Assembly (NCBI GenBank): GCA_905480605.1
Contig: CAJQRD010000011.1
Span: 1 to 64,000 of the forward strand
Source: an uncultured Saprospiraceae bacterium
GTDB taxonomy: Bacteria; Bacteroidota; Bacteroidia; Chitinophagales; Saprospiraceae
DNA length: 64,000 nucleotides
Direction of reading: 5' to 3'
Positions within the stretch are counted from its first letter, which is position 1. Every line of letters begins with the position of its first letter. Position numbers and translations under genes: made by a program. Shown piece after piece: positions 1 to 64,000 of this stretch. The notes under the pieces are model-generated. The model was not told where the DNA came from, searched no databases, and saw only the letters and a program-made list of their open reading frames with translations.

Positions 1-2
1 AT

Positions 3-287
3 GCTCAAAAAGCACAATGTAATTTGGAAACCAAATCGTCAAGATTCAAAGTGGATAAGGATCCTCAATATTATTTGAAACAAACAAATTTTAAATATTT
101 GGCGCTGACACCTTTACAGAAAACGAGGATTAATTCTGCTATAAAAAATGGTAAAAATGCCAGTACATTATTAAGTCCAAGTCAAAGTGAATTTCTTAGC
201 AAAATTCAAAATAAATCTATTACTAATCCTAAAAATCTATACGACGAAGGTTTTAATGTAGCATGGCGCAAGATGGTGTTAGATTAA
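3..287 (+). CDS. Hypothetical protein, C-terminal fragment cut by window edge
   Basis: The reading frame is open from the first complete codon of the window to a TAA at 285-287, so this is the end of a gene that starts upstream. The visible 94 residues are polar and rich in Lys, Asn and Ser, with no membrane segment, signal peptide or motif that I recognise. A TTG at 24 could act as a start, but the open frame upstream makes a truncated longer gene more likely. No function is proposed. Confidence 0.5.
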   Translation, partial: AQKAQCNLETKSSRFKVDKDPQYYLKQTNFKYLALTPLQKTRINSAIKNGKNASTLLSPSQSEFLSKIQNKSITNPKNLYDEGFNVAWRKMVLD

Positions 288-570
288 TAATTAATACTAC
301 GTTTCCGAAGATGTGTTAACAAGTTCCTCTATTTATGTGATTTTTTGCTTAAAGAGGGATTGAATTCGTACCCCGTCTTTACGCTAACCCTTTTGGGTAA
401 AATTATTTTTTTGGCTATAAAAGTTCATTTTTATTTGGTAGCTTTATTTCAATTTAATTTGAACGCTTAAGAGTAGTGGAATAATCACCCGCTGTTTATT
501 ACTAGCTAATCATTGTAGAAAATTAATTTTTTATAGACAAATTACTTACTTTAGAACAACACATCTACTC

Positions 571-792
571 ATGGATTTAAGTGATCGAGAGGAAGAGGTA
601 TTATACCTTATAGCCTATGAATATCCCAATCGTGAAATTGCAAAAACGTAGTTTATCAGCGTCAATACAGTCGATACTTACAGAAGAAAATTGTTTATTA
701 AATTTGGTGCGAAAAATGCAGCAGGTTTAGTGAGGAGAGCTTTTGAAACCGAAGTTATGCCAATGGATAAACCTAATTCTATCGCGGAATAA
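571..792 (+). pseudogene. LuxR-type HTH protein, inactivated by an in-frame TAG
   Basis: Translating from ATG 571 gives a LuxR/GerE helix-turn-helix that aligns residue for residue with the intact paralogue at 1092-1397. Shared blocks include SERELEVLYLIA-like, REIA, NTVDTYRRKL and AKNAAGLVRRAFE. Codon 27 is TAG (649-651), where the paralogue has a Leu codon (TTA), so one substitution in a TTG or TTA codon could explain it. The stop falls inside the HTH, before the recognition helix, so the upstream product cannot bind DNA. The frame then stays open to TAA 790-792. A duplicated gene that died by nonsense mutation is the simplest reading. Confidence 0.75.
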
Positions 793-1025
793 AATTGTGG
801 TAATGTACTTTTGAGAAAAGATATAGGAAAGGTTGAAAAACAAATTTCAAAGTAATTAAAAACCCAGTAGAGAAATGAGTAGTTTGGAATATAGTTTAAT
901 AAAAATTGCCCTTATTAATTTGTAAAAAAGAGTATGGGCAATTTCTTCTATTAAGTAACTGAGTCATTGTTGGCATTGAATCATTTCATTTAACTCACTT
1001 ATTAAAAATAATCACACCTAGGATG

Positions 1026-1069
1026 TCACCATTATAACCATTTACACTCACCATTATAACCATTTACAC
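1026..1069. repeat. Perfect tandem duplication of a 22-bp unit
   Basis: Two exact head-to-tail copies of a 22-bp sequence (core CACCATTATAACCATTTACA) occupy 1026-1047 and 1048-1069. The second ends 22 bp before the start codon of the LuxR-type gene at 1092, so the duplication lies in its promoter or leader. It could duplicate a regulator site or alter promoter spacing; that role is inferred only from position. Confidence 0.85.
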
Positions 1070-1091
1070 ATTAATAGTTAAAATCCCATCT

Positions 1092-1397
1092 ATGCCTACG
1101 GCTCATAAAATATTTTATAATAGCGAAAAAGCAATCAAGTTATCCGAAAGGGAGTTAGAAGTACTATACTTGATTGCACACGAATGTAAAAATAAAGAAA
1201 TCGCCACTATGTTATTTCTAAGTGAACATACTGTGGATACATATAGAAAAAAGCTCTTAACAAAATTAAGAGCAAAGAATAGCGCTGGTTTGGTAAGACG
1301 TTCTTTTGAAGAATGCATATTGCCAAGATCAATGCCTAAGTTTTTACACGGCACACCCAAAGAAATTATTAATCGGCAGTATGGCAATAAGTCTTAA
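1092..1397 (+). CDS. Small LuxR/GerE-family HTH transcriptional regulator
   Basis: The 101-residue protein is almost entirely a LuxR-type DNA-binding domain (about residues 15-75). It has the typical LSERELEVLYLIA helix, the NKEIATMLFLSEHTVDTYRKKLLTKL helix-turn-helix and a following AKNSAGLVRR helix. There is no receiver or sensor domain, so it is either a stand-alone regulator or works with a separate signalling partner. ATG 1092 gives a 17-residue lead before the domain. A dead paralogue lies 300 bp upstream and a 22-bp tandem repeat sits just before the start. Its targets cannot be read from the sequence. Confidence 0.85.
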   Translation: MPTAHKIFYNSEKAIKLSERELEVLYLIAHECKNKEIATMLFLSEHTVDTYRKKLLTKLRAKNSAGLVRRSFEECILPRSMPKFLHGTPKEIINRQYGNKS

Positions 1398-1533
1398 GAG
1401 CATGTTACATTACCCCAAATGAATTTTAATTTACCATACTTTCTTTTTAGGTATTATGAAAAAGACAATGAAAGTTGTCACGCTTTTTTCTTTAAGAATC
1501 ACTTCATAATCATGGGAATAATAAACTAGTAGA

Positions 1534-1572
1534 GACAAAAAAAGGCATGAACAAAGATTGATCATGCCTTTA
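1534..1572 (-). terminator. Rho-independent terminator of the BON-LysM gene
   Basis: A 10-bp perfect stem (1541-1550 with 1562-1571, arm AAAGGCATGA) around an 11-nt loop is followed on the minus strand by a run of T. It sits about 20 bp past the stop codon of the minus-strand gene ending at 1591. Confidence 0.85.
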
Positions 1573-1590
1573 CTTTATTATTTGATTTTC

Positions 1591-2046
1591 CTATAATACA
1601 GGAATTCGTAATATTTGACCTGGATAAATTTTATCGGGGTGCGTCAACATAGGTTGGTTAGCCTCAAATATTGCATTGTACTTCATTGGATCGCCATATA
1701 CCTCTTTTGAGATTTTTGACAATGAATCACCAGATTTAACTTCATGAAAAGTTGATTCTGGCTCAGGATTCAATACTGTAATGTTATCTGAAACACTACC
1801 AACACCTTCAACATTACCCAATGTTAAAATGATTTTTTCTCTTTCAGCATTTGTGTCAGCAGTACCTGTTACAGAAATGTGATCAGCAAAATCAATATCA
1901 ACATCACAGCAAAGACCTAGTCTTTCTAATTCTGCTTTTAAAGCATCTGCTTTTGATAGTTCAACTGGAGCAGAAGCTACAACCTCTTCTTTTTTCTTGC
2001 CAAATAACTTTGAACCGGCACCTTTAATGAATGAAAACAATCCCAT
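1591..2046 (-). CDS. kbp: BON-LysM protein, Kbp/YgaU-like potassium-binding protein
   Basis: The 151-residue protein has the length and layout of Escherichia coli Kbp (YgaU). A short MGLFSFIKGAGSKLFG lead is followed by a BON domain (about residues 25-92) and a C-terminal LysM domain (about 98-149, HEVKSGDSLSKISKEVYGD through KIYPGQILRIP). In E. coli this family binds K+ in the cytoplasm and supports growth under high potassium. There is no signal peptide here, which agrees with a cytoplasmic role. The gene is monocistronic on the minus strand and ends at a strong terminator. The function is transferred from the family. Confidence 0.85.
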   Translation of the reverse strand: MGLFSFIKGAGSKLFGKKKEEVVASAPVELSKADALKAELERLGLCCDVDIDFADHISVTGTADTNAEREKIILTLGNVEGVGSVSDNITVLNPEPESTFHEVKSGDSLSKISKEVYGDPMKYNAIFEANQPMLTHPDKIYPGQILRIPVL

Positions 2047-2292
2047 TTAATTAATTTTTTAATTTAGTAAAAAAATACTCTCCTTTAAAAAGGTTTTTCA
2101 ATCAAAAAATCAAGTATTTGGCTAATAATTAACTAAAATTTTATGGGATGTCTATTTTTATTAGTCATTTAAGCAGATTTTTGTAGAAAGTCATTGTTTT
2201 TGGCTGATTTAAACATACAAAGTCTATACTTGACAAAGAGAGGCTCTGTCAGGGTCTAGCTCCCTAGAGTTTTTTCTTTCCTTGCATTAAGT

Positions 2293-2300
2293 TATCTTTG
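2293..2300 (+). promoter_or_regulatory. Bacteroidota -7 element (TATCTTTG) of ruvB
   Basis: TATCTTTG matches the Bacteroidota -7 consensus TAnnTTTG and ends 5 bp before the ruvB start codon at 2306. A start about 7 nt downstream would make the transcript essentially leaderless. The upstream -33 box is weak (TTTC-like), so the call rests mainly on the -7 match and position. Confidence 0.5.
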
Positions 2301-2305
2301 CTTAT

Positions 2306-3331
2306 ATGAGTAATCCAAATTTAGAATCGTCAGATGAGAATTTGTCACCCGACGATAAGTTACTAGAAAAAGCGCTTAGACCGAAAATGTTGTCTGACTT
2401 TTCTGGGCAACCCAAAATAGTTGAAAACCTCAAAGTTTTTATTGGTGCAGCAAAATTGAGAAACGAAGCACTAGATCATGTTCTTTTGCACGGACCTCCT
2501 GGATTGGGTAAAACAACCTTGAGTCATATTGTTGCACATGAGTTAGGTTCTACAATCAAATTAACATCAGGGCCTGTTTTGGAGAAGGCTGGCGACTTGG
2601 CTGGGCTATTGACAAATCTAGAAGAAGGCGATGTTCTTTTTATCGATGAGATCCATAGGCTTAACAATATTGTAGAGGAATATCTTTACTCAGCAATGGA
2701 GGATTACCGAATCGATATTATGATTGATTCTGGTCCAAGTGCAAGAAGCATTCAGATTGAATTAGAACCATTTACATTGGTTGGTGCTACAACCAGAATG
2801 GGACTCTTGACTGCACCGCTACGTGCTAGATTTGGTATCAATTGCCATTTGGATTATTACAATGTGGAGACTTTAACAAAAATTGTTTTAAGAAGTGCAG
2901 ATATTTTAAATGTAGAGATTGAACAAGATGGTGCTGTAGAAATAGCAAGAAGAAGCAGAGGTACACCAAGAATAGCCAATGCATTGTTGAGACGAATTAG
3001 AGATTTTGCACAAATGAAAGGCAATGGTATTATTGATTTGGCTATTTCACAATACGGTTTGGAGGCACTCAATGTAGATGAAGGTGGACTTGATGAAATG
3101 GACAATAGAATCTTATCGTCTATTATCAATAAGTTCAAAGGTGGTCCTGTCGGTTTAACAACAATTGCAACTGCAGTTGGTGAGGAGGCTGGTACAATTG
3201 AAGAAGTCCATGAACCTTTCTTAATTATGGAAGGCTATATTCAGCGAACGCCTAGAGGAAGAGAAGCTACACATAAAGCATTTGAACATTTGGGGGTTGT
3301 ACCTCCCACTCAAACAGGTTCACTCTTTTAG
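2306..3331 (+). CDS. ruvB: Holliday junction branch migration DNA helicase RuvB
   Basis: RuvB is the hexameric AAA+ motor that, with RuvA, drives branch migration of Holliday junctions in recombination repair. The 341-residue protein has the normal family length. It carries Walker [10 protein letters not shown] (63-71), Walker B FIDEIHR (112-118), sensor 1 GATTR, the arginine-finger region APLRARFG, and the C-terminal winged-helix domain with [11 protein letters not shown]. The lead ends in a [12 protein letters not shown] motif typical of RuvB. The start is supported by a promoter -7 element just upstream. Nothing is missing. It stands alone and converges on the DUF3467 gene across a shared hairpin. 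Confidence 0.98.
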
Positions 3332-3336
3332 ATATT

Positions 3337-3394
3337 TAATGACGAATAATTAATAAAGTAAGTGTTTTACTAAGCTATTAATTATTCATCATTA
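3337..3394. terminator. Bidirectional hairpin between convergent ruvB and DUF3467
   Basis: A 19-bp stem (3337-3355 with 3376-3394, one G-U pair) with a 20-nt AT-rich loop lies between the ends of two convergent genes. It begins 6 bp past the ruvB stop and ends 12 bp before the stop of the minus-strand gene. There is no long T run, so termination is inferred from fold and location. Confidence 0.6.
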
Positions 3395-3405
3395 CTTATT
3401 AATTA

Positions 3406-3723
3406 TTAAGCCTGAGCTGTTGGCGTAAAATTCATTGGCATATTTGGAGGTTGCTGATTGTCTTTAATCGTTCCATATTGCTTTTCAAATTTCACAACGT
3501 TATCATTCAAAGCTTTTAACAATCTCTTCGCATGCTGAGGAGTCAAGATAACTCTTGATTTTACCTTTGCCTTTGGCACATTAGGGACCATTCGTACAAA
3601 ATCAACCACAAATTCAGATTGTGAATGAGAAATTATCGCTAAGTTCGAGTAGATACCTTCAGCAATATCCTCAGGTAATTCTATATTTATGCCATTTTTA
3701 GGCTGTTTCTTATCTTCTGCCAT
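3406..3723 (-). CDS. DUF3467 family protein
   Basis: A 105-residue soluble protein recognisable as DUF3467 by its core INIELPEDIAEGIYSNLAII, SEFVVDFVRMVPNVPKAKVKSRVILTPQHAKRLLKAL and the C-terminal NVVKFEKQYG. Family members are small, widespread in Bacteroidota and without an established biochemical role. It has no signal peptide or transmembrane segment. The N-terminus (MAEDKKQPKNG) and the Pro/Gln/Met-rich C-terminus look disordered. It is alone on the minus strand. Confidence 0.85.
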   Translation of the reverse strand: MAEDKKQPKNGINIELPEDIAEGIYSNLAIISHSQSEFVVDFVRMVPNVPKAKVKSRVILTPQHAKRLLKALNDNVVKFEKQYGTIKDNQQPPNMPMNFTPTAQA

Positions 3724-3980
3724 TTTACTTTGTATTTGTTATTTATCTATCTAAAGGTTTAATGCAAAAATTGTTCTACATTTTATCCCTTTGTTTGATT
3801 TCTCTAAAAAATAGCACACTTTTTCAATTTTGCATACTCTTTCAATTATTCTTAATTTTGTAAATCTGATACATTGAAATTTTAAATTCAGTGTAATGTC
3901 TTTTGTGGAATTTAATTTCGTAATTGATTATTTTGATATGCATTTGTGGAATTTAATTTGGATGCAAGTAAATAGGATGA

Positions 3981-4005
3981 AAAAAGGACATGCCATGTCC
4001 TTTTT
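3981..4005. terminator. Orphan terminator-like palindrome
   Basis: A nearly continuous palindrome with AAAAAGGACATG at 3981-3992 and its complement at 3994-4005, flanked by A and T runs on both sides. It has the shape of a bidirectional terminator, but no gene ends here, so it may be the remnant of a lost gene. Confidence 0.5.
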
Positions 4006-4051
4006 AAACGTTTAAAAACGGCTAAAATCAATGAGCCATAATTAATTAGCC

Positions 4052-4093
4052 CCCAAATAAATACACCCAAATAAATACACCCAAATAAATTGA
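4052..4093. repeat. Three tandem 14-bp repeats before a methyltransferase
   Basis: CCCAAATAAATACA occurs twice exactly (4052-4065, 4066-4079), followed by a third copy differing at its end (4080-4093). The last copy is 18 bp before the start codon at 4112. Copy-number change here would alter promoter or leader spacing. Confidence 0.85.
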
Positions 4094-4111
4094 TCCAATA
4101 AACCTCTACAT

Positions 4112-4918
4112 ATGGAAGACTTAAAAGAAATATTTGAAACCAATCAAAAACTCTGGAATACCAAGACACCAATTCATGTAAAAAGTGATTTTTACAATAT
4201 GGATAGGTTTATGAGGGGAGAAACATCTTTGCGAAAGATTGAATTGGATCTGTTGCCAGATTTATCAAATATGGATGTCTTGCATCCCCAGTGTCACTTT
4301 GGTCAAGATACCTTATCCATGGAAAGGCGAGGGGCGAATTGTACGGGTGTAGATTTTTCAACTGTGGCTGTTCAAAAAGCAAATGAAATTCGTGATTCAT
4401 TGAACTTAAGATCAGAGTTTATATGCTGTAATGTATTGGAAATGGATCAATATATCGACAAGCAATTTGATATTGTTTATTGTTCGTATGGCATTATAAC
4501 ATGGTTTCCAGATCTTGAAGTTTGGGCAAAGCAAATCGCCAAAAGGTTAAAGCCAGGAGGAAATTTTTACTTTGTTGAATTCCATCCTGTGTTTTATATG
4601 TTTGATTGGGAAACTGATCAAATGGCATTTGATTATTTTAATTCAGGAAAACCAGAAATTGAAATTGAAAAAGGAACCTATGCTGATAATGGTGCTGAGA
4701 TAGAAATGAAAGAATATTATTGGATGCATTCCCTGTCAGAGATATTCAATGCATTAACCAAAGCCGGGCTGTCTGTAGATGATTTCCAAGAGTATGATTA
4801 TTCTCCGTATAAAATATTTAAGAACTGCAAGACAAGAGGAGAGCAAGAGTATATATATCAACCAACAAAAGGCAAAATACCTCATGTATTTTCAATGGTT
4901 GCACGAAAAAAGAAATAG
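4112..4918 (+). CDS. SAM-dependent class I methyltransferase
   Basis: A 268-residue cytoplasmic protein with a Rossmann-type methyltransferase core. Motif I is an unusual variant (LHPQCHFGQDTLSMERRGANCTG, then VDFS as the acidic strand end), followed by FDIVYCSYGIITWFPDLE and KRLKPGGNFYFVEFHP. The HPQCHFGQD variant is common in a Bacteroidota/Firmicutes subgroup of Methyltransf_11/25-type enzymes whose substrate is unknown. The C-terminal half (YYWMHSLSEIFNALTKAGL through DYSPY) is the usual lid region. The gene is monocistronic, with a 14-bp tandem repeat immediately upstream. No neighbour hints at the substrate. Confidence 0.8.
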   Translation: MEDLKEIFETNQKLWNTKTPIHVKSDFYNMDRFMRGETSLRKIELDLLPDLSNMDVLHPQCHFGQDTLSMERRGANCTGVDFSTVAVQKANEIRDSLNLRSEFICCNVLEMDQYIDKQFDIVYCSYGIITWFPDLEVWAKQIAKRLKPGGNFYFVEFHPVFYMFDWETDQMAFDYFNSGKPEIEIEKGTYADNGAEIEMKEYYWMHSLSEIFNALTKAGLSVDDFQEYDYSPYKIFKNCKTRGEQEYIYQPTKGKIPHVFSMVARKKK

Positions 4919-5011
4919 GAGTTTGACTTCAATAGCGATTGCTCCGATAGTGATTGAATTTGATAGGTGATAAATTGCGTTAATTCAATAAAAGAAGCAC
5001 TATTAATAGAC

Positions 5012-5407
5012 TTAATTCTGATACTTCTTAATAATACTTAACATTTGATCAGTAGGTACAAGTGAATTTTGATGCTTGCTTATCAAATATATAAATTCAT
5101 CCAACATTGCTTTTGGGAATCCCAATTTAAAACCATAATGATGAATTAGCTCTTTTTCCTTGAGACTTACATTTTTGTCAATCTTCATCAAGAAAAGCAT
5201 GTAGTATAATATGTTCATCCTTTCTTGTTCGGTCTTTGGAAAAGTAGAATCAAAAGTAGTTTTTGCTCTTATTATTTCATCAACTTGATATTGACTTAGG
5301 CCAACAGCTTGACCTACTTGTAAGATGTAGGAATATTCGAAATCGTCAAAATGGTTATCTGATTTGGAAATGTGTACCAACAGAGAAATTAATTCTTCGC
5401 CTTGCAT
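5012..5407 (-). CDS. TerB-like helical protein
   Basis: A 131-residue all-helical acidic protein resembling the TerB/DUF533 fold. It has an N-terminal LISLLVHISKSDNHFDDFEYSYI segment in which the SDNHFDDFE acidic stretch matches the position of TerB metal-binding residues. A second helical half follows (MNILYYMLFLMKIDKNVSLKEKELIHHYG). It follows the PspC-domain gene by 6 bp on the same strand, so the two are probably co-transcribed. A role in envelope stress sensing is possible from that pairing but is inference only. The family assignment rests on pattern. Confidence 0.6.
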   Translation of the reverse strand: MQGEELISLLVHISKSDNHFDDFEYSYILQVGQAVGLSQYQVDEIIRAKTTFDSTFPKTEQERMNILYYMLFLMKIDKNVSLKEKELIHHYGFKLGFPKAMLDEFIYLISKHQNSLVPTDQMLSIIKKYQN

Positions 5408-5413
5408 AAAGTA

Positions 5414-5632
5414 TTAGTCCAGTAAGATATCATACCCTTTTCTTAGGTATGATTTAAGATTGATCCAAAAAGCCATCACCAAATAAATAATTATTGGAGA
5501 GCCCATGGCAACAAATGATAGATAAATAAAATATAGGCGTACTCTAGAAGTTCTAACACCTATTTTTTCGCCTATTGTTGAACAGACTCCGAAAACAGAT
5601 CTTTCTATAATATTTCTAAAAGTTTTTATCAT
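5414..5632 (-). CDS. PspC domain protein
   Basis: A 72-residue protein that is essentially one PspC domain. FGVCSTIGEKIGVRTSRVRLYFIYLSF is the hallmark GVCgGiaeyfgid-like stretch, followed by a transmembrane helix (about residues 38-58, VAMGSPIIIYLVMAFWI). In proteobacteria PspC is an inner-membrane sensor of the phage-shock response. Stand-alone short PspC proteins are frequent in Bacteroidota and poorly characterised. It is upstream of the TerB-like gene in a tight pair. Confidence 0.8.
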   Translation of the reverse strand: MIKTFRNIIERSVFGVCSTIGEKIGVRTSRVRLYFIYLSFVAMGSPIIIYLVMAFWINLKSYLRKGYDILLD

Positions 5633-5698
5633 GGACAGAAAGATATAAAAATTCTAATAGAATTCGAATACCTAGACTGATATACACAGAAAATGTTA

Positions 5699-5971
5699 TT
5701 AATTTATCGCAGAATATGCAGGATTTGCTTCAGTTTTGCGCGAATTTAAATCTACTAAATTCAAATCGTGTGTAATTATGTCCTCTATTTTGTTAATTGA
5801 ATTAGGTTCATAAACCTTATTTATACAAAAAGAAAGTCCACTAAATCCAAAGAATAGTATAATTATCAGAAATGACACTTCTTTCAAGCATAAAAGAAGT
5901 GAGTATTGATCAGCATTATTAATGTCATCTATAGGAGTATCCGTTAAGATACCTTCGGTATTGGGTGTCAT
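5699..5971 (-). CDS. Small single-pass membrane protein, hypothetical
   Basis: A 90-residue protein with a polar N-terminus, one clear transmembrane helix (about residues 32-50, VSFLIIILFFGFSGLSF) and a polar C-terminal tail. I do not recognise the family. It lies 66 bp upstream of the PspC/TerB pair on the same strand and could be the first gene of that unit. Its small size leaves some doubt that it is expressed. Confidence 0.45.
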   Translation of the reverse strand: MTPNTEGILTDTPIDDINNADQYSLLLCLKEVSFLIIILFFGFSGLSFCINKVYEPNSINKIEDIITHDLNLVDLNSRKTEANPAYSAIN

Positions 5972-6263
5972 AAATCAAATTTTTGGTAAAGCAAAATTAA
6001 TCTAAATTTTTGGGTTATTATAGTTATTAAGAAAATATTTAATACGTAGTACCCACATTATGCGCTAGGTATGTTTATTAAAGGTGGTAATCTCATTATA
6101 TTCAGATGTAAAAGACTTGATTCTCTTCTAAATAAGATTGATGCGGCTACTATATATTTTCATTCAAAGTTTAATGTTTTAATTCTATGAATAAAAGACA
6201 ATTTATTATCTTAGTATTTTTTATACTCTGAGTTAAGTTTTTATCTCAATAAATTTGAAAATC

Positions 6264-8075
6264 ATGGCCACTAAGTATTACGACGCGCAAACATTGAGTT
6301 TTTATCTGAAGACAATTAATAATCTTAATGATGTTTTAAATTTACCATATTACCAAGAACATGATATGGAAGGTTTGGACATGTTTGTTCAATCTGTAAA
6401 TGACTTTGCCGATAAAGAACTCTTTCCATATTTTCAGGAGATGGATGAGCAAGCTTGCCATTTTAAGGATGGTAAAATAATTGTACACCCACAAGTAGAA
6501 ACAATGATGCGTAAAGGTGGTGAGCTGGGAATTATCTCCGCAAGCGTTCCTTTTGATAAGGGGGGATTACAAATGCCATTGATGGTATATACCGCAGCTA
6601 CTTTTATTTTGGATGCCGCTAATAATCATATGCCAGGTTATGCAGGACTGACTTTAGGAGCAGCTGATCTTATTTTAAATTTTGGAAGTGAAGAGTTGAT
6701 CCAAAAATATACTCCCAAAATGCTAAGTGGCGAATGGGCAGGTACAATGTGTTTGACAGAGCCCCAGGCAGGAAGTTCTTTGTCTGATATTACAAGTAGT
6801 GCTACGCCTAACGATGATGGAACATACGCTATAAAAGGTCAAAAAATATTTATCTCTGGAGGTGATCACGAATACTTAGATAATTTTGTGCATTTGGTAA
6901 TAGCCAGAGTGGATGGTGCTCCTGCAGGTACAAAAGGAATTTCATTGTTTGTTGTGCCAAAGAAGAGAATAAGTGATAATGGTAGTCTCAGTTCTAATGA
7001 TGTAATCACTGCGGGTGATTTTCAAAAACTAGGACAGCGTGGTTATTGCACAACACATTTGATTTTTGGCGAAAATGATGGCTGCAAAGGCTGGATGGTT
7101 GGCAGTGAAAATAAAGGCTTAAAATATATGTTCTTAATGATGAATGCGGCTAGAATTGCCGTAGGACGTGGAGCGGCAGGGATTGTGTCCGCAGGATATC
7201 ATGCTTCATTGGAATATGCAATTGATAGAAAACAAGGCCGACGCCTCAATAATGAGGGAAAGAAAAATGTCGAGCAAGATCAAACCAATATTACAAACCA
7301 TCCTGATGTGCGCAGAATGTTGATGCATCAAAAAGTAATATCAGAGGGCAGTTTGAATTTGATTTTACTTACTAGTAAATATGCTGATTTAGCAACAGTT
7401 TCATTATCAACTGAAGAGAAAGAGAAATACCAACTTTTATTAGAATTACTGACTCCAATTACAAAGACATATCCTTCAGAAATGGGAATGCAAGCCATCT
7501 CGAATGGCTTACAGGTATTGGGAGGATACGGATTTTGTTCTGAATATATATTGCAACAATACTATCGTGATATTCGTATTTTCTCAATTTACGAAGGTAC
7601 AACTGGTATCCAGTCTTTAGATCTATTAGGCCGTAAAATTCTAATGCAGAATGGAGCTGCTCTAAATTATTTAATGGGAGAAATCACTGCCACTATAAAA
7701 AGCGCATATTCACATGAATCACTTCATACATATTGTAAAAAACTAGAAGACAAATTAGGCTTAGCAACAAAAGTAATCACGCATCTATCTGCCTTCGCAC
7801 AAAAAGGAGAATATTTGAAATACACGGCTGATGCCAATTTATTTATGGAATTTTTTAGCCATATTCTCATAGGCTGGATATGGTTAGATACTGCTGGTAA
7901 AGCATTGACAGAAAAGTCATCTGGCAATACACAATACAGTGCACAATTTCTAGATAACAAAGTCGAATTGATGAAGTTTTTCTATAAGTACGAATTGTCT
8001 AAAACTACTTCTTTAAGTGAATCACTGATGAATGTAGAAGAAGTCACACTGCCTGAAGGAACATTTCAGTTTTAG
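6264..8075 (+). CDS. Acyl-CoA dehydrogenase, long (about 600-residue) form
   Basis: A FAD-dependent acyl-CoA dehydrogenase of 603 residues, longer than the classical 380-residue enzymes because of an extra C-terminal helical domain (about 470-600). The FAD/substrate region reads MCLTEPQAGSSLSD. The C-terminal bundle holds GGYGFCSEYILQQYYRDIRIFSIYEGTTGIQSLDLLGRK, where Glu of YEGT (about residue 443) is at the catalytic-base position. ATG 6264 is preferred over an in-frame TTG three codons earlier because MATKYYDAQTLSFYL is a typical opening. It would act in fatty-acid or branched amino-acid oxidation. A second acyl-CoA dehydrogenase follows 412 bp downstream. Confidence 0.9.
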   Translation: MATKYYDAQTLSFYLKTINNLNDVLNLPYYQEHDMEGLDMFVQSVNDFADKELFPYFQEMDEQACHFKDGKIIVHPQVETMMRKGGELGIISASVPFDKGGLQMPLMVYTAATFILDAANNHMPGYAGLTLGAADLILNFGSEELIQKYTPKMLSGEWAGTMCLTEPQAGSSLSDITSSATPNDDGTYAIKGQKIFISGGDHEYLDNFVHLVIARVDGAPAGTKGISLFVVPKKRISDNGSLSSNDVITAGDFQKLGQRGYCTTHLIFGENDGCKGWMVGSENKGLKYMFLMMNAARIAVGRGAAGIVSAGYHASLEYAIDRKQGRRLNNEGKKNVEQDQTNITNHPDVRRMLMHQKVISEGSLNLILLTSKYADLATVSLSTEEKEKYQLLLELLTPITKTYPSEMGMQAISNGLQVLGGYGFCSEYILQQYYRDIRIFSIYEGTTGIQSLDLLGRKILMQNGAALNYLMGEITATIKSAYSHESLHTYCKKLEDKLGLATKVITHLSAFAQKGEYLKYTADANLFMEFFSHILIGWIWLDTAGKALTEKSSGNTQYSAQFLDNKVELMKFFYKYELSKTTSLSESLMNVEEVTLPEGTFQF

Positions 8076-8138
8076 GAAAATTGGTTGGGAAGATTGTGAC
8101 ACAAGAATAGTGCATTTTTGTAAAAGAATGAAGTAAGA

Positions 8139-8468
8139 ATGAATTGTAGCCAATGCAATACAAAAATAACATGTTCAAGCAACACATCTTGCTGGTGCAC
8201 CGCTTTGCCTAAATTGCAATCTATTGATCAAGAAGCTTCTTGCATGTGCAAGGATTGTCTAATCAAAGCTTTGGCAAAGCAGTACAACAGCAAAGAATCT
8301 ATATCAGAAGACGATCGAAAATATATTGCAAAATTGGGCGAACCAAACAAGCCAATTGATGGTGTAGATTTTCAAATAAATGCGCAAGGATTGTATACCT
8401 TTACATCGTGGTATCTTTTGAGGCGTGGATACTGTTGTGAAAACGGCTGCCAAAACTGTCCATTTTAA
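8139..8468 (+). CDS. Cysteine-rich CWC domain fused to DUF5522
   Basis: A 109-residue cytoplasmic protein with two cysteine clusters. The N-terminal half (C3xxC6, C12, C18-W-C20, then CMCKDC near 55-60) matches the cysteine-rich CWC family. The C-terminal half, GLYTFTSWYLLRRGYCCENGCQNCPF, matches DUF5522, which ends in the same RGYCC-GC-CP pattern. In other bacteria these two are often separate adjacent genes, so this is a natural fusion and suggests a shared function, perhaps metal or Fe-S handling. That function is not established. It lies between two acyl-CoA dehydrogenase genes with only 19 bp to the second, suggesting co-transcription. Confidence 0.8.
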   Translation: MNCSQCNTKITCSSNTSCWCTALPKLQSIDQEASCMCKDCLIKALAKQYNSKESISEDDRKYIAKLGEPNKPIDGVDFQINAQGLYTFTSWYLLRRGYCCENGCQNCPF

Positions 8469-8487
8469 CCAAATGAAATTTTGAACT

Positions 8488-9648
8488 ATGAATTTTGAAT
8501 TTACGGAAGAGCAATTGATGATTCAAAAAGCGGCAAGAGATTTTGCGCAAAACGAATTGTTAAAAGGAACGATAGAAAGAGACACAAATAAAATATATCC
8601 TAAAGAACAACTCGAGCAAATGGGCGAATTGGGACTTATGGGAATGATGGTGAAAGCTGAATATGGCGGAACAGAAATGGACACAATGTCCTACGTTTTG
8701 GCCATGGAAGAAATCTCTAAAGTTGATAATTCTTGTTCAGTAACAATGTCAATTCAAAATTCGCTTATCTGTTCTGGAATTCAAAATTATGCATCTGAAG
8801 AACTCAAGAAAAAATATCTACCTGGACTAGCCTCTGGAGAAGTTATTGGAGCGTTTTTATTGTCTGAGCCAGAGGCAGGAAGTGATGCCACAAGCCAGCG
8901 AACTACAGCACTGGATATGGGTGATCATTATATTATCAATGGCACCAAAAATTGGATTAGCAATGGTAAATATGGTGGACTCTTTGTTTTAATAGCACAG
9001 ACTGATGTAGAAAAGGGACACAAAGGAATCAACGCAATAATTGTAGACTCAAAATCTGACGGTATCACAAGAGGTGAATTGGAAGATAAAATGGGTGTTC
9101 GTGCTTCTGATACGTGTTCAGTAATGTTTCAAGATGTCAAAGCACCTAAGGCCAACAGGATAGGGGAGGACGGTTTTGGATTCAAATTCGCCATGAAAAT
9201 ATTAAGTGGTGGCCGAATTGGAATTGCCGCACAAGCTTTAGGAATTGCAGGTGGCGCTTACGAATTGGCTGTTAAGTATTCAGAAGAAAGATCAGCATTT
9301 GGAAAACCTATCAACCAACACCAAGCTATAGCTTTCAAATTAGCCGATATGGCTACAAAAATAGAAGCTGCCAAATTAATGGTTTACAGAGCAGCATGGT
9401 TGAAGGATCAAGGAAAAGACTACAGCCAAGCTTCTGCCATGGCTAAATTATATGCATCTGAGATTGCACAATCTGTTACTTCGGAAGCTGTACAGATTCA
9501 CGGAGGTTATGGTTATGTAAAAGAGTATCATGTTGAAAGATTGATGAGGGATGCTAAGATTACTCAGATTTATGAGGGGACTAGTGAGATACAGAAGATT
9601 GTGATTTCTCGGGGTATTGGTAAGGGTGATTTGTATCTGCCTTATTAA
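8488..9648 (+). CDS. Acyl-CoA dehydrogenase, short/medium-chain type
   Basis: A 386-residue enzyme of normal family length with all acyl-CoA dehydrogenase hallmarks. These are the N-terminal helical domain, the LLSEPEAGSDATSQRTTA loop for FAD and substrate (about 130-147), ISNGKYGGLFVL, the ERSAFGKPINQHQAIAFKLADMA signature, and the C-terminal QIHGGYGYVKEYHVERLMRDAKITQIYEGTSEIQK. The catalytic Glu lies in YEGT near residue 362. It most resembles butyryl/short-chain enzymes that pass electrons to electron-transfer flavoprotein. It probably works in beta-oxidation beside the longer paralogue upstream. Confidence 0.95.
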   Translation: MNFEFTEEQLMIQKAARDFAQNELLKGTIERDTNKIYPKEQLEQMGELGLMGMMVKAEYGGTEMDTMSYVLAMEEISKVDNSCSVTMSIQNSLICSGIQNYASEELKKKYLPGLASGEVIGAFLLSEPEAGSDATSQRTTALDMGDHYIINGTKNWISNGKYGGLFVLIAQTDVEKGHKGINAIIVDSKSDGITRGELEDKMGVRASDTCSVMFQDVKAPKANRIGEDGFGFKFAMKILSGGRIGIAAQALGIAGGAYELAVKYSEERSAFGKPINQHQAIAFKLADMATKIEAAKLMVYRAAWLKDQGKDYSQASAMAKLYASEIAQSVTSEAVQIHGGYGYVKEYHVERLMRDAKITQIYEGTSEIQKIVISRGIGKGDLYLPY

Positions 9649-9659
9649 TCTCACAAAGG

Positions 9660-10139
9660 TACACGGAGTTAAAGGAGTTACACAGAGTTTTATTAGGAGT
9701 AAGTTGTACTCTATGTAACTCATATTAAACTCTGTGCACCTCCATGAGATACTTTTCCTCCGCGTAACTCATATTAAACCCTGTGCACCTCAATGAAATA
9801 CTCTTCCTCTGTGAAACTCATATTAAACCCTGTGCACCTCAATGAAATACTCTTCCTCTGTGAAACTCATATTAAACCCTGTGCACCTCCGTGAAATACT
9901 CTTCCTCTGTGAAACTCATATTAACTCTGTGTAACTCCGTGAGATACTTTTCCTCCGCGTAACTCATATTAAACTCTGTGCAACTCCGTGAGATACTTTT
10001 CCTCCGCGTAACTCATATTAAACTCTGTGCACCTCCATGAAATACTTTTCCTCCGCGTAACTCATATTAACTCTGTGTAACTCCGTGAGATACTCTTCCT
10101 CCGTGTAACTCATATTAACTCTGTGTAACTCCGTGAGAT
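9660..10139. repeat. Nine-copy 49-bp direct repeat array with one inverted copy
   Basis: The motif AACTCATATTAAA-CTCTGTG, followed by CACCTCCGTGAGATACTTTTCCTCCGCGT, recurs with starts at 9717, 9766, 9815, 9864, 9913, 9961, 10010, 10059 and 10107. The period is 48-49 bp, with the last copy ending at about 10139. At 9660-9697 there is a copy in inverse orientation (ACGGAG...GTTACACAGAG), so the array can fold against its own end. Copies are variable at CCGTG/CCATG/CAATG and GCAC/GTAA, so it is old enough to have diverged. The array ends exactly at the stop codon of the GxxExxY gene, and degenerate copies reappear on the gene's other side (10566-10605). Confidence 0.9.
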
Positions 10140-10510
10140 CAGTTTACTACCCTTTTGATTCCATCTTTTAAAAGTTCAACATTAAAATTTATTAAGAGAC
10201 CCAGTTTGTAGCCTCCTAGTTTTAAATATGTATAAAGTTGAGAAAAATGAACATTCGTTAAGGACTCAGTTGCTTTTAATTCAATCACAACCTTATCATC
10301 AATCAGCAAGTCTAAACGATAACCATGTTTTAACTTAATATTGTCATAGATAATTGGTTGAGCAACTTCACTTTTTACGTCTAAACCAATTTTAATAAGT
10401 TCATAGATCAGACATTTTTGATAAGTAGATTCAAGTAATCCAGGCCCAAGTTTTCGATGCACTCTAATTGCACATCCAATTACCTCCGTACTAATTTCAT
10501 TGTAATGCAT
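10139..10510 (-). CDS. GxxExxY family protein, PD-(D/E)xK nuclease-like
   Basis: A 123-residue protein beginning at ATG 10510 (MHYNEISTEVIGCAIRVH), with the family signature GPGLLESTY (G-x2-E-x2-Y) near the start. YRLDLLIDDKVVIELKA follows, which fits the D...ExK core of PD-(D/E)xK nucleases. An in-frame ATG at 10600 would add 30 residues, but that extension is only translated repeat sequence, so 10510 is preferred. The family is very common in environmental genomes and has no proven function. Here it is embedded in a repeat array whose units touch its stop codon and reappear beyond its start, which suggests a gene-plus-repeat mobile unit. Confidence 0.85.
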   Translation of the reverse strand: MHYNEISTEVIGCAIRVHRKLGPGLLESTYQKCLIYELIKIGLDVKSEVAQPIIYDNIKLKHGYRLDLLIDDKVVIELKATESLTNVHFSQLYTYLKLGGYKLGLLINFNVELLKDGIKRVVN

Positions 10511-10703
10511 AGCTAGTTTTACTCTATAATGATTTATAAGCCAAAAAGTGATCACCTTAGAAAAATAAAACTCTGTGAAACTCATACTTTCTCTGTACAC
10601 ATCTGTGTGCGAACCCTTGTGAATCTTTATGGTTAATTAAAAAATAAAAACTTTTTCCTCGTTCAATTATTAGGAAAATCTTGAGTTGAGATTAATGAAC
10701 AAA

Positions 10704-10740
10704 AAAAAGCCTTTTCCGAAATATCAAGAAAAGGCTTTTT
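10704..10740 (-). terminator. Rho-independent terminator after DUF4159
   Basis: A 13-bp perfect stem (10704-10716 with 10728-10740, AAAAAGCCTTTTC) has an 11-nt loop and an A run on the plus strand that reads as a T tract on the minus strand. It lies 21 bp past the end of the minus-strand operon. Confidence 0.9.
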
Positions 10741-10761
10741 TATCATAAGTTGGTTTGGAAT

Positions 10762-11424
10762 TTACTCACCCTCAAATGCGAATTGTACTAAATTACATCC
10801 CATTCTCAAAGCTTTAATTCTTAGCTCTTCGGGGTCTTTATGTACTTCAAAATCTTCCCAGCCATCTCCTAAGTCACTTTCGTAACTGTAAAAACAAATC
10901 AAGCGACCTTCAGAAATTAATCCGTAACCCACAGATTCTTTATCATCATGTTTGTGGATTTTTGGAACGCCATTGCTGAATTTAAATTTTTGATGGTAAA
11001 CGGGATGATCAAAAGGAATTTCTATGAAATCTAAGTCTGGAAAAACTTCTTTCATAGCAATTCTTACGAATGGATCCATTCCATAGTTGTCATCAATGTG
11101 TAAAAAGCCTCCAGCCATTAAATAGGTTCTAAGGTTTTGAGCATCTGCGTCTGAAAACAACACGTTACCATGTCCTGTCATATGCAAAAAAGGATAGTTG
11201 AATATTTCTGCACTGCCTACTTCAACAGTCGCAAAATTTAAATCTAAATTAGTACCAATTTGTGAATTACAAAATGAGGCCAAATTAGGCAGGGCTGTTG
11301 GGTTAGAATACCAGTCTCCTCCGCTATATTTCAATAAGCCCAATTTATAAGTAGGCTCTTCGTTTGAACTTAAACTTATCAAACAAACAAATGCTGCTGC
11401 CAACAATATCAATTTACTCTTCAT
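10762..11424 (-). CDS. DUF4159 domain secreted protein
   Basis: A 220-residue protein with a Sec signal peptide (MKSKLILLAAAFVCLISLSS) and a DUF4159 domain covering the rest. The domain is recognisable by LLKYSGGDWYSNPTALPNL, FLHMTGHGNVLFSDADAQNLRTYLMAGGFLHIDDNYGMDPF and a C-terminal HKDPEELRIKALRMGCNLV. The fold is related to glutamine-amidotransferase-like DUF4159/BatA partners. It is the last gene of a three-gene minus-strand unit with the BatA-type and dihydroorotase-like genes (23-bp gap). Genes with this domain often accompany VWA/BatA proteins in Bacteroidota, pointing to an envelope-linked process of unknown nature. Confidence 0.85.
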   Translation of the reverse strand: MKSKLILLAAAFVCLISLSSNEEPTYKLGLLKYSGGDWYSNPTALPNLASFCNSQIGTNLDLNFATVEVGSAEIFNYPFLHMTGHGNVLFSDADAQNLRTYLMAGGFLHIDDNYGMDPFVRIAMKEVFPDLDFIEIPFDHPVYHQKFKFSNGVPKIHKHDDKESVGYGLISEGRLICFYSYESDLGDGWEDFEVHKDPEELRIKALRMGCNLVQFAFEGE

Positions 11425-11447
11425 GCTATATGAACGTTACTAATTGT

Positions 11448-12710
11448 TTAATAATTATTAAAATGTGATTTTTTACCATTTATGACACCGATAACTTTTC
11501 CTGTAAATTCAGTTTCCAAGAAAGGAGAATTTTCTGATTTGGATTTGTTAACAGCTTTGGTAAAAGTCCAGTTTTCTTCTGGATCAAATAATGTTAAATT
11601 GGCTTGTTCGCCTTCCTTTATTTCTGGAATCTCTAAGCCCAAAATTTTTCTTGGATTTATCGATAATGCAGTCACGGTTTTTTTAAGACTCAGTTTATCT
11701 GCAAATGTATTCACACCACTGAAACAGGTTTGCAATCCGATTGCTCCACCATCAGCGTAAACAAACTCTTTCTTTTTCAGTTCTTTTTCTAAGGGCACGT
11801 GGTTCGAAGTAATAACTTCAATATGTCCTTTTGTGACACCCTTTATCAAAGCTTGCCTGTCCTCCTCTGATCTTAAAGGTGGATTGACTTTTGAATTGAC
11901 ATCAAAAGTAGCAAGTGAGTCTTCCGTTTTACATAAGTTGAGATACGCTACTGAAGCATAAATATTCTTATCTTTTATTTCTGAGATAGTGTCAACACTT
12001 TCCTTACAAGAAATTTGGTGAACAAGTAATTTAGACTCTGCATATTGCGCAAGCCTAATATCTCTTTCAAGACATAGGAATTCTGAAATGTTTGGATTGG
12101 CCTTCAAACCTAAACTTGTACTTATGGTTCCTTCGTGAATGTCTTTATCGCCTCCAAGACTTTTATCTTGAGGTCTATTGATGATAAGTCCGTTTATTGA
12201 TTTGACATACTCCAAACCTCTTAATAAGACACCATTTGAGAGTATAGAGTTTTGTCCATCTGAAAATGCAATGGCACCATTTTGTGCCATGTCCATCATC
12301 TCTGTTATTTCTTCACCTTTACATTTTTTACTCAAAGCTCCTATAGGATAGAAATCAATTGTAAGATCTGTAGTCGCATTTAAAATATATTGAACAGACG
12401 ATTTACTATCAACAATAGGGTCTGAATTTGGGAACAGAGCAATCGCCGTATATCCTCCAGAGGCTGCACAATCATTGAGGCTTTCTAGCGTTTCTCGATG
12501 CTCAAATCCAGGTTCTCCACAGTTAGACCCAATGTCCATCCAGCCAATAGAGACATGAAGATTTTTTGATTTAATAAGCTTTGCTTTTTCATCTTTAATG
12601 TTATTGCCAATTTTTTCAATAACACCATTTTTAATCAGAACATCTTTCGTTTGATCGTGAAGTTCTGATTTGGGAAAGATTATTTTCGCTTGTTTAATCA
12701 ATACGTTCAT
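11448..12710 (-). CDS. Dihydroorotase-like amidohydrolase lacking metal ligands
   Basis: A 420-residue amidohydrolase-fold protein with the length and flow of class I dihydroorotases: VLIKNGVIEKIG start, EPGFEHRETLESL, SKVNPPLRSEEDRQAL, and a C-terminal INPRKILGLEIPEIKEGEQANLTLFDP. Key catalytic residues are replaced. The D-x-H-x-H metal motif reads D59-I-G61-S-N63, the adjacent substrate Arg is Gly65, and the D-H-A-P-H motif reads N303-H304-V-P-L307. It is therefore probably not an active zinc dihydroorotase. It may be a PyrC-prime-like structural partner of aspartate transcarbamoylase, or have another role. It sits in an operon with BatA-type and DUF4159 genes, not pyrimidine genes. Confidence 0.8.
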   Translation of the reverse strand: MNVLIKQAKIIFPKSELHDQTKDVLIKNGVIEKIGNNIKDEKAKLIKSKNLHVSIGWMDIGSNCGEPGFEHRETLESLNDCAASGGYTAIALFPNSDPIVDSKSSVQYILNATTDLTIDFYPIGALSKKCKGEEITEMMDMAQNGAIAFSDGQNSILSNGVLLRGLEYVKSINGLIINRPQDKSLGGDKDIHEGTISTSLGLKANPNISEFLCLERDIRLAQYAESKLLVHQISCKESVDTISEIKDKNIYASVAYLNLCKTEDSLATFDVNSKVNPPLRSEEDRQALIKGVTKGHIEVITSNHVPLEKELKKKEFVYADGGAIGLQTCFSGVNTFADKLSLKKTVTALSINPRKILGLEIPEIKEGEQANLTLFDPEENWTFTKAVNKSKSENSPFLETEFTGKVIGVINGKKSHFNNY

Positions 12711-12725
12711 GGTATGGATTGGTTT

Positions 12726-14744
12726 TTATATTTTCCAAAATCTAAGCAACATTGTTTCTATTGCCAGAAATATCAAAGCTAACATCAGGCACAATCTCCA
12801 ATAGGTTATACCTTGATCTTTTTCCTTTATAATATTACCTAAGTTTGCTTTAAGTGAATTGCCAAATACATTTGAAAAGGCACCAAACTTGGTTTCTAAT
12901 TCTTCTGCTCCAATGTAGTCAAGATTTGATTCGATCCTGTCATAATTAAATGCCAGGCCTTTAACCAATTCATCCTGTAAAGTCAAATCATAGTAGCCTG
13001 CTTCACTGATCATATTGTTAAAGTTGATCATTGTTGCGTTCCCCAGGTTTGTTTGCCCAGGAATAAATTCTTGAGCTCCTTTTATTTTGTAAATGATATC
13101 ATTTGAAGTTGATACATTGTTTATCTCAGTAAAATTATCCTTACCAATACTGAATGCCAGTTGGTCATTTTGATTGGCTGCATAAGATATTTTATAAACC
13201 AAAGGCACAAAGACTTCTGCATTGACAACCAGGTCATTGTACTTTTTATCCAAAGGGGATGCAGATACAAACAAGTTACCTTTCCCTCTTTTATATTTTG
13301 TAATGTAGTTTTCTCCGTTTCTATATTTTAAAAGATACTCTCCACCTCTAGAGCTAAAATTGCTAAATTGATAATTTCCTTCAGTTGTAGGTAACTTCAA
13401 ATTAGAACCAATGGATGCATATACGTTATCAAATACAAATTCACTTGTATTGATTCTATACACTGCATTTTTTTCTTGTTGCCATTGCGTTATCGTATTC
13501 GTATTTAAAGAAGAAAAAAAGCTGTTGTATGAGTCGGTGTCAGCATTTGCAGGAGGAAATACCATAACATTGCCACCATTTTCAGTGTAAGATTTTATGG
13601 CGGAAGCTAAACCTGTAGTTATGCTTTTGAGATCTGATAATATTATAAGATCGTGATTTTTAAGTTGATCATACTGAATTGAAGAAACAGCAACATTGTT
13701 AATTTCAAATGCATTTAAACCTTTAAAAACAGCTGACAAATATTTATTAGGTTTGTTGGTGTTGATTGACAACACAGATGTTTTTTCTTTGATGTTGAAA
13801 CTGATAAAATAACTATCATCAAACTGAATGGGGTAGTCATCAATCTTAACTTTAATTTTCTGCCAACCTGGTTCTGTTATCAATAAATTGATAGTATCCA
13901 CTTTTGTACCGTTAGCTGGAATGTTAAACGTCCCTTCAGGTCTATTTTGATTGTTGTGATTTATACTTAATCTGATATCTTCTCTGGCTTCGTTGCTGTG
14001 GTTTTTAATCCTTACTATCAACTTGTTATTTTGGTTGATTGAAGGCACAACAGATTCGAACCATACGCTATCTAGAGAAATGTTATTTTCTTTTACAGCT
14101 TGCATAGGAATCAAATTAACTTCACTTAAAGTATCGCTTTCAAGATTGAAGTCGGTAATGCTTTTTTGAAAATCTGACAGATAATAAATAACATGATTGC
14201 CATCCTCTGGTTTGGATTGCAATTGCTTGTTATATACATTTGACAATAGATTCACTTCAGGATTTAAACCAATATCCTCAATGGCTTGAATTGTATTTTC
14301 CTGATTGATCCACCTCTGTTGACTGCCTTTTAATTCATGTGAAATAATCTGAAATTGATCAGCAACACCATAGGCGGATATTATTTCTTCTGCTTTCTTC
14401 TTTGCTTTGTCAATCAATGGCACATCTTCACTCAATGCCATCATACTATTGGAGTTGTCAATGAAGATACTGACATAGTTCTTTCCAGTTTTGGCAGTAT
14501 CATTTTCGGATAAGAAAGGTTGTGCAAAGGCAATAATTAGACATGCCGCAGCGAATAATCTAGACAGTAGGACTAAAAAGTTGCGTAACTGCCTTCTTGT
14601 ACTCTTCTCTTCCTTAATCTCTTTAAGAAGCTTAACATTGGTGAAATACACCTTTTTAAACCTCCTGAAATGGAAAAGGTGAATTATTATCGGTATTGCA
14701 AGGGCCAATATTGCCCATAAAATCTGTGGATGTAAAAACTGCAT
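12726..14744 (-). CDS. BatA N-terminal domain / VWA-like membrane protein
   Basis: A 672-residue membrane protein. The N-terminus has the BatA signature (MQFLHPQILWAILALAIPIIIHLFHFRRFKKVYFTNVKLL), with membrane helices near residues 8-24 and 57-78. A VWA-like domain with a MIDAS-like DNSNSMM (about 96-102) follows, then a long periplasmic region and a final transmembrane helix (about 648-668). Relatives are the aerotolerance-operon BatA/BatB proteins, though this is the longer stand-alone form common in Bacteroidota. It is the first gene of a three-gene unit (15 bp to the dihydroorotase-like gene). A role in envelope maintenance is inferred. Confidence 0.85.
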   Translation of the reverse strand: MQFLHPQILWAILALAIPIIIHLFHFRRFKKVYFTNVKLLKEIKEEKSTRRQLRNFLVLLSRLFAAACLIIAFAQPFLSENDTAKTGKNYVSIFIDNSNSMMALSEDVPLIDKAKKKAEEIISAYGVADQFQIISHELKGSQQRWINQENTIQAIEDIGLNPEVNLLSNVYNKQLQSKPEDGNHVIYYLSDFQKSITDFNLESDTLSEVNLIPMQAVKENNISLDSVWFESVVPSINQNNKLIVRIKNHSNEAREDIRLSINHNNQNRPEGTFNIPANGTKVDTINLLITEPGWQKIKVKIDDYPIQFDDSYFISFNIKEKTSVLSINTNKPNKYLSAVFKGLNAFEINNVAVSSIQYDQLKNHDLIILSDLKSITTGLASAIKSYTENGGNVMVFPPANADTDSYNSFFSSLNTNTITQWQQEKNAVYRINTSEFVFDNVYASIGSNLKLPTTEGNYQFSNFSSRGGEYLLKYRNGENYITKYKRGKGNLFVSASPLDKKYNDLVVNAEVFVPLVYKISYAANQNDQLAFSIGKDNFTEINNVSTSNDIIYKIKGAQEFIPGQTNLGNATMINFNNMISEAGYYDLTLQDELVKGLAFNYDRIESNLDYIGAEELETKFGAFSNVFGNSLKANLGNIIKEKDQGITYWRLCLMLALIFLAIETMLLRFWKI

Positions 14745-14970
14745 AGTTAAATGTACGTGTACAAAAGTATCAATTCTATTAATTATTAATGCATTGAATG
14801 CTTCTAATGTTGTGATGTGTCTGGTTTTTATCTAATTGAAATCTCAGATATTACTTACTATGGACCCGATACCCTCAATATGCTTGGTTTTTACCAAACT
14901 TGGCTAGTATGATATAATGTGATATAATTAAGTAACAATGGAGAGAATGAACATTCTTCGACTTATTCAC

Positions 14971-15011
14971 CTGCAGGAGAGGGGTCTCTGCCAGAGACCC
15001 CTCTCCTGCAG
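14971..15011. repeat. Perfect 41-bp palindrome
   Basis: The arm CTGCAGGAGAGGGGTCTCTG (14971-14990) and its exact reverse complement (14992-15011) flank a single central base. The arms are GC-rich in an AT-rich setting. It could form a cruciform or, in RNA, a very stable hairpin between two divergently oriented genes. Confidence 0.95.
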
Positions 15012-15110
15012 TAAATTCTAGTTAGGCCCTTTATTTAAAGGAGTTTTGGTGTTGTCAGGCTGCATGATTAGATTGAATAATTGAGATTTCAGACCAAAGT
15101 CAACAGCAGG

Positions 15111-15144
15111 GGAGGGGTCTCTGGCAGAGGGGGGTCTCTGCCAG
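15111..15144. repeat. Second copy of the GGGGTCTCTGCCAG hairpin repeat
   Basis: AGGGGTCTCTGGCAGAGG and GGGGTCTCTGCCAGGG lie side by side. CTGGCAGAG (15121-15129) pairs with CTCTGCCAG (15136-15144). It shares the GGGGTCTCTG core with the perfect palindrome 100 bp upstream, so the two belong to one repeat family. It lies about 90 bp before the start chosen for the downstream gene. Confidence 0.75.
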
Positions 15145-15230
15145 GGATATTCACAAAATTCCCCGCTTTTCACCATAGAAAATTTAATGTGCTACATAAT
15201 CATTCTATATTTGATCAAAACAATCCAACA

Positions 15231-18212
15231 ATGCGCTTATTTCTCATTTCTATTTTTTTGATCTTCATCCTAGGTTCAGAGGGTTCCTCTCAAACCAATT
15301 TTGATATTTTTCAATACAGATACGTTGGCCCCACCAGAGGAGGACGTGTAACTGCTGTAGCTGGAATCGCTTCAATACCCAATACCTACTACCTCGGATC
15401 GACAGGCGGTGGCGTTTGGAAAACCGAAGACTATGGAACATCTTGGTCGAATGTATCTGATGGATATTTCGAAACACCGTCGATTGGTGCGATCCGTGTA
15501 GCTCAAAATGACGCTAATATTGTATACGTCGGCACAGGTACAGATGGCTTTCGCAGTAACCTGATTTCAGGGAAAGGGATGTACAAGTCTATCGATGCCG
15601 GAAATTCCTGGAGCCATGTTGGGTTAAGAAATGTCGGTCAAATAGGTGCTGTAGAGATTCATCCACAAGATCACAACACTGTTTTTGTAGCAGCAATCGG
15701 CCAAGCTTTTCAAAGTAATAAAGAAAGAGGTGTTTACCGCACCAAAGATGGTGGTGCTACTTGGAAACAAGTATTATCAATTTCTGATACCACTGGATTT
15801 GTTGATGTAGAATTTATGCCAACGAACCCTAATATTATCTATGCATCGGCTTGGAGAGCAGAACGCAAACCTTGGACAATAATTAGCGGCGGAAAAGAAA
15901 ATGGTATTTATAAATCTATAGATGGAGGCGATAATTGGAAGCGCGTCGGCAATGGCTTGCCTAAATTGATGGGTAAAATTGATTTGGCTGTTTCAGCTGC
16001 TGATTCGAGAGTTGTTTATGCATTGGTTGAGGCACCTTCTAAAGTTTCTGGTTTGTACAGAAGCAATGATCAAGGAGAAAACTTTGAGCATGTATCCAAT
16101 GAATATGGTTTATCAGACAGACCTTTTTACTATTGTAACGTCGATGCGGATCCTAATGATGTAGAAACAGTTTATGTCAATTCTACCAGGTTTTATAAAT
16201 CTATAAATGGCGGTGAATCATGGAAAAGACTATCCACACCTCATAGCGACAATCATGATATATGGATCAATCCAAATGATTCTGATTTGTATATTCAAAG
16301 TAATGATGGTGGTGCCAATATTACACATAACGGTGGCAAGTCCTGGAGCTCTCAATTTAATCAACCTACAGCAGAATTGTATCAAGTCGAAGTAGACAAC
16401 CAACACCCATATTGGCTTTATGCTGGGCAACAAGATAACAGTACCACAATATCTGTCCCCAGTGCACCGCCAACCAGACACCAGGCCGGGGCAATTGGTT
16501 TTGTTATGAATACCGGTGGATGTGAAACTGGGCCTGCTGTTCCAAATCCTGACAATCCAAATATTGTATATTCTAACTGTAAAGGAAGGTTTAGTGTGTT
16601 TAATAAAACAACTGGACAAGCGCAAGAATACACTGTAGGTGCAAGAAATATGTATGGACACAATCCAAGGGATCTGAAATTCAGATTTCAACGGGTATCT
16701 CCGATTCATGTATCGCCCCATGATTCTAAAGTTATATATCACACATCTCAGTACGTCCATAAAACAACTGACGAAGGAAAAACATGGGACATTATCTCAC
16801 CTGACTTGACAGCCTTCGAAGCTGACAAGCAAATGAGATCAGGGTCTCCTATTACAAATGATATTACAGGAGAAGAATTTTACAGCACTATTTATGCAAT
16901 CCAAGAATCAAAAATAAAACAAGGTTTAATTTGGGTGGGTGCCAATGATGGGCCGATTCATGTTACACAAGACAATGGAAGGAACTGGTCAAATGTTACA
17001 CCCAAGTCATTGCCAAAAGGTGGACGTGTAGATTGTGTAGAACCTTCTGTTCACAATGCTGCAAAGGCATATGCCACCGTTTTGAGATATCAACTGGGAG
17101 ACTGGAAACCATACATTTATAAAACGGATAACTATGGTAAATCCTGGAATCTATTGTCGCAAGAAAATGGGATTCCAAATGATTATCCTGTTAGGGTTTT
17201 AAGAGAGGATCCTGTCAAACAGGGCTTGCTTTACGCAGGAACAGAATATGGAATGTTTATCTCTTTTAATGATGGGGAAACATGGGAACCTTTCCAACAA
17301 AACCTTCCTGTTACTCCAGTCACAGACATCAAAGTACATAGAGATGACTTGGTTTTGTCAACAATGGGAAGAGGCTTCCAGATCCTAGATAATATTTCAG
17401 CCTTGAGAGATAACTATTCGGATCTCGATACCACTAAACCCAAGGTGTTTAAACCCCGTGATACATACCGTTACCGTTATTACCCCATGAATGTGGGTTC
17501 AGAGACGCAACCTAACTATCCCGCGCCAGGTGTCTTATTTGACTACTATCTCCCAAGTGACATTGACACTTCAATGGTATTGCATATCAAAAATAAATCA
17601 GGGGAAGTTATCAGATCGTTTATACCTACCGTATTGTCGAAGGCTGAAGTTACCAGGCGAGATATGTCGACAGAGGAATTGACATATTCTGTGAATGCCT
17701 CGCTTAAAAAATCTAAAGGTTTCCATAGGTTTAAATGGGATATGAAACAATCAGGTGTTTGGGATAAAAGACCAAATGCTGCATTCTCAAATGGTCCTAT
17801 GGTCTTGCCAGGAGAATATTCAGTCGTTTTGGAACTGGATTCTACTAAAATACAGCAAGACTTCAAGTTACTTCCAGACCCTAGGGTTATTGGTAAGGTG
17901 GTTTCAATGCAAGATTTAGAAACACAAGAGAAACTGGCTAAACAAATTGTTGATTTGTATTCTTCCGCCAAAAAGATGGCCAACGACATTGAAAAGAAAT
18001 TAAAGAAGACAAATGAAAAATCTAAAGCATACTCTGATCTTGAAAAAATGAAATCAATGCTGGTCCAAGAAAAAGGAAGATATACCCAGCCTAAATTATT
18101 ATCACAAATCAGATACTTATACAATGGAATGAACTCTACAGATCAACTGCCAAGCAAAGATTCTTTTGATAGATATGAAGAACTGAAAAAAGAATTTGAA
18201 TCGCTAAAATAA
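15231..18212 (+). CDS. Secreted BNR/VPS10-type beta-propeller protein
   Basis: A 993-residue protein starting at ATG 15231 with a clear signal peptide (MRLFLISIFLIFILGSEGSSQ). At least ten Asp-box/BNR repeats follow, such as YKSIDAGNSW, YRTKDGGATW, YKSIDGGDNW, YKSINGGESW, HKTTDEGKTW, VTQDNGRNW and YKTDNYGKSW. These form sortilin-like (VPS10) ten-bladed or paired seven-bladed propellers. A C-terminal domain without Asp boxes (about 770-993) follows. Bacteroidota homologues are annotated as glycosyl hydrolases of the sortilin/BNR group, but no hydrolase active site is evident. It may bind proteins or glycans outside the cell. An upstream extension to 15081 is open but only translates repeat DNA. 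Confidence 0.88.
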   Translation: MRLFLISIFLIFILGSEGSSQTNFDIFQYRYVGPTRGGRVTAVAGIASIPNTYYLGSTGGGVWKTEDYGTSWSNVSDGYFETPSIGAIRVAQNDANIVYVGTGTDGFRSNLISGKGMYKSIDAGNSWSHVGLRNVGQIGAVEIHPQDHNTVFVAAIGQAFQSNKERGVYRTKDGGATWKQVLSISDTTGFVDVEFMPTNPNIIYASAWRAERKPWTIISGGKENGIYKSIDGGDNWKRVGNGLPKLMGKIDLAVSAADSRVVYALVEAPSKVSGLYRSNDQGENFEHVSNEYGLSDRPFYYCNVDADPNDVETVYVNSTRFYKSINGGESWKRLSTPHSDNHDIWINPNDSDLYIQSNDGGANITHNGGKSWSSQFNQPTAELYQVEVDNQHPYWLYAGQQDNSTTISVPSAPPTRHQAGAIGFVMNTGGCETGPAVPNPDNPNIVYSNCKGRFSVFNKTTGQAQEYTVGARNMYGHNPRDLKFRFQRVSPIHVSPHDSKVIYHTSQYVHKTTDEGKTWDIISPDLTAFEADKQMRSGSPITNDITGEEFYSTIYAIQESKIKQGLIWVGANDGPIHVTQDNGRNWSNVTPKSLPKGGRVDCVEPSVHNAAKAYATVLRYQLGDWKPYIYKTDNYGKSWNLLSQENGIPNDYPVRVLREDPVKQGLLYAGTEYGMFISFNDGETWEPFQQNLPVTPVTDIKVHRDDLVLSTMGRGFQILDNISALRDNYSDLDTTKPKVFKPRDTYRYRYYPMNVGSETQPNYPAPGVLFDYYLPSDIDTSMVLHIKNKSGEVIRSFIPTVLSKAEVTRRDMSTEELTYSVNASLKKSKGFHRFKWDMKQSGVWDKRPNAAFSNGPMVLPGEYSVVLELDSTKIQQDFKLLPDPRVIGKVVSMQDLETQEKLAKQIVDLYSSAKKMANDIEKKLKKTNEKSKAYSDLEKMKSMLVQEKGRYTQPKLLSQIRYLYNGMNSTDQLPSKDSFDRYEELKKEFESLK

Positions 18213-18223
18213 AGCAAAGCACC

Positions 18224-18271
18224 CGTAAGCGCAGCGCTCCGTAAAGCGCAGCGCCCGTAAGCGAAGCGTTC
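18224..18271. repeat. Three tandem 16-bp GC-rich repeats
   Basis: Units CGTAAGCGCAGCGCTC, CGTAAAGCGCAGCGCC and CGTAAGCGAAGCGTTC lie head to tail between the propeller gene and the kinase. They are GC-rich in AT-rich surroundings and individually near-palindromic (GCGCAGCGC). This may be a small repeat family or contribute to a terminator. Confidence 0.8.
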
Positions 18272-18305
18272 CGTAAAATAATCTATCTTTAACAAAATTT
18301 AAAAA

Positions 18306-19160
18306 GTGATTCTTATTGCGGATGGTGGTTCGACTTCTTGTGATTGGGTTTGTTTAAATCCTGACACCCACGAAGTCATTCAAAAGATTAAAACGAAAGG
18401 ATTGAATCCCGCTTATTCTTCTGTCAAGGAGTTAATGCAGGTTCTAACTATCGCTACTGATCTTTTACAAATTAAAAATGAGATTAAAGCCATCTACTTT
18501 TTTGGAGCAGGCAGCAACTCTGATGTTTTTGCAAATAAACTGAAAAGTGTATTTGATTCTTATTTTCCACAACTTTCACTAGTCAAAATCCAAGGTGATA
18601 TTCAAGGTGCAGTATATGCATGTACACACAAACCAGGTGTAGTTGGCATACTTGGAACGGGCAGTAATATTTGTTATTATAATGGAACTGAAATACAGAC
18701 AAACATTGAGTCTTTAGGGTATTCTATTATGGATGATGGTGCAGGCTCGGCATTGGGTAGATTGTTGTTGCGTGCTTATTTTTATAAGCAACTGCCAGCA
18801 GAACTAAGTGAAGCGCTTTCGAGTACTTACAATGTTGATCCAGATTATGTAAAGGAAAATATTTATTCTAAACCTTTTCCTGGTCGTTTCATGGCGTCGT
18901 ATGCAAAATTTGTTTTTGACAACATAGATGAACCCTTCTTAGAAGAGTTGCTAAATCAAAATTTAATAAATTACTTTGAGACCCATGTTAGGCAATTTGA
19001 AAATGAAATGAAAAATGTACCACTTCACTTTGTTGGTTCAGTCGCATATTTGTCAAAAGGACAAATAGAAAAATTGTGTAACGAGTATGGTTATGAGTTA
19101 GGCAACGTGATACAAGCTCCGATTGATGACTTGGCTAAAAATATCAATTACTATATTTAA
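18306..19160 (+). CDS. N-acetylglucosamine kinase, BadF/BadG ATPase type
   Basis: A 284-residue sugar kinase of the ASKHA fold. ILIADGGSTSCDWV is the first phosphate-binding loop, GVVGILGTGSNICYY the second, and SLGYSIMDDGAGSALGRLLLR the adenosine-side motif typical of GlcNAc kinases of the BadF/BadG/BcrA group. It would phosphorylate GlcNAc to GlcNAc-6-phosphate in the cytoplasm. The start is GTG 18306, because MILIADGGST is the normal opening and no ATG is available. It precedes the divergent lacI/nagB regulatory region of the amino-sugar cluster, supporting the substrate assignment. Confidence 0.85.
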   Translation: MILIADGGSTSCDWVCLNPDTHEVIQKIKTKGLNPAYSSVKELMQVLTIATDLLQIKNEIKAIYFFGAGSNSDVFANKLKSVFDSYFPQLSLVKIQGDIQGAVYACTHKPGVVGILGTGSNICYYNGTEIQTNIESLGYSIMDDGAGSALGRLLLRAYFYKQLPAELSEALSSTYNVDPDYVKENIYSKPFPGRFMASYAKFVFDNIDEPFLEELLNQNLINYFETHVRQFENEMKNVPLHFVGSVAYLSKGQIEKLCNEYGYELGNVIQAPIDDLAKNINYYI

Positions 19161-19614
19161 GAATAATCATTATTCGGTATGCATTAATTACTACTGTTAA
19201 TATTCCTTTTTCTTTCACTTAATTTAAATGTGGAATATATTGTATCTGGAAATATAAAAGATACATAATGAAAATACGATGTAGTTCAGTTCCGTTTTGC
19301 GCCCTCAATTAGAAAATTGCATTCTGCTGACATTAGGTAAGTCATCAATGATGTTATAATTGACACTAAAGGTTCTTATGTGTTGACTGGCAATGACCTT
19401 CCGGATAGTAAGCATTGTATAGACTGCCTTTGGTGGATACATTTTCTTAAACTTCAATTGGGGCAGGAATGAATTGCAGTTTTAATTTGCTAGTATTAAA
19501 ATTGTTTTAGAGGATATTAGAAATTAATACTAAATCTTTTTTGAAATTGCAATATTGAAATAGTTCTTTTCGAAGATATTAAATTTTGACAGATGATATT
19601 ATTTATCTCTATTT
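19161..19614. other. Intergenic region, 454 bp, possible gene remnant
   Basis: It lies between the convergent kinase and LacI genes. On the minus strand a frame is open from 19481 to a TGA at 19305-19307 (59 codons), with a plausible protein-like composition (NSFLPQLKFKKMYPPKAVY, then HIRTFSVNYNIIDDLPNVS). It has an internal ATG but no recognised domain, so it may be a decayed gene end. I see no clear terminator. Confidence 0.35.
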
Positions 19615-20700
19615 TTATATCACAAATTCCAAATCACCAGTTGCTTGAGCAATATAAAATTCAGCATTTTCTTTTACAACAATGTCAATAGGTAAATACT
19701 GTTTAGAGGGTATTTCCTTTTTGAAAACAAAGTGATTTAATATATTAATCATCCCTAAGTATCCTTGTTTGATTGGATCTTGGTTGATGATAAAATTCAG
19801 TCGATGTTCATTTAGAAGTTTGATGTTGGGTTCTATTAAATCAAATCCAATTGTTGTTATATTCTCTAATGAAGTGTCCAATTTATCTAGCAAATTTAAT
19901 ACATGGTAAGCTCTTGAGTTTGTAAAGAATAGTCCTCCTAAGTTTGTATGCTCTTTGATACATTCATTGATTGTCTTTGATAGATAAGATACATCTTCAA
20001 AATCTGCTATACCAACATTTATAACTTCATTACCTGTTTGATGGATTCTGTTATATGATCTTAACCCATCCAGTTTATCTTGAATATGCTTGGCATTTTT
20101 AGAATCGTGACCAAGAGTTAAAGCCAGGATGGTCTTGAATTTGATATTGCTGGTGTCAAAAAGCCTACCGGCCAATTCTCCACATGCAAATGAATTTTGA
20201 CCAATATAACATTGGATATCTTGATGGAATATTTCTGTATTTATTGTAAATACCGGAACCTGATTCTGCCAGGCCATTTGAAAAAACTGGATGGATTCTG
20301 TAAAGAAAACAGGAGCGGTTAGAATACCATCAGGTTGCATCTTAAGCGCCTTTTCTAATTGTAATCGATAATCATTTTTATCCGACAAATCAAAGAAGAA
20401 AAACTTGGTGTTTATGCCATATTGCTCGGTAAATCGCCTTGATTTTTCTATGCCTTTTAATGGAAGCTCCCAAAAAGGATCTTTTTCAGCACTCGGCATG
20501 ACAAGTGCAATGTTGTATTGCTTGTTGTGTGCTAAAGTGCTGGCAATCACGTTTTTTTCGTAACCCAATTCCTTGGCAATTGATAGTATTTTTTGCCGCT
20601 TTTCATCGGTTATGCTGCCCCTACCGTTTAGAGCTCTATCAACAGTTCCCCTTGAAACGCCTGCCAATTTAGCAATATCCTTAATAGTAATCTTCTTCAT
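19615..20700 (-). CDS. LacI-family transcriptional regulator of amino-sugar genes
   Basis: A 361-residue regulator. The N-terminal LacI helix-turn-helix is residues 3-50 ([21 protein letters not shown], then [12 protein letters not shown] hinge). A periplasmic-binding-protein-like sugar-sensing domain follows ([22 protein letters not shown] through [11 protein letters not shown] and [13 protein letters not shown]). It is transcribed away from the NagB-PIG-L gene, and a perfect 18-bp palindrome with a central CG, typical of LacI operators, lies between them. The likely job is repression of the cluster until an amino-sugar derivative binds. The effector is inferred from context. Confidence 0.92.
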
Positions 20701-20754
20701 GAAATTATAACCTGATTATGGTGTAAAGCTAATAGAAAAATACTAAGCATTAAG

Positions 20755-20772
20755 TTTGTGCACGTGCACAAA
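20755..20772. promoter_or_regulatory. LacI-type operator, perfect 18-bp palindrome
   Basis: TTTGTGCACGTGCACAAA is its own reverse complement and has the central CG of LacI/GalR operators. It lies 54 bp before lacI and 34 bp before nagB. It overlaps the predicted -33 box and spacer of the nagB promoter, so a bound repressor would block polymerase. Confidence 0.85.
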
Positions 20773-20785
20773 TTGATTATATTTG
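20755..20785 (+). promoter_or_regulatory. Bacteroidota-type promoter of the nagB-susCD operon
   Basis: TTTG at 20755-20758 and TATATTTG at 20778-20785 are separated by 19 bp. This matches the Bacteroidota housekeeping promoter TTTG-N19/20-TAnnTTTG. Transcription would start near 20791, about 16 bp before the nagB start codon. Confidence 0.75.
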
Positions 20786-20806
20786 ACTTAAAATTCTAAT
20801 TTTTCA

Positions 20807-22765
20807 ATGATTATTACACCTAAAAAACCTTTGGTTTATTCAGATTTACGGATTAAACAGATCCCTGAGGATTTAATATACCAAATCAAATCGTTTGAAA
20901 GAATTCCTATTGATATCTTTAAAGATGCTGAAGATGGCTCTCGTCATATTGCGCATTCAATTGCTTTGGCTATTAAAGGAAAGCAGCAAAAGGGAGAAAA
21001 AATTGTTCTTGGATTGGCTACAGGTTCTTCACCTTTAAAAGTGTATTCAGAGTTGATCAGAATGCACAGAGAAGAAGGGCTTAGTTTTCACAATGTGGTT
21101 ACATTTAACTTAGATGAATATTATCCAATCTTACCTGATAATATTGAAAGCTATCACTATTTCATGCATGAATATCTTTTTAATCACATTGATATTCCTG
21201 GAAATCAAATCAATATTCCTGATGGCAATTTAAAATTAGAAGATGTCAAAGAATATTGTGAAATGTACGAAAAGAAAATATCGATGCTTGGAGGGATTGA
21301 TATTCAATTGCTAGGAATAGGAAGAACAGGACACATCGGTTTTAATGAACCAGGAAGTGATAAAGATTCGGTGACAAGGCTGGTAAGTTTAGATAGTTTG
21401 ACAAGAACAGATGCCCAAAAAGACTTTGGAACCTTTGAAAAAGTGCCATATAGGGCAATAACCATGGGCGTCAAGACTATTTTGGAGGCTAAGGAAATTT
21501 ACATGATGGCATGGGGACAGCACAAAGCTGAAATTGCTAGACGTGCAACAGAAGATAAGCCAAACAGTGTTGTACCTTCTACTTTTTTACAAGACCACCA
21601 TCAAGTACGATTTTGCTTGGATTTGGCAGCTTCGGAAAAACTGACAAGAGTAAAAACTCCTTGGAAAGTTGGTTCTTGCAGATGGACAGATGATCTGGTT
21701 TGTAAAGCGGTTATTTGGTTGTCGCAAAATATTAATAAACCAATTCTGAAATTAACCTCTTCTGATTATTTAGAGTTCGGATTGAATGAGTTAATTCTGG
21801 ACCGCGAAAATGCTTATAAAACGAATTTATACGTTTTTAATAAATTACAAAGAACCATAACAGGTTGGCCAGGAGGAAAACCCAATACTGATGATACCCA
21901 TAGGCCAGAAAGGTCAACGCCAGAAAAAAAACGTGTAATTATATTCAGTCCCCATCCTGATGATGATGTGATTTCTATGGGAGGAACCTTCCTTCGTCTT
22001 GTTGAACAAGGACATGATGTGCATGTGGCATATCAAACTTCAGGTAATATTGCCGTGCACGACCACGATGCTCTTAGGTTTTTAGAGTTTTATGAAGGAA
22101 TTAATGAAAAATACGCTTTAGATAACAATATTAAAGATTTGTTAAAAGCTAAAAAAGCTTTAAAATCAAAGATTGGCGGTAATTCACAAGGCATACGAAA
22201 CATAAAGGGAATGATCCGAAAGGGTGAAGCAAAAGCCGCAGCTGTTTTTTGCGGACTCGAAGAGTCCAACATTCATTTCTTAAATCTTCCTTTTTATGAA
22301 ACAGGGGCCATTAAAAAGAAGCTTGTTTCTAAGGAAGATGTGAAAATTGTTGAGGATTTATTAAAAAAATACAAACCACATCAAGTTTTTGCAGCAGGTG
22401 ATTTAGCTGACCCTCATGGGACTCACCGTGTATGCTTAGATGTTATTTTTTCAGCATTTAATAACTTGAAAAAAGAAAAATGGATTAAGGACTGTTGGCT
22501 TTGGCTCTATCGTGGCGCTTGGCACGAATTTTCAATCGATGAAATTGAAATGGCCGTTCCTTTAAGTCCAGAAGAATTACTTAAGAAAAGACGTGCAATC
22601 TATATGCACCAATCTCAAAAGGATAGACCTCCTTTCCCAGGAGAAGACAATCGAGAATTTTGGCAAAGAGCAGAAGAGAGAAACAGAGAAACGGCTCAGA
22701 CTTATCGAGATTTGGGATTTGCAGAGTATGAAGCTATAGAGGCTTTTAAAAGATGGAAACTTTAG
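20807..22765 (+). CDS. nagB: Glucosamine-6-phosphate deaminase fused to PIG-L deacetylase
   Basis: A 652-residue two-domain cytoplasmic enzyme. Residues 35-290 form a NagB deaminase with GLATGSSPLKVY (69-80), NLDEYYP (101-107) and the active-site loop LGIGRTGHIGFNEPGS (169-184). Residues 375-640 form a PIG-L/LmbE deacetylase with the metal motif SPHPDDDVISMGGT (381-394) and a downstream DPHGTHR (535-541). NagB converts glucosamine-6-phosphate to fructose-6-phosphate and ammonia, and PIG-L enzymes remove N-acetyl groups from GlcNAc-containing substrates. The two-domain form is known in Bacteroidota. With no separate nagA here, the second domain could supply the deacetylation step. SusC follows by 31 bp. 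Confidence 0.95.
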   Translation: MIITPKKPLVYSDLRIKQIPEDLIYQIKSFERIPIDIFKDAEDGSRHIAHSIALAIKGKQQKGEKIVLGLATGSSPLKVYSELIRMHREEGLSFHNVVTFNLDEYYPILPDNIESYHYFMHEYLFNHIDIPGNQINIPDGNLKLEDVKEYCEMYEKKISMLGGIDIQLLGIGRTGHIGFNEPGSDKDSVTRLVSLDSLTRTDAQKDFGTFEKVPYRAITMGVKTILEAKEIYMMAWGQHKAEIARRATEDKPNSVVPSTFLQDHHQVRFCLDLAASEKLTRVKTPWKVGSCRWTDDLVCKAVIWLSQNINKPILKLTSSDYLEFGLNELILDRENAYKTNLYVFNKLQRTITGWPGGKPNTDDTHRPERSTPEKKRVIIFSPHPDDDVISMGGTFLRLVEQGHDVHVAYQTSGNIAVHDHDALRFLEFYEGINEKYALDNNIKDLLKAKKALKSKIGGNSQGIRNIKGMIRKGEAKAAAVFCGLEESNIHFLNLPFYETGAIKKKLVSKEDVKIVEDLLKKYKPHQVFAAGDLADPHGTHRVCLDVIFSAFNNLKKEKWIKDCWLWLYRGAWHEFSIDEIEMAVPLSPEELLKKRRAIYMHQSQKDRPPFPGEDNREFWQRAEERNRETAQTYRDLGFAEYEAIEAFKRWKL

Positions 22766-22796
22766 TATATAATTAATAACAAATTGAAACCAAACA

Positions 22797-25700
22797 ATGG
22801 AAAAATTCGAATTATTTTATCCGCAAATGCGACGCTTTAAGGGGCTTGCATTTGTATTGCTATTTTGCCAGGCGACCCTGTTCAGTTTACCCAGTTTTGG
22901 CCAGATGGTCAATGGGAAAGTGATTGATGCAGATAGTAACCCTGTCATTGGTGCATCGGTTATGGAAACCGGAACTCAAAATGGAACCATCACTGATATC
23001 GATGGAATGTTTTCGTTAAACTTACAAGGCAGCTCTAATCAATTAGAGATCAGTTACGTGGGTTATGAATCTCAAACAGTTGATGTCAATGGAACTGATT
23101 TTTTAAACATCACTATGTTTGAAGGATTACAACTAAATGAAGTAGTTGTTACCGCCCTGGGTATCTCAAGGGAGAAAAAAGGATTAACTTATTCTGTTGA
23201 TGAAGTTTCAGGCGATGAGTTGTCTACCGTAAAAGATGTCAATGTAATCAATGCATTGTCAGGTAAGACTCCCGGTTTGGTGATTAACAGAAGTGGTTCT
23301 GGTGTTGGAGGTTCAACAAGAATTGTGTTAAGGGGAAACAAGTCGACAACCAGTAATGATCCGCTATATGTGATTAACGGTGTACCTATGACCAATAACA
23401 GACGTGGTCAACAAGGTGGAGTGTTTGGTGGCGGTGTTGATACAGGAGATGGTATTTCCAATATCAACCCTGATGACATCGAATCAATGACAGTACTTAA
23501 AGGTGCATCAGCAGCTGCACTTTATGGTAGCCAAGCTGCCAACGGTGTAATATTAATTACAACAAAACAAGGTAAAGTAGGCGCACCAAAAGTAAATGTG
23601 TCTTCTACTTATGTTATGGAAAATGCAGCGTTCATTCCTGAACAACAATTCCGTTATGGTCAGACTTCTGCTGGTGCAGAATTTAGTTGGGGTGGAGCAG
23701 TGAATAGTCCTGATCATGTGAAAGATTTTTTCCAAACAGGAACAAACTTGATAAACTCATTTTCAATAAGTGGTGGGTCTGAAAATTCCACGACTTACTT
23801 TTCTTATTCTAATACTAAGGCTCAAGGTATTATGCCTACAAATGAATTGGGAAGACATAATATAGCTATTAATCAAACTGTAGACTTTTTTGATGATAAA
23901 TTGACTTTGAATGGATCAATAAACTATATTAACCAAACTACTGACAATCGTCAAGGTGCTGGTTTGTATTTTAATCCTTTAACTGGTTTGTATTTCTTCC
24001 CAAGAGGTTTAGATTTTGACAATTACAAAACCAACTTTGAACAATATTCTGATGCAAGAAATATTAATGTTCAAAACTGGATTGCGGATAGAGATATTCA
24101 GCAAAATCCTTGGTGGATATTAAATAGAAATCAAAATCAAAACAAGCGTAATAGATATATCACTACTGTTTCAGCAAACTATAAGATTGACAGCAATTGG
24201 AGCGTGCAAGCTAGAGGGAATTTAGATAAATCTCTAGATAAGTTTACACATGAAATATATGCGTCTACTCAAGGTACTCTATCTGATAACAATGGACGTT
24301 ATATTTATAACAATTATGATGATACACAAACGTATGGTGATTTGATCTTGACGTATTCAAATAGATTTGGAGATAATTTGACGCTTGATGCTAATGTGGG
24401 AGCCAGTCATACAGATTCTAAAATATATGGAATATCAGCGGATTCTAAAAACGGTGATTTGGCATTTGCAAACCAATTTGGATTGCAGTATATCAAAAAT
24501 ACAACGGCTGCTCAAGACTTGAGAGAGACTTTGGTAAGAAGAAAGAAAAATGCAGTTTTTGCAAGTGCACAAGTTGGTCTTAACGATCAATTGTATTTTG
24601 ATGTTACTGCTAGAAGCGATAAATCATCAGCGCTGCCTAATACATCATATTTTTATCCTTCACTTGGTGTGACAGCAATATTGACAGAGATGATGAATCT
24701 TTCGTCTTTAGATTTTGCAAAAGTAAGAGCTTCTTATGCAGTTGTGGGTAATGATGTACCATCTTATGTAGCTAATCCCAAAGAAGAAAGAGGAAACATC
24801 ATTAATGGTCAATTACAATTTTCAACTGAAGGTCCTTTACCTGGAACAGAATTGGTTCCTGAGGAATCAACTTCTTTGGAGTTTGGTTTTGAATTAAGAG
24901 CTGTTAATAATAAATTAGGATTTGATTTTACATATTATAAAACCAATACGAAAAATCAATTTATTAATATTTCTGCTCCTGCAGGTTCTGGATTTACAAG
25001 ATATTTAGTAAATGCTGGTGATGTACAAAATTCAGGTATTGAAGCAGTATTATCTTATGATGTTGTCAGTAGTGAAAATTTTAATTGGGAGACTAGTATA
25101 AACTTTACTAAGAATTCTAATGAGATTATTGAATTACATCCTGAGTTTGATGAAAATCCTGATGCTGCTTTCTTTATTACAAATGAAGCGGTAAATAGTT
25201 ATGGAATGGTTGTTCAAAAAGGTGGATCGTTCGGTGATATTTGGGGCGAAAGGTTTTTAAGAGATGATCAAGATCGTATTATGTTGGATGCTGACGGCAA
25301 ACCTCAAAAACAAGGTTTAGGTTATGTTGGAAATCCAAATCCTGATTTTATGTTGGGATGGAATAACGAAATTAGAGTTTCTGATTTTAGTATTAGATTT
25401 TTGATTGATGGAAGATTTGGTGGCGAAGTAATGTCAGTAACTGAAGCTCTACTTGATGAGTTTGGTGTTTCTGAAAGAACTGCAGCAGCAAGGGATGCTG
25501 GAGGCGTGACTGTTAATGCTGTTTCTGAAAGCGGACAAGCAGTGACTTCAATTCCTGCTGATGTATATTATGGTGCTGTGGGAGGAAGACAAGGAATCAC
25601 AGAAAATTATATATACGACGCAACCAACATAAGATTGAGAGAATTGAGTATCGGATATAAATTACCTGTAGGTATTTTAGGAGGAGATGCGAAAATTAGT

Positions 25701-25850
25701 ATAGTAGGGAGAAATTTATTTTTCTTAAGCAAAAAAGCACCGTTTGATCCAGATGTAACAGCATCAACAGATGTTGGACTTCAAGGTATTGACATTTTTA
25801 GTCTGCCGTCAACTAGAAGTTTTGGATTTAACTTAAGCTTAGGATTTTAA
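22797..25850 (+). CDS. susC: SusC/RagA-family TonB-dependent outer membrane transporter
   Basis: A 1017-residue outer-membrane receptor. It has a signal peptide (about residues 1-36, FVLLFCQATLFSLPSFGQ), a carboxypeptidase-regulatory-like domain (VNGKVIDADSNPVIGASVMETGT through ISYVGYESQTVDV) and the SusC motif LNEVVVTALGISREKKGLTYSV. The plug follows (LRGNKSTTSNDPLYVINGVPM, then GASAAALYGSQAANGVILITTKQGK), then a beta barrel ending in aromatic FNLSLGF. It imports oligosaccharides together with the SusD lipoprotein 14 bp downstream. The nagB fusion upstream and GH20 downstream suggest GlcNAc-containing glycans such as chitooligosaccharides or N-glycan pieces. Confidence 0.95.
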   Translation: MEKFELFYPQMRRFKGLAFVLLFCQATLFSLPSFGQMVNGKVIDADSNPVIGASVMETGTQNGTITDIDGMFSLNLQGSSNQLEISYVGYESQTVDVNGTDFLNITMFEGLQLNEVVVTALGISREKKGLTYSVDEVSGDELSTVKDVNVINALSGKTPGLVINRSGSGVGGSTRIVLRGNKSTTSNDPLYVINGVPMTNNRRGQQGGVFGGGVDTGDGISNINPDDIESMTVLKGASAAALYGSQAANGVILITTKQGKVGAPKVNVSSTYVMENAAFIPEQQFRYGQTSAGAEFSWGGAVNSPDHVKDFFQTGTNLINSFSISGGSENSTTYFSYSNTKAQGIMPTNELGRHNIAINQTVDFFDDKLTLNGSINYINQTTDNRQGAGLYFNPLTGLYFFPRGLDFDNYKTNFEQYSDARNINVQNWIADRDIQQNPWWILNRNQNQNKRNRYITTVSANYKIDSNWSVQARGNLDKSLDKFTHEIYASTQGTLSDNNGRYIYNNYDDTQTYGDLILTYSNRFGDNLTLDANVGASHTDSKIYGISADSKNGDLAFANQFGLQYIKNTTAAQDLRETLVRRKKNAVFASAQVGLNDQLYFDVTARSDKSSALPNTSYFYPSLGVTAILTEMMNLSSLDFAKVRASYAVVGNDVPSYVANPKEERGNIINGQLQFSTEGPLPGTELVPEESTSLEFGFELRAVNNKLGFDFTYYKTNTKNQFINISAPAGSGFTRYLVNAGDVQNSGIEAVLSYDVVSSENFNWETSINFTKNSNEIIELHPEFDENPDAAFFITNEAVNSYGMVVQKGGSFGDIWGERFLRDDQDRIMLDADGKPQKQGLGYVGNPNPDFMLGWNNEIRVSDFSIRFLIDGRFGGEVMSVTEALLDEFGVSERTAAARDAGGVTVNAVSESGQAVTSIPADVYYGAVGGRQGITENYIYDATNIRLRELSIGYKLPVGILGGDAKISIVGRNLFFLSKKAPFDPDVTASTDVGLQGIDIFSLPSTRSFGFNLSLGF

Positions 25851-25864
25851 TCTCTATTTTAATT

Positions 25865-27469
25865 ATGAATAAAAATAAAACAATGAAAAATATAAAATTA
25901 TACTTCTTGTTGCTTGTTGGAGCAGTTGGAGTAATGGTATATAGTTCAGGATGTAGTGATGATTTTGAAGAGTACAATCAAGATCCATTTGCATTGACAA
26001 ACGATGACCTCTCAGCAGATTATAGACTTGTAGGGGAGCCATTTATTAATATAATAAGAAACATTTACGTGCATACTCCAGCTTGGATTACACAACTTCA
26101 ACAAAACTTAATGGGTGATGTGTATTCAGGTTATTTGATGCCTCCTACACCATTTGCCGGTAATTCTAACAATATGAATTACAACTTGGTTGATGGATGG
26201 AACACTTGGGCTTGGAATCCAGCTTATCAAAACGTAATGGCTCCTGCCTTACTGGTAGAGCAAAATGCTGGAACTGATTTTCCTGAATTCTTAGCTTGGT
26301 TGGATATTTTGAAAGTTGAAGCTATGCACAGAGTAACGGATATTTTTGGGCCAATTATTTATACGCAATTTGGTCAAATTGGTGCTGACGGTTCAATAGC
26401 ATATGATTGTCAGGATGTTGTATATGATGCATTTTTTAAGGATTTAGATTCTGGTGTCGATGGCCTTACAGCTTTTGTTAATTCTGGAGCTACTTCTCCT
26501 TTTACGGCGTTTGATGAAGTATTTGCTGGTGATGTAACCAAATGGATACAATTTGCCAATTCCCTAAGATTAAGATTGGCTGTTAGGATTTCTAAAGTTG
26601 ATCCTGCAAGGGCTAAATCTGAAGCTGAAAAAGCTATGAACAATTCTTTTGGAGTTATGACAACGAATGACGGTAACTTTACTGTTAAGAATGAAGTTGA
26701 TCATCCAATGAATACCATCAATAATGCTTGGAATGATATCCGTATGGCTGCTCCAATGGAATCAATTCTTGTAGGCTTTAATGATCCTAGATTACCTGAA
26801 TACTTTAGACCTGCAGTTCAAGCAGAAGTTGCTGGCGAATACAAGGGAATTCGTCTAGGTATCGATATTGCTGATAAAGGTACTTATGTTGATTATTCTG
26901 CGTTACAAGACCTAGGTAATGTACAATTAATGGTTGCTGCTGAAGTATTCTTCTTAAGAGCCGAAGGTGCATTGCGTGGATGGAGTATGGGCGGTTCTGC
27001 TCAAGACTTGTATGAAGATGGCGTGAGAATGTCATTTGATCAATATGGTCTGTCTGGTGCTGATGATTATTTAGCAGACGGCACAAGCATGCCAATTCCT
27101 TATGTGGATGTAAATAACTCCGCTAACAATGTCGATGCAGGAAATCCTAATTTGTCAACGACGACAATCCAATGGCAAAGTGGTGCCAGTTTGGAGGCAA
27201 ATCTTGAGCAAATTATTACTCAGAAGTGGATATCTGTTTATCCAGATGGCCAAGAAGCTTGGTCTGAATATAGAAGAACAGGTTATCCTAAGCTTTTCCC
27301 GGTTGTGATTAACAATAGTGGAGGAGAAATTGATACAGATGCACAGATTAAAAGAATTAAGTACATCAGCAGTGAATATGCTCAAAACCCTGGTGGAGTT
27401 GCTTCTGGTGTATCTTGCCTTGGTGGCGCTGATACAGGTGGTACTTCACTTTGGTGGGATATTGACTAA
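25865..27469 (+). CDS. susD: SusD/RagB-family nutrient-binding outer membrane lipoprotein
   Basis: A 534-residue lipoprotein with a hydrophobic lead and lipobox SSGC (Cys about residue 30). An in-frame ATG six codons later could be the real start. The body fits the SusD-like type 2 group: FEEYNQDPFALT near the N-terminus, TPR-like helices with IQFANSLRLRLAVRISKVDPARAKSEAEKAM, LMVAAEVFFLRAEGALRGWSMGGSAQDLYEDGVRMSF and a C-terminal TQKWISVYPDGQEAWSEYRRTGYPKLFP. It sits on the cell surface and delivers glycans to the SusC pore encoded just upstream. Confidence 0.95.
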   Translation: MNKNKTMKNIKLYFLLLVGAVGVMVYSSGCSDDFEEYNQDPFALTNDDLSADYRLVGEPFINIIRNIYVHTPAWITQLQQNLMGDVYSGYLMPPTPFAGNSNNMNYNLVDGWNTWAWNPAYQNVMAPALLVEQNAGTDFPEFLAWLDILKVEAMHRVTDIFGPIIYTQFGQIGADGSIAYDCQDVVYDAFFKDLDSGVDGLTAFVNSGATSPFTAFDEVFAGDVTKWIQFANSLRLRLAVRISKVDPARAKSEAEKAMNNSFGVMTTNDGNFTVKNEVDHPMNTINNAWNDIRMAAPMESILVGFNDPRLPEYFRPAVQAEVAGEYKGIRLGIDIADKGTYVDYSALQDLGNVQLMVAAEVFFLRAEGALRGWSMGGSAQDLYEDGVRMSFDQYGLSGADDYLADGTSMPIPYVDVNNSANNVDAGNPNLSTTTIQWQSGASLEANLEQIITQKWISVYPDGQEAWSEYRRTGYPKLFPVVINNSGGEIDTDAQIKRIKYISSEYAQNPGGVASGVSCLGGADTGGTSLWWDID

Positions 27470-27482
27470 GATAAATTTATAG

Positions 27483-27552
27483 AAGAACTTAGAAAGATCA
27501 TAAAATAAGGTAAGGTTGGTTTTTTATTTTTTTTATCGATCTTTCCGTTCTT
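27483..27552 (+). terminator. Probable terminator after susD
   Basis: AAGAAC and GAAAGATC (27483-27499) pair with GATCTTTC and GTTCTT (27538-27552) with a small bulge, around a loop containing a long T run. A second, weaker inverted repeat (AAAGCGGTTTA at 27559-27569 with 27615-27625) follows. The next gene is 184 bp past susD, so a transcript end or attenuation is plausible. Confidence 0.45.
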
Positions 27553-27653
27553 TTATTAAAAGCGGTTTAGAAACAAAGGTTGAATTGTCTTTTAATTGGA
27601 TAATCATCTGTTTTTAAACCGCTTTATTACTTAGAAGCCCTAATACTAATGAA

Positions 27654-30600
27654 TTGAAATACTTTTACGGCCTACTTATTTTTTTGCTTTTTTCTTGTTC
27701 CGAAGAAAATATAAGCACCTCTGGATTCACACTACTTGAATCCAAACACACCAATCTTAATTTTCGAAACCTGGTCAAGGAGACTGAGAACTTCAATATC
27801 TTCAAGTACCAATATTTTTACAATGGAGGAGGTACTGCCATTGCAGACTTCAACAATGATGGATTGGATGATGTTTTCTTCACGGGCAATATGGTAAAGA
27901 ATCGTCTTTTTCTAAATGAAGGCAATTTAAAATTTAATGATGTAACCACTCAATCAAAAGTTGCTGTGCACGAAGGATGGTGCTCAGGTGCTAACGCAAT
28001 TGATATCAACAATGATGGTTGGATGGATATCTATGTTTGTCGAACGGCATTTCCATTTGAAAAACTGCGTAAAAATCTTCTGCTTATAAATCAAAAGGAT
28101 GGCACATTTGAAGATGAAGCTCAATCATACGGTTTAGACGATTCGGCATATTCAACACAATCAGGATTTTTTGACTTTGACAGAGATGGCGATTTAGACA
28201 TGCTGTTGATCAATCATTCAATTCCAGAATATTCAAAAGGAAATCTTGAAATTTTTAAACTGAAAAGTAAGAAAGATCCTGCTATAACAAATAAGCTCTA
28301 CGAGAACCGAAACGGAAAATATGTTGACATTTCACAGCAAGCAGGAATTGAAGGAAATGTCTTAAGTTTTAGCTTGGGTTTAAATATTTCAGATTTTAAC
28401 AATGATGGGTTTGATGATATCTTTATTTCCAATGATTTTAATGAACCTGATTATTTATTTATAAATCAAAAAAATGGCACTTTTCTAAATGAAGCCGATC
28501 AATGGTTTGACAACATGTCAATGTTCAGTATGGGCACAGATGCGGCAGATATAAATGGTGATGGTTATAAAGACCTTATGGTTCTGGATATGTTGCCAGA
28601 ATCTAACTTTTTACAAAAGATGCATTCAGGTGCAGATAATTTTGAAAAAGTAAAATCGCTGAGAGAGAATGGATTTTTGGACCAGTTTAGCCGCAATACA
28701 TTGCATCTAAATAGTGGCAATGGAAAATTTAGAGAAGCTGGACAAATGCTAGGTGTTTCAAATACAGACTGGTCTTGGGCTACTTTATTTTTTGACTTTG
28801 AAAATAATGCGACTACAGATCTTTTTATTTCAAACGGTTATTTGCGTGACCATACAGATATGGACTTTCTACAATACACCGCAAATGAAGTTTTGAAAGT
28901 AAATTCCGGAGGTGAAGCTGTTACCTTTGAGGCTTATATGCAATCAATGCCTCCTATTATACAACCCAACTATTTTTACAGCAACAGCAACCAAAAATTC
29001 CAAAATAAAAATAATGATTGGTCTTTATTGAAGCCTAGTGTTTCTCAAGGGGCATCCTATTCTGATTTAGACAATGACGGAGATTTAGATTTGATTGTCA
29101 ATAACTCAGAAGATTACAGTTGGTTGTATCGCAACAATGCAGAACAAACTAAAAACAATTGGATATCTTTTAAATTAAAAGGTAATAAGAAAAACGTCAA
29201 TGGTATTGGTGCAAATATAAAGTTACACGCTGGAGATAAGGTGTTTGTCAAATCGTTACAACCGTCAAGAGGATTCCAGTCTTCTGTATCATACAATGTG
29301 CATTTTGGATTGGACAATATTTCAACTGTTGACCACATTGATGTTATTTGGGCTGATGGCAATAAGCAAAAAATATCTTCTCCCAGTATTAATGCAGTCA
29401 ACATTGTTGAATATAAAAAAGACGAAACGGGAGTAACTAAACTCGCTGCAGGAGAATCTATATTTAAAGAAGTTAATTTTGGTATTGACTACAAACATGA
29501 TGAAAGTAATTTTAGAGATTTTAACCAACAAGCGTTGATGCCATTTTATTTAAGTGACCAATCTCCTAAAGTTTTTAATTTGGACATTATCGGGAATGGT
29601 ATAGAAGAGATTGTAATTTGTAGTGATGGGAAAAATTCCAGTAAAATTTATTCTCAAAGAAATAAGGGTTGGACTGAAATAAACGCAATTGGATTTTCAA
29701 ATGCTGAGATATGTGATGTTTCGTTTTCTGCCAATAAACTTTATGCTGCAAGTGGTTCATATAAATATGGAAAAGAATCAAACGAGGCTGCTGTAGGAAT
29801 TTATATGTATCAAAATAATAGTATTAAAAAAACAGATAGCCTTCCAGTAAAAGACTGTAATCCTTCTTGCTTGGCAATTGGTGATTTAAATAATGATGGA
29901 CTGGATGAGGTATTTGTAGGAGGACAACATTGGAAAAATGAATTTCCTACTGCTTCTAAATCTATGTTATTCGGAAAGGGCAATGAGGTTCTGTTTGCAA
30001 AGAATATAGGTCATATTTCAGATGCAGTAATATTTGATATTGATGGGGATCAAACAATGGAATTGGTAGTTGCCGGAAATTGGAATGGTATTAGAATATT
30101 TAATCTTGAAGATGGACAATTGGTGAATACAACTGATACCTATCTATCTCAAAACTACAAGGGACACTGGTTACATTTAGAAGCGGAAGATTTAAACGGG
30201 GACAGTTTCAAAGAATTGCTTGTTACCAACTTGGGCAAAAACAATCAACTATCAGCATCGAAGCAATATCCAATGGTAATGTATTACTGTGATTTAGATA
30301 AAAATGGGGCAGTCGAACCATTGGTAGGTTACTTCAATGAAGATGAAGTTTACCCATTGGCAGCAAGGGAAGATATTATTTCTCAAATCCCAGTATTGAA
30401 AAAGAAATTCACTTCATTTGAATCATATGCCAATCAGGATTTACCAAGCCTGGTAAATGAATATGATAAAAATTGTCCTTTGTTGACCATCGATACGTTA
30501 GCACATTTGTTGTTTATAAATAAAAATGGAAAATTGATTGAATCTTCACTTCCTTTTGAAATGCAAATTGCACCAATTTACGATTGTGTTTTTATGGATT

Positions 30601-30857
30601 TAGATGGTGATGAAGATGTTGATATTTTATGTGGAGGAAATAAGAGCAGCAACAAAGTCAAAATTGCAAGATTGAGCGGTAACAATATCGATGGTTTCTT
30701 GAATGATGGAAAAGCTGGTTTTGAAAAAGCAGGAATAGGATACAGCGTAGGGGAGAGGGGAGATGTCAGGTCATTATCATTGATTTCATATAAAAATTCA
30801 AACACGTTGTTGTATTGCCCAATTGACGGACAGTTTAAAGCTTGTGCTCTTAAATAA
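27654..30857 (+). CDS. FG-GAP/VCBS repeat and ASPIC/UnbV lipoprotein
   Basis: A 1067-residue surface lipoprotein (MKYFYGLLIFLLFSCSEEN, lipobox FSCS) with many FG-GAP/VCBS calcium-binding repeats. Examples are IADFNNDGLDDVFFTGN, IDINNDGWMDIYV, FDFDRDGDLDMLLINH, ISDFNNDGFDDIFIS and DLDNDGDLDLIVNN. An ASPIC/UnbV segment (NGIGANIKLHAGDKVFVKSLQPSRGFQSS, then IDVIWADGNKQKI) lies in the middle, with a second set of repeats after it. The start is TTG 27654, forced because no in-frame ATG precedes the signal peptide. Such proteins often accompany SusCD pairs in Bacteroidota. The probable role is surface glycan or protein binding, but no enzymatic site is visible. The PhyH gene follows by 6 bp. Confidence 0.88.
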   Translation: MKYFYGLLIFLLFSCSEENISTSGFTLLESKHTNLNFRNLVKETENFNIFKYQYFYNGGGTAIADFNNDGLDDVFFTGNMVKNRLFLNEGNLKFNDVTTQSKVAVHEGWCSGANAIDINNDGWMDIYVCRTAFPFEKLRKNLLLINQKDGTFEDEAQSYGLDDSAYSTQSGFFDFDRDGDLDMLLINHSIPEYSKGNLEIFKLKSKKDPAITNKLYENRNGKYVDISQQAGIEGNVLSFSLGLNISDFNNDGFDDIFISNDFNEPDYLFINQKNGTFLNEADQWFDNMSMFSMGTDAADINGDGYKDLMVLDMLPESNFLQKMHSGADNFEKVKSLRENGFLDQFSRNTLHLNSGNGKFREAGQMLGVSNTDWSWATLFFDFENNATTDLFISNGYLRDHTDMDFLQYTANEVLKVNSGGEAVTFEAYMQSMPPIIQPNYFYSNSNQKFQNKNNDWSLLKPSVSQGASYSDLDNDGDLDLIVNNSEDYSWLYRNNAEQTKNNWISFKLKGNKKNVNGIGANIKLHAGDKVFVKSLQPSRGFQSSVSYNVHFGLDNISTVDHIDVIWADGNKQKISSPSINAVNIVEYKKDETGVTKLAAGESIFKEVNFGIDYKHDESNFRDFNQQALMPFYLSDQSPKVFNLDIIGNGIEEIVICSDGKNSSKIYSQRNKGWTEINAIGFSNAEICDVSFSANKLYAASGSYKYGKESNEAAVGIYMYQNNSIKKTDSLPVKDCNPSCLAIGDLNNDGLDEVFVGGQHWKNEFPTASKSMLFGKGNEVLFAKNIGHISDAVIFDIDGDQTMELVVAGNWNGIRIFNLEDGQLVNTTDTYLSQNYKGHWLHLEAEDLNGDSFKELLVTNLGKNNQLSASKQYPMVMYYCDLDKNGAVEPLVGYFNEDEVYPLAAREDIISQIPVLKKKFTSFESYANQDLPSLVNEYDKNCPLLTIDTLAHLLFINKNGKLIESSLPFEMQIAPIYDCVFMDLDGDEDVDILCGGNKSSNKVKIARLSGNNIDGFLNDGKAGFEKAGIGYSVGERGDVRSLSLISYKNSNTLLYCPIDGQFKACALK

Positions 30858-30863
30858 TAAGCT

Positions 30864-31592
30864 ATGGAAAATGATCTGATTGTAAAAGAATGGAAAGAAA
30901 ATGGTTTTGTCAGAATTGAAAACTTACTTGATCACAATGATATAAAGCTGGTTTCTGATTGGTACGATGCTATGTTGTCGGATTTGAACTTGACGAGAGA
31001 CCACCGAAGTGATTTGACGAACGAAGGAGAAAAAGGGAAAGAAAAAATTACACAAATAATGAGACCATCTCTCCTTGATGACCGTTTTATGGATTCCGAT
31101 ATAATAAAAAAAGTAGAAGAAATAGCAAAGATAATTATAGGAGAGGATGCGGCTTTAGATTTTGATATGCTTATAAATAAAGTGCCTCACTCTAATGCTG
31201 AAACGCCCTGGCATCAAGACATGGCATATTGGCCTCAGTTGGAAGATAAACGAGCGGCTAGCTTTTGGATTGCAATTGATGATGCAGTTGTTGAAAACGG
31301 CTGCATGGCTTATATTCCAGGTTCGCACAAATTGCCAATGCGTTTACATGTTCAAAAGATAGAAAATGCGGCATTAAGCACAAATATAGAGCATCATGAT
31401 GTTATCGTTAACGGTGAATTGAAATCTGGATCTTCTATTGCCCATCACGGCAATACAATGCATTTTGCCAATGGCAATGTTTCAGATCGAAACAGACGCG
31501 CTTGGATATTAAACTTCAGGCCGCAGTCAATGATTAAAAAAATGAGATCTTTGGGATATGATCATTTAGGTAAAAAGAAAAACAAATCTTAG
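30864..31592 (+). CDS. PhyH-family Fe(II)/2-oxoglutarate dioxygenase
   Basis: A 242-residue cytoplasmic oxygenase of the phytanoyl-CoA dioxygenase family. The iron ligands are H117 and D119 in TPWHQDMAYW with a distal His in SIAHHGNTMHFA (H195 or H200), and the 2-oxoglutarate-binding Arg lies in RRAWILNFRP. The NGCMAYIPGSHKLPMRLH strand is typical. Substrates in this family range from acyl-CoAs to small osmolytes, so none can be named. It is squeezed between an FG-GAP lipoprotein (6 bp) and a GH20 hexosaminidase (1 bp), so it is clearly part of the glycan operon. That is an unusual place for a hydroxylase. Confidence 0.88.
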   Translation: MENDLIVKEWKENGFVRIENLLDHNDIKLVSDWYDAMLSDLNLTRDHRSDLTNEGEKGKEKITQIMRPSLLDDRFMDSDIIKKVEEIAKIIIGEDAALDFDMLINKVPHSNAETPWHQDMAYWPQLEDKRAASFWIAIDDAVVENGCMAYIPGSHKLPMRLHVQKIENAALSTNIEHHDVIVNGELKSGSSIAHHGNTMHFANGNVSDRNRRAWILNFRPQSMIKKMRSLGYDHLGKKKNKS

Positions 31593-31593
31593 C

Positions 31594-33846
31594 ATGAAAA
31601 ATATTATTTATATTCTTTTGTTGTGCTCAATTGTTTCTTGTAAACAAGATTCAATAAAAAATGCACTAGAGACTAAAGCAAATCTTGCTTTGATTCCTGC
31701 CCCTGATTTTATAAAACTAGATGGAGATTCTGAATTAACGGAACTTGTGTTTTCTGTTGATAATTCAGCTGATAAATATTTTAATGCATTGGATCAAAGT
31801 TCTATCAAGGGCTTTCCTATTAGCCGGTCGGCCAATCCTAATTTGACATTTTCAAAACTGACGCAACCTTCAACGGGTGGTCATTTTGTTCTTGAGATTG
31901 GAAAATCGTCAGTAAAAGTTTTGGCAGATGATGAAGAAGGAAAATTCAGTGCAATGTCAAGATTGTTGCAGTTGTATTCAATGACAGGAAAATTGCCTAG
32001 TGGTGTGATAGGCTCTGCACCTAGGTTTGAATACCGAGGTATGCACCTTGACGTGGCGAGACATTTTTACTCTGTAGATGAAGTAAAGAAATATTTGGAT
32101 TATCTATTTTTCTACGGATATAATAAATTTCATTGGCACTTGACAGAAGATCAAGGATGGAGAATTGAAATTAAACAATATCCTAAATTGCAGGAAGTGG
32201 CTGCATTTCGTGATGAAACACTGATTGGACATTACAACGATGTGCCTCAGAAATATGACGGTAAAAAATATGGTGGATTTTATACACAAGAAGAAGTTAA
32301 AGATATTGTCAATTATGCTTCTAATAAAGGCATAGAGGTAATCCCAGAAATTGAATTGCCTGGTCACAGTTTGGCCGCTTTGTCCGCATATCCAGAATTG
32401 GGGTGTGAGGATAAAGAATACAAAGCTGCAACTAAATGGGGAGTCTTTGATGATATATATTGTCCAACTGAGGCAACTTTTAAGTTTTTAGAGAATGTAA
32501 TGGATGAAGTTATCACTTTGTTCCCATCTAAATACATACATATCGGAGGAGATGAGGCGCCAAAAACAGCATGGCGAAATAGTAAGTTTTGTCAGGATCT
32601 TATCGCTAAGGAAGGATTGAAAGATGAACATGGCTTGCAGTCTTACTTCATAAAGCGTATGGAAAAATATATCAACAGCAAAGGGAAATCAATTATTGGT
32701 TGGGATGAGATATTAGAAGGTGGACTGGCGCCTAACGCAACGGTAATGTCTTGGCGTGGAATTGAAGGAGGAATCGAAGCGGCAAATGCAAATCACAATG
32801 TTATCATGACGCCAACTTCTCATTGTTATTTTGATTACTACCAATCCAATCATAAAGATGAACCTTTGGCAATTGGTGGCTATCTTTCTGTTGAAAAAGT
32901 TTACAGTTATGATCCGATTCCAAGTGAATTGCCAGTTGATAAACACAAACATATTCTTGGCGCACAAGGTAATCTATGGACAGAGTATTTGCCTACCTTT
33001 GATAATGTCGAATATATGGTTTTGACTAGGATGGCCGCATTGTCAGAAGTTTTATGGAAATCTAAAGATCAGAAGAATTTCCAGTCATTTAAAAATAACT
33101 TATCTGAACATATTGATTTTTGGAAATCATTAGATGTAAATGTTTCAGATCATAGATTGGATATTAGCCCCAAGGTTTTGACGAAATTTGGAGAGGGTCC
33201 TTACGTTGATTTTGGAAGCTATCCTGAAGGTGCTGAACTGCAATTTGTTTCTCCTTTTCAAAAACTATGGAGCAATGAAGTCAAAACACCTTTCTCTTTG
33301 ACTGAAGATGGCTACTATAGTTTTCGTGCTGTTAAAGGAAAACTGGAAGGACGTTCTTCGCCTCTTACATTTACGAATCACCTGGGAACGAAAGCATCTT
33401 TGTTGTTGAAAAATCCGCCAGCAGAACAGTACGGTGGAGTAGGGGCGTCTTCTTTGAATAATGGTATCATAGGCCCAATAGAAAAGTATGGAGGGAATGA
33501 ATGGTTAGGATTTAATGGTGATGACTTAGAAGCTGAAATGATTTTTCCAGATATAACTGAGATCACATCAATAGATGTTCGATTCTTCAATGCAAATGGT
33601 CAGTGGATATACCTGCCAAAAAGGATTGAAATATTTAGTTCTAAAAATGGTAAAACCTACGAGTCTCTAAAAAGCCTTGACAATGTAAAAGCAAGAGGAA
33701 AAGTTGCCAATTTGAAAATCAATTTTAAAGACTTGAAAACTAAATACTTGAAGGTTGTCGCAACGAATTATGGTAAAATTCCACAAGGTAAACAAGGAGA
33801 AGGAAATAGAGCCTGGTTGTTTGTGGATGAGATTAGTATTAATTGA
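31594..33846 (+). CDS. Beta-N-acetylhexosaminidase, GH20 lipoprotein
   Basis: A 750-residue enzyme that releases terminal beta-linked GlcNAc or GalNAc. It is a lipoprotein (LLLCSIVSCKQD). An N-terminal GH20b domain (about 30-145) leads into the catalytic barrel with RGMHLDVARHFYSVDEVKKYLD, FHWHLTEDQGWRIEI (179-193) and the catalytic pair D320-E321 in HIGGDEAPKTAW. SWRGIEGG and AQGNLWTEY complete the barrel. The C-terminus (about 550-750) looks like chitobiase C-terminal and discoidin-type sugar-binding domains. It begins 1 bp after the PhyH gene. It would supply GlcNAc to the kinase and NagB fusion, probably from the cell surface or periplasm. Confidence 0.95.
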   Translation: MKNIIYILLLCSIVSCKQDSIKNALETKANLALIPAPDFIKLDGDSELTELVFSVDNSADKYFNALDQSSIKGFPISRSANPNLTFSKLTQPSTGGHFVLEIGKSSVKVLADDEEGKFSAMSRLLQLYSMTGKLPSGVIGSAPRFEYRGMHLDVARHFYSVDEVKKYLDYLFFYGYNKFHWHLTEDQGWRIEIKQYPKLQEVAAFRDETLIGHYNDVPQKYDGKKYGGFYTQEEVKDIVNYASNKGIEVIPEIELPGHSLAALSAYPELGCEDKEYKAATKWGVFDDIYCPTEATFKFLENVMDEVITLFPSKYIHIGGDEAPKTAWRNSKFCQDLIAKEGLKDEHGLQSYFIKRMEKYINSKGKSIIGWDEILEGGLAPNATVMSWRGIEGGIEAANANHNVIMTPTSHCYFDYYQSNHKDEPLAIGGYLSVEKVYSYDPIPSELPVDKHKHILGAQGNLWTEYLPTFDNVEYMVLTRMAALSEVLWKSKDQKNFQSFKNNLSEHIDFWKSLDVNVSDHRLDISPKVLTKFGEGPYVDFGSYPEGAELQFVSPFQKLWSNEVKTPFSLTEDGYYSFRAVKGKLEGRSSPLTFTNHLGTKASLLLKNPPAEQYGGVGASSLNNGIIGPIEKYGGNEWLGFNGDDLEAEMIFPDITEITSIDVRFFNANGQWIYLPKRIEIFSSKNGKTYESLKSLDNVKARGKVANLKINFKDLKTKYLKVVATNYGKIPQGKQGEGNRAWLFVDEISIN

Positions 33847-33939
33847 GATTTAAGAAATGATGATCCTTATTAACCATCATTAAAACAAACTTAAAATGAA
33901 ATACTATAATATTATTGTAATTAGTTCAGAAATAAAAGA

Positions 33940-34557
33940 TTAATTGGGACAATTAATTGATGTCCCTATTAGTGTACCACTATTATCGGGAGCGTACCTC
34001 CAGCAATTTCCATTTGGTGACTTTATGATGACTCCACTTGAAATATTTTCAATGTATACATCCCCATCTGCTATGTGTAATTTTGATTTCGGTTGATCAG
34101 TTGCAATACCTAGTCTACCAAATCCATCAACACGCATACGTTCTTCTCTGGAGGTTTCCCCAGGAGATGTTGTGCTGAATGTCATAAAACTAGGATACCC
34201 AAAACTGGATGGTTCTGGTCCTGTCCACATTTCAATTGCAGTGGAATACCTGTACGCTCCATCAATGTACTGACCAGATAACAAAGCTAGCGTTCTATCG
34301 CCTTCCATAACATCTGTGGGCATAGCCAGCGTACCTCGTGATTTTCGTGCATCAAAATTTGGAGCTGTTGAAAATTGTTCTGAAGCATTGATTAAGGTAA
34401 TATAAGTATGCGCATTTGTAGTGATCTGTTCATTTTGGATAGTCAATTCTCTTTCCGAACTTCCATCTCCAATGATTTCTATTTTTTGGGCATTTAGAGA
34501 TGTTGTAAACGCTATTATAACAAAAACTGAGAAAATATTTGGTGCGTACTTTTTCAT
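33940..34557 (-). CDS. Secreted hypothetical protein, tail-fibre/pilin-like
   Basis: A 205-residue protein with a signal peptide (MKKYAPNIFSVFVIIAFTTSLNAQ). The body has the feel of the common Bacteroidota 'structural protein with hyaluronidase/fibre-like' group: ERELTIQNEQITTNAHTYITLINAS, ERMRVDGFGRLGIATDQPKSKLHIADGDVYIEN and a short C-terminal GNCWRYAPDNSGTLIGTSINCPN. The RMR-DG-GRLGI-T--P---LHI block is typical of phage-tail-like and secreted T9SS-associated proteins. No sorting domain is visible. It points opposite to the glycan operon. Function unknown. Confidence 0.65.
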   Translation of the reverse strand: MKKYAPNIFSVFVIIAFTTSLNAQKIEIIGDGSSERELTIQNEQITTNAHTYITLINASEQFSTAPNFDARKSRGTLAMPTDVMEGDRTLALLSGQYIDGAYRYSTAIEMWTGPEPSSFGYPSFMTFSTTSPGETSREERMRVDGFGRLGIATDQPKSKLHIADGDVYIENISSGVIIKSPNGNCWRYAPDNSGTLIGTSINCPN

Positions 34558-34755
34558 GAGGATTAAATTTTAGATAAATGAATAATCTAGGTTTCAACCA
34601 AAGATACATTTATATTTAGAAGAATAATGGATAATTAATCAAGTTTAGGAAGTATGTTAATTATTTCACTATCTTGAATATAATAAACGTTGATATAATA
34701 TTTGATAATTTCCAATATTCGATTCGTTGCTCTTTGTTCATAGAATATTCTTACA

Positions 34756-35217
34756 TTGATAAAAAGACTTCAAAATAAAAATTTAAATATAGCAGAAAAA
34801 ATACGTTCTGTTTTTCAAGTATCATATGCTGTTGAAGCAAAGTTGTTAAATGCCATTGATTTTCCTCCTTTAAAACGAAGGCTGGAAAGTTATGTCGAGT
34901 GTGACAATGATTTTTTTGGTTATTTAGAAGATCAAGATCTAGCGGGAGTAGTAGAAATTAATCATAATGATGATTTCACTCATGTTCAAAGTTTAGTAGT
35001 GGATCCAAAGTTTTTTAGACAAGGCATTGCACAAAAGCTAATGCGATTTATTTTGAATTCATATGACACTAAACTTTTTATTGTTGAAACTGGAGTTGAA
35101 AATAAACCAGCTATTGCGTTATATGAAAAATTTGGCTTTATAGAAGTTAAACAGTGGGACACCAATCATGGTGTTAGAAAAATAAAACTTGAACTTGTAA
35201 GAAATAGTTATGCCTGA
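34756..35217 (+). CDS. GNAT-family N-acetyltransferase
   Basis: A 153-residue GNAT protein. The acetyl-CoA-binding motif A reads HVQSLVVDPKFFRQGIAQKLMRFIL (R/Q-x-x-G-x-A at RQGIAQ), followed by motif B-like IVETGVENKPAIALYEKFGFIEVKQWD. The start is TTG 34756 (LIKRLQNKNLN), since no in-frame ATG lies nearby. The substrate is unknown. It is a single gene between the glycan operon and the symporter. Confidence 0.8.
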   Translation: MIKRLQNKNLNIAEKIRSVFQVSYAVEAKLLNAIDFPPLKRRLESYVECDNDFFGYLEDQDLAGVVEINHNDDFTHVQSLVVDPKFFRQGIAQKLMRFILNSYDTKLFIVETGVENKPAIALYEKFGFIEVKQWDTNHGVRKIKLELVRNSYA

Positions 35218-35569
35218 CTTTTGATTAGATTTTATTTCCTAATTTTTATTTTTGAATATTTTTAAAAGAGTGGGATGTTGATGATAATTGAACCTTGATT
35301 GTCAAGGATTTTTTATTCTGGAAATAAAATCTAAATTTAGCTATCAATGACAACTCAATGCAATCTCAATTAATGTGAGATCTGGAGAATAGAGAATCAA
35401 TAAAAGTAACAATTCGTACTTTGGTTGGCGTATTTTATTTTAGGGCTTCTGTATATATTTTGAACGCTGAAAATATCAAGGGTATGCTAGACAATTATCT
35501 TTGTTTTTTTTAAATCAGATCACTATAAATTATAACGCAATAACTGTACTTTAGACACAAATATTAATT
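35218..35569. other. Intergenic region upstream of the symporter, 352 bp
   Basis: AT-rich and without open frames of note. TATCTTTG at 35496-35503 fits a Bacteroidota -7 box, but no convincing -33 box sits at the right distance. It probably carries the promoter of the symporter/thioredoxin operon. Confidence 0.4.
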
Positions 35570-37336
35570 ATGAATTTATCAGCACTCGATTGGGGTATTA
35601 TAATCTTGTTTTTTCTTGTTACTCTTGGTATCGGAATCTATGTTTCCAAGCAGTCAGGAAAAAGTGCAAAGGAGTTCTTTTTGTCAGGAAATAATATGCC
35701 TTGGTGGTTATTAGGCGTGTCAATGGTAGCCACGACATTTTCTGCAGATACGCCTAATTTGGTTTCTGACATTGTCAGACAAAATGGAGTAGCAGGTAAC
35801 TGGACATGGTGGGCATTTTTGTTGACAGGAATGTTAACGGTATTTGTATATGCCAAGTTATGGAGACGTTCAGGAATCATGACTGATTTAGAGTTTTATG
35901 AATTGAGATACTCAGGGAAGGCGGCGACTTTTCTCAGAGGTTTTAGAGCTATATATTTAGGTGTTTTTTTCAATGTTGTTGTGATGGCAACCGTTATGCT
36001 AGCTGGTATTAAAATTGGCGGAGTAATGCTAGGACTCTCACCTATAAAAACGGTGTTACTTGTTTCAGTAGTTACCGTGGTTTATTCGTCACTGGGAGGA
36101 TTACGGGGTGTAATCCTAACCGACTTCTTCCAGTTTGTTTTAAGTATGATAGGAATGATTGCGGGTGCTATATATATTGTGACAATGCCTGAGATCGATG
36201 GGTTGTCCAATTTGGTGAGCCATCCCAATGTGATTGATAAATTGGATTTCTTTCCAGATTTTTCAGATCCCAATGTTGCTATTCCATTGTTTATAATTCC
36301 AATTGCCGTTCAGTGGTGGAATGTATGGTATCCTGGAGCGGAACCAGGAGGCGGCGGTTACATAGCTCAACGTATGTTATCGGCACGTGATGAAGATTCT
36401 GCAGTAAAGGCGACTTTATTTTTTAATGTAGCGCATTATGCATTGCGACCTTGGCCATGGATTGTTATTGCCTTGGCGTCTTTGATTGTTTTTCCGGATT
36501 TGGAAAATATAAGAGCAAGCTTCCCAAATGTAGATCCAAGTATAGTAGCACATGATTTGGCATTTCCAGCGATGTTGACTTACTTGCCACATGGCTTATT
36601 AGGATTGATCATAGCATCACTTATTGCAGCTTTGATGTCTACTATCAGTACCCACCTCAACTGGGGCTCATCTTATATTGTAAATGACTTTTATAAGAGA
36701 TTTGTACATAAGGAGGCTACAGAAAAGCAGCAAGTATTGGTCGGTCGTATTTCTACTGTTTCCTTGATGGTTTTAGCAGCGGTATTCGCTCTGTATCTAA
36801 CCAGTGCATTCGAAGTCTTTAATTTAATCTTACAAATAGGTGCCGGCACTGGTTTGATTTTTATCTTAAGATGGTTTTGGTGGCGTGTAAATGCACAGGC
36901 AGAAATAGTAGCTATGGTTGTTTCTTTCTTAATGGCATTTTACTTTATGAAAGGCTATGAAGGTGATATGTTGGATTACCAGAAAATGTTGACAGGAATT
37001 GGTGTAACAACTATTGCTTGGCTGGCAACTATCTTTTTGACACCAAAGACAGATATGAAAACTTTGTCCTCTTTTTTCAAATTGACAAGACCCCATGCTA
37101 TGGGGTGGAAACCGGTTGTTTCAACATTAAACGCACAAGAGGTAGAAGCAATCTATAATATTACAAAGAGTAGTTTGTCAAAGGAGGTAGGCATGATGTT
37201 TTTGGGTTGTATCATGGTGTATTCTGCTTTGTTTGGGATTGGATCAATAATTTACGGCAATATTATTACTGCAATAATATTATGCTTAGTATCTATTTTT
37301 ATAGGCGTGATTTTATTTAGACTGATAAAAAAATAA
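35570..37336 (+). CDS. Sodium:solute symporter (SSS/SLC5 family)
   Basis: A 588-residue inner-membrane transporter with about 13-14 transmembrane helices, typical of SSS/SLC5 proteins. Recognisable regions are LDWGIIILFFLVTLGIGIYVSKQSGKSAKEFFLSGNNMPWWLLGVSMVATTFSADTP at the N-terminus, YSSLGGLRGVILTDFFQFVL, and the SLIAALMSTISTHLNWGSSYIVNDFYKRF sodium-site helix. The position inside an amino-sugar region suggests uptake of GlcNAc or a related sugar across the inner membrane. A thioredoxin-like lipoprotein gene starts 2 bp after its stop, so the two are co-transcribed. Substrate is inferred from context only. Confidence 0.92.
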   Translation: MNLSALDWGIIILFFLVTLGIGIYVSKQSGKSAKEFFLSGNNMPWWLLGVSMVATTFSADTPNLVSDIVRQNGVAGNWTWWAFLLTGMLTVFVYAKLWRRSGIMTDLEFYELRYSGKAATFLRGFRAIYLGVFFNVVVMATVMLAGIKIGGVMLGLSPIKTVLLVSVVTVVYSSLGGLRGVILTDFFQFVLSMIGMIAGAIYIVTMPEIDGLSNLVSHPNVIDKLDFFPDFSDPNVAIPLFIIPIAVQWWNVWYPGAEPGGGGYIAQRMLSARDEDSAVKATLFFNVAHYALRPWPWIVIALASLIVFPDLENIRASFPNVDPSIVAHDLAFPAMLTYLPHGLLGLIIASLIAALMSTISTHLNWGSSYIVNDFYKRFVHKEATEKQQVLVGRISTVSLMVLAAVFALYLTSAFEVFNLILQIGAGTGLIFILRWFWWRVNAQAEIVAMVVSFLMAFYFMKGYEGDMLDYQKMLTGIGVTTIAWLATIFLTPKTDMKTLSSFFKLTRPHAMGWKPVVSTLNAQEVEAIYNITKSSLSKEVGMMFLGCIMVYSALFGIGSIIYGNIITAIILCLVSIFIGVILFRLIKK

Positions 37337-37338
37337 AT

Positions 37339-38799
37339 ATGATTTATACCAGATTCTTGTTGCTATTGATATCTACTTTATTTTTAGCTTGTTCAAGTCA
37401 GTCAGTTGATTACTCTACTGCTATTGTTAATGGCAAGATTGTAGGATATCAGGGGCAAGATCTTTTTGTTTCAAATCCGATTAACGGAAGTGGTTACGAG
37501 GGATATAAAGACAAGGTGGACGTAAAACAGGATGGCACATTTAGTGCTAGTATAAATTTGTCTAAGGCTTCACTGGTGACATTTACAATGCCGAGACTTT
37601 TTAAGCATTTGGTAATACTTGAACCTAAAAAAAATTATGATGTAAAAATTGATGGGCGCAGTGTCAATTCTGTTTTTACTTTTAATGATGAATCAAACGC
37701 AATTCAGGATTTGTATGCTGGTTTTGATAATCCAGATTACATTTCTAAAAATATGCCGTCTATTAATTCATCAATGACGATTAAGGATTACAATGGTATG
37801 TTTGACAGACCTTTTGAAAACGAAATTTATCAATTGGAAACACTTGCTCAATCAGGCCAGGTTTCTGATGATGTAGTGACATTGATAAAAGCTGATCGTG
37901 AAGTTTTTAGAGCAGCAAGAAAAGGTGATTTGGCATGGCGCTTGACTAGAAATAAAAGCGTTTTGGATGAAAAGACAAAATCGTTTTGGAAACATATTCT
38001 TGAGGAGACTCCTATCACAAATGAGTATATGTCTTCATCGTGGTTCTTGTCTTATGCGATGTCATATGTAAGAGGGAAGAAAGTAGGGGAGACTACATTC
38101 AATCCAAGTGCTCAGCACCAATTGGAAAGAGGAACTGAGCGTTTGTCATTGTTTATGAATGGGTTTGAAACATATCTAAATGGCAGCACACAAGAAATGG
38201 CCATGGCGAATTATTTGCACAAAGAAAGTGGAAATCAACGAAATGAAAAAGAATGTATAGCCTTATACAATAACCTCAAAGCAAAGAATAAAAATAATCA
38301 GTTTGATAAATATCTTAAACCTAATATTGATGCTATTGAAGAATACTATAGGGTGATTGATTCAGACTTTGCTGAAGGAATAAATTTTATTGAAAACCCA
38401 CAAGCGATTAATTCTATTTCTGAGTTGAATCAATACTTTAAGGGCAAAAAATTATATTTGGATGTTTGGGCAAGTTGGTGTGGTCCATGTCGTCGAGAGT
38501 TTTCATACAACAAAGACTTAAAGCCAATGTTGAAGAAAAATGATGTTGTTCCCATTTATATCAGTACTGACAAGCCAAAAGATCTTGAAAAATGGAAACG
38601 ATTTATCAAACAATACGACCTAAAAGGCTACCACATCAATGCTTCAAATAACTTAAAAGTGGATATTCAACGGTACTATGGTGGTGGATTAAGAATTCCT
38701 TATTACTTATTGGTCAACGAGTCTGGCGAAGTTGCTGTCAATCATGCTGCAAGGCCATCACAATTGGATAAGTTGACTGGACAGGTCAAGGGTTTATAG
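37339..38799 (+). CDS. Thioredoxin-like (TlpA/AhpC-TSA) lipoprotein
   Basis: A 486-residue periplasmic lipoprotein with lipobox FLACSSQ (Cys about 18). An N-terminal DUF4369-like region (about 25-110, with IVNGKIVGYQGQDLFVSN and VDVKQDGTFSASINL) and a long helical middle precede a C-terminal thioredoxin fold. The redox centre is WASWCGPCRREF (C381-G-P-C384) and the cis-Pro is in RIPYYLLVNESG. Such fusions are abundant in Bacteroidota and probably reduce disulfides in envelope proteins. It shares a transcript with the symporter (2-bp gap). Confidence 0.9.
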   Translation: MIYTRFLLLLISTLFLACSSQSVDYSTAIVNGKIVGYQGQDLFVSNPINGSGYEGYKDKVDVKQDGTFSASINLSKASLVTFTMPRLFKHLVILEPKKNYDVKIDGRSVNSVFTFNDESNAIQDLYAGFDNPDYISKNMPSINSSMTIKDYNGMFDRPFENEIYQLETLAQSGQVSDDVVTLIKADREVFRAARKGDLAWRLTRNKSVLDEKTKSFWKHILEETPITNEYMSSSWFLSYAMSYVRGKKVGETTFNPSAQHQLERGTERLSLFMNGFETYLNGSTQEMAMANYLHKESGNQRNEKECIALYNNLKAKNKNNQFDKYLKPNIDAIEEYYRVIDSDFAEGINFIENPQAINSISELNQYFKGKKLYLDVWASWCGPCRREFSYNKDLKPMLKKNDVVPIYISTDKPKDLEKWKRFIKQYDLKGYHINASNNLKVDIQRYYGGGLRIPYYLLVNESGEVAVNHAARPSQLDKLTGQVKGL

Positions 38800-38918
38800 T
38801 TCTTCTTCTTACTCTGTTTATATTTTGGCTCTGGCTCTTAAGATTGAGTCAAAGAGAGGAGTCTTTGAATTTAAAAATGAACCAGGAGTATAGTAAAATG
38901 TTTCAGTAGGATTATTGA

Positions 38919-39146
38919 ATTCAACTTTCTTACACTGATTATAATATCCCTACTTTTGATGGACTTACAGAAGGGAGTTTTTATGGTCTTAACGTTGCTC
39001 CCTGGATTGGCAATAAAGTGAAGGTAGGAGTTAAAGTTGCATTGGGTCATACACATGGCGATGGAGGTAGTTCTCCTTCACTTAACTCATTTGGACTTTT
39101 TTCTACTCTAATCTATATTCGAATACTCTTATACAAAATAAAGTAA
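38919..39146 (+). pseudogene. Orphan C-terminal fragment of an outer-membrane-like protein
   Basis: A frame of 75 codons without start runs from just after a TGA (38916-38918) to TAA 39144-39146. It reads QLSYTDYNIPTFDGL, then YGLNVAPWIGNKVKVGVKV and ALGHTHGDGGSSPSL. The alternating aromatic/polar pattern looks like beta-barrel strands, and the amino-acid usage is clearly protein-like. No start, promoter or upstream part is visible, so this is probably the tail of a deleted gene. The rest of the 38800-39341 interval shows nothing else. Confidence 0.5.
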
Positions 39147-39341
39147 TTTCATGTGATAAATATGAAGGTCGTTACTACTCTTTTTATAAAGTAAATTGTT
39201 TTAATTATTTGTTTATTCACACATCTATTCCTTCATTCAATCAATACCAATATCCTCTAACAATTTAAGTTAGTTGTACTTAAGAAATAATTATTTTGAA
39301 TTCTTCATTATTTCTAAATAGATTTATAGAAAATTATTAAT

Positions 39342-39911
39342 ATGAAGTATCTAAAATATCTTTTGGGTTTAATTCTATTGCTGGTGATTATATTTTTTGC
39401 AAAAGGACTACTAACGCCTTCTATATATTATGAAAGTGAAGTTACTGTAGATAAACCAGCTAATGAATCATGGGCTGTTATGTCTGATGAGGCTAATTTG
39501 CCTAAATGGATAAAGGGTTTTAAACGGACTGAACATATTAGTGGTGATGTAAACCAAATTGGTGAGATTTCAAAAGTCTATGTTGAAGATCAAGGCCAAG
39601 AAATGATTATGGAACAAACCATAATTGATGTTCGGAAGAATGAACTACTAGCGATGTCGTTTAAGGCTGATTTTATGGATATGGAATATGATATGCTGTT
39701 TGATGAAAAAGACGGCAAAACTACTATTAAGACAAAATCAACGACTGTTGGAAATGGTATATTTGCAAAATCCCTGGGTTCCTTTATGACAAGTTCTATG
39801 AAGACGATGGAAGATGCTAATTTGGAAAGTTTAAAAAAGCTGATTGAAGAAAATACAAAAGAATATTTTCAAGTTTCAAAAATAGATACTACACTTGAAA
39901 TGACTAAATAG
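39342..39911 (+). CDS. SRPBCC-domain membrane-anchored protein
   Basis: A 189-residue protein with an N-terminal membrane anchor (LKYLLGLILLLVIIFFAKGLL) and a START/polyketide-cyclase-like SRPBCC domain. The domain has YYESEVTVDKPANESWAVMSDEANLPKWIKGFKRTEHISGD, the typical strand-helix opening of these ligand-binding proteins, and ends in a long helix (FAKSLGSFMTSSMKTMEDANLESLKKLIEEN). It probably binds a lipophilic ligand at the membrane. Ligand unknown. A monocistronic gene followed by a repeat element starting 6 bp after the stop. Confidence 0.8.
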   Translation: MKYLKYLLGLILLLVIIFFAKGLLTPSIYYESEVTVDKPANESWAVMSDEANLPKWIKGFKRTEHISGDVNQIGEISKVYVEDQGQEMIMEQTIIDVRKNELLAMSFKADFMDMEYDMLFDEKDGKTTIKTKSTTVGNGIFAKSLGSFMTSSMKTMEDANLESLKKLIEENTKEYFQVSKIDTTLEMTK

Positions 39912-39916
39912 TTTTA

Positions 39917-40200
39917 CCTAAAAACGAAATTAGGTTGTACTCAATATTTAATTTTTAAAAGAGAGATGTATTGTCTGTTATTAATCGGCATTCTGAATTT
40001 TAGGTATGAATGAATGATCTCGAAAAGTGAAGTACGGAGTGCTTCAAATAAATGAACCACGAAATAGGTTGTTGAGCCGAACCTAGCTGCCCACCCGCTA
40101 TCGCTGTTCTTTCACTTCGATTTCTTACTGAACTCGAATGCTATCACAGATTATTCACTCATACTTGTTTAGTTTTTTAATTTTTTGGAGCCATTAAGAA
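39917..40200. mobile_element. Partial relative of the 51.5-kb MITE-like element
   Basis: Starting 6 bp after the SRPBCC stop, CCTAAAAACGAAATTAGGTTGTAC resembles the left end of the element at 51494 (CCGAATAGCGCATTTAGGTTGCAC). Downstream, AATCGGCATTCTGAATTTTAGGT (39983-40005) is identical in both. CTTGTTTAG-TTTTTAATT-TTTGGA-CC-TTAAGAA (about 40164-40200) also matches 51643-51679. The middle differs in sequence and length, and no right terminal repeat is found, so this is a divergent or truncated copy. The rest of the gap up to 40467 shows no gene. Confidence 0.65.
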
Positions 40201-40467
40201 TTAAGGAAGAGGCGGTAAAGAGAACATTAAGTGATCCTGGTGTAAAGATCTTTTATACTTAATTTAATTATTCTCTGTAGGATGGTATTTAATTTAATCA
40301 GAGAGAGAATTGTGTAAGCAAACTCTTGAGGAACTGGTTATATTATTTTTCATTATAAATAATTGAACGCATCATTAGATTGGAAATAATGCTTCATTGG
40401 TCAGTAATATGCCTATTATTACTATTGTAGTCAATTTATCAAATTATATCTTTAAGTAATTCGCATA

Positions 40468-41628
40468 ATGAAAAAATTAGTTATAATTCTAGGAGTTCTG
40501 TTTATAATTTCTAGCTGTAAGGAACATAAAGTAGAGAATAATCAAGTAGTATCTTCAATCAATAATTGGGAATTTGGTGCTTTTGAAAAAGTGGATAGTC
40601 TAAATCCTATTTTAAATCCTTCACCAGAGTTGAAATTTAATTGCCCAATTTCTAACAGAGAAATGTACTGGGAGGAAAGGAATGTACTAAACCCATCAGC
40701 AGTCGTAAAAGGCGATAAAGTATATATGTTTTATAGAGCACAAGATTTAAATGGCACCTCTCGAATTGGATTGGCTACAAGTACAGATGGTCTTCATTTT
40801 GAGAAATCTCCTGCACCTGTATTTTATCCAGATAACGATTCGATGAAAGTGTATGAATGGAATTACAAGAAATTCAAGAGTGGTAAACTTGAGGAAGATT
40901 GTGTAAGTTGTTACTTTGATGGGGTAGAAGATCCAAGAATTGTAGAGAGTATTGATGGTAAATATATCATGACATACACTTCTTATGATGGTAAAACAGC
41001 TAGGCTAAGTATTGCATCTTCAAGTGACTTAACGTCATGGACAAAACATGGATTGGTTTTAAAAGGGGCAAAATATAAGGACAGATGGTCTAAGGCTGGA
41101 GCTATTGTTGTTGAATTAATAGATGGTAAGAATGTTGCCAAAAAGATAAACGGAAAATATTGGATGTATTTTGGTGATACCAATATATTTCTAGCGAGCT
41201 CAAAAGATCTGATCAAGTGGGAAGTTTGTGAAAATGAGGAAAGTAAGAAAATGATTTCAGTTTTGCATCCGCGGATGGGTTACTTTGACAGCAGGCTTGT
41301 AGAACCTGGTCCTTATGCATTGTATAAAGATGAGGGGATTTTGCTAATTTACAATGGAAGTAATGCGGCCAACTTTAATGATCCTAAATTATCAAAATTT
41401 ACCTATGCCGCCGGACAAGCTTTGTTTGATAAAAACGCGCCGCATAAGTTAATTGACAGATCGGAAAGTTATTTTATTCACCCTGACAAGGATTATGAGA
41501 AAGTTGGTGAAGTTAATGAAGTTTGCTTTGTTGAAGGAATGGTATATTTTAAAAACAAATGGTTTCTTTATTATGGTACTGCTGATTCTAAAATTGCAGT
41601 TGCTGTAAATAGTGAGAGTCATAATTAG
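40468..41628 (+). CDS. GH130-like five-bladed beta-propeller glycosidase, lipoprotein
   Basis: A 386-residue lipoprotein (LGVLFIISSCKEH lipobox) with a five-bladed propeller of the GH43/GH130 type. ERNVLNPSAVVKGDKVYMFYRAQD, IGLATSTDGLHFEK, GVEDPRIVESIDGKYIMTYTSYDG and RWSKAGAIVVELIDGK with KYWMYFGD recur as blade motifs. The NPSAVV and EDPRI segments match GH130, which contains mannoside phosphorylases and beta-mannosidases. Export as a lipoprotein argues for a hydrolase rather than a cytosolic phosphorylase. With GH20 nearby, mannose-GlcNAc glycans are a possible substrate, which is inferred. It is monocistronic. Confidence 0.75.
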   Translation: MKKLVIILGVLFIISSCKEHKVENNQVVSSINNWEFGAFEKVDSLNPILNPSPELKFNCPISNREMYWEERNVLNPSAVVKGDKVYMFYRAQDLNGTSRIGLATSTDGLHFEKSPAPVFYPDNDSMKVYEWNYKKFKSGKLEEDCVSCYFDGVEDPRIVESIDGKYIMTYTSYDGKTARLSIASSSDLTSWTKHGLVLKGAKYKDRWSKAGAIVVELIDGKNVAKKINGKYWMYFGDTNIFLASSKDLIKWEVCENEESKKMISVLHPRMGYFDSRLVEPGPYALYKDEGILLIYNGSNAANFNDPKLSKFTYAAGQALFDKNAPHKLIDRSESYFIHPDKDYEKVGEVNEVCFVEGMVYFKNKWFLYYGTADSKIAVAVNSESHN

Positions 41629-41747
41629 AAAATAAAATATTATAGATAAGTAGCTACTCATCACATTGGGGTTTTTAACCATAGTTTTATGGTGCTTGGC
41701 AATTTATAATATTACAAGTTCAAGAATTGTAAAATCTAATATGAAGC

Positions 41748-42110
41748 TTGTATGGCTTTTGGCTGTTTTGTTTTTGCCAATTCTATGATCAATTATTTAT
41801 TTTCAAGTTAGAGGGAAGTTCAAATTCTGTAATTGATACGATCGTAGAAAATAGATTGGTAAAATACTATCTTGAATATACCCAAGATTTTCCATTGATT
41901 AAGTTAGATGAAAATGATAATGTTAAGATATATGCCATTAAATATGGACCAATTAGTTATGTGGGAAAACCAGAATTCGTATACCCACTTTGTTTTAATT
42001 TGAATGAATTAACGGATGAAAATATAACAATTGATTATTCAGGAAAACAAAGGAGACCTGTTAAAATTTATCGGAATCTATTGAATAGAATAAAAGGATT
42101 AAATAATTAA
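41748..42110 (+). CDS. Hypothetical protein, probably frameshifted near its start
   Basis: A 120-residue frame, with only a TTG start available, has a coding-like C-terminal part (NRLVKYYLEYTQDFPLIKLDENDNVKIYAIKYGPISYVGK through KIYRNLLNRIKGLNN). Its first 15 residues lie beside an ATG at 41741 in another frame that encodes a signal-like MKLVWLLAVLFLPIL before stopping. A one-base change in the T-rich GTTTTGTTTTT stretch (about 41763-41775) would join the two into a secreted protein. I do not recognise the family. It is either a recent pseudogene or a sequencing error. Confidence 0.45.
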   Translation: MYGFWLFCFCQFYDQLFIFKLEGSSNSVIDTIVENRLVKYYLEYTQDFPLIKLDENDNVKIYAIKYGPISYVGKPEFVYPLCFNLNELTDENITIDYSGKQRRPVKIYRNLLNRIKGLNN

Positions 42111-42119
42111 ATAGGCCTG

Positions 42120-42713
42120 TCAATTTGTTTTAAGCCACCCTGTAATACTCATCCTAGGTTTGTGACTGAGTAAAACTTCATGCTCTAGTTCACTGCTTTT
42201 GAAAAACACACACTTGCCATTTTGAGGAGAAATTATTTGAGAATTATCTTGATGGTAAATACACAACTCTCCACCATCCTCTGAAATCCAATCCTCATTC
42301 AAATACATAATCATGGAATAGGCTCTTTTTTGATCGTCTACAAATTGATCAAGATGCCTTTTGTAAGAGGTGCCTTTGTCATAATATGCATAATGAAATT
42401 CATATCCAGTAATTCCAGTATAACAAGTCATGTTAAGGTATTTTATAAAGCCATCAATGAGGTCAAAAAATCCATTTTCGTGAATGTTATTGTGCTTTCT
42501 GTCTAACCAGTAAATAATATCACTGCGTATTGATTTGTTGGTTTGTAAATTGGTACTGCTGCCAATTCCAGCTACTTTAAATTGTTTTTCAAATAGCAGT
42601 AACAATAAATTTTCCCTTAGATTATTTGATAATTCTGTGTTTAGGAAATTATTATTTAAACCCACTCGGTCTTTTAAAAAACTAGAAATAATAGATTCAA
42701 ATGCTTGCTCCAA
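42120..42713 (-). CDS. Fe(II)/2-oxoglutarate oxygenase, prolyl-hydroxylase type
   Basis: A 197-residue 2OG-Fe(II) oxygenase. The metal ligands are H and D in YKRHLDQFVDD and a distal His in SSELEHEVLLSHKPRMSITGWLKTN, where the Arg in PRMSITGW binds 2-oxoglutarate. GGELCIYH and NGKCVFFKS are the usual core strands. It resembles the SM-20/P4H-like group that hydroxylates proteins or small molecules. The substrate is unknown. It converges on the hypothetical gene ending at 42110 with a 9-bp gap. Confidence 0.85.
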   Translation of the reverse strand: MEQAFESIISSFLKDRVGLNNNFLNTELSNNLRENLLLLLFEKQFKVAGIGSSTNLQTNKSIRSDIIYWLDRKHNNIHENGFFDLIDGFIKYLNMTCYTGITGYEFHYAYYDKGTSYKRHLDQFVDDQKRAYSMIMYLNEDWISEDGGELCIYHQDNSQIISPQNGKCVFFKSSELEHEVLLSHKPRMSITGWLKTN

Positions 42714-43165
42714 AATGAATTACTTAAATCTAAGGCAGCATAAAACTGTTAGATGTGTAATGTTACTCTTTAATAATTCGAAAACATAGTAAAATAACAT
42801 TTGCTTTTATTGTTTACCTAAATGTTTTTGAGGTTATATAATTGTAAGAGGCAACATTAATTTATCATTGGTTCTGTTTTTAGATAAATATTAATAACCA
42901 GTCAATTAACTATCAACCGCATTTTTTATACAGATGTATTTTAATAAGTTTGTTTTTGATTTTCTGTGTTGAACAGAAAGGCGAAACTTCTTGTGGTAAT
43001 TCTGTAGATTTTTAAAGATTACTTTTTTATGTTTTTTTTAGAGTAAAGAATATAAACAATGAATATAACTATTACAAAATTTTCTATCTTGGCAATCCTG
43101 AAAAAGTTATTTCTTTATAGATTAACTTTTTATATCAATTAGAGATAACAGCATAGCAATTATCA
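42714..43165. other. Intergenic region, 452 bp
   Basis: Very AT-rich spacer between divergent genes with no open frame or repeat worth reporting. TATCTTGG near 43084 is close to a -7 box for the phosphoesterase gene but imperfect. Confidence 0.4.
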
Positions 43166-44038
43166 ATGCCAAAATACTTACTCTTTATAATTTTAATAGT
43201 TTTAAACTCATGCATTGGGCATGACTATGTGGAATCCGTGGGCGAAGTGCCTATTGATATAAAATTGACTTCTAATTATTCTTTTTTTGTAGCTGGTCAT
43301 ACTTATGGAAATCCCATTACCTATCAGTATGGATTGCATCCTCCAGTTGTAGAGAAAATTCCATTTATAAACAAATACCCTGAGATGGATTTGGGCGTGT
43401 TGACAGGGGATGTAGTGCCTTTTACAACTGTAGAATATTGGGATGCAGCATTGACAGATATCGATAAATTTTCGAAACCAATTCATATCGCAGCAGGAAA
43501 CCATGATCGTGGTCCTGTGTTTGAAGATCTCTTTGAGTACTATTATTCTTTTTGGAATGAAGATGATATTTTCATTATACTTTCACCTACAAATTGGAAC
43601 ATAGAAGGAGAGCAGAAGGACTTTTTAATTGAGACTATTGACAATGCATTTTCATCCGCCAATAACATTTTTATTTTTTGTCATGAATTGATTTGGTGGG
43701 CACCAGATAATGAATTTGCAAATGTTAAAATAAACTATGCGCCTCAATATCCTGGAAAAACAAATTACTGGTCCGAGATAAGTCCTTATCTAGAATCAAT
43801 ACCAAAAAACGTTGTAATCTACGCTGGCGACTTGGGGGCCAATAATACGGTTACGCCATACATGTATTATAAATATCATAACATAACCTTAATCGCGAAT
43901 GGGGTAGGTGGCGGACAGCAAGACAATATCATTGTGACCGAGGTTGACGAAGATGGTGGCCTGGATTTTAAATTGCTAGGAATCAATCAAGTTACTCCTT
44001 ATGAAATTGAGAATTTGAAAGATTATAAATTACCATAA
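43166..44038 (+). CDS. Calcineurin-like metallophosphoesterase lipoprotein
   Basis: A 290-residue lipoprotein (LLFIILIVLNSCIGHD). The calcineurin-like motifs are partly altered: FFVAGHTYGNP replaces the first GDxH motif, while DLGVLTGDVVPF (GDxV), IHIAAGNHDRGP (GNHD) and IFCHELIWW are present. The final GHxH site reads VVIYAGDLGANN. The GNHD and second aspartate are kept, so a metallophosphoesterase fold is clear, but loss of the first and last His ligands may weaken or change activity. The substrate is unknown. Single gene. Confidence 0.75.
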   Translation: MPKYLLFIILIVLNSCIGHDYVESVGEVPIDIKLTSNYSFFVAGHTYGNPITYQYGLHPPVVEKIPFINKYPEMDLGVLTGDVVPFTTVEYWDAALTDIDKFSKPIHIAAGNHDRGPVFEDLFEYYYSFWNEDDIFIILSPTNWNIEGEQKDFLIETIDNAFSSANNIFIFCHELIWWAPDNEFANVKINYAPQYPGKTNYWSEISPYLESIPKNVVIYAGDLGANNTVTPYMYYKYHNITLIANGVGGGQQDNIIVTEVDEDGGLDFKLLGINQVTPYEIENLKDYKLP

Positions 44039-44290
44039 AACAGCTAACAGCTTTAATTACAATCAAAGCTTTAGTAAAGTTGTAGATTATATACAAATGC
44101 ATGATGGACAATCTTGGTATTGATTATGCTGGTCATAAAACATGCACGTGATGAGATTACAGTTTTCTTGATCTTGATTACTTATTTCTAGTTCTTCGTA
44201 ATTGGTGGCAGTAAATAACTTATTGAAATCAAAGAATTTGCCGTTTGAAAATGTATTCTCTATTCAAATCTTTGTAAATTAAATGCACTT

Positions 44291-44422
44291 ATGAAACATC
44301 AATTTTTATTTTTTACTATTTTCTCTTTTCTACTTTTTAATTCTTGTGGGGATCAAGAATCTAATGGTATATTACAATGTGACAGACTAAAAAGTATTGA
44401 AGAAGCTAACAATTTAATGTAA
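44291..44422 (+). CDS. Very small lipoprotein or truncated lipoprotein
   Basis: A 43-residue frame with a textbook lipoprotein signal (MKHQFLFFTIFSFLLFNSCGDQ) and only about 23 further residues before TAA. Either a genuine small lipoprotein or the N-terminal remnant of a gene cut off by a stop. The sequence after the stop shows no continuation in the same frame. The remainder of the 44039-44551 gap shows nothing else. Confidence 0.4.
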   Translation: MKHQFLFFTIFSFLLFNSCGDQESNGILQCDRLKSIEEANNLM

Positions 44423-44551
44423 GAGGTTAGGAGTGTCAGATTCACTGACTCGACAAAATCGTAAATAATAGAATTCGGTTAGTTTGGCCTATTTTGGGTA
44501 CTTAGAAGTATTAAATGATTAATTGAAAACCAAAATCAAATATATTTGAGT

Positions 44552-45013
44552 ATGGAAAATATAAAATATAGGCGTGCTGATATAAAAGACTTAGTTACAT
44601 TATACAAATTTGAACAAGCCATTGTTGCAACTGAACGCCCATTTGATCCAACTTTAAAACCGGGGCATATAAATTACTATGATATCAAAGCTATGATTGA
44701 TGACAATGATACTGAAGTAATTATAGCTGAAGTTGATTTAGAAATTGTCGGATCAGGATATGTAAAGATTAGTAATGCTAAGTCTTATTTGAATTTTGAA
44801 AAATATGCATATGCGGGATTTATGTATGTGAAGCCTGGATATCGGAGAAAAGGAATCAGTCAAACAATTATAGAGAAATTAAAATCTTGGGCTAAGTCTA
44901 AAAATGTAAATGAATTGCGCCTTGATGTATATGATGAAAACCATATTGCTGTAGCTGCTTATGAAAAAATAGGATTACAGAAGCACCTGGTGGAAATGAG
45001 AATGAAAATATAA
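44552..45013 (+). CDS. GNAT-family N-acetyltransferase
   Basis: A 153-residue GNAT protein starting at ATG 44552 (MENIKYRRADIKDL), two codons after a TTG that also opens the frame. Motif A is AGFMYVKPGYRRKGISQTIIEKLKSWA (R-R-K-G-I-S), followed by ELRLDVYDENHIAVAAYEKIGLQKHLVEMRM. These are hallmarks of acetyl-CoA binding. The substrate is unknown. It is a stand-alone gene flanked by degraded sequence. Confidence 0.85.
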   Translation: MENIKYRRADIKDLVTLYKFEQAIVATERPFDPTLKPGHINYYDIKAMIDDNDTEVIIAEVDLEIVGSGYVKISNAKSYLNFEKYAYAGFMYVKPGYRRKGISQTIIEKLKSWAKSKNVNELRLDVYDENHIAVAAYEKIGLQKHLVEMRMKI

Positions 45014-45414
45014 TCACTATTGCTAGCTATGTGTATCAATAATAAAAATAACACATCTATGGTGTTCTTGACATTATTAACTGTATTTGCCTTGATTATA
45101 ATGAAGATGATATGGATGGTCTAATAGATGAGTAAGAAAAAATAATAATGAATGAATGTATGAAAATTCATTGTCATCCAATTTGAAACAATTTTATTAT
45201 TTTTAATAAAAGCATTGAACCAAAATCTTCAAACAGTTCTTCAATGCAAATCTCTTCATAGCAATTTAATTGCAAAAAACATCTCTTTAACTTAGTTCTT
45301 TACTCCTTCTTTGTACATTATTTTTTAATTAGATGTCATCTTTAAATAAAATTTATTAACTTATAGTGCAAATTAAAATTTATTGATCTTTTTTCCAATC
45401 AAAATTAATTTGAA
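45014..45414. other. Intergenic region, 401 bp, with a calcium-repeat-like tail
   Basis: A plus-strand frame ending at TAA 45133-45135 reads LDIINCICLDYNEDDMDGLIDE. The end looks like the DxDxDGxxD tail of thrombospondin type 3 or EF-hand-like repeats. No start exists, so it is likely a gene remnant. The remaining sequence is AT-rich and unremarkable. Confidence 0.35.
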
Positions 45415-48269
45415 ATGAAACGTACCCTTATTTTCCATTCTTTATTTTTAATAGTCGCCTTTTTTTTATTCCCAATTGCGCTCAAAGCCAATGGGTATCT
45501 TGCTCTGGCTCAAACGATAATGTTGAAAGAGAAATAGATTATCAAGCTAGAAGTATTGTTGGTACACTTTATAGCTTCAAAATTCGCAGGAAATTGCCTT
45601 CATGTCCAGGTGCTCGCGACGGCTCTCTTCAAGTTATTGAAATAAAAAGATTCGTAAACCCATATATTTTACCACTTGACTTGAGTACATTGAGAGCTAA
45701 ACTTATACCCCCCGTTGGACTAAGATTTGGCTCAGGTAGTTCTATTATTGAGCAAGATGCTAATTTGAGATATGACGATCTTTCAAAAGGAAATTATTAT
45801 ATTCAAATTGAACTTAGGGAGCATAATATTGTAAAGTCTGAAAAGATATCTTTGGATCCAACCATTACTTCTAACTTTGGACCATCAATATTTGTTGACA
45901 ATAGTAGTAGAAACGAAACATGTCCTGGCACAAATGATGCATATATAAAATTGAAGATAGCTTGCAGTCCTTTTGAATCTGATCCAAAAATACATTGGAG
46001 TGATGGTATTACAACAGATTTTGTTGATGGTTTTATTGAGAGAAGCGGATTGACATCAGGTTTCTATCCATTTATAGCGGAAAAGACTTTTAGCAGTACT
46101 CAAAAATGCTGTTTCAACAGTGCTGTAGTTGTTAAGTCTAATTATTGTGCTAATAAAATTCTAACAGAAAACTTTGATAATGGAATCCCTAGCACTTGGT
46201 TTGTGGATTCTCCTACTAGTTTAGAAGTCATCAACAATACTGTAAACTTTATAAATGGCACCAACATTTATATTCCTTTCGATGTAGACTTAAATAACGT
46301 TAGTGCTTTATTTGGTAATTTCAATTTACAAGGTAGTGGAGTTGTACAAATCATTGATCAAAATTTCAATCCACTTGCATCAATTGCGATTGACACTTCT
46401 TCAGAGCATGGATTATTATTAAATAACTTGCCTGTAAATCATGGCTATTTCGTCATTGAAGGCATGAGTGGCTCAACACTTAGCAACGTTTGCTTGACGA
46501 CTTTTCAAAATATAATTGAATATCCATCTCATTTTAAGGAGTCAATGGATATAGATTTAAACTATAAAGTAGTACCTCAAAATTATTGCATCGGAGACAC
46601 TATTTATCCATACTCAGGGCTCACATTAACAGGAGGTATTTCGCCTTATGAATTCACATGGGCTTTAGATAGTGATATGATATTTAATGATGCAGATAGT
46701 CTTGACCATCCAATTCAATTTACTACAGAAGGCAGTCATAGTATTGCATTGCTTATTGAAGATTTTGTAGGTAATCGAGATACTGCTGAGTTTATTTATA
46801 ATGTATTTGGTACTAATCCTATTACCCTTTCTGCAGATGAAATTGGTATATTAAATACGAATAATGCAATTCAAACAGTCTGCCTTGATCAAGTTCCTTT
46901 TACTATTAATACTGTTCCGGCTTCTGCAGTCCTAAGCTCTACGAGTTCTGGTTTAAATACTAATACTTTTGACCCTCAAGTGGCTGGAGTAGGTTTTCAT
47001 CAAATTCTTGCCGAAGGCGGTCCTTGTGCCCCAGGTGCTATCTTAGGAATTAATGTTATAGAATTTCAAACTTCAGAAATTTATGCTATGCCTGTTTTGT
47101 ACACATGTGAACAGAATATCGATCTTTCATTATATGTAGAAAATGTACTAAATGGTGTATGGATGCTTGAAGATAACACTGACACATTGGCCTTGTTTGT
47201 TGACACATTACCTGTATCAATTTTTGCGCCTGGAAATTATATTTTAAAATATATTTTGGGGTCAGGGCTTTGTGAATCAATAAGTAGTACACCATTGACT
47301 ATTGCTTCAGAACCGACAGCAGCTATTTCTAATCTACCTGATACACTTATGATAAGTAGTCCCGTTTTGAATTTGAATTCCTTATTGTCATCATCATCAA
47401 GTCTAGGTGGAGAATGGAGTGGCACGGGAACAGTAGACAACTTTTTTGATCCTAGTAATTTGACGCCTTGCACTTACACGGTAACATACACAGTGGGACC
47501 TGACAATTGTCTTGCAATAACGAGTACTGAAATTGTTATTTCAACTTGTAATGGAAGTCCAGTCACTACTAATTTATCAATATCAATTTGTGATGACGAA
47601 CTATATGAAGGCTATAGTTTAAGTGGAAATTACATAGACACTTTTACAGGGGCAAATGGTTGTGATTCAACACGTGTACTTGACCTCATTGTAAAGGACC
47701 CAATCACTCCAACTAATATTGAATCCGCAATTTGCGATGGGGAGTGTTATGGTATTTATAAAGATGAAGGAATGTATAATTTTGTTTTACAGAGTGCGTT
47801 GGGATGTGACTCTGTCATTAATTTAGACCTTACAGTTCATCCAGTATTTGAAGGCTTAGAGGAAGTGAGTATTTGTGAAGATGAATCCTACAATGGTTAC
47901 ACCGAAGCTGGAACTTATACGCAAGATTTTATCAGCACAAATGGATGCGATTCAATCGTTGATCTTATTTTAACCGTACTCGACACATTAGATCCGCTAT
48001 GCATGGGAACCTCAGTATCAGAAATTGAATTTGAAATAAAAATCTCACCTATCCCAGCAACTTCTTTTTTGGAATTTGAATCATTATACCACGGAAGTTA
48101 CTTTGTAGATATTTATGATGTGAGCGGCACTTTAGTAAAGAAGGATAACATCCAAATAACCAATAATCTGAGTAGGTTGGATATTTCAGAATTAAATCCA
48201 GGAATTCATTTGTTGCAAATATATGGTGACAAAAATATTTCTAAAACATTCAAGATTATTAAAATGTAA
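45415..48269 (+). CDS. T9SS-secreted repeat protein with frameshift in signal peptide
   Basis: ATG 45415 encodes a signal peptide (MKRTLIFHSLFLIVAFF). The rest of the protein continues in another frame from the T8 run at 45460-45467. Adding one T there joins it to NCAQSQWVSCSGSNDN and the open frame up to 48269, giving about 950 residues. The body is a secreted, largely beta-structured protein. Near its end lie three repeats of about 62 residues with ICDxxxYxGY and GCDSxxxLxLxV. It closes with a T9SS type A sorting domain (ISPIPATSFLEFESL, VDIYDVSGTLVKKD, LNPGIHLLQI). It may be an adhesin. As sequenced it would not be exported unless the T run varies. Confidence 0.75.
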
Positions 48270-48673
48270 GTGGACACAGAAATATTAACGAAGATATGCC
48301 AAACTAAAACTTAACAATCTGGCTTTGGCGTTACCGACTATAAGCATACATAGAGTTTTTAGTTATTGCAATGATCATTTATCCCATCATTGTCGGATAT
48401 TGAGGAATTATCTGCTGAACTGATACAGATGGCGACTTCGAAATTGGTTTTGATAAGTTTTTAGAATTAGTAAAAAGAATTCAAAATACTGCAAATTGAT
48501 AAGTAACAAAAACATGTTGTAAGATATGTTAGTTGCTGAAAATGATTTTTTTTTGTAGATTTATTCTTACTGAATTTAAAAACTCTTTTGTCTTAAGTAC
48601 TTTTCGACATTAACTTTTATGTTTTTTTTTTGAAATGACAGTAGAAATATAAACACAAAAAATAAAAAAAAAG
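48270..48673. other. Intergenic region, 404 bp, with a TSP3-like gene tail
   Basis: On the minus strand, a frame ending at TAA 48363-48365 reads ICISSADNSSISDNDGINDHCNN. This resembles the SDNDGIGDPCDN end of the LamG/TSP3 gene at 52112. It lacks a start and looks like a remnant. A long T run at 48627-48635 and an A run upstream of 48674 frame the next gene. No other content is seen. Confidence 0.35.
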
Positions 48674-49688
48674 ATGAACCCGATCATCAACTTGCGAAAT
48701 TTTATTGCGGCATTTGTTGTCGCCGTTCTTTTCTTAATTCCCTATGAGTTATATTTTAAGTACATTTAAAAATGGCCTGCTTCCTATGACTTAAAGAGCT
48801 TGGATATGTGGGCAGATTGGCGTGCAAAGGTAGATGACCTGAGTTCTGATGATGTGTTGATATTGGGATCATCTCGTGGACATTTCGATTTGAATATACA
48901 CCTCTGGGATTCTATTACAGGAAACAGACCTGTTAATGCTTGCTTATCCTGGCAGTTCACCACTTCATACAATAGAAGATGTAATTGAGAATTCAACTTT
49001 TAATGGATTACTGATTATCAGTATTGCACCCGGACTATTCTACACAATGAAAGGCAGTTGGGGAGCCGGTAGGGGAAAAGATTTGGTAGATCATTATTAC
49101 AACCGCACCTATGCACAGCAAATTAGCAGTATCGTTTATAAAATTATTGATCCTCTATTCAGCTATACGCAGGGTGGTGATCTGAATTTGAAAGGGTTGA
49201 TTGAACGGATCCCATTTCAAAATCGCGACTCTATTAGGGGCGCCACTATCTGGCCTCCTATGGTTGCAATGGATAAATATCGCAACATTCGGATGTTACC
49301 TGAAATGGAAAATGACTCCATTATCCAAAAGCAACAAACTGATATTTGGTACAATCCAAATCCTAAGAACAGGTTTGCAGATAGCATTGATGTGGTCATT
49401 GGTCATTATGTAAATCTTGTAGAAAGGCATAAAGAGAAAGGAGGACGTGTTGCCTTTATAAGGCCCCCCGTTACAGATTATTATTTAGAGACTGAAACAA
49501 GACTCTATCCCCGAGAAAAATATTGGGATCGTTTGATCCTGGAGAGTAGTTGTCCTGGATATCACTTTCAAGATTATGAGGAAACTAAATATATGATTCC
49601 TCCGGAATGGTCGCATCTTAATCGTAGAGATGCAGATGCCTATACGAAGACCATCATTCAATTGCTCACAAGGGATCAACTCCAATAA
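48674..49688 (+). pseudogene. SGNH-type partner of MBOAT O-acyltransferase, broken
   Basis: ATG 48674 begins a protein with an N-terminal membrane anchor (MNPIINLRNFIAAFVVAVLF). Codon 32 is a TAA (48767-48769). The same frame then continues with DVLILGSSRGHFDLNIHLWDSITGN, and near 48938 a one-base shift moves the reading to LAYPGSSPLHTIEDVIEN and onward to 49688. The GSS-R block and the late PPEWSHLNRRDADAYT Asp-His-type block match SGNH/AlgJ-like acetyltransferase partners that are encoded beside MBOAT genes. The MBOAT gene starts 9 bp later. Two independent lesions point to a true pseudogene rather than one error. Confidence 0.8.
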
Positions 49689-49697
49689 TTATATACA

Positions 49698-51113
49698 ATG
49701 CTATTTAATACCACAGGTTTTTTAGTTTTTCTACTAGTAGTCTTGTTGCTATATTATATCATTCCACTTTCATGGAAACAGAAAAAAGGAATGCTTCTCC
49801 TAGCCAGTTATATTTTTTATGGCTTATGGAATCCACCGCTAATTATTTTGCTTTGGATTTCTACTGTTGTAGATTGGACAGCAGGTAATAAAATGGCTGC
49901 ACTCAAGGATCCTAAAAAAAGGAAGTACTGGCTCTTGCTCAGTATTTTTGTGAACTTAGGTTTTCTGGCCTTTTTCAAATATGGCAATTTCTTGATGGAG
50001 AACTTCCAGATTGTTCTTGGGCTTATCGACATCAGTTACACACCACCTAAATGGGATATTTTATTACCCATGGGTATTTCCTTTTATACTTTTCAAACGA
50101 TGTCATATACTATTGATTTGTATAAGCGAAGAATGCAACCCGCAAAAACATTCCTTGACTTTGCATTGTACGTTACCTTCTTTCCACAGTTGGTTGCTGG
50201 ACCAATCGTCCGTGCAGACGAATTGATTCCACAATTTTACGCACCTAAGAAAGCTACACAACATCAATTTTTCACAGGACTACTTTTGTTGACCATTGGT
50301 CTTTTTCAAAAAACAGTCTTTGCTGATTCTTTGTTAAGTGGCGTCTCAGATACTGTCTTTGGAGCGGGCTCACTATTGTTGCCATTGGATGCATGGGTTG
50401 GCGTGTTGGCTTTTTCAGGCCAGATATTTTTTGATTTTGCTGGTTACTCACTCTGTGCAATTGGTATCGCCATGATGCTGGGCATTCTTTTGCCTGACAA
50501 CTTTAGGTATCCATATGGCAGTATTGGCTTTTCAGAGTTTTGGCGCAAGTGGCACATCTCTCTTTCAACTTGGCTGCGCGATTATTTGTACATACCTCTG
50601 GGTGGAAATAGAAATGGATTCACGCGCACCCAAATTAACCTGATGCTCACAATGTTATTGGGTGGCCTATGGCATGGTGCTGGGTGGACATTTGTTGTTT
50701 GGGGATTTCTACATGGTCTTTTTTTAACAGTAGAACGATTCGCGAAAAGTACCTTTAAAGTGAAAATCGAAGGAGTAGGCATGAAGCTATTTCTTGCTTT
50801 TCTAACTTTTAATTGTATTAATATTACCTGGGTCTTTTTCCGAGCAGATGATTTTAAGAATGCTATCGATATATTGGGTTCTATGTTTTTTATTCATGGA
50901 AGCAAACCTGTTTTGATGACCAGTCATATTGTTCTCGTTTTGGCATTGATGACTTTGGTCTTCTTTGGTCATTTTGCGATGCGTAAACTGTCACTAGTCA
51001 GTGTGATAAAATCAACACCTAAATGGCTCCTTGTATTGGCTTGGGGTATTATGATGTTTGGATTGATGATCGTACAAACTACTGGACAGCAGTTTATTTA
51101 TTTTCAATTTTAA
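49698..51113 (+). CDS. MBOAT-family O-acyltransferase (DltB/AlgI type)
   Basis: A 471-residue multi-pass membrane acyltransferase. It has about eleven hydrophobic helices, the MBOAT hallmark GFSEFWRKWHISLSTWLRDYLYIPLGGNR (about 275-303) and the catalytic His in LGGLWHGAGWTFVVWGFLHG (about 319-338). The N-terminal FNTTGFLVFLLVVLLLYYIIP and MGISFYTFQTMSYTIDLYKRR are typical of AlgI/DltB relatives. Such enzymes transfer acyl groups across the membrane to extracellular polysaccharide or teichoic-acid-like acceptors, with an SGNH partner finishing the reaction. That partner gene immediately upstream is broken, so the system may be inactive. The acceptor is unknown. Confidence 0.93.
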   Translation: MLFNTTGFLVFLLVVLLLYYIIPLSWKQKKGMLLLASYIFYGLWNPPLIILLWISTVVDWTAGNKMAALKDPKKRKYWLLLSIFVNLGFLAFFKYGNFLMENFQIVLGLIDISYTPPKWDILLPMGISFYTFQTMSYTIDLYKRRMQPAKTFLDFALYVTFFPQLVAGPIVRADELIPQFYAPKKATQHQFFTGLLLLTIGLFQKTVFADSLLSGVSDTVFGAGSLLLPLDAWVGVLAFSGQIFFDFAGYSLCAIGIAMMLGILLPDNFRYPYGSIGFSEFWRKWHISLSTWLRDYLYIPLGGNRNGFTRTQINLMLTMLLGGLWHGAGWTFVVWGFLHGLFLTVERFAKSTFKVKIEGVGMKLFLAFLTFNCINITWVFFRADDFKNAIDILGSMFFIHGSKPVLMTSHIVLVLALMTLVFFGHFAMRKLSLVSVIKSTPKWLLVLAWGIMMFGLMIVQTTGQQFIYFQF

Positions 51114-51189
51114 AAGGAGTTATCATTTCGTATGTTTATGAAGATAACAATATAGTAGAAAGTTATTGATAGAGTCATAAAAAATACGA

Positions 51190-52053
51190 ATGGGAAAGCT
51201 ATACATATTCAGAGGAAAAGCAGCAACTGGAAAAAGTGTAATTACCGATTTGGTAAGCAAGGAATTTAAAATTTGCATTCTTCGAAAAGATGATATTTAT
51301 GATATGTTAGAAGCGAAGAATTTAGACCATGCAAGCAAGAATAGAATGTCCTATAATATTCTAGCAAAAATGATTAACACCAATCTTAAATCTAATAGTG
51401 AATTGATTGTAGATATTGGGTTGGCAAATACAATGTACTTTAATGAATTCTTAGACAAGATTGATTTAAGCAAATCCCTTGTAAAGAAATTTTCCGAATA
51501 GCGCATTTAGGTTGCACAAGAAAAATTAATTTTAATAACTGTTTTATTAATACGGGGTTGAATCGGCATTCTGAATTTTAGGTGTAAAAAGATTAAAAAT
51601 CGTTAAAAACAATGGCATGTTTGAGCTGAAAGCGAGTTTGCGCTTGTTTAGATTTTTAATTATTTGGAACCGTTAAGAAATTCAGACAGCCTAGACTTTT
51701 TTGTTTCGTTTTTGTGGCAATGACAAAAATGAAAGCCTTGCCGGCGAGGCAAAGTATAAATAGATAATTTACAATTGATTGTAAAATTATTTTTGATAGA
51801 CTAGTGCATTTTAAATGCGCTATTTAGTAAATTTTTATGCATTTGTAGTGACGAAGAAAAATGGAAAAGACGCATTGAAGATAGAATTCAAAACCCAACT
51901 CCAAACCAACTATTCACCTCTGCTTATGATGCCGTTGAGTATTACAGAAGTAATAAATCTGTATCAATAAAAGATGAGATTGTACTTGATAGCAGTGAAG
52001 ACCTTTTATCTAATCTGGAAAAAATAAAGAAGGAAATAGTAAGTAGGAGTTAA
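51190..52053 (+). pseudogene. P-loop kinase (AAA_33/zeta-type) split by insertion
   Basis: The N-terminal part (51190-51493) encodes a P-loop with Walker A FRGKAATGKSVI, ILRKDDIYDML and a helix-rich core. The C-terminal part (51836-52053) encodes FLCICSDEEKWKRRIEDR, then NPTPNQLFTSAYDAVEYY. Removing 51494-51835 joins the parts in frame as VKKFLCICSDEEKW and gives a 173-residue protein, the normal size of this kinase family. As it stands the N-terminal frame stops at TAG 51499-51501 in the insertion. The ancestral enzyme probably phosphorylated a nucleotide, sugar or other small molecule; the substrate is unknown. Confidence 0.85.
51494..51828. mobile_element. 335-bp MITE-like non-coding element with TIRs and 7-bp TSD
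   Basis: Imperfect terminal inverted repeats of about 27 bp bound the element: the left (51494-51520) contains AATAGCGCATTTA and TGCAC, and the right (51801-51827) contains their reverse complements. Both ends are flanked by AAATTTT (51487-51493 and 51829-51835), a 7-bp target duplication. The element plus one duplication is 342 bp (114 codons), and its removal restores a kinase gene. Inside is a second inverted pair, GGCATTCTGAATTT (51565-51578) with AAATTCAGACAGCC (51678-51691). No transposase is encoded, so it must move in trans. A related copy lies at 39917-40200. Confidence 0.85.
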
Positions 52054-52111
52054 AATCTTCAGAAGTTAACTCCTACAAATACTTTACTTTATAAATACCA
52101 TTAGGTAGCTT

Positions 52112-54799
52112 TTAGTTGTCGCAAGGATCACCAATACCATCATTGTCAGAATCTAAAAAGTTAATGGTTGAACCAATAGTCCAATTGGATGGCGTCACGG
52201 ATTTTGCAAAATTAGTAGGCGTTCCGTGATTGGCAGTTGCGCTTAAATCTTCTATCGAATTTAGAGCCGTATTATCTGCGTTAGGTGAACCTTCATTAAA
52301 CCGATAGTAGCCCACTAGTCCAGCTTCTGTTCCACTCAACTCTTTATTCATATTATCATTGATCTCTGTAATAGTTCTGGCATCATTCCAGATTCGTAGT
52401 TCATCCATACTTCCTTTCATTTTGGTGAATAAATCTGCTCTCGAACCAATAATCATAGTACCATTATTATCCGCAGGAATGGTGGTAATCGTTCCTGTTC
52501 CATTTGATGCTCCATTGAGGTAATGGGTAATGGAATTTCCATTTTTAATAACTGCCAGATGCGCCCATTATCCTATTGCAGGTGCGTTGGTACCATTTAC
52601 AAACTCTGAAGTATTGCCATCCCCTACAAGCAATCTTGGCAATCCTGAATTTTGATTTAAATAAAGATCGAAAGGAGCGGGTTGATTAGATAATGTTTTA
52701 CCAAGGATTCCTACAAAATTATTAAAATCAGTCACTTTGACCCAAACTTCAAAAGTTAAATCCCCAACAAGAGAAATTTCATCAGCATCAGGCACTTCTA
52801 CATTATCATCAATGCCATCAAAGCCTAAACCGATGGTAGGTATATATGGACAATTGTCTTCGACATTTAACATCCCATCCATATCAATTTCATCAGGAAC
52901 AGGGGAGTTGTCACAACCATCAATTAAGGCTGTAAAATCACTTCCATCCAATGCTTTAAATTCGGGTTCTAACTCTATGGATTTTCCCGCTTGAAAAATA
53001 ACGGTCGCGGAATTTGGTACCGTACCATTTGAAGAAATGGAATCATTAGCCAGATAAGTACCAGATACAATTGGGTCATCATTTATCACAATACTATTAT
53101 TGCCAGCATTAGTATCGTCACAGTCACAGGCAGCTCCAAAGTTGTCACTGTCCCAGTTAAATTGGTTAGGATTGGCAATTCCAGGACAGTTGTCTGCTGC
53201 ATCAACAAAACCATCATTATCTGTATCAGGACCAATAAAAAACTGAGCAATTCGAGACGCCCAGTTATTGGTAGGATTGTACTGTCCTGTTATCCAAAAA
53301 CTTCCATTCGAAGGATCTACGGAAACACTATAATAGTCACCATAGCGATAGTGGCCATTGTTGGTTGTTCCAGTCGCCACTTCTGTTTCAGGTAAAGTCA
53401 TGATACCCAAAGGGTCTGCTGCTGATCGACCCGTGTAGCGAATACTTGGAAAGATATTCGCACCATTAACTACATTATACATCAGACCGATTGCACTATC
53501 CGCATTCATAGCAATGGAAGGCATCCAACGGCTATCGGTATCAGGTGCATACGTTCCTTCTTGGAATAGAGTCCAACTTCCCCCGCTAATTTTTCTAAAT
53601 TCAAACCATCTTACGCCATGGCCACTCCCCCCAGATGCATCTACATCAAAACAACCAACCATACTTTCATGGGTTCCAAAATTTCTATATTGTCCTCGGT
53701 TCATCATTCTAAGGAACACAACAGCAAGATTTGTAGTACTATTAGGCTGGTCAACAGAAATTGTATTTGCACTAAAAGGCGCAATATTAACGGTAATGTC
53801 CAAAGACGCAGAGGTGTTTGCTGGATTAGAAAAGTCTATATCCATCTTCCATATCTCAATTGAATTAGCATTCATATGTATTAATAACGGCGAACTTCCT
53901 AAGGGAGCCATCGCTGCACCGTCCACATCTAATGGGAGATAATGAAAACCATATGCATTATCCGGTAAAGTTAACCGTTGGGCGTTATTTGCTACGCCAG
54001 TTAATAATTTTGTTCGATCTAAAGCATATACAGATTGAGTAACAAAACCACCAGAAAATTCATTTACACTGATAATATAAGCATCATTCCAAATTCCAAA
54101 TTTTGGAAAATCAGGAAAGTTAGGCGTATCATAAATATAGATATGCCAACAGCCTAACGGATCATTAGTTTGCGAGATTGCAACGTGTAGGTGATTTCCC
54201 GCACTTGCAAATTCACTCTTCATCCATCGGTCTGCTTCTTGATCGTATAATACAATGGGGTCTCCAAGTCCTCCTGGGAATCCCAAATAATTATCCAAGA
54301 AGAAAGGACCGGTTAGAATATTACCCGACTTATCAAACACTTGAAAAATGGCTCCTGAATTACCATTGACCATTTGAATGAGGTGATTAGGACCTACATC
54401 TGCGTTTACATCCGAAGGGTTTGCACCCTGAAATCCTAGCCCATCAAAAGACTGAGTAACTTGTAAATTTTGGGATGGGGGAGGTGGAGAACTTTTTTGT
54501 AATACAGGGTCTATTACATCCAATTTACCTATAGAGTCAGGTTTCATATTCCAATAGCCATCTTCTTTTTTATTGCCTTTTTCTGGGCGCGTAATTTCAT
54601 TGACGGCATTGGGGTCTTCCTTGTAATCCCTCTAAGGAACAGTCAATCCCATATAATGTCCCTGGATAGATTCAGCTCCACGAATGGATTGTTCTGAGGA
54701 ATCTTTTTTAGTCGTTTGGGCGGACAGTGTAGTACACGAAAAGAATAGAGTTATGAAGAAAAAATAGACAGTATTTATTCTGACTGCTGAAAAGAACAT
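52112..54799 (-). pseudogene. Secreted LamG/thrombospondin-type-3 protein with two stops
   Basis: ATG 54799 starts a signal peptide (VYFFFITLFFSCTTLSAQ). The frame then runs through a TAG at 54632-54634 (after GHYMGLTVP), a long open stretch (54547-52568) and a TAA at 52568-52570 (NAPAIG-stop-WAHLAVI), to the natural end at 52112. All pieces share one frame. The middle resembles a large secreted propeller-like domain. TSP3-type calcium repeats (DTDNDGFVDAADNCPG, MDGMLNVEDNCP) follow, then a LamG domain split by the TAA and a final DSDNDGIGDPCDN. No T9SS tail remains. Two in-frame stops make it a pseudogene unless stops are suppressed. Confidence 0.8.
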
Positions 54800-54971
54800 T
54801 TGATAATTTAGTGACAGACTTTCTCATTTTATTTTTTTGGAGTTAAGGATTAAAGTGAATATAAAACAATTTGACATGGGGATATATTTTAACTGAATAT
54901 TACATCTTCGAAATAATACCTGTGAAGTAATATTCAAGATGTATTCTAAATGGCATATACTACCAACATTG

Positions 54972-55019
54972 TAAAAAAAAACGCCAATTGCTTATTTTAA
55001 TAAGTAATTGGCGTTTTTT
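54972..55019. terminator. Bidirectional rho-independent terminator
   Basis: A 16-bp stem (54981-54996 with 54999-55014, one G-U pair; arm ACGCCAATTGCTTATT) has a very short loop, with A runs on the left and T runs on the right. It lies about 45 bp past the minus-strand operon ending at 55061. Confidence 0.85.
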
Positions 55020-55060
55020 CAAACCTAATTGTATGTTAGTGAATTTTTCTTTTCACAGTC

Positions 55061-55657
55061 CTATTTCTCAACTTTTGACTCAGATGCTTTTTTTAGATTG
55101 TATGTTTCAATATAATAAATAATATCTCTAACAGCTTGTAGTTTTTTTTCTAAAAGATGAGGAGCTGTAATCTCTGGTCTTCCATTCTTAATAGAACCTA
55201 TTTCTGGATCAGTATAGCAATAGGAATAAAAAGTACTGACTAGAGCCTTCTCCATGTCAAGTACTTTGTCGTAAGTGAGAATCGACTTCACGACCAAGTT
55301 TTTATTTTCATCATTTATTAAGTATAGATTTAGCAAATGCCAAAATGCTATTTTAATTTCATTTTTCTTTATAAGATCGAGTGCTACAGGCCAAGAATAG
55401 TTTTGAGGATAGACGATAGATCGAAATGGCTGATCAACAATTAATCGTTGTGCTTCTATACTTAAAAAAACAGAATCCTCCGTCATCGAAACACCATGTT
55501 GATATATATTGTCAATCCAGCTTTGCATATGCTCTGTTTGGATATCATCAGTTTTTATCCCATCATCTTGAGCTATTGCATAAGTAAATTGCAAACTTAA
55601 AATGAGCATAATACTCAATATCCTATAAGACACGTTGTCAGAAAACATCATTATCAT
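55061..55657 (-). CDS. Secreted hypothetical protein
   Basis: A 198-residue protein with a signal peptide (ILSIMLILSLQFTYAIAQ) and a mature part that is helical and acidic, without a recognised domain. It follows the fibre-like gene by 6 bp on the same strand, so the two are very likely co-transcribed and may act together outside the cytoplasm. It ends at a strong terminator. No function can be assigned. Confidence 0.75.
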   Translation of the reverse strand: MIMMFSDNVSYRILSIMLILSLQFTYAIAQDDGIKTDDIQTEHMQSWIDNIYQHGVSMTEDSVFLSIEAQRLIVDQPFRSIVYPQNYSWPVALDLIKKNEIKIAFWHLLNLYLINDENKNLVVKSILTYDKVLDMEKALVSTFYSYCYTDPEIGSIKNGRPEITAPHLLEKKLQAVRDIIYYIETYNLKKASESKVEK

Positions 55658-55663
55658 TTTAAA

Positions 55664-58270
55664 TTACTCTTGATTACTTTTTGATGAATTAACTTCTTGG
55701 CTTAGATTATCTAATCTTGCTTCCAATGATTCAAACCTTAATTCTGTTTCTTTAATTTTTTGTTCAAAATTCTTTAGAACTTTAAAATAATCTCCATTGT
55801 GTATCCCAACAACAGTATTCACCAATATAGGACCGTTAGTCTCTATGTTTTCCCATGATCTACCAACGCTGTTTTTGAAATTTTCAATTGTCATGTCTGT
55901 TGGGTTTACGGCAATACCATAACCAGGAGTTTTAGTATCTGCAACGATATAGTCGCCTGAATGAACAGGACCTAAAATCTTTACAGGTACTTGGCCCATA
56001 AAAGCAATATTATTTCCAAATGCAGTTTTGCCTTCAGTGGGTACATTTCCTAAAACAATTGGATGATGCGATACAACCATGACCTGCTCCGCGTTGGATA
56101 TATCCTTAGATATTTTCCCACCTGTTACACCAACAATATCTCCTGGATTAATGGCTTCAGTTGGATCTATACGTTCTAACCATTCTGCATAATCACCATT
56201 GCCAGAACTGTATTCAACACCTATAGCTCCATAAGCTTTTACGGCTTTTGCTATTTCACCCTTAAAGTGATATCGTGCGTGTAACTTATCAGTTGTGCTT
56301 TTAATCGCTCCTACCAATCCGAATAAATAAACGGGATTTAAATAATCTACGGCCCAATCACTTATTGATACAGCTCTAATGGATCCCATTTTTGAATCTG
56401 CACTATCTGTAAAACGAATAAATTCATTTTCATTATCCAAAGGAGCGCCACCATTATCATTCAGACATAAGCTTGGGATACCCCAAAAATCAAGATCGTA
56501 TAGATTGATTGCTGCGATATCGGGATCTAAAAAACCATTAATAATGGCAAGATCAATATCTCCAATTTCAGGAATAAATGGTATTGAAGGTGTACTAGGC
56601 AGAGATAAACTAACATCTAACGGAGAAGGAAGTGGTAGTGTAACTGCAGGCAATGCTATAGCAGGAATACTATTGGGTAGTTGTGCATTTATAAAATCAA
56701 TAAGCAAATTTCCTACGCCGATTGTTAACCCGGCAATAAGCTGTATGTCAGCTTCAATTCCCTCAACTACAATTTCTGTAAGATTGATCAACTTGGCAGC
56801 AGGAAGTGCTTCACAACCTATTAGTGACCTGATACTATCAATTTGTGAAGCAGTCAATAATACAGGCAAAGGGGGAACTCCATTGTTGGCTTTAATTTTT
56901 CCTAATTTAATTTTCAATCCATCACCGCTCGTCGAATTGGTATTGGTAAATGTTGCAAGATAATCACCATCTGGTATGTCCTTTGTTACAGATATTTTAT
57001 CATTAAAAGTTGTTGCCCCATCTACGTTTAATGTAGTATTAAGGTCAGTAGCACCATCTACAACTAATGTGCTGTTTAGATCAGTAGCCCCATCTACATT
57101 TAATGTACTATTTAAATCTGTTGCGCCATCAACAACTAGTGTGCTGTTTAAATCAGTTGTGCCATCGATGTTTACATTGTCATTAAAATCTGAAAGTCCA
57201 TCTACGCTAAGATCACTTTTTAAAGTTGTATTGCCATCTACATTTACGGTACTATTTAAATCAGTAGCACCGTCTACATTAAGATCACTGTTTAGAACAG
57301 AAATACCATCAACAGCAAGGGCTTTATCCATCTGCACGTCTCCTTGGAAAGTTGCTAGATTCATACCCGAGCCTCCAATTGTTGTTGGACCATCAATTGT
57401 TGTAGTCCCACCTTCTGTGTTAAGAAACACATCTTTTTTTACCGTGATATCCATTCCAATAATTGCACTTCCTCCTACATCGAGACCTCCTTCTAACTTA
57501 AGCTCTCCATCCTCAGTTATTCTCATGCGTTCTATATCGTCAGTTACAAACACAAGTGGTTCATAGTCCGTCGTTCCCAGTACAGCTGGCCATCCATGTT
57601 GAGTTGTGTTTTTATTTCCTTTTAATGACCAGACAGAACCGCCAGACGGACTTCCATTGTTACCGCCGCCATTACCGTTACCTGAAGATTCATTTCCTAT
57701 GGCATCATATAGATCTATTGCTATTGAATCAATAACATTATCCACATAAATCTTTGTTACAGCATCTTGGTCGGCAATTGGATCTGCTAGATTTTGAATA
57801 ATGTTATTAGCAGCAGAGGGATCTATAGATAAAACTTCTTCAAGGGTTTGCATTTCATTTGCATTGCTGCAATCAATCTCAACAAAGTGTGTAATTCCCC
57901 CTTCAGTGATATATAAAGAGTCTCCAGTAGTTAGCAATTGAGATATTTGTTCATTTGTATTATCTTTATCATTATCAGTTAACCAAGTTGTCCCATCATA
58001 AATATAGAAGGCGTGTTCTGTGAGATCATACACCATTAATCCTTCTACTGGATTTGCAATATTTACCCTTTGTGTAGAGTTCATACGGGGGATAAGTACT
58101 CCCTTCGTCTGGCTATCATATTCTATTAGAGCACTGTCGTTCTGACCGATAGCAAATGTTGATAAAACTAAAAACAGGCACAATGAGAACCCACGTTTGA
58201 TAATAGAATTGTAATAAGAAAAATGAGCAATTATTGATTGTAATTGAAATTCAGGAGAATGTAGTTTCAT
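55664..58270 (-). CDS. Large secreted fibre-like repeat protein
   Basis: An 868-residue protein. The signal peptide lies inside a long lead (IIKRGFSLCLFLVLSTFAIGQND, about 24-46). The next region (GVLIPRMNSTQRVNIANPVEGLMVYDLTEHAFYIYDGTTWL) is the typical opening of Bacteroidota phage-tail-like secreted proteins. Nine 12-residue repeats of TDLNSTLNVDGA type follow (about 313-420), then a less repetitive part, a tail-fibre-like block (GNGDYAEWLERIDPTEAINPGDIVGV) and a C-terminal coiled coil (LRFESLEARLDNLSQEV). No T9SS tail is visible. It is probably an extracellular fibre; function unknown. It heads a two-gene unit. Confidence 0.8.
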   Translation of the reverse strand: MKLHSPEFQLQSIIAHFSYYNSIIKRGFSLCLFLVLSTFAIGQNDSALIEYDSQTKGVLIPRMNSTQRVNIANPVEGLMVYDLTEHAFYIYDGTTWLTDNDKDNTNEQISQLLTTGDSLYITEGGITHFVEIDCSNANEMQTLEEVLSIDPSAANNIIQNLADPIADQDAVTKIYVDNVIDSIAIDLYDAIGNESSGNGNGGGNNGSPSGGSVWSLKGNKNTTQHGWPAVLGTTDYEPLVFVTDDIERMRITEDGELKLEGGLDVGGSAIIGMDITVKKDVFLNTEGGTTTIDGPTTIGGSGMNLATFQGDVQMDKALAVDGISVLNSDLNVDGATDLNSTVNVDGNTTLKSDLSVDGLSDFNDNVNIDGTTDLNSTLVVDGATDLNSTLNVDGATDLNSTLVVDGATDLNTTLNVDGATTFNDKISVTKDIPDGDYLATFTNTNSTSGDGLKIKLGKIKANNGVPPLPVLLTASQIDSIRSLIGCEALPAAKLINLTEIVVEGIEADIQLIAGLTIGVGNLLIDFINAQLPNSIPAIALPAVTLPLPSPLDVSLSLPSTPSIPFIPEIGDIDLAIINGFLDPDIAAINLYDLDFWGIPSLCLNDNGGAPLDNENEFIRFTDSADSKMGSIRAVSISDWAVDYLNPVYLFGLVGAIKSTTDKLHARYHFKGEIAKAVKAYGAIGVEYSSGNGDYAEWLERIDPTEAINPGDIVGVTGGKISKDISNAEQVMVVSHHPIVLGNVPTEGKTAFGNNIAFMGQVPVKILGPVHSGDYIVADTKTPGYGIAVNPTDMTIENFKNSVGRSWENIETNGPILVNTVVGIHNGDYFKVLKNFEQKIKETELRFESLEARLDNLSQEVNSSKSNQE
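57008..57331. repeat. Nine tandem 36-bp coding repeats
   Basis: The plus-strand motif CCATC recurs every 36 bp from 57018 to 57306, marking nine units that encode 12-residue repeats (T-D-L-N-S-T-L-N-V-D-G-A and variants). Some neighbouring units are nearly identical, so in-frame expansion and contraction is likely. Confidence 0.9.
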
Positions 58271-58724
58271 GATGTTAAATGGTGTTTTTATTAAAAATAC
58301 CCTCTAACTATAAATCATTACAATTTAAGATGTGTTTTGAACTAAGGGTTAGAGACCAATATACATTATTATTAATGGTTGAATAAAAATATGATGCTTT
58401 GTGTAAGAAAATAGCATAATGTTCTTGACATTGTTCTTAAAATGGCTGTATTGCTCTACTAGGTATTCTTTTAAACATTAAAGGAAACTCATCTACTTTT
58501 CTATTTTAAATAGCATTTTTATAAAACAGATTTACGATGCTAATGTGTAGATAATTGAATAGAAACAATATTAAGATTAGAAGCCTAATCTTATTTTTTC
58601 GCTATTTTGGCAATCTGAATGTGGCACCTGTCAAGTATCTGGGGTTTTATTTTGATTTCAGATACTATAAAAGAGGTTTATACGGAAGTTGGTTTGATAT
58701 TTAGGTGTTAGACAAAAATAAGCG
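58271..58724. other. Intergenic region, 454 bp
   Basis: AT-rich spacer between the divergent fibre-like and methyltransferase genes. I see no open frame, repeat or clear promoter. Confidence 0.45.
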
Positions 58725-59534
58725 ATGCAAGAAAGACATAAAGACAGAAAGCAATATTTTATTGAGCAGGGAATTACTACTAGGAAATATGTAGTCCCTT
58801 ATATATCAGAATTCAAATCGGTCACTGATAAATTAAGAGTACTTGAAATAGGCTGCGGTGAAGGTGGAAATTTAATACCATTTTTGGAAATAGGATGTGA
58901 AGTTGTAGGTGTCGATCTGAACAGCAAGCAAATTGCGAATGCAAGAGGATTTATAAAAGAGAATTATCAGGATTCGAAAGTTACCTTATTGGATCAAAAT
59001 ATTTATGAACTAGGGACTAATGAAATAGGTAGTTTTGATATTGTAATGCTAAGAGATGTTATCGAGCATATCCCCAATCAAGCTAAATTTTTCAAGCATT
59101 TAAAATCTTTTCTAAAGCCGGACGGGGTTGTCTTTTTTGGATTTCCTCCTTGGTGTATGCCATTTGGAGGACATCAACAGGTTTGCAAAAGCAAGTTCCT
59201 TAGTAAGCTGCCTTACTTTCATCTTCTTCCTTACCCATTGTATAAATTTGTACTGAAGATATTCGGCGAGACAAACCATAAAATTGAATCCTTAATTGAA
59301 ATAAAAGATACAGGAATTGGAATTAGTAAATTTCAACGATTGGTTAAAAAAGAAAATTATACTTTCCTAAAGAAGACATTTTATCTAATTAATCCAAATT
59401 ATGAAGTGAAGTTTGGTTTAAAGAAAAGGGTTCAATTCAAAGTCATTCAGGCCATTCCTTATTTAAGGGACTTTTTAACCACTTGTGTTTATTGTGTGAT
59501 TACGATGAAACCTTTGCCCGACAAAAAGTTATGA
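58725..59534 (+). CDS. SAM-dependent class I methyltransferase
   Basis: A 269-residue methyltransferase with canonical motifs: motif I RVLEIGCGEGGNLIPFLEIGCEVVGVDLN (about 44-72), post-I VTLLDQNIYEL and FDIVMLRDVIEHIPNQAKFFKHLKSFLKPDGVVFFGFPPW. The FGFPPWCMPFGGHQQVCKSKFLSKLPYFHLLP stretch after the core is typical of a Methyltransf_11/23 group often tied to cell-surface sugar or lipid modification. The substrate is unknown. It is monocistronic. Confidence 0.88.
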   Translation: MQERHKDRKQYFIEQGITTRKYVVPYISEFKSVTDKLRVLEIGCGEGGNLIPFLEIGCEVVGVDLNSKQIANARGFIKENYQDSKVTLLDQNIYELGTNEIGSFDIVMLRDVIEHIPNQAKFFKHLKSFLKPDGVVFFGFPPWCMPFGGHQQVCKSKFLSKLPYFHLLPYPLYKFVLKIFGETNHKIESLIEIKDTGIGISKFQRLVKKENYTFLKKTFYLINPNYEVKFGLKKRVQFKVIQAIPYLRDFLTTCVYCVITMKPLPDKKL

Positions 59535-60161
59535 TAATAAGAGGATTTAGTCCTGATAAACAAATATTATGAAAGGTAATTGTCCATGTATGTCTTATGT
59601 GCAATAAGTCAATTAAGATTCAATCCACATGGCAAAAAGAAGCACTATACTTAGTCTTTTTATTGTATTAAAACTAATGATTCAGTACTTTGCTATAGAT
59701 GCTGGTTATGTATGTATTTTATACCTTATTCTTCATTTAGTCTTTAAAGAATGCGAAACTGGACATACCTCGAAAATTAACTATAGATTAATAATTATTA
59801 GAAAATAAAAGGGCTTTGGTAACCGCTAGATATAAAAGAAAACCTTTAGTCTTATTAAGTCAACTCCTAATAAGTTTTATAAATAAGAAACTTTTTTGCC
59901 CTTGGGCACGTTATATTATTATCAGTCCTGATATTAAGTATATTTACTCGAGGGTATTTTCCATTTTTTAGACATTTAAGCTCATATCAAATGTACCCTG
60001 CACGAAGATAACAAGGTTAAATTTATTAAACTTTATTCCCGAATAATATTGTTTTAAATTCCAATCCACTGTAATAATCTATACAAAGTATTTTGTCAGT
60101 AAACTTATGTGTGAAGTGCATAATAGTCGCTTCCATTATTTAAAAATAAAAAATATAATTT
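59535..60161. other. Intergenic region, 627 bp
   Basis: Long AT-rich stretch with frequent stops in all frames. I see no gene, tRNA or clear repeat. It presumably includes the promoter of the small-protein unit that follows. Confidence 0.45.
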
Positions 60162-60347
60162 ATGAAAAATTTAAATGCAGAAGACCCATTGTCTGAAGAT
60201 CCATTACCTAATAATGCTGGTATTAATATTGATAAAAAAATATTAAAGGCACATTTGAAATGGGAAGAAAAAGTAGTTGCTAGAGAGAATGGAGGAGAAT
60301 CAGTAAAAACATACTGGAAGTCAAAGAGCAGAACTACATCACTTTAA
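60162..60347 (+). CDS. Small hypothetical protein, 61 residues
   Basis: A polar, charged 61-residue protein (MKNLNAEDPLSEDPLPNNAGIN, then ILKAHLKWEEKVVARENGG) without signal peptide or membrane segment. It is followed 18 bp later by a second small gene and then by a strong terminator, which supports a real transcription unit. It may be a small cytoplasmic accessory protein or a precursor peptide. No family recognised. Confidence 0.5.
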   Translation: MKNLNAEDPLSEDPLPNNAGINIDKKILKAHLKWEEKVVARENGGESVKTYWKSKSRTTSL

Positions 60348-60365
60348 TAAATAAAAACTAGAGTT

Positions 60366-60533
60366 ATGAAAACAAAGATTAAAATAACATACAGTAATAA
60401 AAAGTGGACTTATTTTAGATATTTATGTTCTGGAGCTCTTGGTCGGATGTCTACATCAATTCTCAACATGAAATTGACAGAGGGAAAAATAGAGGCAGTC
60501 AATTCTATTGGTTTCTCTACGTTTCATAGTTAA
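60366..60533 (+). CDS. Small hypothetical protein, 55 residues
   Basis: ATG 60366 to TAA 60531-60533 encodes MKTKIKITYSNKKWTYFRYL followed by CSGALGRMSTSILNMKLTEGK and a short tail. It is basic at the N-terminus with no membrane helix. It is the second gene of a two-gene unit that ends in a textbook terminator 21 bp later. Coding status is inferred from that context and codon pattern. Confidence 0.5.
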   Translation: MKTKIKITYSNKKWTYFRYLCSGALGRMSTSILNMKLTEGKIEAVNSIGFSTFHS

Positions 60534-60554
60534 GCGATTTAATGAAATATATAA

Positions 60555-60586
60555 GTGTAAACCCATAGGGTTTACACTTTTTTTTT
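60555..60586 (+). terminator. Strong rho-independent terminator
   Basis: A 10-bp perfect stem GTGTAAACCC (60555-60564) with its complement (60568-60577), a 3-nt loop and nine T directly after. It closes the two-gene small-protein unit. Confidence 0.95.
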
Positions 60587-60890
60587 GATTTTTTATATAA
60601 GTTAAGCATCAAAGTCTCTTGTATATAATTATACTTACATAACTTTCAGTAGATAATAGTTGTTCGATTGATATTTAGGAATTCTTTCTTTGCTTACTTG
60701 ATTTGTGACAATTGAAAGAAAGATATTAAAATGTAAATAAAATAATAAAACAGTTTATCTTTAGTGAAAATTGATCTGAGCTTAAATTTTAGCTTCCTTT
60801 GAAACTAATTAGAGTGTTTTTCAATTATATAATTAATACAATTTAATTTAGAATCTAAAAATTAGAGGTAAACATTTAAACGAAAATATC
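60587..60890. other. Intergenic region, 304 bp
   Basis: AT-rich spacer upstream of the 35-residue gene with no open frame or repeat that I can support. Confidence 0.4.
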
Positions 60891-60998
60891 ATGGCAAAAG
60901 GTAAAAATTCACAAAAGGCAGTTAAAAAAGAAGCTGTTAAAACAGTAAAAGAAAAAAGAGCTGAAAAGAAATTGAAGAAATCTCAAAAGGATTATTAG
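60891..60998 (+). CDS. Tiny lysine-rich protein, 35 residues
   Basis: ATG 60891 to TAG 60996-60998 encodes a 35-residue protein of very basic, helix-friendly composition (MAKGKNSQKAVKKEAVKTVK, then EKRAEKKLKKSQKDY). Short proteins of the MAKGxNxxK...KEKRAxKKxKK pattern recur in Bacteroidota genomes. They may bind nucleic acid, but no function is established. It is too short for most gene finders and would often be missed. It is followed by a hairpin. Confidence 0.6.
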   Translation: MAKGKNSQKAVKKEAVKTVKEKRAEKKLKKSQKDY

Positions 60999-61014
60999 GT
61001 TTAAAGAACTAGAA

Positions 61015-61067
61015 TCTATGAATAATGTACGGTTTTTATTTATTGGGACTGGTACATTATTCATAGA
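61015..61067. terminator. Hairpin between the tiny gene and the giant T9SS gene
   Basis: A 16-bp perfect stem TCTATGAATAATGTAC (61015-61030) with its complement (61052-61067) encloses a 21-nt loop. It sits between the convergent genes ending at 60998 and 61097. It probably ends transcription in both directions, though no T run follows on either side. Confidence 0.6.
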
Positions 61068-61096
61068 ATACTACCTCAAAAGCAATAGTGAAAAAC

Positions 61097-64000
61097 TCAC
61101 TTCAAAAAAGTCACATCACCACTCTCTTTGACAATCTCACCATTTCTTAATTCAAGTATAGCAAAATAAACGTAGACTCCTTCTTCAACTGTTTTGTTGT
61201 TGTAGGTCCCGTTCCAACCCATATTTGGATCATTGGGAGAAAAGTTTTTGTTGACAAAAACCAAATTCCCCCATCTGTCATAAATGTTTAAGAACTGGAT
61301 GTTCAAAATGTCTTCAGTATTGTCATAAATTGTGAATGCACTGTTGGAAGGATTATCACCTATTACAAATACGTTAGGGATGTAATATTTAACATTAATT
61401 TCTATATTGATTCTTGTTTCAATTTCGATCTCGCAGCCATTGAGGTCTCTCACGAAAATGGTATAAGTTGTTTCATTCTGACCAGTAAAGGTTGGTATTA
61501 GACAATCATAACAAGTTAGATCTTGTTTAGGTGACCAATCAATTATGTCAATTTCTTCTAGTGGTTTGTTTAATATCAATTCTAGACTTGCATCTAGTCC
61601 TTCGTTTATCGAAAGTTCAGGTATTATGAAAGATGTGACAGCTTCTATTTCATCTACAAATATTGTAGTATCAACCGCACACCCATTTGTGTCTGCGACA
61701 TTAATATTATGAATTCCTGCACCTTGAAGAATAAATGAATCATTGAAGTCTGCAATAACTAAATTATCAACTGTTAACTGATAGGGAGCACTTCCACCAA
61801 TGATTTCAAAGTCAGAGACTATTAATGCACTTTCACAAACCATTGTAGATGTATTAAAGTTGTTGATACTTGGAAAGTCGCTAATCTCTTCAATGACGAT
61901 GGATTGTGCAGACAAACATCCATTTGAATTTTCCAACTCTATAATATAAAGACCTGGATTGTTGACCAATAAATCAGCATCCAAAGTGTTTCCATTTTCT
62001 ATTTTTACAACAGAAATAGAAGTAGGGTTCTCTGAAGATGTAATTTCGATTAAAGTCTCAATTCTATTGCATGTCAAATCTTCAGCACCCAAAGTAAAGT
62101 TTAGAGAGGTTGTGTCAGTTTCAAGAGTTATGATCTGACTAGTCGTACAACCATTGTTTCCAATTACCTCCACTTTTAACGGTGTGGTAGTGGTTTCAAA
62201 AATAAGCTCATTTGAAATCAATAAATTGTCATTAAATATATTTAAAACTGAATAATCAGTTGTTATTTCAATTTCAATCAGGGATACTGGATTATTGCAA
62301 TCAATCAATGTACTAGTAACTGTAAATTCTGGAGTTTCATCCGAACTCTCAATAGTGACTGATCTTCTGGTTTCGCAACCATTTTTTGATATGGTAATTG
62401 CCTCATAGATTCCGGCTGTATTAATATTTTGTATCAGTTGGTCATTTGGAATGATATCACCATTCCAACTCAATGTTTCAAATTCGTTTTCAATAATAAT
62501 TTCCAAATCAAAGCCCATTGAGTTGCAATCTAGTTCTTGAATATTTTCAAATGAGATGATTGGTGAAAGAGTATCTAAATCGACTTCAAATGATTTTTCA
62601 GAACTGCATCCATTTTCATTTATAAGCTCTAATGTATAGACGCCCGGTTCATCAATTATATAATTTAAAGTATTGGTTTCAAGCCAAGAATTGGAAGTGA
62701 TGATTTCTTGATATGGTTCTTGTATTGAAAGTGTTCCAGTTAATGTAGTGTTGGTGCAATCTAGAATTAAGTCTTCTGGTAATTCAAAACTAGGTGCAAT
62801 TGTATCTATCAATACTTCAAAAGAAGTGTTGCTTTGGCATCCTGTTTCAGTAGTTACTGTTAATGTGTATATTCCAGGAATGTCTGTTTCAATATTTTCC
62901 GTGTTGTCTGTTCCATTAGGTAAGGTCCAATCATAGGTTAATCCTGTAAGATTAGATGATGTTATTAAGTTAGAAATAATATTGGTACATGTGATTGTGT
63001 TGCCATCAATAATTATGCTTGGAATATCTTCTGTTGATATAACATCGTATTGGCCTTGAGTTGTACAACCATTGAGCCCAGTGACTATGTAAGTTACAGC
63101 AGATGGATTATTGATTGTAATACTGTCAAGAGTTATGGTTGTGCCATTTGCGGGTGTCCAGTCGACAGTGAGTTCATCTAACGGATTGTCAATGGATAAG
63201 CTTGCTTCATTGTTTGTGCAACTCAATGAATCCGTATTAAGAAAGACATTGGGTGGGGTAGTGTCTTCTGTTATTGAAATTGAATCAAGTAGTGTACAAT
63301 TTAATGAATCTGTGATTTGGAATAAGTAAACACCTTCTTGCAAACTGCTATATTTAAAAGTACTTATTTCTTCAATAGCTGAGTTTTGCCATTCAAAAGT
63401 ATAAAGTACAGTATCAAGTTCCAATGTGATATCAGATATAGTTGTATTACAGTCTAGAATAGAGTCATATTCGATAGCATAATCAAAATTCGGATTTACT
63501 TCAGTAATCAAAACGGAATCTGAAGATTCACAGCCATTTTCAAAAGTAAGCATGGCAGAATACAATCCAGGGGAATTTATATTTATAGTATTGAAGTTCC
63601 CAAGAGTATTGTTGGAAGTTAGATCATTCCATATTATAGTTTCAAAATCTATGGCAACACTTAATGTCGAAGTTGTATTATTGCAGTCTAAGTTATTGCT
63701 AGCAATTATATCGAATGCCAATTCCTCAAAGTCCTCTTCGATAAAAATTGATTCCATTGATTCACACCCTGTATCTGGATCATAGCCTGTAACATAATAT
63801 AGCCCACCTTGATCTATGGTGATGTTGTCATCCTCAAGAATTAAATTTAAATCTTGATCGAACCATGTGTAGGTAATTCCATTTAGATCGGAATCTACAT
63901 CTAAATCTGAAGTCGGTGTCAAGCAATTCAAATTGTTAGAGCTTGTTATTTCCAATTCTGGATATCTAACATCTTCTTCAACTTCTATTTCAAAATCCAA
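61097..64000 (-). CDS. Giant repeat protein with T9SS type B sorting domain, partial
   Basis: The C-terminal 967 residues of a cell-surface protein whose beginning lies beyond the window. It is built of repeats of about 75-80 residues in which a DCNN/DLTCN-type Cys segment, a PGxYxxxxxxxNGC turn and a final strand recur. Such secreted beta-sandwich repeats are common in gliding and adhesion proteins. It ends with the gliding-motility C-terminal (CHU_C) domain: YYIPNVFVIGDNPSNSAFTIYDNT, LNIYDRWGNLVFVNKNFSPND, GWNGTYNNKTVEEGVYVYFAILELRNG and VTFLK. This is the type B signal for the type IX secretion system. A probable adhesin or surface filament protein. Confidence 0.9.
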   Translation of the reverse strand: MDFEIEVEEDVRYPELEITSSNNLNCLTPTSDLDVDSDLNGITYTWFDQDLNLILEDDNITIDQGGLYYVTGYDPDTGCESMESIFIEEDFEELAFDIIASNNLDCNNTTSTLSVAIDFETIIWNDLTSNNTLGNFNTININSPGLYSAMLTFENGCESSDSVLITEVNPNFDYAIEYDSILDCNTTISDITLELDTVLYTFEWQNSAIEEISTFKYSSLQEGVYLFQITDSLNCTLLDSISITEDTTPPNVFLNTDSLSCTNNEASLSIDNPLDELTVDWTPANGTTITLDSITINNPSAVTYIVTGLNGCTTQGQYDVISTEDIPSIIIDGNTITCTNIISNLITSSNLTGLTYDWTLPNGTDNTENIETDIPGIYTLTVTTETGCQSNTSFEVLIDTIAPSFELPEDLILDCTNTTLTGTLSIQEPYQEIITSNSWLETNTLNYIIDEPGVYTLELINENGCSSEKSFEVDLDTLSPIISFENIQELDCNSMGFDLEIIIENEFETLSWNGDIIPNDQLIQNINTAGIYEAITISKNGCETRRSVTIESSDETPEFTVTSTLIDCNNPVSLIEIEITTDYSVLNIFNDNLLISNELIFETTTTPLKVEVIGNNGCTTSQIITLETDTTSLNFTLGAEDLTCNRIETLIEITSSENPTSISVVKIENGNTLDADLLVNNPGLYIIELENSNGCLSAQSIVIEEISDFPSINNFNTSTMVCESALIVSDFEIIGGSAPYQLTVDNLVIADFNDSFILQGAGIHNINVADTNGCAVDTTIFVDEIEAVTSFIIPELSINEGLDASLELILNKPLEEIDIIDWSPKQDLTCYDCLIPTFTGQNETTYTIFVRDLNGCEIEIETRINIEINVKYYIPNVFVIGDNPSNSAFTIYDNTEDILNIQFLNIYDRWGNLVFVNKNFSPNDPNMGWNGTYNNKTVEEGVYVYFAILELRNGEIVKESGDVTFLK

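Follow-up and report, generated by a model that had tools for sequence, protein, structure and literature searches.

A pseudo-dihydroorotase without its metal site as a probable non-catalytic subunit of ATCase

The locus and its genes

The window, that is, the whole stretch of 64,000 nucleotides that was analysed, contains a gene for a dihydroorotase (DHO) homologue, referred to here as pseudo-dihydroorotase (pDHO), located between the genes of a BatA-domain protein and a DUF4159 protein (Table 1). It is clear that the protein is a DHO homologue, as the earlier note on this DNA had claimed, given that family models match it nearly from end to end. The dihydroorotase models TIGR00857 and PRK09059 give 278 bits (cut-off 279) and 316 bits (cut-off 645), respectively, and the solved structures that are closest by sequence are those of Aquifex DHO (E of about 1e-66). 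The AlphaFold2 model has a mean pLDDT of 92.5, and its top PDB match in the fold comparison is 3d6n_A, the DHO from an ATC-bound complex (TM 0.93), while its identity to 2gwn in the structure comparison is 18%. Models, sequence, and predicted structure thus agree on a type-I DHO fold over the full length. Loop 181-210 is predicted with low confidence (62-71), which is reminiscent of the disordered loop A in free Aquifex DHO.

Table 1. Features of the window at and around the pDHO gene
Feature	Position	Strand	Description
pDHO	11448..12710	(-)	420 aa, ATG start
BatA-domain protein	12726..14744	(-)	672 aa; directly upstream of pDHO; PF07584 4.9e-21
DUF4159 protein	10762..11424	(-)	220 aa; directly downstream of pDHO; PF13709 1.7e-66
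GxxExxY / PDDEXK_3-family protein	10139-10600	(-)	downstream of the DUF4159 gene
Codons of residues 61-65	12516..12530	(-)	H61 to G, H63 to N, R65 to G relative to active relatives (alignments)
Codon of D151	12258..12260	(-)	sole metal ligand retained (Asp153 of Aquifex); D in 70/75 class sequences
Codon of R179	12174..12176	(-)	Aquifex His180 lost (alignment)
Codon of Q232	12015..12017	(-)	Aquifex His232 lost (alignment)
Codons of residues 303-307	11790..11804	(-)	N-H-V-P-L, D-H-A-P-H in active enzymes; Aquifex Asp305 to N
Match to -7 box	14762-14769	(-)	TACTTTTG, just before the BatA gene
Palindrome	14977-15005		same 14-base word on either strand; lies upstream of the BatA gene
Near-copies of the palindrome	15110-15140		two copies
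Weaker near-copy	38854-38867		one copy

The operon neighbours reported earlier are real, with the three genes on the same strand and separated by gaps of 15 bp (BatA to pDHO) and 23 bp (pDHO to DUF4159). Just before the BatA gene, one stretch fits TAnnTTTG, the consensus of the -7 box in Bacteroidota; in a scan for promoters and terminators the counts resembled those of shuffled sequence. The palindrome further upstream, which together with its copies gives five matches where 0.09 are expected, may represent a small repeat or a terminator-like element.

Loss of the metal site

Seven positions were scored, namely the six residues of Aquifex DHO compared in the excerpt of PMC3880350 (His61, His63, Asp153, His180, His232, and Asp305) and the arginine of the motif. 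At the six Aquifex positions pDHO carries G61, N63, D151, R179, Q232, and N303, and residue 65 is a glycine where active enzymes carry an arginine, which leaves the aspartate at 151 as the only one of the seven that is retained. The motifs read in the earlier note (D-I-G-S-N at residues 59-63, glycine for arginine at 65, and N-H-V-P-L at 303-307) are found exactly so, and its view that Zn-dependent catalysis is unlikely has held up well. Judging from the sequence, the alpha metal site and the motif arginine are lost, and there is good support for zinc catalysis having gone with them. With respect to His61, His63, Asp153, and Asp305 (Aquifex numbering), pDHO does not belong with the catalytic type-I DHOs; as a DHO homologue without metal site, it agrees with the pseudo-DHO subunit of class A2 aspartate transcarbamoylase (ATCase). 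The histidine beside Q232, H231, is poorly conserved (8 of 75 sequences).

A profile built from 27 sequences of the family matches 359 of 395 genomes of the phylum (E 1e-50). Within the bacterial class of the host, which is what "class" denotes here when applied to genomes and sequences, it matches 287 of 326 genomes that are at least 95% complete (E 1e-50); among these 287, the metal site was read in the fetched sequences, and at least one match, in genome G111, is an intact DHO that lies directly behind its own pyrB. The alignment comprises 75 class sequences, 42 from outside the class, and two more (G111 and a Lachnospiraceae MAG), and omits truncated loci and some other loci. Except for G111, all aligned class sequences (75 of 76) are degenerate and retain between zero and five of the positions scored, while 38 of the 42 homologues from outside the class are intact, with all seven kept. 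The ligand positions are invariant in these 38 relatives and, D151 excepted, variable in the class, and with the intact G111 set aside the combination of H61, H63, and D303 occurs in none of the 75 degenerate sequences, which excludes chance as the origin of the loss. Entropy in the class places position 63 at the 98th percentile, followed by positions 179 (88th), 61 (78th), 232 (73rd), 303 (62nd), and 65 (48th). At the same time, conservation among the 75 sequences reaches 90% or more in 54 of the 420 columns, and this pattern, together with variable ligand positions, is the hallmark of a protein that is retained for the sake of its fold rather than of zinc chemistry.

The 75 degenerate sequences form one group (FastTree, support 0.90), which is joined next by G135, also degenerate. 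This suggests that the metal site disappeared once close to the root of the class, and independently in family f28 outside it. All three loci examined of that family have a homologue devoid of the metal site immediately after pyrB, which is the PyrBC' arrangement. The nearest named relative is a Saprospiraceae MAG, in which BatA comes directly before the gene. The Lachnospiraceae MAG contig (L162) encodes an intact type-I DHO that is 31% identical to pDHO.

Three readings of the degenerate site were weighed against retention for the fold. The retention of D151 (70 of 75) and of the invariant H304, next to or within the former metal-site motifs, and the frequent glycine at positions 65 (46 of 75) and 61 (24 of 75) could point to an enzyme of new chemistry, which would have traded zinc for an activity that is metal-free or differently bound; most of the former ligand positions are variable and share no single replacement set, and such an enzyme is considered improbable. 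That pDHO is still a dihydroorotase, using one metal or none, would have a precedent in Aquifex DHO, which functions without its beta-site histidines according to the excerpt of PMC3880350. In the window protein, however, H61 and H63 of the alpha site, the motif arginine, and Asp305 are gone, no degenerate class member retains the set H61, H63, and D303, and another DHO is present in the genome, which makes residual activity of this kind highly improbable. The drift of the metal site across the class would also suit a decaying relic without function, but a family member is kept in most of the class genomes, only a few of the matches listed have an internal stop, and the 54 conserved columns also speak against decay, which is given hardly any credence.

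The other DHO was found in the genome of the host (G000), a 4.5 Mb draft of 125 contigs, where TIGR00857 gives seven matches. The three that span the full length are pDHO, a protein that we take to be hydantoinase-like, and an intact-looking DHO at G000:C25:48366-49604 (L001), which gives 470 bits to the solved 2gwn and may be active. An intact pyrC elsewhere, which the earlier note had proposed to look for, thus appears to exist. This DHO, presumably of the PRK09236 subfamily and of 2gwn type, shares superfamily and genome with pDHO but is intact-looking and of a different subfamily. It has a glutamine at the first histidine of the motif. Among eight other genes with 468-573 bits to it, six have glutamine, one has histidine, and one is unreadable at this position, which indicates that glutamine is usual in the subfamily.

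Gene neighbours, PyrB type, and the presence of pDHO

The host genome has one PyrB, on contig C10, and no match to PyrI in the 125-contig draft, and is therefore a genome with PyrB and without PyrI. The gene of pDHO lies on contig C11 and is thus not adjacent to pyrB, an adjacency that is usual, though perhaps not essential, in class A2 ATCases. Host PyrB gives 213 bits to 6pnz, 204 bits to 2at2, and 196 bits to Aquifex ATC; given that the first two are slightly above the third, its sequence alone is no proof of class A.

The presence of the family follows the type of PyrB. The 326 class genomes were cross-tabulated by hand, with 20 of the 39 absences listed and 19 read from gaps among the positives. 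Among the matches listed, the 302 genomes that have PyrB but no PyrI include 285 with a family member; it also occurs in two of the seven without PyrB (G447, weak, and G541), and in none of the 17 with PyrI, which belong to eight families and possibly to one clade and so do not represent 17 independent events. The PyrB of G385 stands beside PyrI and is of the E. coli type.

The 17 genomes of the group of 302 that lack pDHO are G051 and G134 (family f19), seven of family f102, and G453, G479, G503, G603, G607, G609, G646, and G651. Their PyrBs were typed in a quick tree of 110 rows with long branches flagged, a non-random set for which genomes without pDHO were picked on purpose. The PyrB of G051 is of the B. 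subtilis type (348 bits to 3r7d versus 186 to Aquifex ATC), and the six f19 PyrBs that were fetched form one clade in this tree, with 202-212 bits to host PyrB. No pDHO match was found in at least eight f19 genomes in the search of the phylum and at least two in that of the class, and in three of them searched to 1e-15 other DHO-family genes were the sole matches. In genus g209, five of six genomes have a pDHO match, G503 being the sole exception, and the PyrB of G503 is of a foreign type (best matches 2rgw, 1ml4, and CAD). G544, of the same genus, has both a native-type and a foreign PyrB (L238, L274) and a pDHO match, while G503 has only a foreign PyrB (L242) and no match; it is possible that a replacement of PyrB has here been caught midway. 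All seven f102 genomes are without a pDHO match and their PyrB (280-302 bits to host PyrB) is on a long branch, for which replacement and fast change are indistinguishable. G479, also without a match, has a long-branch PyrB with 313 bits.

In six drafts (G453, G603, G607, G609, G646, and G651), a PyrB of the native type (407-532 bits) is found without a pDHO match. Gaps in the drafts or the 1e-50 cut-off may explain these six as well as G447 and G541. The PyrB of G609 is nearly identical to that of G563, which has a pDHO match, and therefore at least this absence seems to be due to a gap in the draft. In genus g51 of family f24, the near-complete G205 and G425 have neither a PyrB over the cut-off nor pDHO, and the intact pyrB-DHO pair of G111, the third genome of this genus, was perhaps regained by transfer. 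Two genomes from outside the class, G234 and G427, have PyrI and a family match together, the homologue of G234 being intact, which speaks against a strict either-or and means that PyrI does not exclude the family everywhere.

A frequent neighbour of pDHO is BatA. Of the 44 long-flanked loci of the class, a set that leaves out one Lachnospiraceae locus, 28, from 13 families, carry a BatA gene upstream of pDHO and on its strand, within 100 bp in 27 cases and at 526 bp in the other. The remaining 16 loci retain pDHO without this neighbour, and inspection of their upstream genes by eye gave no evident overlooked BatA. This linkage, the tight operon of BatA, pDHO, and DUF4159 in the window, and a partial correlation of 0.37 between the distances of pDHO and BatA given PyrB (reached by 2 of 2000 permutations) would be accounted for if pDHO were a scaffold with BatA and DUF4159 in an envelope or stress module and played no part in pyrimidine synthesis. 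The same distance matrices of 19 genomes nonetheless give a stronger partial correlation between pDHO and PyrB given BatA (0.68, reached by none of 2000 permutations); BatA served as the single control gene, and both values exceed nearly all permutations. Family f17 retains pDHO without a BatA neighbour in all of its 10 loci, with DUF4199 and glycosyltransferase genes mostly downstream, and DUF4159 was found in just two of the 44 loci, non-adjacent in one, in a search with one sequence. With the presence of pDHO following the type of PyrB, a role confined to the envelope is unlikely.

It had been proposed in the earlier note that pDHO is a structural partner or has a role unrelated to pyrimidines. 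A structural partner fits the evidence, while the counts for genomes with PyrB only, with PyrI, and without PyrB, and the absence from f19 with its Bacillus-type PyrB, leave the second part without support; outside the class, moreover, pyrB lies directly upstream in 10 of 26 loci with long flanks.

Proposed role and known systems

The fold, the lost metal site, and a presence that tracks the type of PyrB fit a role like that of PyrC', and pDHO is probably a non-catalytic subunit of a class-A-type ATCase, a trans-encoded new variant of the known pseudo-DHO subunit. Dimers of pDHO would bind and stabilise the catalytic trimers of PyrB in a dodecamer, as Aquifex DHO and Pseudomonas PyrC' do; both this physical contact and its stoichiometry are inferred, as is the dependence of ATCase activity on pDHO. 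An ancestral pyrB-pyrC operon may have encoded an active DHO, until a second DHO of the PRK09236/2gwn type would have taken over catalysis; the metal site of the old subunit would then have degenerated close to the root of the class, and its gene would have left pyrB and, in many families, ended up behind BatA.

Some observations count against this subunit. The 44 long-flanked class loci include no case of pyrB adjoining pDHO, and the linkage to BatA across 13 families stands outside what a subunit explains. Loop 181-210 was considered as a conserved partner-binding loop, but its conservation is unremarkable (6 of 30 columns at least 90% conserved versus a mean of 4.1 per 30-residue window), and hence no support was drawn from it. 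A protein that bridges two systems, by holding PyrB in a class-A ATCase and coupling or tethering pyrimidine synthesis, through its operon with DUF4159 and the membrane protein BatA, to an envelope module, seems a rather improbable extension of the subunit role.

If pDHO is a subunit of ATCase, most members of a large bacterial class would depend for pyrimidine synthesis on a gene that is not linked to pyrB. Given that family models match pDHO as a dihydroorotase, the DHO step may then be misassigned in annotation and metabolic models. The genomes in which ATCase was replaced and the scaffold lost would offer a natural series for studying how an enzyme becomes a subunit. Among the titles and opening lines of abstracts listed for the open-access literature on inactive DHOs, on DHO-ATC interfaces of Aquifex, on ATCase in Bacteroidetes, and on a link of DHO to BatA and DUF4159, none describes this family in Bacteroidota.

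In Pseudomonas, pyrC' is encoded together with pyrB, and the subunit has been proven biochemically, whereas the gene of pDHO lies apart from pyrB and its function would be that of PyrC' by analogy. According to the excerpt of PMC7053772, class A ATCases are dodecamers in which two PyrB trimers are held by three DHO dimers, and PyrC' of the class A2 enzyme is a DHO homologue without activity that is associated with PyrB, as pDHO is proposed to be; PyrB of P. aeruginosa is monomeric and inactive without this pseudo-DHO, even though the latter is itself inactive (PMC7053772). PyrX of Sinorhizobium meliloti, proposed in the excerpt of PMC5929573 to be an inactive DHO needed for PyrB with the essential PyrC encoded elsewhere, resembles the case of pDHO. 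Unlike pDHO, the gene of PyrX (smc01361) adjoins pyrB and its phenotype is known, given that disruption leads to pyrimidine auxotrophy (PMC5929573). The DHO-ATC complex of Aquifex aeolicus (class A1, 3d6n) is the closest solved structure in both sequence and fold, and its DHO, unlike pDHO, is active and has intact ligands.
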